Program-made: the position numbers and the translations under genes | Assembly: GCA_015488325.1 (NCBI GenBank) | Contig: WFOA01000105.1 | Coordinates: forward strand, 1-46,696 | DNA length: 46,696 bases | Reading direction: 5' to 3' | Origin: Acidimicrobiia bacterium | GTDB taxonomy: Bacteria > Actinomycetota > Acidimicrobiia > Spongiisociales > ZC4RG35 | Notes under the pieces: model-generated | Told to the model about the DNA's origin: nothing | Database searches by the model: none | The model's input: only the letters and a program-made list of their open reading frames with translations | Part shown: positions 1 to 46,696 of the stretch, piece after piece | Layout of the letters: the number at the start of each line of letters is the position of its first letter | How positions within the stretch are numbered: position 1 is the stretch's first letter

Positions 1-147
1 CGGATCCACGGGCCGATCGGCCTCGACATCGGGGCGGAGACCCCCGGCGAGGTGGCGGTGTCGATCCTCGCCGAGATGACCCGGGCCCGTTACCGGGCCC
101 ACGAACCGCTGGAGCTGCGGGGCGAGGTGCGGCGGATCGGACGGTGA
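1..147 (+). CDS. XdhC/CoxF family protein, C-terminal fragment (5' end outside window)
   Basis: Frame 1 reads [31 protein letters not shown]..., the XdhC C-terminal motif; stop TGA at 145-147. Confidence 0.85.
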
Positions 148-168
148 GGAGACGCCGGTTCGGGGGTG

Positions 169-906
169 TCACGGACCGTCGTCGACCAGCTCTACGAGGT
201 CGGAGACCACCAGGTCGGCGCCGGCCCGGAGCAGCGGTTCGGGATCACCCCGGCGGTCCACACCCACCACCAGCCCGAACCCGCCGGCCCGTCCGGCCTG
301 TACGCCGGCGACGGCGTCTTCGGCCACGACCGTCTGTCGGGGGTCGACCCGAAGACGGCGGGCGGCCTCCAAGAAGGCGTCGGGAGCCGGTTTCCCCGCC
401 AGACCCAGGCGGGCGAGGTCGGCGCCGGTGACGACGGCGTCGAAGTCCCCGAGCCCCGCCGCCTTCAGCACCTCGGCGGCGTTGGCGCTGGACGACACGA
501 CGGCGGTGCGCAGCCCGGCCGATCGGATCGCGGTCAGGAACCTCACCGACCCCGGATACGGCGTCACCCCTTCCGAGGCGAGGACGGCGCGGACGATCTC
601 GTTCTTGCGGTTCCCCAACCCACAGACCGTCTCCGAGGTGGGAGCGTCTTCGGGTGTCCCCCATTCCAGCTCGATCCCCCGGGAGGCGAGGAAGGCGGCG
701 ACCCCGTCGTAACGGGGTTTCCCGTCGAGATGGCGTCGGTAGTCGACCTCCAGGTCGAAGGGGGCCGACCCGTCGGCGCGGCGTTCGAGGAACTCGTCGA
801 ACATCGTCTTCCACGCTCGGGCGTGGATCTGCTCGGTGGGGGTGAGGACACCGTCGAGGTCGAACAGCACCGCCGCGTAGGCGTCCCAGGCGACGGAGGT
901 TCCCAT
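169..906 (-). CDS. pgmB: HAD-family beta-phosphoglucomutase
   Basis: AAVLFDLDGVLTPTEQIHARAWKTMF HAD motif; last gene of the GH65/ABC operon. Confidence 0.85.
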   Translation of the reverse strand: MGTSVAWDAYAAVLFDLDGVLTPTEQIHARAWKTMFDEFLERRADGSAPFDLEVDYRRHLDGKPRYDGVAAFLASRGIELEWGTPEDAPTSETVCGLGNRKNEIVRAVLASEGVTPYPGSVRFLTAIRSAGLRTAVVSSSANAAEVLKAAGLGDFDAVVTGADLARLGLAGKPAPDAFLEAARRLRVDPRQTVVAEDAVAGVQAGRAGGFGLVVGVDRRGDPEPLLRAGADLVVSDLVELVDDGP

Positions 907-909
907 CGC

Positions 910-1773
910 CTAACCCTTGGTCCCCGACGTCGCCAGCCCTTGCACGAAGTACCGTTGGAAGATGAAGAAGATCACGGCGATCGGGATCGTCGTGATGATC
1001 GAGCCCGCCAGGATGGTGTTCCACGGCGGGGCCTCACCGAACGCTCCCCGAATCCCGGCCAGACCCACGGTCAGGGTCTTCAGGTCCGGTTCCGAGGGGG
1101 CGGCGATGAGCATGTGCATGAACTCGTTCCACACGCCCTGGGTGGAGAGGATCGTGAGGGCGATCAGGCCGGGGGCGGCCATCGGCAGCATGATGTGGCG
1201 GAACACCTGCCAGGTGCTCGCCCCGTCTACGGCGGCTGCCTCTTCGATCTCCCGGGGGAGCTGTTCGAAGAACTGTTTCATGAGGAAGATCCCGAAGGCG
1301 TCGAAGGCGAGGGGCAGGATGAGGCCGGCGTAGGTGTTGAGGATCCCGAGCTGGCGCATGACCAGGAACCGGGGGACGAGGAGAACCACGCCGGGGACGG
1401 CCATCACGGCCACGACCATCGCGAACAGGAGACGCCGACCTCGGAACCGGAGCCGGGCGAGGGCGTATCCGGCGGTGGCGTCGAGGGTGAGGCGCAGCAC
1501 CACCACCGCCACCGTCGTGATCGCCGAGTTCAAGGCCCAGCGGGGGAACCGAATCTGGGGAGAGTTCAACCGGGCGATGCCCTCCAAGGTGGCTCCCCCG
1601 AATTCGGGGGAGGGGAGCAGCGCGACCGGGTTGGCCTGGATGTCGGGCAGGCTCTTGAACGAGCTGGCGATCGTCAGCAGGAACGGATAGATGAAGACCC
1701 CGGCGAAGAAGACGAGGACGCCGTAGCCGAAGAGACGCCGGGCGACGGTTCGGAGGAGGGACGGCTGCGTCAT
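910..1773 (-). CDS. Carbohydrate ABC transporter permease (MalG-like)
   Basis: EAAAVDGASTWQVFRHIMLPMAAPGL permease signature; multiple TM segments. Confidence 0.92.
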   Translation of the reverse strand: MTQPSLLRTVARRLFGYGVLVFFAGVFIYPFLLTIASSFKSLPDIQANPVALLPSPEFGGATLEGIARLNSPQIRFPRWALNSAITTVAVVVLRLTLDATAGYALARLRFRGRRLLFAMVVAVMAVPGVVLLVPRFLVMRQLGILNTYAGLILPLAFDAFGIFLMKQFFEQLPREIEEAAAVDGASTWQVFRHIMLPMAAPGLIALTILSTQGVWNEFMHMLIAAPSEPDLKTLTVGLAGIRGAFGEAPPWNTILAGSIITTIPIAVIFFIFQRYFVQGLATSGTKG

Positions 1774-1777
1774 CGCC

Positions 1778-2854
1778 TCACGTCTCCCCCGTCTCGGCCA
1801 CGATGCGGCGTTTCATCCAGTCGAAGATCATGATGATCAGGAACAGCACCACCGCCATCGCCGCGCCGAGGGCGGCCGAGTTGTTCTGGAAGGTCTGGAA
1901 GTAGATCCAGAAGGCCGGGGTGATCGTGGCTTTGCGGGGGCCCCCGAAGGTGGCCACGAAGATCTGGTCGAACACCTGCCAGGTGCCGATCAGGCCCAGG
2001 GTCACCACGAAGTAGATCGTGGGTTTCATCATGGGCACGGTGATGTAGCGGAACCGTTGGAGGGCGGTGGCGCCGTCCACGGTGGCGGCTTCCTCGATCG
2101 ACGGCGAGATGCTCTGGAGTCCGGCCAGGAAGATCAGCATCATCGTCCCGGTGGTCGTCCAGGTGACGAGGAGCATGATGGCGGTCATCGCCACGCTCGG
2201 ACCCGAGATCCACTCCCAGATCTCCAGGGAGAAGACCTCGGTCTGCATCCATCCGGGCGGTTCGTCGACGCCGAAGACCCCCAACAGGTTGTGGATCAGG
2301 CCATTCGAGTTGTCGAACCAGTTGATGTCCTGGAAGGGGAGGACGGCGTTGACGAGGCCGCGGGTCTGGAAGAGGAACACGAAGATGAGGGTGATCGCCA
2401 CCGAGCTGGTGATGGACGGGAAGTAGTAGGCGGTACGGAAGAAGCCTTTGCCCTTGAGGAACCGCTGGTTGAGGATCACCGCCAGGACGAAGGCGAGGAA
2501 GGTCTGGGCGGGCACGACCCCGACGACGTACCAGAAGTTGTTCCGGATCGACCGGGCGAAATCCTTGCGGCGGAGCCCGTCGTCGACGAGGAGCTCCTGA
2601 TAGTTCTCGAAACCGATCACGTCGGATTCGAGGGGCGGGGTGAGGCCCGACCAGTCGGTGAGGCTCACCCACACGGTGAACAGGATGGGCAGGACGAGGA
2701 ACACGATGAGGCCGGCGACGGCGGGCAGGGTGAACAGCCAACCGACCACGCCTTCCTTCGGGTCGAGGCGGGCTCGGCTGTCGACGGGGTCGGGGGTCCG
2801 CCGTCGACGGCGGACCCCCGACCGTTCCCCTGCGTGCGGACCCCGGGCCATCAC
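1778..2854 (-). CDS. Sugar ABC transporter permease (MalF-like); start uncertain
   Basis: EEAATVDGATALQRFRYITVPMMKP signature; N-terminus as called runs through a 36-bp palindrome, so the start may lie downstream. Confidence 0.9.
   Translation of the reverse strand: MMARGPHAGERSGVRRRRRTPDPVDSRARLDPKEGVVGWLFTLPAVAGLIVFLVLPILFTVWVSLTDWSGLTPPLESDVIGFENYQELLVDDGLRRKDFARSIRNNFWYVVGVVPAQTFLAFVLAVILNQRFLKGKGFFRTAYYFPSITSSVAITLIFVFLFQTRGLVNAVLPFQDINWFDNSNGLIHNLLGVFGVDEPPGWMQTEVFSLEIWEWISGPSVAMTAIMLLVTWTTTGTMMLIFLAGLQSISPSIEEAATVDGATALQRFRYITVPMMKPTIYFVVTLGLIGTWQVFDQIFVATFGGPRKATITPAFWIYFQTFQNNSAALGAAMAVVLFLIIMIFDWMKRRIVAETGET
2788..2823. repeat. 36-bp perfect palindrome between the substrate-binding protein and permease genes
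   Basis: GGTCGGGGGTCCGCCGTCGACGGCGGACCCCCGACC equals its reverse complement. Confidence 0.9.
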
Positions 2855-2869
2855 GTACCTCTCGTGTGC

Positions 2870-4201
2870 TCAGCCGAGTACGTCTTCCCCGGCTGCGGTG
2901 ACTTCGTCGATCAGCTCGTCCACGGTGACGTCGCCGGCCACCAGAGCTTCGGCCTGTTCGTTGAACACACCGATCAGGTCACCTGCTCCCGGTTTGAGGG
3001 CCCACCGATGGGCGTATGCCGCCCCGTCGAGGAAGGGCTTCAGCTCGGGACGGGGTGCCAGCCAGTCGGCGGCCACCGACTCACGGGCGGGCATCACGTT
3101 GAACGCGCTCGTCCAGGCCAGCGAACCCTCCCGGTTGGTCAGGTAGTTGATCAACGCCCAGGAGGCCTCCGGGTTGGGGGCGTCCACCGAGACGGCGTAG
3201 CAGACGGTGAAGGCGAAGGTCCCCGGACCAGCCGGACCGACCGGGAGCTCGGCGACGGCGAAGTTCCGGTCGGGGAAGACGTCCTTCAGGTACCCGACGA
3301 TCCAGTTCCCTTCGATCGTCATGGCCGCCTTGCCCTGACCGAAGGCCTCGCCGGCCCATCCGGCGTCCACCGCCTGGGGTTTCACCGCCGAGCCGCTCTG
3401 GTAGAGGTCGGCGACGAACTGGAGGGCCTGGCGGGCCTGGTCGTTGTCGAGGGTCACCTGGGTGACGGCGTCGTCGGTGAGGGCTACGCCGTTCTGGAAC
3501 AGGAACACCCCCCAGCGGGGATATTCGACACCCATGGTGAGCCCGGCCTGGGCGGTCCCGGCGGCGATCTCCTCGACCGAGCCGGTCGTCAGCGCCTCGG
3601 CGGCGGCGGCGAGCTCCTCCCAGGTGGTCGGCACGGCCACTCCTGCCGCGTCGAGGGCGTCGGGGTCGTACACGAGGGCCAGGGTGGAGAAGTCCTTCGG
3701 CGGGCAATACCAGGTCCCCTCGTACGTGAACGCGTCACGCAGCGACGGGTAGATGTCGTCGGGATCCTCGATCGCTCCGTCGGGGATCGGCGCCAACACG
3801 CCGGCGCTGGCAAGATCGGGCAGCTTGAAGCTGTCGACGTAGAACACGTCGGGCGGGTCGCCTGCGGCTAGCGCTGCCTGAAGCGTCGCGTCATACTCCG
3901 CCTGGGGTTGGAACTCTGCGGACGCACCGGTCTCGTCGTTGAAGGCAGCGACGAGATCCGAGAGTGCCTGGTTCTCGGCGTCCGAAGAGGACCAACCCCA
4001 CAGTTTCAGCTCGACGCCCTCCAAGGTGCCTTCCGCCACCGAGGTGGTCGTCGCCGAGAGGGTGGTCGTGGTCGCCGGGGCCGTGGTGGTGGGTGAGGAC
4101 GTCTCCGGGGTCGTGGTCTCCCCGGCGTCCTGACCGCCACCGCAGGCCGCCAGCACCAGCGCCGTCACCGCGAATACGGCCGGCCATCTCATCCTGTGCA
4201 T
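2870..4201 (-). CDS. ABC transporter sugar-binding lipoprotein
   Basis: MHRMRWPAVFAVTALVLAACGGG lipobox; extracellular solute-binding protein family 1 features (GWAGEAFGQGKAAMTIEGNWIVG). Confidence 0.9.
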   Translation of the reverse strand: MHRMRWPAVFAVTALVLAACGGGQDAGETTTPETSSPTTTAPATTTTLSATTTSVAEGTLEGVELKLWGWSSSDAENQALSDLVAAFNDETGASAEFQPQAEYDATLQAALAAGDPPDVFYVDSFKLPDLASAGVLAPIPDGAIEDPDDIYPSLRDAFTYEGTWYCPPKDFSTLALVYDPDALDAAGVAVPTTWEELAAAAEALTTGSVEEIAAGTAQAGLTMGVEYPRWGVFLFQNGVALTDDAVTQVTLDNDQARQALQFVADLYQSGSAVKPQAVDAGWAGEAFGQGKAAMTIEGNWIVGYLKDVFPDRNFAVAELPVGPAGPGTFAFTVCYAVSVDAPNPEASWALINYLTNREGSLAWTSAFNVMPARESVAADWLAPRPELKPFLDGAAYAHRWALKPGAGDLIGVFNEQAEALVAGDVTVDELIDEVTAAGEDVLG

Positions 4202-4250
4202 GCTTCCTCTTCCTTTCTCTCCCGGGAAGGGGTCCGCCCCTTCACCTCCG

Positions 4251-6371
4251 TCATGGGATCTCGATGTCATGGAGCTCCCCTCGGTACACACACGTGAACG
4301 CCATCGACGACCAGTGGGACGGCAGCCGGGGGTCGGTGGTCGGTCCGCCGCACCCCAGCCCGAGTCCGGCGAAGCCGAACAGGGCGGCCTGGAGGAGTCC
4401 CCCCTGGCAGGCGGCGTGGATGCCGTCGACGCCGTTGCCCATCGTGTCCTCCAGGTCGATGGCGGCTGCCCGCAGGAAGAACTCGTAGGCGGCTTCGGGG
4501 TCTCTGAGGCGGGCGGCCAGGAGGGCGTGGATCGGCAGCGACAGCGACGAGCCGTGGTCGGTCTTGGGGAGGTAGTACGACCAGTTGACGGTTCCGCTCC
4601 CGGCCAGGTCGGCTTCGTCGGGCAGAAGCGCCATCGTCATCAGCACGTCGGGTTGTTTGATGACCGCCGTGCGTTGGAGCCGCTCCTCTCCGAGCAGGTC
4701 GTAGATCGCCCTCGTCCTCGGTTCGAAGGCTTCGAGGTCGAGGGGCTCGAGATCGAAGAATCCGGCGTGTTGTTCCCAGACGCCGTCGGCCGACCGGCGG
4801 AGCACCACCCGGTCGGCGAGGTCGGCGTAGCCGAGGACCTCGGCTTCGGTGACGCCGAGGCGGGCGAGCAGCGCCTCCGCCGAGGCGGGGGAGCGCTCGT
4901 GGAGCCACCGATACACCGACGTGGCCTGCCGGAGATGCCAGGCGGCCAGCAGGTTCGTGTAGAAGTTGTCGTCGACGTGGAGGTGGTACTCGTCGGGCCC
5001 GATGACCTTGCGGAGGTGGAGCCCGTCGTCTTCCGCTTCGAGACGGCTCGCCCAGTAGACGGCACCGTCGAGGGTGATCTCGGCGCCTTCGGCTTCGAGG
5101 AACTCGTCGTCTCCGGTCCAGCGCCAGTAGTGGTCCGCCGCCCAGGCGACGTCGGCGGTGATGTGTTCTTCCTGCTCGCCCGTCCAGATCCGGATGGGCG
5201 GCCCCGACGCCGGGGAGGTCCACTCGGGGGTCACCTCGTCGCCGGTGTCGGCGGACTCCCAGGCGTAGAAGGCGCCTCGATGGCCGAGACGGGCTGCCTT
5301 GCGGCGTGCCCCGGGGAGGCCGCGGTATCGGTATCCGAGGTGGGTGCGGGCCAGGTCGGGCTGGGTGACGGTGAAGTAGGGGACGACGAAGACGTCGGTG
5401 TCCCAGAAGACGTGGTGGCGGTATCCGAACCCGGACATGAGGCGGGCCCCGATCGCCGCCCGTGGGTCGTCCGGTGAGGCGGCGGCGATGAGCTGGAATG
5501 CGGCGAACCGCAGGATCAACTCGGCGTAGGGGTCGCCGTCGATGCGGATGTCGGAGGTGCGCCATCGGCGTTCCCAGGCCGCCCGGGAAGCGTCGGCGAG
5601 GGCGGCGTAGTCGGTGCCGGCCGTTGGGAGGAGTGCACCGGCGTCGGCACCGGCCTGGTAGGCGACGACCTTGGTGACCCTCACCGACGCTCCCGGGTCG
5701 ATGACGAGGGTGGAACGGAATCGGGGATGTTCGAGGTCGTCGACGTAGGCGGGGTCGGCGAGGCCCCGGACGTGGCAGCGAACCTGTAGGCGGTGGCGAC
5801 GGTCGACGCTCTCGTAGTCGACGCCGAAGGTGTGGTTCCCGATCCGGGAGGCGTCGAGGGGACGGAAGGCGGGGACCCGAGGTGACGGGATCCCACCTTT
5901 GATGCCCGTCTGTACGTTCACTTCGACGGGGTCGGTGAGGGCGGTGACGTGGACGTCCAGGGCCGCCAGGTGGGGTTCCGCCATGGAGAGGATGCGGCGG
6001 AACTCGACCCGGATGGTCCCGGTCTCGGCGCCCCGCCACAGCACCGTCCGGCGCAGCTCGCCGGTGCGGAGGTCGAGGGTTCGCCGATACCCGGCTGGGG
6101 GATGGGCGACGAGGTCGAAGGGTTCGCCGTCGACGGTGAGGGAGAAGTCGGTCCAGTCGGGGGCGGCGCCGAGCACGGGCAGCTCCCCGGGGGGCTCCAC
6201 GAAGAGTCCGTTGACGAACGTCGCCCGGCGTTCGCCGGGACGGAACTCCTCGAAGGCTCCCCGGGTCCCCAGGCGGCCGTTGCCGATGGTGAAGAGGGAC
6301 TCCCGCCACGGCGCCAGTTCGGGACGGAAACGATCCTCCGACAGGACCCAGGGATCGATCCGTCGGCTCAC
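4251..6371 (-). CDS. Glycoside hydrolase family 65 disaccharide phosphorylase
   Basis: FWDTDVFVVPYF and KVIGPDEYHLHVDDNFYTN motifs typical of GH65 maltose/trehalose/kojibiose phosphorylases. Confidence 0.9.
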   Translation of the reverse strand: MSRRIDPWVLSEDRFRPELAPWRESLFTIGNGRLGTRGAFEEFRPGERRATFVNGLFVEPPGELPVLGAAPDWTDFSLTVDGEPFDLVAHPPAGYRRTLDLRTGELRRTVLWRGAETGTIRVEFRRILSMAEPHLAALDVHVTALTDPVEVNVQTGIKGGIPSPRVPAFRPLDASRIGNHTFGVDYESVDRRHRLQVRCHVRGLADPAYVDDLEHPRFRSTLVIDPGASVRVTKVVAYQAGADAGALLPTAGTDYAALADASRAAWERRWRTSDIRIDGDPYAELILRFAAFQLIAAASPDDPRAAIGARLMSGFGYRHHVFWDTDVFVVPYFTVTQPDLARTHLGYRYRGLPGARRKAARLGHRGAFYAWESADTGDEVTPEWTSPASGPPIRIWTGEQEEHITADVAWAADHYWRWTGDDEFLEAEGAEITLDGAVYWASRLEAEDDGLHLRKVIGPDEYHLHVDDNFYTNLLAAWHLRQATSVYRWLHERSPASAEALLARLGVTEAEVLGYADLADRVVLRRSADGVWEQHAGFFDLEPLDLEAFEPRTRAIYDLLGEERLQRTAVIKQPDVLMTMALLPDEADLAGSGTVNWSYYLPKTDHGSSLSLPIHALLAARLRDPEAAYEFFLRAAAIDLEDTMGNGVDGIHAACQGGLLQAALFGFAGLGLGCGGPTTDPRLPSHWSSMAFTCVYRGELHDIEIP

Positions 6372-7429
6372 CTGCCACCTCCCGAGCTGGCGCGGACGAT
6401 CAGCTCCGGTGTGACGAGGATCCCTTCGGGTTCGTGGTGGCCTGTGAGCCGGCGGGCCAGCATGTCCACCAGCAGCTCTCCCACCCGGTCGAAGGGTTGA
6501 CGGACCGAGGTGAGGGGTGGTGAGGCCATCTCGGCGGCCGGGATGTCGTCGAAGCCGGTGACCGCCAGGTCGACTCCCACTTCGAGGCCGAGGTCCCGGG
6601 CTTCGAGGAGTGCCCCGATGGCGAGGGTGTCCTGGACGGTGACGACCGCCGTCGGTGGCGGTTCGGCGGCGAGGAGCTCGCGGAGGGCGGCCCGGCCCTC
6701 TTCGAGCCCGTTGACGGTACGGACGATACGGGGAGGGGGGAGGTCGGCCACCTCGAGGGCTTCGACGACCCCCGACACCCGCGCGTCCCCGGTCCTCGAC
6801 CCTTCCGGCCAGGCGATGAGGCCGAAGCGTTCGTGGCCCTGTTCGACGAGGTGACGGACGGCCGCGGCGGTGCCCGCCGCGCCGTCGACGTCGACCCAGG
6901 AGAAGGTGTCGTCATCGCTGGTGCGCCCGAAGGCGACGAAGGGCACTCCTTGGTCGGAGAGGTAGGCGATCCTGGGGTCGTGATAGTCGGTTTCGGAGAG
7001 GATGAAGCCGTCCACGGATCCCCGACGGACCATGTCTTCGTAGACCGCCAACGGGTTGCCTCGGGGACGGTCGGCGGACAGGACGATCTCGAGGCCGTGA
7101 CGGGCGGCTGCTTCGACCATCGAGTGCAGGAAGGCATCGAGGGTGGGGTTCCCGGCCGCCTGCACCGAGGGGAGGCGGTATCCGACGAGGTAGGTCCGTT
7201 TGCCGACCAGGCCGCGGGCGGCCCGGTTGGGGCGGTAGTCGAGGGCGCGGACCGCTTCCAGGACGCGTTCCCGCGTGGCTTCGGAGACGACGTGGGGCGT
7301 GTTGAGGGCTTTGGAGACCGTCGCCACCGACACCCCCGCCAGACGGCTCACGTCTTTGATGGTTGACCGGGGAGAAGACGTCGACCGGGGAGAAAACGTT
7401 TTCTGCTCGGAAGCCCCGTGTTCGTCCAT
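6368..7429 (-). CDS. LacI-family transcriptional regulator
   Basis: STIKDVSRLAGVSVATVSKALN HTH; periplasmic-binding-like effector domain; 4-nt overlap with GH65 start. Confidence 0.92.
   Translation of the reverse strand: MDEHGASEQKTFSPRSTSSPRSTIKDVSRLAGVSVATVSKALNTPHVVSEATRERVLEAVRALDYRPNRAARGLVGKRTYLVGYRLPSVQAAGNPTLDAFLHSMVEAAARHGLEIVLSADRPRGNPLAVYEDMVRRGSVDGFILSETDYHDPRIAYLSDQGVPFVAFGRTSDDDTFSWVDVDGAAGTAAAVRHLVEQGHERFGLIAWPEGSRTGDARVSGVVEALEVADLPPPRIVRTVNGLEEGRAALRELLAAEPPPTAVVTVQDTLAIGALLEARDLGLEVGVDLAVTGFDDIPAAEMASPPLTSVRQPFDRVGELLVDMLARRLTGHHEPEGILVTPELIVRASSGGGR
7392..7403. promoter_or_regulatory. LacI-type operator, copy 2 (inside the N-terminal coding region as called)
   Basis: GAAAACGTTTTC palindrome. 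Confidence 0.7.
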
Positions 7430-7460
7430 GGTGTGTTGGTGCCCTCCACCGAATGGCCGA

Positions 7461-7470
7461 AAAACGTTTT
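7461..7470. promoter_or_regulatory. LacI-type operator, copy 1 (upstream of the LacI gene)
   Basis: AAAACGTTTT palindrome, identical core to copy 2, centres 68 bp apart. Confidence 0.75.
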
Positions 7471-7527
7471 CATACTGTAGTGCATCGCCGCTGCCGCCGC
7501 CAGCGGCGATCCCGCTACGGTGACGTC

Positions 7528-8130
7528 GTGACGCGCATCGCCGCCCTCGTGCTCGCCGCCGGTGGATCCCGGCGGCTCGGGCGACCCAAGCAGCTCGAAC
7601 CGTGGGGCCGAACGACGCTCCTCGGTCACGTTGTCGACCGGGTGCGGTGTTTCCCGGTGGACGAGATCTGGGTGGTGCTCGGAGCGGAGGCCGAGCGGGT
7701 GCTCGCCGAGGTCGACCTCGACGGGGTGGGCGTCGTGGAGAATCCCGAATGGCCCGAAGGGATGGCGTCGTCGCTGCGGGTCGGCCTCGACGCCCTCACC
7801 AGACTGTCGAAGGCTGATGCGGTCCTCATCGTCATCGGGGACCAGCCCGACGTCGATCCGGGCGTCGTGGAGCGCCTGGTCGCCGAGTACCGCAAGACAC
7901 GGCGCCCGGTGGTGATCCCCAAGTACCGATACACCTGGGGCAATCCGGTGCTCGTCGATCGCTCCCTGTGGCCCCGGCTCATGTCCCTGGAAGGGGACGA
8001 GGGGGCGCGTCGGCTCTTTCAGGCCCATCCCGAATGGGTCGAAGAGGTGTGGCTCGAGACGTTGCCGCCCCGGGACGTCGACACCGAGGCCGACGTCGAA
8101 GAGTTGCGGCCCCGACCACCCTTTTCCTGA
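7528..8130 (+). CDS. MocA/MobA-like nucleotidyltransferase
   Basis: IAALVLAAGGSRRLGRPKQL signature; GTG start 7528 placed 6 nt after TACGGT. Confidence 0.85.
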   Translation: MTRIAALVLAAGGSRRLGRPKQLEPWGRTTLLGHVVDRVRCFPVDEIWVVLGAEAERVLAEVDLDGVGVVENPEWPEGMASSLRVGLDALTRLSKADAVLIVIGDQPDVDPGVVERLVAEYRKTRRPVVIPKYRYTWGNPVLVDRSLWPRLMSLEGDEGARRLFQAHPEWVEEVWLETLPPRDVDTEADVEELRPRPPFS

Positions 8131-8210
8131 GCGACCGTCTGCGAGACCGGGCCGGGGTTCGCCAACTATCCTCACCGCCGCATCGCCCGGGCGGCCCAGG
8201 AAGGAGCGAG

Positions 8211-8615
8211 ATGGCGACGATCGACTCGATCGCGGGGATCGGTGTCAAACAGGCCACGAAACTACGTAAGGCCGGCGTACGCACCACCGAAGCGCTGTTG
8301 CGCCGGGCGGCGACCCGGTCGGGACGCAAAGAGCTCGCCGAACGAACCGGTTTCACCGCCGCGCAGATCCTCAAATGGGCCAACCGGGCCGACCTCATGC
8401 GGATCAAAGGAATCGGAGCCGAGTACGCCGACCTCCTCGAGGCCGCCGGGGTCGAGACGGTCCGCGAGCTCCGGCGACGGAGCCCGAAGGCGCTCACGGC
8501 CAAGATCGTGCAGCTCAACGAACGCAAGCGTCTGGTGCGGAGGCTCCCCACCGAGAAGATGGTCACCGCTTGGGTCGAGCACGCCAAGACCCTCGACCCG
8601 GTCATCAAGTCGTGA
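8211..8615 (+). CDS. DUF4332 domain protein (helix-hairpin-helix-like)
   Basis: IDSIAGIGVKQATKLRKAGVRTTEALL and LMRIKGIGAEYADLLEAAGVETVRELRRR; AAGGAG upstream of ATG. Confidence 0.8.
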   Translation: MATIDSIAGIGVKQATKLRKAGVRTTEALLRRAATRSGRKELAERTGFTAAQILKWANRADLMRIKGIGAEYADLLEAAGVETVRELRRRSPKALTAKIVQLNERKRLVRRLPTEKMVTAWVEHAKTLDPVIKS

Positions 8616-8619
8616 CGCG

Positions 8620-8647
8620 CCGCTGGGGCCCCCAGGGGCCCCAGCGG
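8620..8647. terminator. Bidirectional hairpin between convergent genes
   Basis: CCGCTGGGGCC-CCCAGG-GGCCCCAGCGG, 11-bp perfect stem; no U-tract. Confidence 0.65.
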
Positions 8648-8667
8648 GGAGGAGGAGGGGGTAGGTC

Positions 8668-9213
8668 TCAGGAAGCCTTCACGGTCTCCTCGGCCGCGGA
8701 CTCCTCGGTGCCACCGGTCTTCTTCGTGGCCGGTTTCTTCGTGGCGGTGGTCTTTTTCGCCGCGGGCTTCTTCGTGGCGGTGGCCTTCTTCGCCGCAGGC
8801 TTCTTCGCCGCCGGCTTCTTCGCCGCCGGTTTCTTGGCGGCGGTGGCCTTCTTCGCCGCAGGCTTCTCGGCGGCCGCCTCGGCCTTGGGGGCTTCCGCCT
8901 TCTCGGGTCGGAAGTTCGCCCGCCAGGTGTTCAGCATGTCTTCGAGCTGGTCACGGAGCCTGCTCACCTGCTCCTGCATCTGGTCGAAGTCCACCTTGGC
9001 GGCGAGCTCGTCGACGACCTTGCCTTCGCTGAGGCGGCTGATGAGCTTCTCGCCTTCGGCGGCCCATTCGTCGAACTGTTTCTGGGCCTCGCGGGTGAGG
9101 TCCCGGGCGTTGGAGGTCAGCTTGTCGCGCAGCTCGCCAGCCCGCTCGGAGGCCACCTTGGCTACGGCCACCGGCGCTCCGACCGCGGCGTACAGGTACT
9201 TCTTGGTGTTCAT
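8668..9213 (-). CDS. HbhA/phasin-like protein with Lys/Ala/Pro-rich C-terminal tail
   Basis: N-terminal amphipathic coil (LYAAVGAPVAVAKVASERAGELRDKL) followed by AAKKPAAKKPAAKK tail; immediately downstream of an XRE regulator, as in mycobacterial Rv0474-hbhA. Confidence 0.7.
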   Translation of the reverse strand: MNTKKYLYAAVGAPVAVAKVASERAGELRDKLTSNARDLTREAQKQFDEWAAEGEKLISRLSEGKVVDELAAKVDFDQMQEQVSRLRDQLEDMLNTWRANFRPEKAEAPKAEAAAEKPAAKKATAAKKPAAKKPAAKKPAAKKATATKKPAAKKTTATKKPATKKTGGTEESAAEETVKAS

Positions 9214-9593
9214 GTCTCGCTCCTTGTCTGATCGTCCGCTGTGGTCTCGGTCTCGGCTCCTGCTTCGACCAAGGCCATGTACAGGTCCAGCAACACTTGT
9301 TTCTGTCGGGCGGTGAGCCGAGGGTCGGCGTCGACCGCCTCCACCACCGTCGGGGTGGTCCGGTCTCCTTCGATGAGCCCCGCCCTCGTGTAGAGGGTCT
9401 CGGCGGAGATCTCCAGGGCTCGGGAGATCCGCTTCAGGATCTCTGCCGAGGGCTTGCGGATTCCCCGTTCGATCTGGCTGAGGTAGGGGTTGGAGACCCC
9501 GGCCCGTTCCGCCAGCCGCCGCAGCGAGAGGTTGGCTCGCTCCCGCTGCTGGCGGATGAAGGCGCCCAGATCGGTGTGCTTGCTCTCGGTCAC
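9210..9593 (-). CDS. XRE-family HTH regulator (Rv0474-like)
   Basis: LGAFIRQQRERANLSLRRLAERAGVSNPYLSQIERGIRKPSAEIL; GTG start 9593; ATGA overlap with downstream gene. Confidence 0.85.
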   Translation of the reverse strand: MTESKHTDLGAFIRQQRERANLSLRRLAERAGVSNPYLSQIERGIRKPSAEILKRISRALEISAETLYTRAGLIEGDRTTPTVVEAVDADPRLTARQKQVLLDLYMALVEAGAETETTADDQTRSET

Positions 9594-9599
9594 AACTGC

Positions 9600-9628
9600 A
9601 AGATACCGCAAGCGGTAAACTTTTGCAA
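9600..9628 (-). promoter_or_regulatory. Promoter: -35 TTGCAA, 17-nt spacer, -10 TATCTT
   Basis: Hexamers read on the minus strand; -10 ends 6 nt before GTG. Confidence 0.6.
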
Positions 9629-9659
9629 GCGCGTGCTAGCAATGGTTCCGACGTTCGGT

Positions 9660-10385
9660 TCAGGCCGCGAAGGTCGTCCCCACCGCGAAGGCGACCACCG
9701 CCCCCACCCCGGCGATCGTCAGGTTCTCCAGGCCCGCCACGATCGGGTTCGTCATCGTTACCCTCGTCTTGGCGACTCCCACCAGGAACAGTCCGATCCC
9801 CGTCGCCACGGCCGACCCGAAGAAGGCGGCGTCGACGGCGGTGACGAAGACGAAGGGCAGCGTGGCCGGTGCCGACCCGACGATGAAGGCCAGTCCCGAC
9901 GCCCACGCCGCCATGTATGGGCTCCGCCGCTCCGAATCCACCACCCCGAACTCGAGAGCCTGCATCGCCGCCAGCAGCCGGTCGTCGGTCGCCGAGAAGA
10001 TGGCAACCGCCGTCTCCAGGTCGTCCCCGTCGATCCCCATCTCCGCGAACATGTCCCGGAGCTGCTGCACCTCCATGGTCCGATGGTGACGGATGTGGTT
10101 CTTCTCCAACGTCAGCTCGCGTTGGAGGACCTGATCCTGAGACTTGGTCGCCAGGTACTCCCCGAGGGCCATCGAGACGGCCCCCGCCAAGGCGCCGGCG
10201 ACGGCGGTGAGGAGGACGGCCTTGGTGGACAACCCGCCCCCCACCACACCCGCCACCAGGAGGAAGATGGAGACCAGGCCGTCGTTCACCCCCAGGACGA
10301 GGTCCCGCCAATACTGGCGGGACGCGCCGACGTGGGGGACGTAGGGGACCGGCGGATCGGTGTTCGAAGGATCCTCGGTCGCCAT
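9660..10385 (-). CDS. VIT1/CCC1-type transporter family membrane protein
   Basis: YWRDLVLGVNDGLVSIFLLVAGVVGGG and AGAVSMALGEYLATKSQ motifs. Confidence 0.88.
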   Translation of the reverse strand: MATEDPSNTDPPVPYVPHVGASRQYWRDLVLGVNDGLVSIFLLVAGVVGGGLSTKAVLLTAVAGALAGAVSMALGEYLATKSQDQVLQRELTLEKNHIRHHRTMEVQQLRDMFAEMGIDGDDLETAVAIFSATDDRLLAAMQALEFGVVDSERRSPYMAAWASGLAFIVGSAPATLPFVFVTAVDAAFFGSAVATGIGLFLVGVAKTRVTMTNPIVAGLENLTIAGVGAVVAFAVGTTFAA

Positions 10386-10463
10386 CGACGACGAGTGTAT
10401 CGCCCGGACGTCCAGGCACGGCGCCCACGGTCGTAACATGGCGACCCCGATCGCGGTGCGGCA

Positions 10464-11486
10464 GTGAGCTCGATGATCATCGTCATGAAACGAGACGCGA
10501 CCCCCGACGACGTCACCGGCGTCGTCGAACGGCTGCGTTCGATCGGATGCGAAGCCCACGTTTCCGAAGGCCAGATCCAGACCGTCATCGGGGCGATCGG
10601 AGACCGAGATGTGATCAGCCGGCTTCCCTGGGAGGCGATGCCGGGTGTCGAACGGGCGGTCCCTGTGGTGAGACCCTTCAAGTTCGTCTCCCGGGACTTC
10701 CAGCCCACCGACACCGTCGTCGACGTCGGCGGCGTCCAGGTGGGAGGTGAACGGTTCGTGGTGGTGGCGGGCCCGTGCGCCGTGGAGAGCCGGGACCAGC
10801 TCTTTCGGACCGCCGAAGCCGTGGTGGAGGCGGGAGCCCGGATCCTGCGGGGTGACGCCTTCAAGCCGCGGACCTCCCCCTACTCGTTCCAGGGCCTCGG
10901 CGAGCAGGGCCTGCAGCTCCTCGCCGAAGTCCGCGACAAGCTGGGGATCCCCTTCGTCGCCGAAGTGCTCGACCCCCGCGACGTCGGGCTGGTCTCCTCC
11001 TACGCCGACATGCTGCGGGTCGGGACCCGGAACATGGCGAACTTCACGCTCCTCCAGGAGGTGGGTCGCCAGCCCAAACCCGTCCAGCTCAAGCGGGGAT
11101 TCACCGCCACCATCGAAGAGTGGCTCAACGCCGCTGAGTACATCTACAAGGAGGGGAACCATCAGATCGTCCTCGTGGAGCGAGGGATCCGAACCTTCGA
11201 GACGGCGGCTCGCAACACCCTCGACATCACCGCCGTCCCCGTCCTGAAGCGTCTCTCCCATCTGCCGGTCATGGTCGATCCGTCCCATTCGGGTGGCCGC
11301 CGGGACCTGGTGCTTCCCCTGGCGCGAGCCGGAGTGGCGGCAGGCGCCGACGGCATCATGGTCGACGTCCATCCCGCCCCCGACACGGCCCTGGTCGACG
11401 GCGCCCAGGCGCTGCTCCCCGACGATTTCGCCGAGTTGATGGACCAGGTCGCCCGACTGGCCGCGGCGATGAACCGTCCCCTGTGA
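10464..11486 (+). CDS. aroF: 3-deoxy-7-phosphoheptulonate synthase
   Basis: VVAGPCAVESRDQLFRTAEAV, RGDAFKPRTSPYSFQGLGEQGL, HLPVMVDPSHSGGRRDLV. Confidence 0.95.
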   Translation: MSSMIIVMKRDATPDDVTGVVERLRSIGCEAHVSEGQIQTVIGAIGDRDVISRLPWEAMPGVERAVPVVRPFKFVSRDFQPTDTVVDVGGVQVGGERFVVVAGPCAVESRDQLFRTAEAVVEAGARILRGDAFKPRTSPYSFQGLGEQGLQLLAEVRDKLGIPFVAEVLDPRDVGLVSSYADMLRVGTRNMANFTLLQEVGRQPKPVQLKRGFTATIEEWLNAAEYIYKEGNHQIVLVERGIRTFETAARNTLDITAVPVLKRLSHLPVMVDPSHSGGRRDLVLPLARAGVAAGADGIMVDVHPAPDTALVDGAQALLPDDFAELMDQVARLAAAMNRPL

Positions 11487-12520
11487 ACATGGACCGTGTC
11501 GCCATCCTGGGAACGGGACTCATCGGCGCGTCCCTCGGGATCGCCCTGCGCGGTCGGGGCCATCGGGTCGACGCCTGGGATCCCGACCCTTCGTCTCGGC
11601 GGGGGGCCGAGGAGGTCGGGGCCGTCGACCGGATGCACGACCGGCTCGGCGACGCCCTGGACGGTGCCGACCTGGTGATCCTGGCGGGACCGGTCCAGGC
11701 CATCGTCGAGACCGTCGCCGAGATCGAGACCCCGGCCCTCGTCACCGACGTCGCCGGGGTCAAAGGCCCGGTCATGTCGGCGGTGCGTCCGGGCCTGCGG
11801 TTCGTGGGAGGCCATCCGATGGCGGGGAGGGAGACGGCGGGGCCGGCCGGGGCGTCGGGATCCCTGTTCCGGGGCGCCACCTGGGTGCTGACACCGGGTG
11901 GAGGTCCGGACGCCGACCTGGAGGCGATGGTGGAGCTGGTCGAAGGCATCGGAGCCGTCCCCCGGGTGATGGACGCCGCCACCCACGACGCCGTCGTCGC
12001 CGCCGTCAGCCACCTCCCCCAGCTCCTCGCCTCCGTTCTCGTGGAGACGGCCGCCACCCGGCCCGACGCGTTCGACCTCGCCGCCGGCGGATTTCGGGAC
12101 CTGACCCGGGTCGCCCTGTCCGATCCCGGCTGGTGGGCGGAGATCCTCGTGGCCAACCGGGCAGAGGTCGCCGCCGCCGTGGCGGAGCTGGTCGCCGCGT
12201 TGGGTTCGCTCACCGAGCTGATCGAACGCGGTGACGTCGCCGCCGTTGCCGAAGCCCTCGGACGGGCCCGCAAGACCCGCGGATCCCTCCGAGCGCCGGT
12301 GGCGGCGGTCGGTGTGGTGCTCGAAGACGAACCGGGGGAGATCGCCCGGGTTGGTCATGCCCTCGAACGGAGCGGTGTCGACCTGCGGGACCTCCAGCTC
12401 CGTCACGCCACCCACGGCGGAGGTGGTGTCCTCACCCTTTCGGTGAGGGCCGAGGAGCTCGCCCGGCTCCGCGTCGCGCTGGAGACGGAAGGCTTCACGC
12501 TGCTGGGCTCGGCGGTGTGA
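11483..12520 (+). CDS. tyrA: Prephenate dehydrogenase
   Basis: VAILGTGLIGASLGIALRGRGH; GGHPMAGRETAG; overlaps aroF stop. Confidence 0.9.
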   Translation: MNMDRVAILGTGLIGASLGIALRGRGHRVDAWDPDPSSRRGAEEVGAVDRMHDRLGDALDGADLVILAGPVQAIVETVAEIETPALVTDVAGVKGPVMSAVRPGLRFVGGHPMAGRETAGPAGASGSLFRGATWVLTPGGGPDADLEAMVELVEGIGAVPRVMDAATHDAVVAAVSHLPQLLASVLVETAATRPDAFDLAAGGFRDLTRVALSDPGWWAEILVANRAEVAAAVAELVAALGSLTELIERGDVAAVAEALGRARKTRGSLRAPVAAVGVVLEDEPGEIARVGHALERSGVDLRDLQLRHATHGGGGVLTLSVRAEELARLRVALETEGFTLLGSAV

Positions 12521-13691
12521 CCGGCGGGCCGCCACCCATCAGGTCGCAGAGACCGGCCGTGGCGGCGAGGACACCCACCTCCAGGGCCCGTTCGTCGATG
12601 GCGAAGGCCGCCGAATGCAGATCGACGGAGCGGTCCCCGGGCCGTGCTCCCAGGCGGATCAGGGCACCGGGCACGACCTCGAGGTAACGGGAGAAATCCT
12701 CGGCCCCCATGGAGGTGGCCGTGCCCGTCACCGCGTCCGGTCCGAGGACGGAGGAGAACGACTCGGAGAGGCGTCGAACCACGCGGTCGTCGTTCACAAC
12801 CGGCGGGATGCCCCGGATGTAGTGGACGATCGCCTTCGCCCCGACCGGGGCGACCAGGTCGGCCACCAGCCGCTCCACGATCCCTGCCAGCTCGTCCCAG
12901 AGGTCCCGGTCGGCCGTCCGCACTGTCCCCGACAGCTCCACCGTGGTGGGGATGACGTTGTCGGCGGATCCGCCTTCGATCCGGCCGAAGACGAGGGTGG
13001 TGGGAAGACGGGCGTCGACCATCCGGCTCAGCAGCGCCGGGAGGTGGGTGACGACCAGTCCGGCGGCACCGATCAGATCGACGGTTTTGTGGGGCCGGGC
13101 GGTGTGCCCGCCGGGACCTTTCAACGTGATGTGGAACCGGTCCGCCGAGCTGGTGATCGGTCCGGAGAGGAGACCGACCCGGCCCGGATCGAGCCCCGGG
13201 TCGACGTGGAAGGCGAAGATCGACTCGACACCGTCGAGGACTCCTTCGCGGAGCATCTCGTAGGCGCCGCCCGGGAAGGTCTCTTCGGCCGGCTGGAAGA
13301 TGATGCGGGCCCGACCCGGGATCTCCAACCGGGACAACGCCAGGGCCACGCCGACGCCGATGGCGGTGTGGGCGTCGTGTCCGCAAGCGTGCATCACCCC
13401 GGGGACCTCGGAGGCGAAGTCGAGACCGGGCGGTTCGGTGATCGGCAAGGCGTCGAGGTCGACCCGGAAGGCGTGGCGGGGCCCCTGCGTGCCCAGGTCG
13501 ACGACGAGGCCGGGTCGGGGAGTCCGCAGACGGGGTTCGATGCCGTGACGCCGCAGCGTCGAGGCCACCAGGTCGGTGGTGCGGAACTCCTCGTTGGACA
13601 GTTCGGGGTGACGGTGGATGGCGCGACGGAGCTCCACCACCGTGGGAAGCACCGACGCGACGGTGTCTGAGAGGAGGGAGGTGTCCGCCAT
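12495..13691 (-). CDS. M20-family amidohydrolase
   Basis: HACGHDAHTAIGVGVA, RIIFQPAEETFPGGAYEM; the 1133-aa ORF upstream is not real. Confidence 0.9.
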   Translation of the reverse strand: MADTSLLSDTVASVLPTVVELRRAIHRHPELSNEEFRTTDLVASTLRRHGIEPRLRTPRPGLVVDLGTQGPRHAFRVDLDALPITEPPGLDFASEVPGVMHACGHDAHTAIGVGVALALSRLEIPGRARIIFQPAEETFPGGAYEMLREGVLDGVESIFAFHVDPGLDPGRVGLLSGPITSSADRFHITLKGPGGHTARPHKTVDLIGAAGLVVTHLPALLSRMVDARLPTTLVFGRIEGGSADNVIPTTVELSGTVRTADRDLWDELAGIVERLVADLVAPVGAKAIVHYIRGIPPVVNDDRVVRRLSESFSSVLGPDAVTGTATSMGAEDFSRYLEVVPGALIRLGARPGDRSVDLHSAAFAIDERALEVGVLAATAGLCDLMGGGPPVTPPSPAA

Positions 13692-13730
13692 CGGGCGAGG
13701 AGGGTACACGGCGACCCTATCCTCGGCGCC

Positions 13731-15380
13731 ATGCCGATGCGCGTGGCGGGGGCCCAGATCGACCTGACGGTGGGGGACCTCGAAGGCAACGAGGCGCTCA
13801 TCGCCGACGCCATGACCTGGGCGGAGGCGGAAGGCGCCGACGTCCTCCTCCTCCCGGAACTGGCGGTGACCGGCTATCCGCCGGAGGATCTTGTCCTGCG
13901 GCCGTCGTTCGTGGACGACAACGTCGAAGTGGTGAGGCGTCTCGCCCGGCGCTCGGGGGAGACCGTCACCGTGGTCGGGTTCGTCGACCATGCCGATCCC
14001 AACCATCGGGGAGCCGTGGACGCCGTGCCGCGCCGGATCGCCAACGCCGTCGCCCTGGTCGGGTCCGGGCGGATCCTGGGGATCTACCACAAGGTGCTCC
14101 TCCCCAACTACGGCGTCTTCGACGAGGACCGCTACTTCTCGGCCGGGTCCCGGCCCGATCGCACCTGGGAGGTCGCCGGCGTTCCGGTGGGGGTGTCCAT
14201 CTGTGAGGACATCTGGGTTCCCGACGGCCCGCCGCAGCGTCAGGCGGCGGCGGGGGCCCGCATCATCTTCAACGTGAACGCCTCCCCGTTCCACCGGGGC
14301 AAAGCGCACGAACGTGAGGAGATGCTTCGTTCCCGTGCCCGGGCCTTCGGTGCCCCGGTCGTGTACCTGAACCTCGTCGGTGGCCAGGACGAGCTCGTGT
14401 TCGATGGTGCCAGCCTGGTCGTCGCCGCCGACGGCACGGTGGTGCACCGTTCCCCGCAGTTCGCCGAGGACCGGTTCGTCGTCGAAGTGCCCTTCGCCGA
14501 CGAAGAGCCCCGCCGGTGCTGCGTCGCTCCCCTCCTCGAGCCGACCGAAGAGATCTACCGTGCCCTCGTCACCGGCCTCGCCGACTACACCCGCAAGAAC
14601 GGCTTCGACCAGGTGGTGGTGGGGCTGTCGGGAGGGATCGATTCGGCCCTCACCGCCACCGTCGCCGCCGACGCCCTCGGCTCCGACGGCGTCTGGGGGG
14701 TGGCGATGCCGTCCCGGTTCAGCTCGGAGCATTCGGTCCGCGACGCCACCCAGCTCGCCGCCAACCTCGGGATCCGATTCGACGTGATCCCGATGGACGG
14801 GATCTACCAGGCGTTCCTCGACAGCCTCGACCCCGTCTTCGCCGGGACCGAGTTCGGTGTGGCCGAAGAGAACCTCCAGGCCCGCATCCGGGGGGCGATC
14901 CTGATGGCGATCTCCAACAAGTTCGGCCCGATGGTGGTGGCCACCGGCAACAAGTCGGAGCTGGCGGCCGGGTACGCCACCCTGTACGGCGACATGGTGG
15001 GCGGATTCGCGGTCTTGAAGGACGTGTTCAAGACCGTGGTGTACGACCTGGCCCGCTGGCGGAACCGGCGAGGGGAGGTGATTCCCCGTTCGAGCATCGA
15101 CAAACCCCCGTCGGCGGAGCTGCGTCCCGATCAGCGGGACACCGACTCCCTCCCCCCGTACGAGCTGTTGGACCCGATCCTCGAACGGTACGTGGAACAG
15201 GACATGGGCGTCGAAGAGATCGAAGCGGAGGGGTTCGACCCCGCGTTGGTGCGCCGGGTGGCGAGGATGGTGGACCGCAACGAGTACAAGCGACGTCAGG
15301 CCGCACCCGGCGTGAAGATCACGACGAAGGCCTTCGGCAAAGACCGGCGTCTTCCCATCACCAACCGCTACCGACCCTGA
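13731..15380 (+). CDS. nadE: NAD synthase, glutamine-dependent
   Basis: Nitrilase-like N-terminus (LLPELAVTGYPPEDL) plus VVGLSGGIDSALTATVAADALG. Confidence 0.95.
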   Translation: MPMRVAGAQIDLTVGDLEGNEALIADAMTWAEAEGADVLLLPELAVTGYPPEDLVLRPSFVDDNVEVVRRLARRSGETVTVVGFVDHADPNHRGAVDAVPRRIANAVALVGSGRILGIYHKVLLPNYGVFDEDRYFSAGSRPDRTWEVAGVPVGVSICEDIWVPDGPPQRQAAAGARIIFNVNASPFHRGKAHEREEMLRSRARAFGAPVVYLNLVGGQDELVFDGASLVVAADGTVVHRSPQFAEDRFVVEVPFADEEPRRCCVAPLLEPTEEIYRALVTGLADYTRKNGFDQVVVGLSGGIDSALTATVAADALGSDGVWGVAMPSRFSSEHSVRDATQLAANLGIRFDVIPMDGIYQAFLDSLDPVFAGTEFGVAEENLQARIRGAILMAISNKFGPMVVATGNKSELAAGYATLYGDMVGGFAVLKDVFKTVVYDLARWRNRRGEVIPRSSIDKPPSAELRPDQRDTDSLPPYELLDPILERYVEQDMGVEEIEAEGFDPALVRRVARMVDRNEYKRRQAAPGVKITTKAFGKDRRLPITNRYRP

Positions 15381-15416
15381 AGCGGGGCTGGGGTGCCGGT
15401 CGCTAGCCTCGGAGCC

Positions 15417-16247
15417 ATGATCACCCTCATCGACGGGGAACGCACCGGCTCGATCTCGGTGGCGGACGGTGCCGTACTCCGGGGCGACGGCTGTTTCGAG
15501 GCCATCCAAGTCTACGGGACGGTGCCCTTCGCCCTCGACGACCACCTCGACCGTCTCGCCCGGAGCGCCGCCCTGCTGGAACTCGACCTCCCTCCTCGGG
15601 CGCTGCTCGGCGACTGGTGTCGCCTCCTCGCCGCCGAAGGGGGTGACGGCGTCATCCGGATCATCCTCACCCGGGGATCGGTGATCCCCGACTCCGACGT
15701 TCCCTCCCGTTGCATCGTGCTCCACCATGCATCCGAACCGGTACCTGCGCCCCTTCGGGTGCTTCCGGTGCCGGCACCGTGGCATTCGGCGGGACGGGAC
15801 TGGGAGCTCGCCGGGGCCAAGACCATCAGCTACGCCCCCAACCAGGCCGCGACCCGCCGGGCCCGGCGTGCCGGGTTCCACGAGGCGCTGCTCCACGCCG
15901 ACGACGGGACGATCCTCGAAGGCCCCACCTTCGCCATCGCCTGGGTCGTCGACGAGACGGTGGAGACGCCGACCCTAGACCTGAAGATCCTCGACTCCAT
16001 CACCCGGCGGTTCGCCCTCGAGGACGCTGCACGCCTCGGGATCGCGGTCCGGGAAGGTCGGTTCCCCCTCTCGCGCCTCGCCGCCGCCTCCGAGGTGATG
16101 GCGTGGTCGACGACCAAGGAGGTCGCCGCCGTCGGAGCGGTCGGGGATCTGGTCTTCGAACCGGGTCCGGTCACGGCGGCGTTGGCGGACGCCTACCGGG
16201 AACGCATCACCGCCGAGGTTCGGGCAGGCGGCGGATCCGGTGCGTGA
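15417..16247 (+). CDS. Class IV aminotransferase (aminodeoxychorismate lyase-like)
   Basis: LRGDGCFEAIQVYGTVPFALDDHLDRL; EGPTFAIAWV. Confidence 0.85.
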   Translation: MITLIDGERTGSISVADGAVLRGDGCFEAIQVYGTVPFALDDHLDRLARSAALLELDLPPRALLGDWCRLLAAEGGDGVIRIILTRGSVIPDSDVPSRCIVLHHASEPVPAPLRVLPVPAPWHSAGRDWELAGAKTISYAPNQAATRRARRAGFHEALLHADDGTILEGPTFAIAWVVDETVETPTLDLKILDSITRRFALEDAARLGIAVREGRFPLSRLAAASEVMAWSTTKEVAAVGAVGDLVFEPGPVTAALADAYRERITAEVRAGGGSGA

Positions 16248-16316
16248 GGCGAGCGCCCGGGAACCGTTCGGGGGTTCGCCGTCGTTGTGAACCCGACGGC
16301 TGACGAGGAGGAGGTC

Positions 16317-16823
16317 GTGAGAAGGAGCATCGTGGTGGCGACGGTCGCCTTGGCCCTGGTGGCCGCCGCCTGCAGCCGTTCGGCGGAGCCGGAGCTGAGC
16401 GCGACCACCTCCAGCGTGGTGGCCCCACCCACCGTTCCGACGACCACCGTCCCCCAGGCGTCGGAGGGAGAGGGCACGACCACCACCACCGCCGGTGAGC
16501 CCGTCGAATCCTTCGAGGTGGTGGTACGGGAGGCGACCCCCGACGGTGAAGTCCTCTACGTCGTCGTCCCCCCCGGCTCCTACACCGACCTGGACCTCGA
16601 GGACTTCGTCCTCGAGATGGTGGAGTCGAACCCGGGCCTGTACGAGCTCTACGTCGTCGACGACCCCGACGCCGTCGACGCCCTGCGGACACCCCCCGAC
16701 GAGCGCACACCCGAACAGCAGACCCTCCTCGAAGGCCACCATCTGGTCAGCCTGGTGGAGGGCAAGCTGGTCCGCTTCCAGGGTCCCTTCGCCGAGATGG
16801 GCGAGTTCGTCCTCGGGTCGTGA
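16317..16823 (+). CDS. Predicted lipoprotein, function unknown
   Basis: Signal peptide with VAAAC lipobox; GAGGAGG upstream of GTG 16317. Confidence 0.65.
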   Translation: MRRSIVVATVALALVAAACSRSAEPELSATTSSVVAPPTVPTTTVPQASEGEGTTTTTAGEPVESFEVVVREATPDGEVLYVVVPPGSYTDLDLEDFVLEMVESNPGLYELYVVDDPDAVDALRTPPDERTPEQQTLLEGHHLVSLVEGKLVRFQGPFAEMGEFVLGS

Positions 16824-16826
16824 CCT

Positions 16827-18227
16827 TCAGCGCCGGAGGATCGCCTCGGCGACCGCCAGGAAACCGGCGAAGCCGAGGAGGTCGGTGACGGTGGTGAGGA
16901 ACAGGTTCGACCCGAGCGCAGGGTCGAAGCCGATGCGACGCAACGCCAGGGGGATGCCGGCACCGGCGAGGCCGGCGATGGTGAGGTTGGCCCATCCGGC
17001 CAGGAACATGGCCACGCCGATCCGGACGGGGTCGGGTTCGCCCTGGACCGCCTGCATGGTGTAGCCGAGCAGCCCGGCGAGGAGCCCGATGGCGGCACCG
17101 TTGGCGAGACCGATGATCGTCTCGCGTGAGATGACCCGCCGGGCTGCCTGGCCGGGTACGTCGCCGGCGGCGAGGGAGCGGATGACGACGGCGAGGCTCT
17201 GGGCGCCGGCGTCCCCGCCGATGCGGGCGACGAGGGGCATCAGGGCGGCCAGGACCACGAACTCGTCGAGGACGTCGGCGAAGCGGGAGATCGCCACCAC
17301 CACCGTCGAAGAGATGGCCACGTCGAAGGCGATCCAGGGGAGCCGGGCGCGGATCGAATGCCGAACGGGTGTCCGGATCGTCTCTTCGATGCCCGCCCCC
17401 ATGGCGGCGGCGAAATCCTCCGACGCCTCCTGTTGGACGGCTTCGATGACGGCGTCGGCGGTGACGATGCCGAGGAGACGCCGGTCGTCGTCGACCACCG
17501 GCACGGCGAAGAGGTGGTAGCGCTGGGCGAGTTCGGCCACCTCCTCGCGGTCGGTGTCGGGGGTGACCGCCACCGGGTTGGGGACCATCACCTCGTCGAG
17601 ACCCGCGCCGGGCCGGGCGAAGACGAGGTCGCGGAACGAGATCACCCCGACCAGCCGTCCGCCGTCGTCCACCACGTAGACGTAGGACAGCTCCTCCAGC
17701 TCCTCGTGGAGTTGACGGATCCGCTCGATGGCTTCACCGGCCGTCATCCCGACGGGGAGGGTGGCCACGTCGGTGGTCATGAGGCCGCCGGCCGAATCGG
17801 GTTCGTATTCGAGGATGTCCCGGATGTCGGCGGCGGCCTCGGGAGTCATCGCCTCGAGGAGCAGCTCGCGGGTCTCCCGGTCGACTTCGGCGAGGATGTC
17901 GGCGGCGTCTTCGGGTTCGAGCTCCTCCAGGACCTCCACGACGGTGGCGGTGGGGAGCTCCTCGACGATGTCGGCGGCGTGTCCCGGGTTGATCTCCTCG
18001 AGGACCTCGGCGGCGTCCTCGGGTTCGAGATCGGCCAGCAGGTCCCCGGCGGCCTCCTCGTCCAGCTCCTCGAGGATGTCGGCGGCGTCCTCGGGAGTGG
18101 CTTCGGCCAGGGCTTCCCACTCTTCGGTGTGGGTGTCGAGGTAGTGCTCGACCTCGTCGGGACGGGTCCGGGCGGCGGCCCACAGGGTGCGGGCGAAGAT
18201 GCGCGGTCGTCGAAGTCGCAGTTTCAT
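16827..18227 (-). CDS. mgtE: Magnesium transporter MgtE
   Basis: Acidic N domain repeats, CBS pair, RIGGDAGAQSLAVVIRSLA. Confidence 0.95.
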   Translation of the reverse strand: MKLRLRRPRIFARTLWAAARTRPDEVEHYLDTHTEEWEALAEATPEDAADILEELDEEAAGDLLADLEPEDAAEVLEEINPGHAADIVEELPTATVVEVLEELEPEDAADILAEVDRETRELLLEAMTPEAAADIRDILEYEPDSAGGLMTTDVATLPVGMTAGEAIERIRQLHEELEELSYVYVVDDGGRLVGVISFRDLVFARPGAGLDEVMVPNPVAVTPDTDREEVAELAQRYHLFAVPVVDDDRRLLGIVTADAVIEAVQQEASEDFAAAMGAGIEETIRTPVRHSIRARLPWIAFDVAISSTVVVAISRFADVLDEFVVLAALMPLVARIGGDAGAQSLAVVIRSLAAGDVPGQAARRVISRETIIGLANGAAIGLLAGLLGYTMQAVQGEPDPVRIGVAMFLAGWANLTIAGLAGAGIPLALRRIGFDPALGSNLFLTTVTDLLGFAGFLAVAEAILRR

Positions 18228-18285
18228 GGGGTCGTCCCGGGCCGAAACCGACCGCCCGACGCGGTCCGGGTCAGGCTACCCGTCT

Positions 18286-18762
18286 TCAGTCCCGATAGGG
18301 CTGCACGTCCAGGACCTCCAGGGTGAAGGTCCCGCCGGGTGCCTCGTAGGTGACCGTGTCCCCGGGACGGGCTCCGAGGAGCGCCTCGCCGACCGGACTG
18401 GACGGCGAGGCGAGGAGATATCCGGGCACCTTGTTCTCGGGTGGCGCCACGAAATAGGTGAGTTCGTCCCCGTCGGAGTCCCTGACCTTCACCACCGACC
18501 CGACCACCACCTCGCCGGTGTCTTCGGCTTCGCGGACCTCGGCGGTGTGGAGCAGATGCTCGAGCTGGCGGATCCGGGCTTCCATGAGGCCCTGTTCGTT
18601 CTTGGCGGCGTCGTAGTCGGCGTTCTCGCGGATGTCGCCGTGGCTGCGCGCCTCGGCGATCCGCTCTTCGACCTCACGGCGGCCCACGGTCTTCAGATGT
18701 TCCAGCTCCTCTTGGAGCTTGCGGTAGGCACTCGGGGTGAGGAAGGTCGGCTGGTCGGTCAT
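18286..18762 (-). CDS. greA: Transcription elongation factor GreA/GreB family
   Basis: LTPSAYRKLQEELEHLKTVGRREVEERIAEARSHGDIRENADYDAAKNEQ. Confidence 0.95.
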   Translation of the reverse strand: MTDQPTFLTPSAYRKLQEELEHLKTVGRREVEERIAEARSHGDIRENADYDAAKNEQGLMEARIRQLEHLLHTAEVREAEDTGEVVVGSVVKVRDSDGDELTYFVAPPENKVPGYLLASPSSPVGEALLGARPGDTVTYEAPGGTFTLEVLDVQPYRD

Positions 18763-18920
18763 GGAACCCACGAGGATACCCGCGGCCGGCCCGTATCGGC
18801 CGTCCCGGCGCCCCCGGACGTCGGGGCCGCGGTTCGGTCGGGACGGCGCCGGGTCGCCGACGGCGAGGTGGCGCCGGACCGCGGGCTGCCCGTGGTGGAA
18901 CGAAGCGGCTGCCGTTTCGG

Positions 18921-20300
18921 TCAACTCCCCGGGAGACGGACGACGAAACACGCCCCGCCGCCGTCCCGGTCGCCGACGTCGATGCGTCCGCCGTGGGCTT
19001 CGGCGATCGCCTTCGCCATCGCCAGTCCCAGACCCACCCCGTCCCCTCCCCGGGCCGGGTCGGCTCGGTAGAAGCGGTCGAAGATCCGGGGGCGGTCCGC
19101 TTCGGCCACTCCGGGGCCGCGGTCGGCCACTGCCACCGTCACCGAACCGTCGTCACCGCCGACGGTCACGTCGATCGGTTCTGCTCCATGTTTGCGGGCG
19201 TTGTCGACGAGGATCCACAGCAACCGCTCCAGGGCTGCCTCGTCGCCGTGGACGACGGCCGGGCCGTCGACGACGACGGTGATGTCGGCTCCGATCCGAC
19301 TCGCCCTCGCCGCCACCGTCTCGGCGAGGACAGACATCGAGACGGGCCGTTCGTCGGCGGGGGGCGTGGATTCGGCCCGGGCGAGGGCGAGGAGACGGTC
19401 GGTGAGGTCGGCCATCCGGTCGGCTTCGGCGGCGATGTCGCCGACGGTTTCACGGCGTTCCGCCTCGTCGACGTCGGGGTGTTCGAGGAGGAACCCTGCG
19501 TTGGCGCGGATGGTGGTGAGGGGACTCCGGAGCTCGTGGGAGGCGTCCGCCAGGAACCGCCGCTGCGCCTCCAACGCGTCAGTCAGCTCACGGCGGGACG
19601 CCTGGAGGTGGTCCAGCATGGCGTTGAAACTGTCGGTGAGGCGGCCCACCTCGTCGCGGCTGCGGACCGGGGGGAGGCGGCGGGACAGGTCGCCGGTCTG
19701 TCCGATCTCGTCGGTGGTGGCCGCCAGGCGTCCGAGCGGTCGAAGAGCTCGTCCGGCGACGAGCCAGGAGACCGCCGTCGCTGCCAGCAGCGTGATCGTG
19801 GCGGACACCCAGATGACGGCCTGAAGGCCCGCCAGCTCTTCCGTCACCGACCGCACCGGTTGGGCGGCGACGATGGCGAGGGGTCCGGTCGGCGACGACC
19901 AGGCGACCGCATGGACGCGAACCTCCTCTCCGTTGGGGAGCCGGAAGGTACCCGCCGCCGACCCTTGGGTGAGGGTCTCGTCGATCATCACGGCGGGGAC
20001 CTCGGGGGGGTCCCCGCGGTAGAACCCGGTGGCGTAGAGGACCGTGCCGTCTGCCGAGACGACTTCGACGAAGGGGTCGGTGTCGCGTTCGAGGTCGACG
20101 GCCACGACCGGCGGCCCGGCGGGAAGGTCGCGTTCCTGTTCGAGGCCGGCGACGACCCGCTCCGCCAGCCCGGCCAGAGCCGTCGCCTGCTCCTCGGGGG
20201 CGCTGGCCCGGGCGCCGGCCAAGAGCAGCGCTCCGAAGCCTCCCATCGCCAGGGCGGTGACGACCGCCCCGTAGAGGGCGAGGCGGAGCCGGATCGGCAT
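18921..20300 (-). CDS. HAMP-domain sensor histidine kinase
   Basis: FLADASHELRSPLTTIRANAGFLLEH; ATPase motif DRGPGVAEADRPRIFDRFYR. Confidence 0.93.
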   Translation of the reverse strand: MPIRLRLALYGAVVTALAMGGFGALLLAGARASAPEEQATALAGLAERVVAGLEQERDLPAGPPVVAVDLERDTDPFVEVVSADGTVLYATGFYRGDPPEVPAVMIDETLTQGSAAGTFRLPNGEEVRVHAVAWSSPTGPLAIVAAQPVRSVTEELAGLQAVIWVSATITLLAATAVSWLVAGRALRPLGRLAATTDEIGQTGDLSRRLPPVRSRDEVGRLTDSFNAMLDHLQASRRELTDALEAQRRFLADASHELRSPLTTIRANAGFLLEHPDVDEAERRETVGDIAAEADRMADLTDRLLALARAESTPPADERPVSMSVLAETVAARASRIGADITVVVDGPAVVHGDEAALERLLWILVDNARKHGAEPIDVTVGGDDGSVTVAVADRGPGVAEADRPRIFDRFYRADPARGGDGVGLGLAMAKAIAEAHGGRIDVGDRDGGGACFVVRLPGS

Positions 20301-20303
20301 CCC

Positions 20304-20984
20304 TCACCCTTCCTTGAGCACGTAGCCCGCACCCCGCACGGTGTGGATGAGACGGGGTGATCCGTCCGCTTCCAGCTTCTGGCGGAGGTAGCGGACGTAG
20401 ACGTCGACGACGTTGCTGGTCGTCTCGGCGTCGAGTCCCCACACCCCGGAGAGGATCTGGGCACGTGACAGCACGATCCGGGGGTTGCGGAGGAAGAACT
20501 CGAGCACCCGAAACTCGAGGGCGGTCATCTGCAGGGGGCGGCCCCTTCGGGACACCTCCATCGCCGGGACGTCCATCTCCACGTCGGCGTAGCGGAGGAC
20601 CTCCGCGGTGGTGGCGTCGTCCTCGACGTTCCGCCGGAGGAGGCTGCGAACCCGGGCGAGGAGCTCTTCGTAGGCGAAGGGCTTCACGAGGTAGTCGTCG
20701 GCGCCGGCGTCGAGGCCCTCCACCCGGTCGGCGATGGCGTCGCGGGCGGTGAGCATCAGGATGGGGAGGCGATCGCCCGCTCGGCGGATGCGGCGGCAGA
20801 TCTCGATCCCGTCGAGGCCGGGAAGCATGATGTCGAGGATGACGAGGTCCGGGCCTTCCCGCGCTTCGTGCAGGCCCGCAGGGCCGTCGTGGACGACGGT
20901 GACTTCGTATCCCTCGTAGGCCAGGGCCCGCCGGATCGCGGCGGCGATCCGGCGGTCGTCTTCGACGACCAGGATGTGCGCCAT
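20304..20984 (-). CDS. OmpR-family response regulator
   Basis: HILVVEDDRRIAAAIRRAL; winged-helix C-terminus VVDVYVRYLRQKLE; adjacent to kinase. Confidence 0.93.
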   Translation of the reverse strand: MAHILVVEDDRRIAAAIRRALAYEGYEVTVVHDGPAGLHEAREGPDLVILDIMLPGLDGIEICRRIRRAGDRLPILMLTARDAIADRVEGLDAGADDYLVKPFAYEELLARVRSLLRRNVEDDATTAEVLRYADVEMDVPAMEVSRRGRPLQMTALEFRVLEFFLRNPRIVLSRAQILSGVWGLDAETTSNVVDVYVRYLRQKLEADGSPRLIHTVRGAGYVLKEG

Positions 20985-21031
20985 GGGGTCATGTTGGCAC
21001 CCGGAGATGAGGGGACGATGAGTCTTCGGCG

Positions 21032-21298
21032 TCAGCGGCCGGGCCGCCGGCCGGTGGTGAGGAGCACGACGACGGCGACGGCTCCGCCGAAGCTCAAGGC
21101 GACGGCGGCCGTTCCCAGCGACCTCCCGGGGGCGTCGGCGAGGTACCAGGCGCCCCAGGCGGCTGCGCCGCCGGCCGCCGCCACCGCCGTCGCCCACGTC
21201 GCCGGCCTGCGATGTTCCGGTCGCCGCCCCAGACCCCAGCCGACGACGGCGCCGTACGCCAGGGAGGCGATCACGAACCGGACGTCGTCGACGGGCAT
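21032..21298 (-). CDS. Small membrane protein, unknown
   Basis: Hydrophobic segments; ATG 21298 preceded by TAGCCT-7nt. Confidence 0.5.
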   Translation of the reverse strand: MPVDDVRFVIASLAYGAVVGWGLGRRPEHRRPATWATAVAAAGGAAAWGAWYLADAPGRSLGTAAVALSFGGAVAVVVLLTTGRRPGR

Positions 21299-21318
21299 CG
21301 GGGGGAGGCTACCCCGGT

Positions 21319-21462
21319 TCAGAGGCGGGACGACTGCTCGTCGGGGATGGGTTCGGGGACCGGTTCCTCCTGCGGTGCGCGGGGGTCGGGTTCTGCGGGC
21401 TCCCATGCCGGGGCCACCAAGGGTTCGACGATGATCACTCGCCGTCGTTCTCCGATGTCCAT
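21319..21462 (-). CDS. 47-aa small protein, not in the ORF track
   Basis: MDIGERRRVIIVEPLVAPAWEPAEPDPRAPQEEPVPEPIPDEQSSRL*; AGGAGG ideally spaced before ATG; overlaps upstream gene end by 28 nt. Confidence 0.7.
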   Translation of the reverse strand: MDIGERRRVIIVEPLVAPAWEPAEPDPRAPQEEPVPEPIPDEQSSRL

Positions 21463-22223
21463 CGTTGTCCTCCTTGTGTTTCCAGCCACCGTCCGATGGC
21501 TACCAGGTCTCCGTCGACGGGTTCCCAGGCTTCGTCGAGGTCAGCGCCGAGGGGGTCGTCGAAGAATTCGGCGACCGCTCGGGGGTCGGAGGTGGCGACC
21601 CTGCGACCCGCCGAGACGACCACCACCGCCGTCACCCGGGCGTGGGATGCCCGGTATCCGTGTTCGTGTTCGACCACCTTGCCGGACAGGGCCACCGCGC
21701 CGATGACGAAGTCGTCGGCGTCCTCGGTGAGGTGGACGTCGGCCAGCTCGTGGGGGGATTTCGCCGCGTAGATCCCACAGCCGTAGCCGTAGCCGGAGCA
21801 GGTACCGGCGAGGTGGGGGACGTCCTCGTCGTTCGGCGTCGGGCAGACGGCTTCGTGGGCGGGGTGGTCCCAGACGGTCCAGGCGCCGTGGAGCATGCCG
21901 TGTTCGACCCTCCACAGCCGGTAGCCGATCACCGGTGTCGGGGACCAGTGCTCGCCGTGGGCTCGGGCGGTGCGGTCGATGAAGTCCTCGAGGAGGGCGA
22001 CGAGGCCCTTGCGGTAGCCGGCGATCTCGGCGGCGAGGGTGGCGGCATGACGTTCGAGCCGCGAGATCTCGTCGTGCAGGTGGGCGAGTTGGATCCGTCG
22101 TCGCCGGATGTTTCGCTCCAGGCGGTCGATCTCCGGCGGGGCCGGAACCTGGTACCGCCTTCGGTACAGGTGGTAGCGGCGGGTGAGGTACTCCAGTTCG
22201 TCGTGCAGCGGAGCGGTGGTCAT
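21435..22223 (-). CDS. Uncharacterised protein: N-terminal coiled coil plus C/H-containing domain
   Basis: 262 aa; coiled-coil N-terminus; central region with EAVCPTPNDEDVPHLAGTCSGYGYGCGIYAAKSPHE. Confidence 0.8.
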   Translation of the reverse strand: MTTAPLHDELEYLTRRYHLYRRRYQVPAPPEIDRLERNIRRRRIQLAHLHDEISRLERHAATLAAEIAGYRKGLVALLEDFIDRTARAHGEHWSPTPVIGYRLWRVEHGMLHGAWTVWDHPAHEAVCPTPNDEDVPHLAGTCSGYGYGCGIYAAKSPHELADVHLTEDADDFVIGAVALSGKVVEHEHGYRASHARVTAVVVVSAGRRVATSDPRAVAEFFDDPLGADLDEAWEPVDGDLVAIGRWLETQGGQRWTSENDGE

Positions 22224-22248
22224 CGGGCTCTCTTCGGGACCCGACCCA

Positions 22249-22282
22249 ACCTACGGCATCGAACAGGTGTTCGTCAACCGTG
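22249..22282 (-). promoter_or_regulatory. Promoter with LexA-like box between -35 and -10
   Basis: Minus strand TTGACG-18-TAGGTT; TCGAACAGGTGTTCGT at 22259-22274 matches the actinobacterial LexA consensus TCGAAC-N4-GTTCGA at 11 of 12 fixed positions. Confidence 0.6.
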
Positions 22283-22405
22283 ATTCCGTGGTGAGATTTC
22301 GCGCACTGGGCCGGTGGCCCCGGCGGGTGAGGTGCGATCCCCCGATGGGGGGCTGGCCCGGCGACGGTCCGTGCCCTACGTTGGTGCCCCCGACGGAGAC
22401 ACGCT

Positions 22406-23308
22406 ATGGCTCATCGACGGGTGCTCCTCGCCATCGCCGGGGACAGCGCCGCCGGCAAGACGACGATCAGCGACGGCCTGGCCGAGATCATCGGCCGAGA
22501 CCGGGTGACGGTGGTGTGCTCCGACGACTACCACAAGTACGGCAGGAAGGCCCGGGCCGAACGCGACATCACCCCGCTCCACCCCGACTGCAACTATCTC
22601 GACATCCTCGCCCAACACCTCGAACTCCTCCGAGCGGGTGAACCGATCCTCAAGCCCGTCTACAACCATTCCTACGGGGAGCTCGACCCGCCCGAATACG
22701 TCGAGGCTCGGGACATCATCGTCGTCGAGGGCCTCCATCCGTTGGCGGAGCGTCGACTCCGACAGGTCTTCGACGTGAAGGTGTTCCTCGATCCGCCCCT
22801 CGAGCTGCGGACCCGCTGGAAGATCAGACGCGACGTGGCCAAACGGGGATACACCCCCGACGAGGTGCGGGCGGCCATGCAGCGACGGGAAGCCGACTCG
22901 AAGGCCTTCATCGCACCCCAGCGGGCCTTCGCCGACATCGTGGTGACCTTCTACGAGGGCGAGGGCAGGGCCGGAGACGACGAACACCTCGACGTCCGAC
23001 TGGTCCTTCGGCCCACCCTCGCCCACCCGAACCTGGAGCACCTCCTCCCCCCCGACCACGGTCCGATCCGCCAGCGGCTGGGACGTGACGAAGGCCGTCC
23101 CGTCGACTTCCTCGAGATCGACGGTTCGGCGCCAGGCGAGGAGATCCGGCGGCTCGAAGACGCCATCTACGCCCATTTCTGGGGCGACCGGAACGCCATG
23201 CCGCCCGCCGTGGGGCGGGTCGACGAACGCCACAGCGGGCCCCTTGCCCTCACCCAGCTCCTCATCGCGGGGCACGTCCTCACGGCACGGTCGCTGGTGG
23301 CCGCCTGA
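22406..23308 (+). CDS. prk: Phosphoribulokinase
   Basis: LLAIAGDSAAGKTTISDGLAEI; YNHSYGELDPPEYVEARDIIVVEGLHPL. Confidence 0.92.
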   Translation: MAHRRVLLAIAGDSAAGKTTISDGLAEIIGRDRVTVVCSDDYHKYGRKARAERDITPLHPDCNYLDILAQHLELLRAGEPILKPVYNHSYGELDPPEYVEARDIIVVEGLHPLAERRLRQVFDVKVFLDPPLELRTRWKIRRDVAKRGYTPDEVRAAMQRREADSKAFIAPQRAFADIVVTFYEGEGRAGDDEHLDVRLVLRPTLAHPNLEHLLPPDHGPIRQRLGRDEGRPVDFLEIDGSAPGEEIRRLEDAIYAHFWGDRNAMPPAVGRVDERHSGPLALTQLLIAGHVLTARSLVAA

Positions 23309-23333
23309 CGAATGGGTCGTCGGCCGCGGCGGT

Positions 23334-24014
23334 TCACGCCGCTCCGGCTTCGGCCTCCAACACGTGGCGGAGCTGGCGTACCGCGGCGGCCTTGCCGTCG
23401 GGATGGCCGAGGATGCCCGAGCCGGAGATGAACACGTCGGCGCCGGCCCGGGCGGCGTCGCCGATCGTGTGGGCTTTGATCCCCCCGTCCACTTCGAGCC
23501 GGGCGGTGGAGCCGATCTGGTCGAGCATCGCTCGGGCCCGGGCGATCTTGGGGAGCATCGAGCGGATGAAGGACTGTCCGCCGAAGCCGGGGTTGACCGT
23601 CATGATGAGGAGCAGGTCGATGTCGCCCAACACGTCGCGGATCGCCTCCACAGGTGTGGCCGGGTTGATGGCCACCGCCGGTTTCGCCCCTGCTTCGGCG
23701 ATCAGCCCCAGGGTCCGGTGGAGATGCACGGTGGCTTCGGCGTGGACGATCACCGTGTCGCACCCGGCCCGGACGTATTCGGAGACGTAACGTTCGGGCT
23801 CTTCGATCATCAGATGGGCTTCGAAGGGGAGGTCGACACGTTCCCGACCCGCCGCCACGACGTCGGCGCCGAAGGTGAGGTTGGGGACGAACCGTCCGTC
23901 CATGACGTCCCACTGCACGCCGTCGACACCCGCCGCCTCCAGCTCGGCGAGTTCGTCTCCGAGTCGCATGTAGTCGGCGCCGAGGACCGACGCCACGATC
24001 TGGTGTCGGGTCAT
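23334..24014 (-). CDS. rpe: Ribulose-phosphate 3-epimerase
   Basis: IVASVLGADYMRLGDELAELEAAGVDGVQWDVMDGRFVPNLTFG; MTVNPGFGGQSFI. Confidence 0.95.
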   Translation of the reverse strand: MTRHQIVASVLGADYMRLGDELAELEAAGVDGVQWDVMDGRFVPNLTFGADVVAAGRERVDLPFEAHLMIEEPERYVSEYVRAGCDTVIVHAEATVHLHRTLGLIAEAGAKPAVAINPATPVEAIRDVLGDIDLLLIMTVNPGFGGQSFIRSMLPKIARARAMLDQIGSTARLEVDGGIKAHTIGDAARAGADVFISGSGILGHPDGKAAAVRQLRHVLEAEAGAA

Positions 24015-25021
24015 GCCGCCTCGTCCATGCCGGGATCGTAGGCGCCTCGGGCGGCGGCCGCGTTCGCTCGGGCCCGGTGCAGCAGCCGCCGTTGAGCGTC
24101 TTCGACCCGGCTCGGATCCCCCGCCCAGGTCTCGAGGGCTGCCCGCTGGAGCGCCCGCCCGTAGGAGAAGGTGAGGGTCCAGGGTGCATCGGGGAAGAGG
24201 CGGTTCATGGCGTCGAGCCGGACGGTGGCGTCGATGTCGGACTGTCCGCCGGACAGGAAGGCGATCCCTGCGACGTTGGGGGGGACCACCTCACCCAACG
24301 TCTCCACCGTCGCCCGGGCCACCTCGGCGGGCGAGGGCCGCTCGTCGGAGTCGAGCCCGGGCACGACCATGTTCGATTTGAGGACGATCCCCGACAGGTC
24401 GACCCGGTGGGTCGACAGTTCGGCGAACACCCGGCCGAGGACCCGGGAGGTCGCCTCGGCGCAGGCGCGAAGGCCGTGGTCGCCGTCCATCAGCACCTCG
24501 GGTTCGACGATGGGCGTCATGTCGGCCTCCTGGCAGAGGGCGGCGTAGCGGGCGAGGGCGTGGGCGTTCGCCTCGATGCACCCCCGGGAGGGTCGACTCT
24601 GGCCGACGGCGATCACCGCCCGCCATTTGGCGAAGCGGGCGCCCAGGTCTGCGTATTCGGCGAGGCGTTCCCGCAGGCCGTCGAGGCCTTCGGTGACCTT
24701 CTCGCCGGGGTGGCGGGCCAGCGCCGTGGTGCCGATGTCGACCTTGATCCCGGGGACGACCCCGGCGTACGCGAGGACCTGGGGCATGGGCGTTCCGTCG
24801 TCGGTGGTCTGGCGGATCGTCTCGTCGTAGAGGATCGCAGCCGAGATGTACTCGCCGAGCCCGGGGGTGGTGACGAGCAGCTGGCGGTAGCGGCGGCGCT
24901 GCTCTTCGGTTTGGTCGATGCCGAGGGCGGCGAAACGGCGGTTGCAGGTGCCGTTGCTCTCGTCCATGGCGAGGATGCCTCTGCCGGGGGCGACCATGCG
25001 GCGCGCCGTCTCCCTGTGCAT
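24011..25021 (-). CDS. Class I fructose-bisphosphate aldolase
   Basis: GRGILAMDESNGTCNRRFAALGI; FLSGGQSDIDATVRLDAMN; LTFSYGRALQ. Confidence 0.93.
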   Translation of the reverse strand: MHRETARRMVAPGRGILAMDESNGTCNRRFAALGIDQTEEQRRRYRQLLVTTPGLGEYISAAILYDETIRQTTDDGTPMPQVLAYAGVVPGIKVDIGTTALARHPGEKVTEGLDGLRERLAEYADLGARFAKWRAVIAVGQSRPSRGCIEANAHALARYAALCQEADMTPIVEPEVLMDGDHGLRACAEATSRVLGRVFAELSTHRVDLSGIVLKSNMVVPGLDSDERPSPAEVARATVETLGEVVPPNVAGIAFLSGGQSDIDATVRLDAMNRLFPDAPWTLTFSYGRALQRAALETWAGDPSRVEDAQRRLLHRARANAAAARGAYDPGMDEAA

Positions 25022-25123
25022 GTGCTCCTCCCTGTTCGGCGTCGCCGGAAACGTATCGGCGGGCGGGGAGGTCGCCCATCCCGGAGTCGGGGGATCGGCG
25101 CTCACCGAGTCGGGGAGGTCGGT

Positions 25124-26047
25124 TCACGGCTTCGGTGATGGTCCCCGATGCTCGATGGTGGGGTGGCGCTCCGACGCCCACGACATGAGGGCGATGCGGA
25201 AGGCTTCGGCGGGGGCGGAGAGATGCCGGTCGGTCCGCCACACCACGTGCCAGCGTCGGTTCAGCGGGAACCCGGGAAGGGGCACCGACACCAGCGTCCC
25301 CCGTTCCAGGTCTTCTTCCACCGCCAGTTGGGGCATCACCGCACAGCCCAGGCCTGAACGGGCTGCGGCCCGGATCGCACCGTTGGAGCCGAGGGTCATG
25401 GTCCGGGGCTCGATGCCGCTTTGGGCGAGGGCCTCTTCGACGGCGGCCCGGGATCCGGAGCCTTCTTCCCGGATGAGCAGGGTGGCGTCGGCGAGGGCGG
25501 CGACGTCGTCTGCTCGGGCGAGGGGATGGGAGGGCGAGCAGACGAGGTGGAGGGGGTTCTCCAGGAACGGTTCGGCGTGGAGGTCGAGACCGCCGGGCGG
25601 TCGCCCCATGACGGCGAGGTCGACGACACCGTCGACGAGGTGCCGTCGGGCGTGGGCCCGGTTGGTGACTACGAGGCGGATGTCGACGGCCGGGTGTCGG
25701 GCGTGGTACCGCTCGAGGACTTCGGGGATCATGTGTTCCCCGGCGGTGGTGACGGCGAGGAGGCGGAGCCGTCCGGCCAGCTCCTCGCCCAGGTCGACGA
25801 CGGCCTGACGCGCCTCGTCGAGGAGGCCGAGGATCCGGGTGGCGTACCGGTAGGCGGTCTCCCCGGCGGGGGTGAGGCTCCGGGCCTTGCCGCGGCCGCT
25901 GAACAGGGGGCTTCCCAGCTCCCGCTCGAGGGCACGGAGGGTGGCGGACACCGACGGTTGGGAGACGAACAGGTGGCCGGCCGCCCCGGTGACGCTGCCG
26001 GCACGGACCACTTCGACGAGGACTTCGAGCTGCCGGAGGGTGATCAC
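25124..26047 (-). CDS. cbbR: LysR-family regulator, probable CbbR
   Basis: ITLRQLEVLVEVVRAGSVTGAAGHLFVSQPSVSATLRALERELG; divergent from cbbL; GTG start 26047. Confidence 0.85.
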   Translation of the reverse strand: MITLRQLEVLVEVVRAGSVTGAAGHLFVSQPSVSATLRALERELGSPLFSGRGKARSLTPAGETAYRYATRILGLLDEARQAVVDLGEELAGRLRLLAVTTAGEHMIPEVLERYHARHPAVDIRLVVTNRAHARRHLVDGVVDLAVMGRPPGGLDLHAEPFLENPLHLVCSPSHPLARADDVAALADATLLIREEGSGSRAAVEEALAQSGIEPRTMTLGSNGAIRAAARSGLGCAVMPQLAVEEDLERGTLVSVPLPGFPLNRRWHVVWRTDRHLSAPAEAFRIALMSWASERHPTIEHRGPSPKP

Positions 26048-26082
26048 CAGACCAAAGTACATAAAGAAGTGTTGATGGACAA
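26048..26082 (-). promoter_or_regulatory. cbbR promoter: TTGTCC-17-TACTTT, 6 nt before GTG
   Basis: Hexamers read in the AT-rich cbbR/cbbL intergenic region. Confidence 0.6.
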
Positions 26083-26090
26083 ATAGAAAA

Positions 26091-26100
26091 CAATCGATTG
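26091..26100. promoter_or_regulatory. Palindrome CAATCGATTG between cbbR and cbbL; candidate regulator site
   Basis: Perfect 10-bp dyad in the divergent intergenic region. Confidence 0.4.
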
Positions 26101-26150
26101 GAACTTGCGTCTTCGGGGGGATACGTTGAGCGTCCCTGGCAGGAGGACCG

Positions 26151-27584
26151 ATGACCGACCAGAGACTCTTCGACGCCGGAGTGAAGCCCTACCGTGACAC
26201 CGGGTACTACGACCCCGACTACGTCCCGGCGGAGACGGACGTGCTCGCCGCCTTCCGTCTCACCCCCCAACCCGGCGTGCCGCCCGAAGAGGCAGGGGCC
26301 GCCGTCGCCGGAGAGTCGTCGACCGCCACCTGGACGACCGTGTGGTCCGACTACATGGTGGACCTCGACCGGTACAAGGCGAAGTGCTATCGGCTCGATC
26401 CCGTACCCGGACGTGACGGCCAGTACATCGCCTACATCGCCTACGACCTGGACCTCTTCGAAGAAGGTTCGATCGCCAATCTGGCGTCGTCGATCGTCGG
26501 CAACGTCTTCGGGTTCAAAGCCCTGCGCGCCCTGCGCCTGGAGGACCTCCGCCTGCCCGTCGCCTACCTCAAGACCTTCCCCGGTCCACCCAACGGCATC
26601 CAGGTGGAACGGGACCGGCTCGGCAAGTACGGGCGTCCCATCCTGGGGGCGACCATCAAGCCGAAACTCGGGTTGTCGCCCAAGATGTACGCCCGGGCGG
26701 TGTACGAATGCCTGCGGGGCGGGCTCGACTTCACCAAAGACGACGAGAACATCAACTCCCAGCCGTTCATGCGATGGCGGCACCGGTTCGAGTTCGTCGC
26801 CGAAGCGATCCGCAAAGCCGAAGAGGAGACCGGAGAACGCAAAGGCCACTACCTGAACGTCACCGCCCCCGACGTCGAACAGATGCTGGAACGGGCCGAG
26901 TTCGCCAAGGAATGCTCTCCGATCATCATGGTCGACTTCCTCACGGTGGGGTTCAGCGCCTTCCAGACCCTCTCGAACTGGTGCCGCCGCAACGGCGTGC
27001 TCCTGCATCTGCACCGGGCGATGCACGCCGTCAGCACCCGCCAGCGCGACCACGGGATCCACTGGAGGGTGTACGCCAAATGGGCGCGGATGATCGGAGG
27101 GGACCACGTCCACAACGGGACCGTGGTCGGCAAGCTGGAGGGCGACCGGAACGCCACCGTCGCCATCAACGACCTGCTGCGTGAAGACTTCGTCCCCGTC
27201 GACCCGGCACGCGGGATCTACTTCGACCAGCCGTGGGCGTCGATCCCGGCGATGTTCCCGGTCGCGTCAGGTGGCATCCACGCAGGCCAGGTCCCCGAAC
27301 TCGTCTCCATCTTCGGCGACGACGTGGTCCTCCAGTTCGGAGGCGGCACCCTCGGCCACCCCCGAGGCAACGCCGCCGGCGCGACGGCGAACCGGGTGGC
27401 GGTCGACGCCGTCGTCAAGGCCCGCAACGAAGGTCGGGACATCCTCGCCGACGGGCCGGCGATCCTCGAAGAGGCCGCCCGTCGGTCCCCGGAGCTGGCG
27501 GACGCCCTCGACCTGTGGGGCGGGGTGACCTTCGAAGAGGCCGACCCCACCAACGTGCTGGACCCCGTGGAGGTGTCACGATGA
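26151..27584 (+). CDS. cbbL: RuBisCO large subunit, Form I-like
   Basis: [79 protein letters not shown]; catalytic residues all present. Confidence 0.97.
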
Positions 27585-27883
27585 CGACCCGACTCGAGAC
27601 GTTCTCGTTCCTGCCGCCCCTGGACCGCCGCGACGTACGGCTTCAGATCGAGCACATCCTCGCCGAGGGGTGGCTGCCGATCGTCGAATACGGCACCGAC
27701 CCCACCCAGTTCCTGTGGTCGTGGTGGAAGCTGCCCCTCATGGAAGCGACCGTCGAACAGGTGGTGGAGGAGATCGACGCCTGCGCCCACGCGCATCCCG
27801 ACGCCTACGTCCGGCTGGTCGGGTGGGACGCCGCGGGCGGGCAGCGTCCCCGGATCGCTTTTGTCGTCCGTCGACCACGATGA
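27581..27883 (+). CDS. cbbS: RuBisCO small subunit
   Basis: [32 protein letters not shown]...[12 protein letters not shown] overlap with cbbL. Confidence 0.95.
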
Positions 27884-29064
27884 ACGAACCACCCGCCGAC
27901 CAACTCAGCCGCGACGTCCTCCGGGTGCTCCCGGGCATCATCGAAATCCTGTCCCGGAGCGGACGTCGGGAAGGGCTGTTGGCTTCGGTGGTCGATCTCA
28001 TCCTCGACGCCACCGGAGCGGACGCCTGCTTCCTCCACCGTTGGGATCCCGAACAGCGGCACCTCCGGATGATCGCCGCCAGCCAGCCCTACGACGAACT
28101 GGTCGGCCGGATCGAGCTGGCGGAAGGTGAAGGAGTGGCGGGCTGGGTGGCGAAACACCGCCTGCCGGTGGTGATCACCCGAGACAAATGGTCCGACCCC
28201 CGCTACAAGTACATCCCCGAGCTCGGCGGAGACCGGTACACGTCGATGGTGTCGCTCCCCGTCGCCTCGGCCAGAGGCCGGCTGATGGGGGTCCTCAACC
28301 TCCACACCGTCGACGAACGGGAATTCACCAGGGACGACCTGGAGTTTCTCACCGCCACCGCCGCCCTGGTGGGAGCCCACCTCGAGACCGAAGACCTCAT
28401 CGAAGCGACCCTGGCGAAGGAGGCCGAGTTGGAGGCGCTCGTCCAGAGCACCCTGTCGGCCCAGGAGACCGAACGGCGGCGGGTGGCGACGGAGATCCAC
28501 GACGGAGTCACCCAGCTCGTCGTCGCCGCCCTGTACCGCCTCCGGGCGGCTCAGACCCTCGTCGGCGGCGACCATCCGGCTGCCGGCGAGCTCGCCACCG
28601 CCGTCGGGCTCCTCGAAGACGCCGAAGAGGAGTCTCGCCGGGCGATCCGCCGTCTCCGCCCTCCCGTCCTCGACGACCTCGGGCTGGCCGCCGCCCTGCG
28701 GGAACTGGCCCAGGAGGCGTCGGAGGCCGTCGACGTGGAGGTGCGGGCCCCCCACCAGCTTCAGCTCGCCGACACCGTCGAGCTTGTCCTGTACCGGGTC
28801 GCCCAGGAGGCTCTCCGGAACGTGGCGAAACACGCCCGGGCCGACCGGGTGACCATCTCGGTGGACGTCGACGACGACGAAGTGCACATGGCGGTGGTCG
28901 ACGACGGATGCGGCTTCGACGTGGCGGAAGCCTTCGCCGTCCGGGAAGGTGCCAGCTACGGGATGGCGGGGATGCGGGAACGGGTCGAGATGGTGGGGGG
29001 CGCGTTCCGGGTGGCGAGTGAGCCGGGGAAGGGAGCGAGGATCGATGTGCGGATTCCCCACTGA
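27880..29064 (+). CDS. GAF-domain sensor histidine kinase (HisKA_3/NarL-type)
   Basis: GAF region (ATGADACFLHRWD...VAGWVAKHRLPVVI), ERRRVATEIHDGVTQLVVAALYRL, HATPase DDGCGFD; ATGA overlap with cbbS. Confidence 0.93.
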   Translation: MNEPPADQLSRDVLRVLPGIIEILSRSGRREGLLASVVDLILDATGADACFLHRWDPEQRHLRMIAASQPYDELVGRIELAEGEGVAGWVAKHRLPVVITRDKWSDPRYKYIPELGGDRYTSMVSLPVASARGRLMGVLNLHTVDEREFTRDDLEFLTATAALVGAHLETEDLIEATLAKEAELEALVQSTLSAQETERRRVATEIHDGVTQLVVAALYRLRAAQTLVGGDHPAAGELATAVGLLEDAEEESRRAIRRLRPPVLDDLGLAAALRELAQEASEAVDVEVRAPHQLQLADTVELVLYRVAQEALRNVAKHARADRVTISVDVDDDEVHMAVVDDGCGFDVAEAFAVREGASYGMAGMRERVEMVGGAFRVASEPGKGARIDVRIPH

Positions 29065-29713
29065 GAAGCTTCGGATCGTGGTGGTCGACGACCACCAGAT
29101 GGTCCGGGACGGCCTCGTGGCGATGGTCGGAGCCGTGCCCGAACTCGAGGTCGTCGGCACCGCCTCCGACGGGGACGGCGCCCTCAGCCTGATCGCCGGG
29201 ACGTCCCCCGACGTGGCGTTGGTCGACGTGAGCCTGCGGGGGGAGAGCGGACTGGACCTCTGCCGGCGGATCGTCGCCGACCACCCGGACACGGCGGTGG
29301 TCTGCCTCACCGTCTACGACCAGGAGCAGTACCTGTTCGAGGCGCTGCGGGTCGGGGCGCGGGGATACCTGCTGAAACGGGTCACCGCCGAGGCGCTCCG
29401 CGACGCGTTGACGGCGGTGAAGGCCGGGGAGATCGTCGTCGATCCGCTCCTGTCGGGGAGGATCGCGCAGGTGGCGGCCCACAGTGAAGCCCACGGGCTG
29501 TACTGGCCGGGGATGCACTATGGGCTCACCAAACGGGAGGCCGAGGTGCTCCAGGTGGTGTCCGAAGGCTATTCGAATCGGGAGATCGCCGAAGCCCTGT
29601 ACGTCTCCGAGGAGACGGTGAAGAGCCACCTCAAATCCCTCTACCGGAAGCTGTCGGTCTCCGACCGTGCGGAGGCGATCGCCTTGGCGCTCCGGGAAGG
29701 GCTGGTCCGCTGA
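29045..29713 (+). CDS. NarL/FixJ-family response regulator
   Basis: RIVVVDDHQMVRDGLVAMVG; LTKREAEVLQVVSEGYSNREIAEALYVSEETVKSHLKSLYRKL; 20-nt overlap with kinase. Confidence 0.95.
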   Translation: MCGFPTEKLRIVVVDDHQMVRDGLVAMVGAVPELEVVGTASDGDGALSLIAGTSPDVALVDVSLRGESGLDLCRRIVADHPDTAVVCLTVYDQEQYLFEALRVGARGYLLKRVTAEALRDALTAVKAGEIVVDPLLSGRIAQVAAHSEAHGLYWPGMHYGLTKREAEVLQVVSEGYSNREIAEALYVSEETVKSHLKSLYRKLSVSDRAEAIALALREGLVR

Positions 29714-29823
29714 GGGGACGCGGGACCGGGAGGTTCGGGAACGACCACAGGGTCGGCGCGAAGTGGGGCCGGACTAGGTTGGTGCCTGTTTCGGAACGAG
29801 ACGGGCGAGACGGAGCCGGCGAG

Positions 29824-30192
29824 ATGGACCGCCTTCGGGACGTGCGACGGATCGGGCTGGGGCTGGCGGTTCTGGGTGTGTCGGCCTTCGGGGTCTCGGT
29901 GGTGGCCGGTCGAGACGGCGACGCCATGGCATCCCTCGCCTTCGCCGCCGTCGGTCTCCTCCTGCTGGTCGTGCATCGCTACGTGGCCGGCCCCTTCGAC
30001 CGGGCCTCCAAGACCACTCACCGGCTGGCCGCCGTTGGGCTGGTGCTGGCCACCCTCGGCACCGCCCAGGTCCTCTGGGGGGTCGTGACCGATACCCCAG
30101 ACGTCATCTGGTACGGGCTGGCGGGGGCGACGGTCGGTGTCGTCGTGGTGGGGTCTGTCCTGGTGCGTGAGCGTTCCCAGCGGACCGGATAG
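29824..30192 (+). CDS. Small membrane protein, unknown
   Basis: Hydrophobic segments; SD-like GGAG/GGCGAG upstream of ATG 29824. Confidence 0.55.
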   Translation: MDRLRDVRRIGLGLAVLGVSAFGVSVVAGRDGDAMASLAFAAVGLLLLVVHRYVAGPFDRASKTTHRLAAVGLVLATLGTAQVLWGVVTDTPDVIWYGLAGATVGVVVVGSVLVRERSQRTG

Positions 30193-30271
30193 GTCTCCGC
30201 GGGAATCCTCGAAGGGGGTCGATCGCAGGGGACTCCGTCCAGATCCGAGATTCCCGGACGAGACCGACGTG

Positions 30272-30303
30272 TCCGGGGGGTCGGCGTCCGCCGACCCCCC
30301 GGA
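30272..30303. terminator. Bidirectional hairpin between convergent genes
   Basis: TCCGGGGGGTCGGCG-TC-CGCCGACCCCCCGGA, 15-bp perfect arms. Confidence 0.75.
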
Positions 30304-30315
30304 GGTCCCGTCGTC

Positions 30316-30651
30316 TCAGGCGACGCGACGCAGGCCGTGCTGGCGCTCCAGCTCGGCGGCCTGGTCGTTGTACTTGCGGAACAGGCTGGCGAGGATGCCG
30401 ATCACCTCACGCCAGAAGTAGGCCACGCCACCGACGGCCAGGCCGGTCAGCAGGATCCCGATCCACGGGGCGCGCACACCCAAGCCCCACTGGTCGAACA
30501 GGTTGAAGTCGGCCAGCCAGACGGCGGCGATGCCGAGCACCGCGAAGACGGCCGCCCACAGTTCGGCGGCGACGGAGAACCAGCGTTCGGCGACCATCGC
30601 CAACGCCCAGACGGCGAGACCCATGAGCAGGATCGTTGCGAACACGTACAT
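30316..30651 (-). CDS. Small membrane protein, unknown (111 aa)
   Basis: Three predicted hydrophobic helices; AGGAGG upstream of ATG 30651. Confidence 0.65.
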   Translation of the reverse strand: MYVFATILLMGLAVWALAMVAERWFSVAAELWAAVFAVLGIAAVWLADFNLFDQWGLGVRAPWIGILLTGLAVGGVAYFWREVIGILASLFRKYNDQAAELERQHGLRRVA

Positions 30652-30709
30652 CGTTCACGCCTCCTTCCATACTCTCCGTCTTGTCGTCGAGAGATGGTCT
30701 GATCGTCGA

Positions 30710-30749
30710 GTCGTTCGGAAGGCGTGTCGGCCGACCGCCTTCCGACGAC
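30710..30749. other. Large hairpin in the intergenic region / probable 5' UTR of the 30316-30651 gene
   Basis: GTCGT-T-CGGAAGGCG...CGCCTTCCG-ACGAC, 14 bp with one bulge; loop contains the dyad GTCGGCCGAC. Confidence 0.6.
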
Positions 30750-30906
30750 CGGCACTCGCTGCTCACCTATGAATATACGACCGAACCGCAGACGGCGTCT
30801 AGAGGGGGGATACCCGAAGGGCCGTCGACGATCGGCCATCCGACCCTGGCGGCGATGGGGTGTTTTGGCTTTGGTTGGAGGGGAAGCGTGCCGACGAGAC
30901 AAGGTG

Positions 30907-31269
30907 ATGACGTTGCCACCTCCCTTCTCCATCATCCTCATCGTCGGAGCCCCCATCGTCGTGCTCTACGCCGTGTTCCGGACGACCAGCCTCGGCGGGA
31001 GGCTGGCCGAACGGAGCGTGGTCGCCGAGGCGGAACGGGTGGTGGGGCTGCGTTCCCGGTCGCGCCGTTGGGTGAAGCCGACGGTCCTCACGGTCGGCAC
31101 CTGGTTCGGCGTCAACCTGATCGCCGCCGCCTCCGCTCCCGCCCTGGGGGTGTGGCTCGGCGGGCTCGTCGTCGCCGTCGGGGCGGCGGCGGTCATGCGG
31201 GCCTACCCGGGCCGTATCGACCCCGAAGAGTTCGACCGGGCGCTCCAGGAACTGTTGGATCAGACCTGA
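30907..31269 (+). CDS. Small membrane protein, unknown
   Basis: PFSIILIVGAPIVVLYAVF...; ATG 30907. Confidence 0.5.
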   Translation: MTLPPPFSIILIVGAPIVVLYAVFRTTSLGGRLAERSVVAEAERVVGLRSRSRRWVKPTVLTVGTWFGVNLIAAASAPALGVWLGGLVVAVGAAAVMRAYPGRIDPEEFDRALQELLDQT

Positions 31270-31414
31270 CGGACGAAGGGCCGCCCTCGCCGAGTCCGAC
31301 GGTGTCGAATCCCCCGGTCCTCCGTCCGACGGCGAGAGGTTCGACCACCTGTGAGCGATCGGACGGCGGGTTCCGGCTGATAGGGTGCCGGCCGCAGGCC
31401 CGGGAGTCGAGACG

Positions 31415-31882
31415 ATGGCGGCCGGGTTTCGGGAACCTGGAAGCGAGGACCGTGCAGGTACCGAACGGCGAAGCGCGACTTCGTCGGTTCGCCGTGCCGG
31501 CCGCGCCGTGCTCGCCGGTCTGGGTTTGGCCGCCGTCACCGGGGCGGTGTTGGTCCTGTTGCCCGCATCGTTCGTCCGCGGCGCCGTCTCCAACCTGTTG
31601 ACCCTCATCGCCGCGATCTGCGTGGGGTTCTCGATCTCGTCCCGCGGGGAGTTGAGCCTGGTGAGATAGAGCCTCGGTGCGGGCGTGTTCTTCGTGTTGG
31701 CCCTCTTCGGGCTGTGGTTCGACTGGTGGTGGCTGGCGGTCGGCCTGGTGGCGCATGGCGGCTGGGACCTGGCCCATCATCCCCGACGTGGCCACCGGGG
31801 GGTTCCGGCCTGGTACGTGCCGTTCTGCGCCGCGTACGACTGGGCGGTCGCCGCCGTCGTGGTCGCCTACTACATGGTGTGA
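31415..31882 (+). pseudogene. Small membrane protein gene interrupted by in-frame TAG at 31667-31669
   Basis: Two track ORFs (31385-31669 and 31685-31882) share one frame; both halves are hydrophobic and read continuously across the stop. Confidence 0.6.
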
Positions 31883-31893
31883 GCCAGGTCGGG

Positions 31894-31941
31894 GACGGAG
31901 ACGAGGTCGGGACCCGAGCGGGCCCCGACCTCACCTCCGTC
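31894..31941. terminator. Bidirectional hairpin upstream of the nrdJ stop
   Basis: GAGGTCGGG-A-CCCG-AG-CGGG-C-CCCGACCTC, flanked by GACGGAG/CTCCGTC. Confidence 0.7.
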
Positions 31942-31951
31942 GCCGATCCGT

Positions 31952-34900
31952 TCAGCTACACCCGGTCGTGTCCCCGCAGTTGAGGCACTTGTAGCAGGTG
32001 CCGTTGCGGATGGTGATGTGTCCGCAGGTGGGACAGAGGGGGGCGTCGCCCATCATCTCGCCGAGGGCCGCCTGGGTGGAGGCGGTGGTGGCCGCCGCCG
32101 TTCCGTTGCCGTTTGCCGGTGCCGGCGCCACCGGGACCGGCTGAGCCGGTGGGGTTCCCGGCCCCCGACCGACCGACGCCGGGGAGTCGGCGAACTCGGC
32201 GGCCTCTTTCACCGCTTCCACCGCCGCTTCGGCGTCGGCGTCGTCCAGGTTGAGCTGCACCCCGGCTTCGACGGCGATCCCCTTCGGGGGCTCGGGCAGC
32301 GTCCCCGCCCGGTTGGGCGGCACCTGCGCCAGGTCGTCACGGTGCAGGTATTCGATGGCGAGGGCCCGGAACACGTAGTCGATGATCGAGTTGGCCATCT
32401 TGATGTTCGGGTGGCCCTCCACCATGCCTCGAGGCTCGAACGTCTGGAACGTGAACGTGTCCACGAACTCTTCCAGGGGAACGCCGAACTGGAGACCTTT
32501 GGAGACGGCGATGGCGAACGACGCCAGCACCCCCCTGAGGGTCGCACCCTCTTTGGCGAGGTCGATGAAGATCTCCCCGAGGGTGCCGTCCTCGTATTCG
32601 CCGGTTCGCAGGAACACCTTGTGACCTCCGATCCGGGCCTCCTGGGTCCAGCCTCGCCGCCGGGCGGGCAGCAGGAACCGGGGTGGGGCCATGCCGGCGG
32701 CGTAGGCCTGGGTGGGGGAGATCCCCGCCGGGATCCGGCCCCAGGCGATGTCCCGTTCGGTCTCCATCGCCGCCGTCATCTCGGCGCTGTCCTCCTCCTG
32801 CTCGTCCGCCTCCTCGGAGGTCGCCGACAGCGGCTGGCTCGCCTTCGAACCGTCCCGGTACAGGGCCATCGCCTTCAGGCCCAGCTCCGCCGACATCCGG
32901 TAGGCGTCTTCGATGTCTTCGACGGTGGCCTCGTTCGGCATGTTGATCGTCTTCGAGATCGCCCCGGAGATGAACGGCTGGGCGGCCGCCATCATCTTGA
33001 TATGGCCGGCGTAGTGGATGAACCGCTGTCCGTAGCGTCCGTTCTTGTTGGCCGTGTCGAACACGGGGAGGTGTTCGGGGGCCAGGTGCGGAGCCCCTTC
33101 GATGGTCTGGCGTCCGCAGATGTGGTCGTTGGCCGCCTGGATCTCCTCGGCGCCGAACCCGAGGGCGGCCAGCAGGTCGAATCCGGGATCCAGATACTCC
33201 TCTTCCGAGAAGCCGAGCCGCCGCAGCAGGTCCTCTCCCAGGGTGTAGACGTTGAAGGCGTGACGAAGCTCGAACACCCCGGGCAGCACGTTCTCCAAGC
33301 GTTCGAGGTCGGCGGCGGTGAAGCCCTTCGCCGCCAGCGTCACCCGGTTGATGTGGGGGGCACCGTCGAGGGACGAGGTGCCGCCGATGTAGGTGACGAT
33401 GTCGGCGATCTGATCTTCGGTGTAGCCGAGGTGGCGTAGCGCCGGGGTCACCGACTGGTTGACGATCTTGAAGTACCCGCCTCCCGCCAGCTTCTTGAAC
33501 TTCACTAGGGCGAAGTCGGGCTCCACTCCGGTGGTGTCACAGTCCATCAGCAGCCCGATGGTTCCCGTCGGAGCCAGCACCGTGGCCTGGGCGTTGCGGT
33601 AGCCGTGGCGTTCGCCGAAGGTGAGGGCTTCGTCCCAAGAGCGCCGGGCGGCCTCCAACAGGTCCGGCGGGGCGAGGGCGGGATCGATACCCATCACCTG
33701 GTGGGAGATGCCTTCGTACTCTTCGGGGGAGGCGTCGTAGGCGGCCCGGCGGTGGTTGCGGATCACCCGCAGCATGTGTTCCCGGTTCTCGGCGAAGCGG
33801 GGGAACGGTCCCACCACCGAGGCCATCTCCGCCGAAGTGGCGTAGGCGGTGCCGGTGAGGATCGCGGTGAGGGCCCCGGCCAGGGCCCGGCCTTCGTCGG
33901 AGTCGTAGGCGATGCCCTGGCGCATCAGCAGGGAGCCCAGGTTGGCGTAGCCCAAACCCAGGGTGCGGTAGTCGTAGGAGCCGATGGCGATCTCCTTGGA
34001 GGGGAAGTGGGCCATCGCCACCGAGATCTCCAACACGATCGTCCACAGCCGGATGGCGTGCCGGTAGGAGTCGATGTCGAAGGTCCCGGTCTCGTCGTCG
34101 TAGAACTTGACCAGGTTGAGCGACGCCAGGTTGCAGGCCGTGTCGTCGAGAAACATATATTCCGAGCAGTTGCTCACCAGCACTCCGCCGGCCAGGTAGG
34201 AGTGGTTTTTTGGCTCGGTGAGGTTGTAGGTGGTCTCCCATCCGTCCTCGGTCCGCCGCTTCAGCCTGACCCAGTGGCGGGTGCTGTAGCGGGTGGTCTC
34301 GACGAGCATCTGGTGGAGGATGTCGTCCTTGATCGCCAGCTCGAAGCCGACGGCGTCGAAGAACCGTTCCAGGTCCTTACCCATGACACGGAGATCAGAG
34401 AACGGTCCGCCTCGATAGGTTCGCTCTTCCCCTGACTTGGTCGTGTAATGGAACACTGATCTGCTGCTTGGTCGTAGGTCGTAGATCGACCCGTGAATCC
34501 CAAACGTGTCCAGTAGCTGCTGCACGTCTCGGAGTAGATCCTTGGAGGCACTGCCCAATCCGACGTACCTCGTCGTGTCTCCCCAGCGGACGCAGCCGTC
34601 GGCGTCGTACAGACCCCGAAGAAAGGCGGCCACGATCGGCTTGGGGGCTTCGAAGATGGACCACGGAATGCGCTTGTCCGCTGACCTGGACCGGCTCACC
34701 CCCAGGGCCTCGAAGAACCTGCGGATGGCACCCCGGGTGACCCTGAGCTGGTAGGTGCCGTTGCCCATCTCCACCGGCTTGGGGGCTACCCCGCCGTTGA
34801 GCCCAGCGAGCAGTTCCCGGTGGAGGATCATCGCCGTGTGCTGTTCTTCGGTGGTGCCGTAGATAGTGACCGCGGCGGCGTCGGTGAGCGAGCCGTCGCC

Positions 34901-36550
34901 CACCAGCCAGCCCAGGTAGTGGGCCAGATCCTCGCTCCACTTCTCCGGCAGCCTCACCGCATACTTCCGCGACGACTGCCGCTGATAGGAGGCAGGGTCC
35001 GTGGAGACGGGGATGGCCCAGGAGGCCATTCCGAAATCGATCTCGCGGTCGAGGAGGCGGACCCGATCGCCTTCGGTCAGTTCGTCGGCCCGGACCCAAC
35101 CCCGGTTCGCCGTCCACAGCCGATGGTTCGGGGTGCAGCGGAGCACCCGGCCGTCAGAGAACTCGAGGCGGAGGATCTGGTTGGTTCCCGTCACCATCAC
35201 CTGGGTGGGGCTGGTGAGGTCGATGGTCTCGCTCGGCGCCTCTTCATTCGTGGCGTCGTGGGTGTACACCTGGAAGGTCTCGCCGTCGGCGACACGCTGC
35301 ACCAGCTTCTTGAAGGGGATCAGTCCCTTGTCCGTGGCGATCCTGGTGTCGCCGGTGAAGCAAGGGTTAGATGCCCGGATCCGGCCGCCTTCAGGGCAGG
35401 TGTGCCATTCGTTGATGGTGGTGTCGAACTGGAGGCCGGGGTCGGCGCAGGCCCAGGCGGCGTCGGCGATCCGCCGCCACAGCTCCCGGGCTTTGATCGT
35501 CCTCCTGATCTTGCCGGTGGTCCGTTCGATGAGGGGCCAGTCGGCGTCGTCGTAGACGGCCTGGAGGAACTCCCGGGTGACCCGCACCGAGTTGTTGGAG
35601 TTCTGCCCCGAGACGGTGGCGTAGGCCTCGCCGTTGAAGTCGGCGGGGAAGCCGCCGTATTCGATGAGGATCCTCGCCTTCTCCTCTTCGACCTTCTTCC
35701 AGTCGATGAAGGCCTCGATGTCGGGATGGTCCACGTCGAGGATCACCATCTTGGCGGCCCGGCGGGTGGTGCCGCCCGACTTGATGGCGCCGGCGGCCCG
35801 GTCGCCGATCTTGAGGAACGACATCACCCCCGACGACTTGCCGCCTCCGGACAGCAGCTCGTCCTCGGCCCGGATGGCGCTGAAGTTCGACCCGGCGCCC
35901 GACCCGAACTTGAAGATCCGGGCCTCCCGGACCCACAGGTCCATGATCCCGCCCGGGTTCACCAGGTCGTCTTTGACGGAGAGGATGAAACAGGCGTGGG
36001 GGGCGGGGCGGGAGTAGGAGTCGGGGGACTCCTTCATCTCGCCGGTCTCCTGGTCGACGTACCAGAACCCCTGGGCGGGTCCGGTGAGGCCGTAGGCGTG
36101 GTGGAGGCCGGTGTTGAACCACTGCGGCGAGTTGGGGGCCGCCATCTGGGTGGCGAGCATGTACTTGATCTCGTCTTCGAAGGCTTCGGCGTCGGCGGTG
36201 GAGGCGAAGTAGCCGTAGCGTTCACCCCACCACCGCCACGTCGAGGCGAGGCGGTCGAAGACCTGGCGGGCCGACCGTTCGGGTCCCAGGACCGGGTTGC
36301 CGTCCGCGTCGAGGATCGGGTTGCCGTCGTCGTCGTACTGGGGCACCCCTGCCTTCCGGAAGTACTTCGACACCATGATGTCGGCGGCGACCTGGCTCCA
36401 GTCCGCCGGGATCTCGGCTCCGGTCATCTCGAACACCACCGAACCGTCGGGGTTGGTGATGCGGGTGTCACGCCGGGACCATTCGATGGTGGAGTAGGGA
36501 TCGACTCCTTCGGTGGTGAAGCGACGCTCGATGCGCAGACCCTCTGGCAT
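31952..36550 (-). CDS. nrdJ: Adenosylcobalamin-dependent ribonucleotide reductase with intein
   Basis: RASNP / CSEYMFLDDTACNLASLNL, ATVLAPTGTIGLLMDCDTTGVEPDFALVKFKKL, C-terminal CPTCGHITIRNGTCYKCLNCGDTTGCS; start MPEGLRIERR at 36550. Confidence 0.96.
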   Translation of the reverse strand: MPEGLRIERRFTTEGVDPYSTIEWSRRDTRITNPDGSVVFEMTGAEIPADWSQVAADIMVSKYFRKAGVPQYDDDGNPILDADGNPVLGPERSARQVFDRLASTWRWWGERYGYFASTADAEAFEDEIKYMLATQMAAPNSPQWFNTGLHHAYGLTGPAQGFWYVDQETGEMKESPDSYSRPAPHACFILSVKDDLVNPGGIMDLWVREARIFKFGSGAGSNFSAIRAEDELLSGGGKSSGVMSFLKIGDRAAGAIKSGGTTRRAAKMVILDVDHPDIEAFIDWKKVEEEKARILIEYGGFPADFNGEAYATVSGQNSNNSVRVTREFLQAVYDDADWPLIERTTGKIRRTIKARELWRRIADAAWACADPGLQFDTTINEWHTCPEGGRIRASNPCFTGDTRIATDKGLIPFKKLVQRVADGETFQVYTHDATNEEAPSETIDLTSPTQVMVTGTNQILRLEFSDGRVLRCTPNHRLWTANRGWVRADELTEGDRVRLLDREIDFGMASWAIPVSTDPASYQRQSSRKYAVRLPEKWSEDLAHYLGWLVGDGSLTDAAAVTIYGTTEEQHTAMILHRELLAGLNGGVAPKPVEMGNGTYQLRVTRGAIRRFFEALGVSRSRSADKRIPWSIFEAPKPIVAAFLRGLYDADGCVRWGDTTRYVGLGSASKDLLRDVQQLLDTFGIHGSIYDLRPSSRSVFHYTTKSGEERTYRGGPFSDLRVMGKDLERFFDAVGFELAIKDDILHQMLVETTRYSTRHWVRLKRRTEDGWETTYNLTEPKNHSYLAGGVLVSNCSEYMFLDDTACNLASLNLVKFYDDETGTFDIDSYRHAIRLWTIVLEISVAMAHFPSKEIAIGSYDYRTLGLGYANLGSLLMRQGIAYDSDEGRALAGALTAILTGTAYATSAEMASVVGPFPRFAENREHMLRVIRNHRRAAYDASPEEYEGISHQVMGIDPALAPPDLLEAARRSWDEALTFGERHGYRNAQATVLAPTGTIGLLMDCDTTGVEPDFALVKFKKLAGGGYFKIVNQSVTPALRHLGYTEDQIADIVTYIGGTSSLDGAPHINRVTLAAKGFTAADLERLENVLPGVFELRHAFNVYTLGEDLLRRLGFSEEEYLDPGFDLLAALGFGAEEIQAANDHICGRQTIEGAPHLAPEHLPVFDTANKNGRYGQRFIHYAGHIKMMAAAQPFISGAISKTINMPNEATVEDIEDAYRMSAELGLKAMALYRDGSKASQPLSATSEEADEQEEDSAEMTAAMETERDIAWGRIPAGISPTQAYAAGMAPPRFLLPARRRGWTQEARIGGHKVFLRTGEYEDGTLGEIFIDLAKEGATLRGVLASFAIAVSKGLQFGVPLEEFVDTFTFQTFEPRGMVEGHPNIKMANSIIDYVFRALAIEYLHRDDLAQVPPNRAGTLPEPPKGIAVEAGVQLNLDDADAEAAVEAVKEAAEFADSPASVGRGPGTPPAQPVPVAPAPANGNGTAAATTASTQAALGEMMGDAPLCPTCGHITIRNGTCYKCLNCGDTTGCS
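34169..35362 (-). mobile_element. 398-aa intein with LAGLIDADG homing endonuclease, inserted in NrdJ at SNP/CSEY
   Basis: Block A CFTGDTRIATDKGLIPFKKL; block B ILRLEFSDGRVLRCTPNHRLWT; LAGLIDADG-like YLGWLVGDGSL and FLRGLYDADGCV; C-terminus NHSYLAGGVLVSN followed by C. Confidence 0.95.
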
Positions 36551-36604
36551 TCTCTCTCCCTTTGCCTGCCCGGTGTCCCCCGGGATACGTCTCGATGTTC
36601 CCCC

Positions 36605-36650
36605 GACCACAAGATGTGGGGTCTGATGAGGTTGTGACCACGACATCTGG
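36605..36650. promoter_or_regulatory. Pair of NrdR-box-like sites upstream of nrdJ
   Basis: GACCACAAGATGTGG (36605) and GACCACGACATCTGG (36636), exactly 31 bp apart. Confidence 0.55.
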
Positions 36651-36867
36651 TAGGCGGACCCCAACCTTAATCACATACCTGTAACTACGTCAATGGTATC
36701 TACAAGTCGTTTTTCGCGACCTGACCGCGCGTTCGGTGGGGAAGTCGGCGGGGAAGTGTCCGGCGGACGCCAAGGGGAAGTGGGGGCAACCTAGACGCGT
36801 CCCCGCCGCTCGCGAAAACCCGACAGGTCGATCGTTTTCGCGACTCGGGGGGATACCCTCGGGAGTC

Positions 36868-37317
36868 ATGAAGGACCCGATGGACCTGGCGGTGGAGGAA
36901 GCCCGGACGGGACTGGCCGAAGGGGGGATCCCGATCGGGTCTGTCCTGGTGGTCGACGGCTCCGTGGTGGGACGGGGGCACAACCGCCGGGTACAGGAAG
37001 GCAGCGTCGTCCTCCACGCCGAGATGGACGCCTTGGAGCGGGCGGGGAGGCTCCCGGCGTCCGCATACCGCCGGGCGGTCCTGTACACCACCTTGTCGCC
37101 CTGCGACATGTGCTCGGGGGCGGTGCTCCTCTACGGGATCCCCCGGGTGGTGGTCGGGGAGCATCGAACCTTCCGAGGACCGGAAGACCACCTCCGCGCC
37201 CGCGGGGTCGAAGTGATCGTCCAAGACCGCGACGACTGCGTCGAGCTGATGCGGCGGTTCATCGAAGACCGACCCGAACTCTGGTTCGAAGACATCGGAG
37301 AGGACGTCCCCGACTGA
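36868..37317 (+). CDS. Nucleoside/cytosine deaminase resembling yeast Fcy1
   Basis: VLHAEMDALERAGR, LYTTLSPCDMCSGAVLLYGIPRVVVGEH, RPELWFEDIGE. Confidence 0.88.
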   Translation: MKDPMDLAVEEARTGLAEGGIPIGSVLVVDGSVVGRGHNRRVQEGSVVLHAEMDALERAGRLPASAYRRAVLYTTLSPCDMCSGAVLLYGIPRVVVGEHRTFRGPEDHLRARGVEVIVQDRDDCVELMRRFIEDRPELWFEDIGEDVPD

Positions 37318-37323
37318 CGGCGC

Positions 37324-39531
37324 TCAGGCGGTGGCGTCGATCGAGATGCGCACCGTGGCGAGGGGAAGCCGAAGCTCGAACGCCGAGAGATGGTCCCGCC
37401 GGTACACCACGTCGCCACCCATCAGGCGGGCCAGTTGGCGGGAGACGGTGAGGCCGAGACCGATGGCGGCGGTCCGTCCCGGCATCGTGTTCACGCTGCG
37501 GTACGCCTCGAAGATCTCGTCCTGGTGTTCGGGGGGGACGCCCGGACCGTCGTCGGAGACCCGGAGCACCGCTTCGTCGCCGTCGGCGCACACGGTGATG
37601 TACACGTTCTCGCCTCCGTACCGGTGGCTGTTCACCACCAGGTTGCGGACGATCTGGCGGACTCGGAGAGGGTCGGCGAGGGTCGCCGTCGCCTCCAGAT
37701 CCATACCGCTGATCTTCCACGTGTACTCGGATGGGAGGTCGTCGATGACCCGGCGGGTCTGTTCGTCGAGGCGGAGGACTTCGGGTCGGACGGTCAGCTC
37801 GGTCTCCTGGGCGCGAGCCGAGACGAGGAGATCCTCGATGATGTGAGCCACCTCGCGGCTCTGGCGGGCGATGAGGTCGATGAACTCTTCGATCTCCTCG
37901 GCGGTGAAGTCGTCCCAGCGTTGGGCCAGCTCCGCCGAGAGGCCCACCACCACCGACATCGGGGTGCGCAGCTCGTGGGATACCGATGCGATGAAGCGGT
38001 CCTTCGCCCGGACCAGGTCCTCCAGGGCTTCCCTGGCCTTGTCCCGACGCCACCAGGAAGCCAGCATCCGGGCCACCATGTCGAGGATCTGGTGGTCGGT
38101 CTTCGTCCAGGTTCGGGGCTGTTCGGAGACGACGCCGACGATCCCCACCCACGACCCGTCCACCATCACCGGGTAGACGACCTCGGCGGCGAACCCGATC
38201 TCGTGTTCGGCGAAGTAGGCCCTCTCCACCGGCGGGAGGTCGTCGTGGGACCGGAACTCGAACGCCATGCCGGAGCGGAACACCTCCTGGGCGTTGGGCC
38301 ATTCCGCCCACGCCACCTCGGCTTCGACGCCTGGGTTCGGTGCCGATCCGACCCACTGCATCATCCGGCAGACCAGCGCACCGTCGGCACCCACCGTGTT
38401 CTCGGCAACGAAGGCGGTGTCGGCGCCCGTCGCCTCCAGCACCGCTTTCAACGCCCGGGCGATCGGCTCGTCGGTCTCCCCTTCCAGAAGGGAGTAGGAG
38501 CATTCGGCGAGGGCCCGTTCCACCCGCAGACTGACGTCCCGCTCGGCGATCACCGCCTCCAGGCGACGCATGGTCTCGTGACGGCTCCAGGCCGTGCCGA
38601 GGAGGTCTCCGACGGCCCGGAGCAGGTCCACCTCGTTGGGACGCCACGTCCGCCCGGATGCGAAGTGGGCGAAGGTGACGTGTCCTTCCCACCGACCGTC
38701 GCACATGACCGGGATGTGCAGCGCGGCGGCGATCCCGGCAGGGGATTCGGCGAAGACCCTCCGGTCCGGCTCGGGAAGCTCGTCGAGGGCGGCGAAGGCG
38801 TAGGGGAGGCCGGCGGCGAGCCGGTCGGCCACATGGGGCGTGTCGGCCCATGGGACCGTCGGCCACACCTGGCGGGGTTCCGTCCCCGGTTCACGCAGCA
38901 CCCAGTGCACCGTCCGGGCGACGTCGGCGCCGTCTTCGTCGTCGTTGCGGGCGACGAGAACGGCGTCGCATTCGACCGCCTCGGCGAGCTGACGGAGGGC
39001 CTGTTCGATGTCCCCCTCGTCGTCCCCGGTCAAAAGCGCCCGGGTGCATTCGATGACCGCCTCCTCGTACCTGACGCGCCGGTAGGCGATGTCGAGTGCC
39101 GTCTCCAGGTCCTCCCGGTCGACGAGCCCGGCCGGTGGCCCGCCTCGGCTGCGGGCCAGCTCCCGTGCCCAGCCGACGAGGCCGCCGACCACCGGCAACG
39201 GGACGGCCATGGCCACCAGCACCGAGGCGGGGACGCCGAGGGTGCCTTCGGCGAGGAGGATGCGTCCCACCTCGACGTTGGCGAGGGCCCCGATCGTCCC
39301 GGCGAACAGGCCCGCCCGGATCCCCCAGGTGCCGGCGACGGCGGCGACGGGAGCGAGGGCGAGGGAGGTGACGAGCAGGAACGTCGTGGAGGAACTCGCG
39401 GCGAGGGAGACGGCTACGCCGTAGCCGACGATCAGCAGTGTCGTCTGCAGCGGCCTCGGGAGACCGCCACGCGCACTGTCCGGTGTTGCGGTCGCCGTCG
39501 GTGACGGCTGCCGCGTGTCCCCCTGGAGCAC
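37324..39531 (-). CDS. Membrane-anchored GAF-domain sensor histidine kinase
   Basis: N-terminal TM region, GAF-like repeats, FIASVSHELRTPMSVVVGLSAEL, HATPase DDGPGVPPEHQDEIFEAY; start uncertain. Confidence 0.88.
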   Translation of the reverse strand: MLQGDTRQPSPTATATPDSARGGLPRPLQTTLLIVGYGVAVSLAASSSTTFLLVTSLALAPVAAVAGTWGIRAGLFAGTIGALANVEVGRILLAEGTLGVPASVLVAMAVPLPVVGGLVGWARELARSRGGPPAGLVDREDLETALDIAYRRVRYEEAVIECTRALLTGDDEGDIEQALRQLAEAVECDAVLVARNDDEDGADVARTVHWVLREPGTEPRQVWPTVPWADTPHVADRLAAGLPYAFAALDELPEPDRRVFAESPAGIAAALHIPVMCDGRWEGHVTFAHFASGRTWRPNEVDLLRAVGDLLGTAWSRHETMRRLEAVIAERDVSLRVERALAECSYSLLEGETDEPIARALKAVLEATGADTAFVAENTVGADGALVCRMMQWVGSAPNPGVEAEVAWAEWPNAQEVFRSGMAFEFRSHDDLPPVERAYFAEHEIGFAAEVVYPVMVDGSWVGIVGVVSEQPRTWTKTDHQILDMVARMLASWWRRDKAREALEDLVRAKDRFIASVSHELRTPMSVVVGLSAELAQRWDDFTAEEIEEFIDLIARQSREVAHIIEDLLVSARAQETELTVRPEVLRLDEQTRRVIDDLPSEYTWKISGMDLEATATLADPLRVRQIVRNLVVNSHRYGGENVYITVCADGDEAVLRVSDDGPGVPPEHQDEIFEAYRSVNTMPGRTAAIGLGLTVSRQLARLMGGDVVYRRDHLSAFELRLPLATVRISIDATA

Positions 39532-39605
39532 AGATGTTCCATCGGCCGATTTCGCGTTCTCTTGAGTGTTGGGGGCCGGGGGGAGCCGCCTAGGGTGTCG
39601 TCGGT

Positions 39606-40829
39606 ATGGGCGAGGATGCACGGTCGGGTCGCGCCGAGAAGGCGGTCGCCATCTTCGAGGAGCGGTTTCGTCGCCCGCCCGACGCGGTGGCGGTGGCGCC
39701 GGGCCGTGTCAACCTCATCGGCGAGCACACCGACTACTCGCTGCTGCCGGTCCTGCCGATGGCGATCGAACGCGGGGTGGCGGTGGCCGTCGGCGTGGGG
39801 CCGGACGGGCGGATCCGCGGTGTCTCCGCCACCGAAGGTCCGGTCGACGGGACGGCGTCGACGGTGGGAGGCTGGGGCCGGTACGTGGCCGCCGCACTGG
39901 CGGTGTCGGAACTCGACGGCGGTGTCGACGTAGCCGTCGAAGCCGACCTGCCGTCCGCCGGCGGTCTCGCCTCGTCCTCGGCCCTGACCGTCGCCACCCT
40001 CGCCGCCCTCCACCAGGCGGTCGGCCGGCCCCTCGGAGCGGATGGACTGGTCGCCATGGCGGTCCGGGCCGAACGTGCCCTCGGTGTCGCCGGCGGGGAG
40101 ATGGACCAGACCGTGATCGTCCACGGGCAGGCGGGGTCGGCGCTGAGGATCGACTTCCTGCCCCCTTCCCGTCGCTTCGTCCCCGTGCCCGGGACCTGGT
40201 CGGTGGTGGTCGCCGACACCGGGACCCCGGCGGCGAAGGCCGGCGAGGCGCGGGCGGGATACAACGCCCGGGTGGTGGCGACCCGTCTCGGTGCGGCGTT
40301 GTTGGCCCACCGGACGGGGACCGACGCCGGAGCTCCGCCCGTCCTCGGCGCGGTCGTCGGGGAGCGGCATCTCGGACCGCTCGTCGACGACCTGCCCGAA
40401 AGGGCGTCACCGCTCGACGTCGCCGAGCGGACTTCGGTGGACGTCGACGTCCTCATCGGGTCGCCTCCCCTGGCCGACGCGGAATCCCCCCTGCCGGTAC
40501 GTGAGGTGGTCCGCCACGTCGTCTCCGAGGCGGTACGGGTGGATCGGTTCGAGGAGGCGATGCGGGCCGGAGACCTCACCGCAGCCGGCATCCTCCTCGA
40601 CGACTCGCAGCGAAGCCTGGAGCGGTTCGGGGTCTCGACACCGGAGATCGAACATCTCGTACGGACCCTCCGGGCGGCCGGCGCCGCCGGATGCCGGATC
40701 ACCGGAGCCGGGTTCGGAGGCCATGTGGTGGCCCTGTGCAGGCCGGACCAGACCGCCACCGTCACCCGGGCGGGCGGGGGCTTCGAAGTACGGCCCTCCG
40801 ACGGGGTGTGGGCGGCGGCGCCGAGGTGA
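39606..40829 (+). CDS. galK: Galactokinase
   Basis: APGRVNLIGEHTDYS, LPSAGGLASSSALTVATLAAL, GCRITGAGFGGHVVAL. Confidence 0.95.
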   Translation: MGEDARSGRAEKAVAIFEERFRRPPDAVAVAPGRVNLIGEHTDYSLLPVLPMAIERGVAVAVGVGPDGRIRGVSATEGPVDGTASTVGGWGRYVAAALAVSELDGGVDVAVEADLPSAGGLASSSALTVATLAALHQAVGRPLGADGLVAMAVRAERALGVAGGEMDQTVIVHGQAGSALRIDFLPPSRRFVPVPGTWSVVVADTGTPAAKAGEARAGYNARVVATRLGAALLAHRTGTDAGAPPVLGAVVGERHLGPLVDDLPERASPLDVAERTSVDVDVLIGSPPLADAESPLPVREVVRHVVSEAVRVDRFEEAMRAGDLTAAGILLDDSQRSLERFGVSTPEIEHLVRTLRAAGAAGCRITGAGFGGHVVALCRPDQTATVTRAGGGFEVRPSDGVWAAAPR

Positions 40830-40832
40830 CCT

Positions 40833-41468
40833 TCACAGGACCCGCAGAGCCTGGACGACGTCGCGTTCGCGGCGGGTGAAGGCCCTCACCACCGCCAGGT
40901 CGCCGTGGCGACGCCGAGCCACCTCGAGGAGGCATTCGACGACCAGGCCGGTGGCTTCGGTATCGAAGGGCGGGGGTTCGACACCGAGGCTGGCGGCCAG
41001 GTCGTCGCCGTGGACGACGAGTTCGAGGAGGCGGGTGACGAGATACTGGTCGAGGAGCATGGCCCGACCCCCCAACACCGCCACCCGGCGGTCGGCCGGC
41101 TCGTCGGGCAGGCGTCGACGGAGCGACCGCATCGCACCGTCCCACGTCGCCCGGACGCCCTCCGGCCCTCCCCGGGCTTCGGCCTCTGCCCGGGCGCGGA
41201 TGCCCCGGTGGAGCTCGGAGGTGATCTCGTCGGCGAGTCCGTCCACCGACATGAGATATCCGGGGGCGTCGAGGAGGGGAGCCTCCGACGGGGGTTCGTC
41301 GAGGTACCGCTCGACAGTGGCGACCGCCCGTACCAGATGGCCTGCCAGGGCGCCGACCGACATCAGTTCCAGGGCGCTGGGCGACTCCCAGGAGGCGGTG
41401 AGGGCCGGCTCGTCGAGGAGTGGTCGGACCGTGGCCGCCGTCTCGAGGAACACTCGTCGGATGGTCAT
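40833..41468 (-). CDS. Maleylpyruvate isomerase N-terminal / DinB-like family protein
   Basis: MSVGALAGHLVRAVATVERYL...LVTRLLELVVHGDDLAASLG. Confidence 0.75.
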   Translation of the reverse strand: MTIRRVFLETAATVRPLLDEPALTASWESPSALELMSVGALAGHLVRAVATVERYLDEPPSEAPLLDAPGYLMSVDGLADEITSELHRGIRARAEAEARGGPEGVRATWDGAMRSLRRRLPDEPADRRVAVLGGRAMLLDQYLVTRLLELVVHGDDLAASLGVEPPPFDTEATGLVVECLLEVARRRHGDLAVVRAFTRRERDVVQALRVL

Positions 41469-42727
41469 CGGAGCGCACCTTCGAGCCGTTCCCGCCGGGC
41501 GGACACGTCGATGGTCGCCCCCGAGATCCGCGCCTCCTCGGCCAGGTATGCCAGGAAGTGGGATTCGACGATCTCGGAGAGGTCGGTGGGTCCTGGCCGG
41601 CCGTCGGCGGCCGACTCGACGAAGGCGGCGATGAGGCCGTCGTCTCCGCCGCCGTGACCGCCGGTGCCGGCGTGGACGGGGAACCGTCGCACCGACCCGG
41701 TTCGGTGGAGGGTGACCTCCAGTTCGTGGCGCCTGCCGAAGAACCCTCGGAGCGTCCCCCTCGTCCCGTCGTACCGCATCGTCCGAGCCTCCTCCGCCGA
41801 ATGACCGTGGACGTGCAGGGCGATGGTGGTTCCGGCGGCGGTCTGCATGGTCACCACCTGATGGTCGACGACATCGGACCCAGCACGGTACACGCATCGC
41901 CCATACGGGCCGGAACGGAGGGCGGCGAGACGACCCGCCGGGCTGAGGTCGTCGCCGAGGACGTGGTGAGGCCATCCGGTGTCGTCGGTGTCGAGGTAGA
42001 TGCGTCGGGCGTCGTACGGGCAGTCGCCGACCGGGCAGCCGTCGGTGCACCGCGGTGTCGCCTCCGGCGGCGCCCGGTCGGGACGGAACTCGAACAGCGA
42101 ACCCATCGAAGACAGGGCGGTCACCGGCGACGGCACGTTCCAGGTGAGGATGTCGAAGTCGTGACAGGCCTTCTGGACGATCAGCGGTGTCGCCTCCCCG
42201 GCTCGACTCCAGTTGCCCCGCACGAACGAATGGGCCATGTGCCAGGACGCGACGTTCTCCCGGTGTTCGACGGTGACGACGTCGCCGATCATCCCCGAGG
42301 TCACCACCCGGTGAAGGGTCAGGAAGAACGGGGTGAACCGCAGGACGTGGGCGACGTGGAGGTGCCCGGAGGCGCGGCGGGCTGCCCGGACCAGGGTGAC
42401 GAGACCGTCGAGGTCGGGGGCGGCGGGTTTCTCCGTCAACACTTCGTAGCCTGCCTCCAGGGCGGAGACCGTCACCGGAACGTGGCTGCGGTCGTCGGAC
42501 GCGACGACCGCAGCGACGGCGAGCCGACCCCGGGAGAAGAGGTCGTTCGGGTCGGCGAAACGGCGGGAGGGACCGATACCGTGGGCGTCGGCGAACCGGT
42601 CCCGACGGTTCGGGTCGGGGTCGGCCACGGCGACGAACCGCAGTCGGTGCGGATGGCGCAGCGCCCACGCCCCGTACACGAAGAATCCCCGCTGGCCTGC
42701 TCCCACGGCCACGGCGTCCACCGTCAT
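41465..42727 (-). CDS. Gfo/Idh/MocA-family oxidoreductase
   Basis: LRFVAVADPDPNRRDRFADAHGI; ALEAGYEVLTEKPAAPDLDGL; ATGA overlap with downstream gene. Confidence 0.9.
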   Translation of the reverse strand: MTVDAVAVGAGQRGFFVYGAWALRHPHRLRFVAVADPDPNRRDRFADAHGIGPSRRFADPNDLFSRGRLAVAAVVASDDRSHVPVTVSALEAGYEVLTEKPAAPDLDGLVTLVRAARRASGHLHVAHVLRFTPFFLTLHRVVTSGMIGDVVTVEHRENVASWHMAHSFVRGNWSRAGEATPLIVQKACHDFDILTWNVPSPVTALSSMGSLFEFRPDRAPPEATPRCTDGCPVGDCPYDARRIYLDTDDTGWPHHVLGDDLSPAGRLAALRSGPYGRCVYRAGSDVVDHQVVTMQTAAGTTIALHVHGHSAEEARTMRYDGTRGTLRGFFGRRHELEVTLHRTGSVRRFPVHAGTGGHGGGDDGLIAAFVESAADGRPGPTDLSEIVESHFLAYLAEEARISGATIDVSARRERLEGALR

Positions 42728-42777
42728 CGGGGACGACCCTAGGCGCGACACCGCCGTGGCGAGACGCCGACGCGCGG

Positions 42778-43374
42778 TCAGCGGCAGTCGGCGACGGCGT
42801 CGCGGGCCACCTGCACGTGGATCCGGGCGTGACCGGCGAAGGTCTGGGCCTCGTCGAGGTCGTCGGTGGCGAAGGTGAGGAGCGCCCAGCCGACGATCCG
42901 CTGGGCGTGGGACGCGAGGCGGGGCATGGTGTTGCGGTCGGGACGCCAAGCCGCCACCACCTCGTCGAGTTCCGCCCACCGGGCGGCCGGGTCCTCCCAG
43001 GAGCCTCCCAGGATGTCACGGGTGATGCAGCCCGGACCGCCGGCCTCGGCGGCGGCGAGGGCGAACCCCGCCGGGTCCCCGTCGACGCCGGGGAGGATCC
43101 CGGCGTCGGAGGGCCCCCGCACGGTCCCGTCCCCGTCCCGGTCCCCGAACCCCGGGCCGCCGGGTCCCACCACGTGGTTGGCGGCCGCCTCGGCGGCCGC
43201 CTTCGCATCGGCCAGGGTCGGGGCGTCTGCCCAGGCGGCGACGTGGGCGGCGACCACCTCGATCCGTTCGGCCAGCAGCTCCGTGGCGGGGACGGTGGCC
43301 TGGTCTGCCGGGACACCGACAGGGGCCGCGCAGGCCGCCACCACGACCGCCGACGCCATCCACCGTTTCAACAC
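42778..43374 (-). CDS. Secreted protein, unknown
   Basis: Signal-peptide-like N-terminus LKRWMASAVVVAACAAPVG; GTG start overlaps preceding stop. Confidence 0.6.
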   Translation of the reverse strand: MLKRWMASAVVVAACAAPVGVPADQATVPATELLAERIEVVAAHVAAWADAPTLADAKAAAEAAANHVVGPGGPGFGDRDGDGTVRGPSDAGILPGVDGDPAGFALAAAEAGGPGCITRDILGGSWEDPAARWAELDEVVAAWRPDRNTMPRLASHAQRIVGWALLTFATDDLDEAQTFAGHARIHVQVARDAVADCR

Positions 43375-44144
43375 GGTGCAGCCGCCACGTGGAGGCCGGC
43401 GATGGTGGTCGAGACGGGTCGCGACCCGGCGACGACGGCCGCCGCCAACGCCGGAGGTGGACGGTCCGGTGGAGCGACGCCGAACCGGTCCCGGTAGGTG
43501 TCGGCGTCGACGACGGTGACGGCGGCACCGTCGAGGGGGAACATGAGACCTCCGGGGACCGGTGCCGCATGGGAGGCGGCGAGGACTTCCAGCCCGTTCG
43601 TGTCGGCGGCGTCGCCGACCAGCACCACCTCCCGGATCTGCGAGGCGCCGTTGGGGTGGCGCAGATACTCGGACCGCCAGATCAGCCCGGGGGTCCGATG
43701 GTGACACAGGAACACCCCGCAGCCCGGCCCGAGAGCGTCGACGAACACCACGTCGAAGGAGACCTCGGCGACGGATCCGTCGGGTTGGGGTGCGGGGCGG
43801 GAGAAGGAGAAGAGGTTCGGTTCGAGACCCGCCGCGGCGAGGAGCGTCCGGTCCGTGTCGGGCTGGTCGCTTCCCAGCACGAACATCGCCCCGCCCTCCC
43901 CACCGTCGAGGAACCGACGGATCGCCGCCCCGAACGACGGGCGGTCTCCCGCGGGAGGGGGGATGCGGTCGGGACGGGTCACCGCCACCAGCTCCAGGTA
44001 GGAGCCGTCGAACAGGACCAGCCGGTTCGACGTTCCGAAGGGATGGTCGGCTCGTTCGGTGACGACGAAACCCGCCCGCCGGTAGGCGTCGGCGGCTTCG
44101 TCGAGGTCACCGACGGCGTGGACGACGTGGTCGAGGCGGCGCAC
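43368..44144 (-). CDS. VOC/glyoxalase-like domain protein
   Basis: RRLDHVVHAVGDLDEAADAYRRAGFVVTERADHPFGTSNRLVLF. Confidence 0.85.
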   Translation of the reverse strand: MRRLDHVVHAVGDLDEAADAYRRAGFVVTERADHPFGTSNRLVLFDGSYLELVAVTRPDRIPPPAGDRPSFGAAIRRFLDGGEGGAMFVLGSDQPDTDRTLLAAAGLEPNLFSFSRPAPQPDGSVAEVSFDVVFVDALGPGCGVFLCHHRTPGLIWRSEYLRHPNGASQIREVVLVGDAADTNGLEVLAASHAAPVPGGLMFPLDGAAVTVVDADTYRDRFGVAPPDRPPPALAAAVVAGSRPVSTTIAGLHVAAAPC

Positions 44145-44195
44145 CTTCGTGATTGTGGCCGAAGTCGTCGACGTCTGCCCGGTATGATCCCGGCG

Positions 44196-45803
44196 GTGGA
44201 CTACCTGGGGTTGAGGGAGTCGTTTCGCTGGCGTGTTCCCGCCCGCCTGAACCTGGGGGTGGCCTGCGCCGACGACCATCCGGCCGCCAAGGTGGCGTTG
44301 GTGCGGGTCGACGCCTCCGGGGCCCGCCACGAGTACACCTTCGGTGAGCTGGCCGACCTGTCGGGGCGGCTCGCCGGGTCCCTCGCCGAACGGGGGGTGG
44401 GCCCGGGGGACCGGGTGGCGATCGTCGCCCCGCAGTCTGTCGAGACCGGCCTCACCCACTTGGCGGTGTGGAAGCTGGGGGCGGTGTCGCTGCCCCTCGC
44501 CTCCCTCTTCGGCCCCGACGCCCTCGCCTACCGGCTGGAGGATTCGGGGGCGACCCTGGCGATCACCAGCCCCGACAACGTGGACAAGGTCCGCGAGGCC
44601 GCCCCCGGCTTGCCGCTGGTGGTGACCGGCCCCGACGGCGACTTCGACCGTCTCCTCTCGGGTCCCGTCGTCGATCCGGTCCCGACCGCCGCCGACGACC
44701 CCGCCTACCTCATCTACACGTCCGGGACCACCGGTCCGCCCAAAGGGGCCCTGCATGCCCACCGGTCCCTCATCGGGCACCTCCCCGGCTTCGAGTGTTA
44801 CTACGAGTTCGCCGACCACGCCCCCGAAGGCCGGTACGACCGGGCAGTCCTCCCCCATGTCGGGCTGCCTGCCCCCGCGTCGGGGGATCTCATCTGGACC
44901 CCGGCGGACTGGGCGTGGATCGGAGGGCTCATGGACGTCCTCATCCCGGCCTGGTATTTCGGGATGCCGGTCCTCACCGCCGAAGGGGACTTCGACCCGG
45001 CATGGGCGGCCGACCTCATCGCCGAACACCGCATCACCTTGGCGTTTCTCCCCCCGACCGCCCTGAAGATGATGCGACGCGACGGCGTCCGCCTCGACGG
45101 AGCCTCCCTCCGAGCCGTGTTCACCGGCGGCGAAGCCCTCGGGGCCGAGGTGCTGGCGTGGGGCACCGACGCGCTCGGGGCGCGGATCAACGAGGGATAC
45201 GGGCAGACGGAATGCAACCTGGTGGTGGGGAACTGCTCGTCGGTGTGGCCGGTCCGTCCCGGGTCGATGGGCCGACCGATCCCCGGCCACCAGGTCGCCG
45301 TCCTCGACGAGGACGGACGACGCTTGGTCGGGGAGGAAGGGGAGATCTGTGTGCGGGGCCCCGACCCGGTGATGATGCTCCGCTACTGGAACCGTCCCGA
45401 AGCGACCGACGAGAAATACCGCGACGGGTGGCTGCTCACCGGCGACCTGGGGGTCGAGGACGAAGACGGCTACCTGTGGTTCCGCTCCCGCAAAGACGAC
45501 GTGATCATCTCCCGCGGATACCGGATCGGACCCGGAGAGATCGAGGAGTCGCTGATGAGCCACCCGGCGGTGGCGATGTGTGCCGTCGTCGGCGCCCCCG
45601 ACGAGCTCCGGGGAGAAGTTCCCGTCGCCTTCGTCGTGTTGAAGCCGGGACACCGTCGCTCCCTGGCGCTGGCCCTCGAACTCCAAGACCACGTCCGCAC
45701 CCGGCTCGCCGCCCACGAAGTGCCCCGCCAGGTCACCTTCGTCGACGACCTTCCCCGCACGACCACGGGCAAGATCATGCGGAGGGCGTTGCGCGAACCC
45801 TGA
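44196..45803 (+). CDS. AMP-dependent acyl-CoA synthetase
   Basis: LIYTSGTTGPPKGALHAHRS, GYGQTECNL, WLLTGDLGVEDEDGYLWFRSRKDDVIISRGYRIGPGEIE; GTG 44196 preferred over ATG 44184. Confidence 0.92.
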   Translation: MDYLGLRESFRWRVPARLNLGVACADDHPAAKVALVRVDASGARHEYTFGELADLSGRLAGSLAERGVGPGDRVAIVAPQSVETGLTHLAVWKLGAVSLPLASLFGPDALAYRLEDSGATLAITSPDNVDKVREAAPGLPLVVTGPDGDFDRLLSGPVVDPVPTAADDPAYLIYTSGTTGPPKGALHAHRSLIGHLPGFECYYEFADHAPEGRYDRAVLPHVGLPAPASGDLIWTPADWAWIGGLMDVLIPAWYFGMPVLTAEGDFDPAWAADLIAEHRITLAFLPPTALKMMRRDGVRLDGASLRAVFTGGEALGAEVLAWGTDALGARINEGYGQTECNLVVGNCSSVWPVRPGSMGRPIPGHQVAVLDEDGRRLVGEEGEICVRGPDPVMMLRYWNRPEATDEKYRDGWLLTGDLGVEDEDGYLWFRSRKDDVIISRGYRIGPGEIEESLMSHPAVAMCAVVGAPDELRGEVPVAFVVLKPGHRRSLALALELQDHVRTRLAAHEVPRQVTFVDDLPRTTTGKIMRRALREP

Positions 45804-46445
45804 TCAGGCGGGGGTGTGGCGACGGCCCCGGCGCTTCAGGTAGCCGTGCCACAGCAGACGAGCCGCCACGGCCCGCCAGGGGGCCCATCGTTCACCGATC
45901 CGTGCGAGCCGGGGCGGGTCGGGGACGGTGTCCAGCATGAGGGTCTCGGCGGCGGCGACCTGGAGCGCCCGGTCCCCGACCGGCCAGATGTCCGGCCTCC
46001 GGAGGCTGGACAGGAGGTAGACGTCGGCGGTCCACGGCCCGATCCCGGGCAGGGCGGTGAGGGTGGCGCGTACGGCATCGTCGGGGAGGGTCTCCAGGCC
46101 TTCGAGGTCGAGGCGCCCTTCGGTCACCGCCTCCGCCAGCGCCCTGACGTAGCGGGCCTTTTGGCGGCTCAGCCCCCAGGCCCTGAGCTCGACGTCGGAG
46201 GCGGCCAACACCCGCCCGGGTGTCACGGAGCCGACACCCCGGCGGAGCCGCTCGAAGGTGGCCCGGGCCGAGGCGAGCGAGACCTGCTGTTCGAGCACCA
46301 ACAGCACCAGCGTCCCGAACCCGGGTGGGCGATGCCAGAACTCGGGGACGCCGTAGGAGGCGACGAGCGACCCGAGGGCGGCGTCGGCGTCTGCCAGCTC
46401 CCGGGCGGCCCGGGAGAACCGTCGGGCGTCGAGGAGCCGGGACAT
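45804..46445 (-). CDS. AlkA-like DNA-3-methyladenine glycosylase (HhH-GPD)
   Basis: LLVLEQQVSLASARATFERL; LTALPGIGPWTADVYLLSSLRRPDIWPVGDRALQ. Confidence 0.9.
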   Translation of the reverse strand: MSRLLDARRFSRAARELADADAALGSLVASYGVPEFWHRPPGFGTLVLLVLEQQVSLASARATFERLRRGVGSVTPGRVLAASDVELRAWGLSRQKARYVRALAEAVTEGRLDLEGLETLPDDAVRATLTALPGIGPWTADVYLLSSLRRPDIWPVGDRALQVAAAETLMLDTVPDPPRLARIGERWAPWRAVAARLLWHGYLKRRGRRHTPA

Positions 46446-46494
46446 GGGACCATCCAACCACGGTGCGGCGGTCCCCTCACTCTACGCTCCGCCC

Positions 46495-46696
46495 ATGACC
46501 CAACTCGCCCGGATCCTCGTCGACATTCTCGTCCCCGTGTTCCTGCTGGTGGGCGTGGGGGCGGTGGCCGGGCGGCGACTGGGCCTCGATTCCCGCCCCT
46601 TCGCCAAGATCGCCTACTGGATCCTCGGGCCGGTGTTCGTGTTCGACATCCTCGCCCGGGCCGACCTCTCCGCCGACCTGGTGGCACGGGTGGTGG
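46495..46696 (+). CDS. AEC-family transporter, N-terminal fragment
   Basis: MTQLARILVDILVPVFLLVGVGAVAGRRLGLDSRPFAKIAYWILGPVFVFD. Confidence 0.75.
   Translation, partial: MTQLARILVDILVPVFLLVGVGAVAGRRLGLDSRPFAKIAYWILGPVFVFDILARADLSADLVARVV

Follow-up and report, generated by a model that had tools for sequence, protein, structure and literature searches.

A two-component system of Actinomycetota linked to Calvin-cycle genes, with a predicted operator at RuBP-regeneration promoters

Abstract

A two-component system of Actinomycetota may rule the RuBP-regeneration arm of the Calvin cycle (PRK, FBA and rpe) apart from CbbR and RuBisCO, through a TCCCC-N6-GGGGA operator, and may have become hard-wired to RuBisCO in one genus; we regard this statement as a whole as evenly poised between right and wrong. 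We describe the system from a 46,696-nt stretch of DNA of an Acidimicrobiia bacterium (contig WFOA01000105.1; hereafter the window), in which the genes for a sensor kinase and a response regulator directly follow cbbL and cbbS, and from its counterparts in other actinobacterial genomes.

Results

Overlapping RuBisCO, kinase and regulator genes

The genes of the operon and the Calvin-cycle genes beside it are the following.

26151 to 27584, + strand: cbbL, form I RuBisCO large subunit of the IB-like clade (domain search, tree)
27581 to 27883, + strand: cbbS, RuBisCO small subunit, 100 aa (domain search)
27880 to 29064, + strand: GAF-HisKA_3-HATPase_c sensor kinase, with H207, N314 and the ATP-lid glycines intact
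29045 to 29713, + strand: NarL/LuxR-type response regulator, with D15, D16, D61, K111 and the HTH intact
26048 to 26150: cbbR-cbbL intergenic region, 103 nt, with a candidate CbbR-type dyad inside
25124 to 26047 (open reading frame to 26062), - strand: cbbR, LysR-type, divergent from cbbL (PF00126 and PF03466)
24011 to 25021, - strand: FBA, class I fructose-bisphosphate aldolase (PF00274 and NF033379 over cut-off)
23334 to 24014, - strand: rpe, ribulose-phosphate 3-epimerase, overlapping FBA by 4 nt (PF00834 and TIGR01163 over cut-off)
22406 to 23308, + strand: PRK, phosphoribulokinase (PF00485; NF005655 at 361.6 bits, cut-off 236)

The first-pass annotation had described cbbL, cbbS, kinase and regulator as chained by two ATGA overlaps (27581-27584 and 27880-27883) and a 20-nt overlap (29045-29064), and all three proved exact to the base. 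The gene identities hold as well: RuBisCO_large with its N domain, RuBisCO_small, GAF with HisKA_3 and HATPase_c, and Response_reg with GerE were found in the expected proteins. PF02788, PF00016 and PF00101 all scored above their cut-offs, as in form I RuBisCO, and in our tree the window cbbL fell in the IB-like clade, alongside sequences from cyanobacteria, Chloroflexota and Dormibacterota. The catalytic His and Asn of the kinase and the receiver Asp and Lys of the GerE-bearing regulator are those of a NarL/HisKA_3-type two-component system, and in structure comparison the kinase model matched DesK-type kinase folds. The divergent LysR-type gene reported beside cbbL was also found, with a corrected start, which is probably GTG 26047 and not 26062 because the former is kept in a second species of the genus, G090. 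CbbR was the best NCBIfam model for this gene (198.5 bits against a cut-off of 450), and its place and divergent orientation are consistent with CbbR. The reported lack of activase genes in the window extends, for cbbX, to the whole 2.89-Mb genome, which gave zero CbbX matches.

Gene order alone is no proof of co-transcription, and a promoter and terminator scan of the operon region detected nothing; cbbLS, kinase and regulator are probably joined on one message. The annotation had gone further and proposed that the kinase and regulator are stoichiometrically coupled to cbbLS. The kinase ATG has no visible Shine-Dalgarno sequence in either the window species or G090, and therefore re-initiation after cbbS would probably yield less kinase than RuBisCO, so that stoichiometric production of kinase with RuBisCO appears unlikely rather than expected.

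Beyond the divergent LysR gene, FBA and rpe (- strand) and PRK (+ strand) complete a compact Calvin-cycle cluster. We moved the FBA start from 25105 to the ATG of MHRETARRM, the residue at which the G090 gene also begins. Elsewhere in the window, a ribonucleotide reductase frame of 1570 aa (31952-36664) appears from its sequence to hold an intein. Both species have a form I Mo-CO dehydrogenase large subunit above the curated cut-off (G000:C158:3643-5913 and G090:C244:9456-11726). A search for NiFe hydrogenase gave none over cut-off, only a single short match below it, and H2 is therefore not an obvious energy source; together these results suggest CO as electron donor. No link between CO dehydrogenase and the kinase was found.

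Conservation within the genus

G090 is the only sister species found to have RuBisCO, and its cbbL-cbbS-kinase-regulator order is identical, with the same ATGA, ATGA and 20-nt overlaps; the arrangement is thus shared by a close relative. The kinases of the two species are 88% and the regulators 94% identical, and at synonymous distances of 0.64 to 0.8 changes per site the dN/dS values were 0.06 (cbbL), 0.25 (cbbS), 0.11 (kinase) and 0.065 (regulator). Because the overlaps are kept and dN/dS is low, we consider the kinase and regulator arrangement to be under selection and not due to chance. The small subunit gene cbbS (27581-27883) diverges far faster than cbbL (73% versus 93% identity; dN/dS 0.25 versus 0.06). 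RuBisCO was absent from all other listed genomes of the host's taxonomic family, and the cluster was therefore probably gained by the host genus.

Across the class and phylum form I loci that we read, the kinase lay directly behind cbbS in just two genomes. The cbbS-then-kinase order sought by neighbourhood search across actinobacteria thus recurred in G090 and in no other actinobacterial form I locus read.

A Calvin-cycle-linked family of kinase and regulator pairs

By sequence comparison, the pair belongs to a well-separated orthologous family of Actinomycetota that is linked to Calvin-cycle genes. We built a regulator profile from 14 sequences and searched 395 genomes of the class and 397 of the phylum, a sample consisting mostly of drafts in which related genomes are not independent. 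Orthologs scored 302 to 368 bits and all other NarL-type regulators at most 230 bits. The window regulator lies above this gap (341 bits, a score that is not independent since its sequence is in the profile) and has the invariant linker W154-P155-G156. Homologous kinases, 33-49% identical with the GAF domain included, and regulators, 45-57% identical, occur in other actinobacterial RuBisCO neighbourhoods. A kinase and regulator upstream of cbbL in a Chloroflexota locus (L004) were rejected as orthologs: identity was only 31-34%, which for the kinase holds for the catalytic part only.

In the window the pair adjoins PRK, rpe, FBA, cbbR and cbbLS, and in 25 of the 34 actinobacterial loci read it was in or near a Calvin-cycle cluster (cbbL, FBA, rpe or PRK). 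Its places in such clusters include the interval from rpe to FBA, the interval from PRK to cbbR, and a position divergent from PRK. A specific tie to cbbLS, as first suggested, is not supported by these loci: the usual neighbours of the pair are rpe, PRK or FBA, and fusion to cbbLS is found in this genus only. Form I cbbL was present in 14 of 15 pair carriers of the class sample (19 of 395 genomes have it) and in 14 of 20 carriers of the phylum sample (30 of 397), a co-occurrence with hypergeometric probabilities of 8e-21 and 2e-13, respectively, with kinship of the genomes ignored. Several form I RuBisCO genomes lack the pair, and six phylum-sample carriers lack cbbL. The carriers without form I cbbL are four mycobacterium-like genomes of one genus, two genomes from a single further family, and the draft genome G344, in which the pair still adjoins rpe and PRK. 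The pair accompanies both RuBisCO clades of the cbbL tree, which argues that it follows the cycle and not one enzyme. When kinase and regulator sequences were concatenated for a tree, 25 pairs formed one clade (support 100/100), all with the regulator gene first (RR-HK); the window and eight relatives fell outside this clade, and all nine have the kinase gene first (HK-RR). The family includes a cultured carrier, G014, taken as Acidimicrobium ferrooxidans ICP-T (PMC3035218).

Several loci had features of their own. A CsoS2-like alpha-carboxysome scaffold gene (L125:5955-8513, genome G225) lies near a pair-bearing IB-like RuBisCO cluster, and one frame of 974 aa in the Calvin-cycle cluster of L132 (1218-4139) fuses transketolase and GlpX-type fructose-bisphosphatase domains. 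In L258 and L259 (genomes G568 and G480) the kinase is preceded by a small gene, whose product is a CBS-domain protein in L258 and, judged by sequence, also in L259.

A predicted operator at PRK and FBA promoters

The dyad TCCCC-N6-GGGGA occurred in upstream regions of seven loci, compared with a maximum of four in shuffled sequences, and in few places of 2.4 Mb of sequence, mostly a short way ahead of the regulator gene. Most of the RR-HK clade has it in that position, including four RuBisCO-less mycobacterium-like genomes. We built a position weight matrix (PWM) from ten dyad sites, none from the window, and compared its scores with those of 335 control regions upstream of other genes in these loci. 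Enrichment was found upstream of FBA (Mann-Whitney U, p 2e-7), of the regulator gene (p 4e-4) and of PRK (p 0.004). All 9 PRK promoters from genomes with an HK-RR-order pair scored 5.3-14.8, and all 13 from RuBisCO genomes without the pair scored at most 3.8. Column-permuted matrices reached the median score of the FBA promoters once in 1000 trials and that of the PRK promoters three times.

Two sites were predicted in the window.

22337 to 22354: putative operator ATCCCCCGATGGGGGGCT of the regulator, 69 nt ahead of the PRK start, the best PWM match in the 46.7 kb
25078 to 25095: putative operator ATCCCGGAGTCGGGGGAT of the regulator, between cbbR and FBA and ahead of FBA-rpe, ranked second among PWM matches in the window

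Less than 1% of the window is taken up by the three Calvin-cycle promoter gaps combined. In G090, the counterpart of the FBA-rpe site is ATCCCGGGAGTGGGGGAT, and the PRK site is weaker (6.6; ATCCCTCCCGGGGGGAAT), its dyad arms being kept and its spacer changed. The motif is not rare in GC-rich DNA: 43 places genome-wide match it with one mismatch, compared with 17 for a control pattern, so that the PRK site alone is modest evidence and the matches are too many for naming further targets. No clear or convincing site was seen at the FBPase and CO dehydrogenase loci of the window genome. An autoregulatory site upstream of the kinase was found in none of eight HK-RR relatives; the kinase gene of the window begins within cbbS.

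The four mycobacterium-like loci (L248-L251; genomes G750, G464, G723 and G691) combine the pair with a strong dyad in genomes that lack form I RuBisCO, and in L249, L250 and L251 the gap ahead of the pair is common to a divergent HAD-family phosphatase gene; a HAD gene of L172, a RuBisCO-bearing relative, likewise has a dyad near its start (site at 1761). In L252 and L253 (genomes G483 and G441, 93% and 95% complete, in which form I RuBisCO was not found), roughly 6 kb separate the pair from a PRK-like gene that has a dyad upstream. The CBS-domain gene of L258 also has the dyad upstream.

We infer that the dyad is the operator of the regulator, an assignment made by co-occurrence only and a statistical prediction. 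It would fail if the dyad served a different factor or formed part of an RNA structure, GC-rich dyads being able to fold into hairpins, and if the targets of the pair lay elsewhere. We think this unlikely: the same dyad precedes the regulator gene outside Calvin-cycle contexts, it lies in divergent promoter gaps and not at 3' ends, and it is absent from the PRK promoters of RuBisCO genomes that lack the pair.

The cbbR-cbbL promoter

The first-pass annotation implied that the regulator acts at the cbb promoter, in dual control of cbbLS with CbbR. The operon that the genes share would fit such action, as would a conserved dyad in the 103-nt gap, CAATCGATTG at 26091-26100, kept in G090 as TAATTCATTA. 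However, this AT-rich dyad, a candidate CbbR-type site, is wholly unlike the motif that tracks the regulator, and the LysR-type CbbR is its simpler owner. The PWM scan predicted no response-regulator site in 26048-26150, and across the family PWM scores were at background upstream of cbbL (p 0.59) and cbbR (p 0.86) relative to the 335 control regions. The predicted sites fall instead at PRK, at FBA and at the regulator's own promoter, and it is improbable that the regulator acts mainly between cbbR and cbbL through a different or weaker site.

Carriers without RuBisCO bear on another reading, in which the pair has a wider regulatory role, in sugar-phosphate or C1 metabolism for instance, and accompanies the Calvin-cycle genes, its co-transcription with cbbLS being incidental. 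Four mycobacterium-like and two other genomes keep the pair without RuBisCO, and in three of the former it adjoins the divergent HAD phosphatase gene; yet co-occurrence and linkage with Calvin-cycle genes are strong under both RuBisCO clades, and among RuBisCO genomes PRK promoters have the site only where the pair exists. We give this reading, too, a low probability. A chance or recent juxtaposition of genes with no regulatory meaning would suit a fusion seen in two species of one genus only, but is very improbable given that three overlaps and low dN/dS were kept over such synonymous divergence.

The signal domain of the kinase

The kinase has one GAF domain (residues 31-167) and, by inspection of its sequence, no membrane segment. 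This domain is nearest in sequence to the GAF domains of PtsP and NifA and nearest in fold to the PtsP GAF domains 3trc and 3ci6 (TM-score 0.89 over the domain; model mean pLDDT 85.7), a likeness that weakly points to a small metabolite rather than a gas or redox signal. A passage of PMC2937029, citing Little and Dixon, states that the Azotobacter NifA GAF domain binds 2-oxoglutarate, and a carbon or nitrogen metabolite is therefore a reasonable first guess, no more. In the family alignment C50 and H142 are invariant and H53 is near-invariant, which leaves room for redox or metal sensing.

Discussion

We lean towards a model in which the pair controls RuBP regeneration through the predicted operator and is slaved to RuBisCO in this genus by sharing the cbbLS message. 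The GAF domain would read an internal, probably metabolite, signal, and the cytosolic kinase would then phosphorylate the regulator. The regulator would bind TCCCC-N6-GGGGA-like sites at the PRK and FBA-rpe promoters and so set the RuBP-regeneration arm; in the RR-HK clade it would also bind the promoter of its own gene. CbbR would act at the cbbLS promoter. With the pair as the last two genes of the cbbLS message in this genus, translated by coupling, CbbR-driven RuBisCO expression would also supply the switch for PRK, FBA and rpe. RuBisCO and the supply of its substrate would then be coupled in feed-forward fashion, with the kinase signal as the gate and with either activation or repression as the mode of control. 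The general proposal of a dedicated two-component control of the Calvin cycle beside CbbR is supported, the pair being present also in the close relative.

If this model is true, control of RuBisCO is separated from control of its substrate supply, and in this genus RuBisCO expression sets the capacity for making its own substrate. With an operator that can be read from sequence, a second dedicated regulator would also make the regulon predictable in new genomes. We found no description of such a Calvin-cycle two-component system in actinobacteria in a mainly open-access literature, and the family of the pair is apparently undescribed so far, although this literature scope makes for weak evidence of novelty.

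Calvin-cycle regulation is known mostly from proteobacteria and cyanobacteria, and for CO2-fixing actinobacteria the LysR-type CbbR is usually considered. Two-component control of cbb genes is known from RegB/RegA and from CbbRRS of Rhodopseudomonas palustris (PMC8307300, PMC6430793). The pair broadly resembles both, but its domains and the position of its genes place it in neither. CbbRRS, three proteins of the cbbI region, is like the pair a two-component system dedicated to Calvin-cycle genes. It reportedly consists of a hybrid kinase and two regulators without a DNA-binding domain, with genes between cbbR and cbbLS. Unlike CbbRRS so described, the pair sits after cbbS, its single NarL-type regulator has a GerE domain, and its kinase is of the GAF-HisKA_3 type. 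RegB/RegA is a global redox system with a membrane kinase and a Fis-type HTH regulator. It (also PrrBA) resembles the pair in exerting two-component control of cbb operons beside CbbR (PMC8307300), whereas the pair has HisKA_3 and GerE domains and cluster-linked genes. Within Actinomycetota, DosS/DosR (DevSR) of mycobacteria likewise combines a GAF-HisKA_3 kinase with a NarL-type regulator. DosS/DosR has two GAF domains, haem and a hypoxia regulon; unlike this tandem-GAF system, the window kinase has one GAF domain, nearest those of PtsP and NifA. MnoS/MnoR of Mycobacterium smegmatis is also an actinobacterial two-component system, for methylotrophic (C1) metabolism; its target is the mno operon, and a single consensus site is present in the genome (PMC11303327), a target other than those predicted for the pair.
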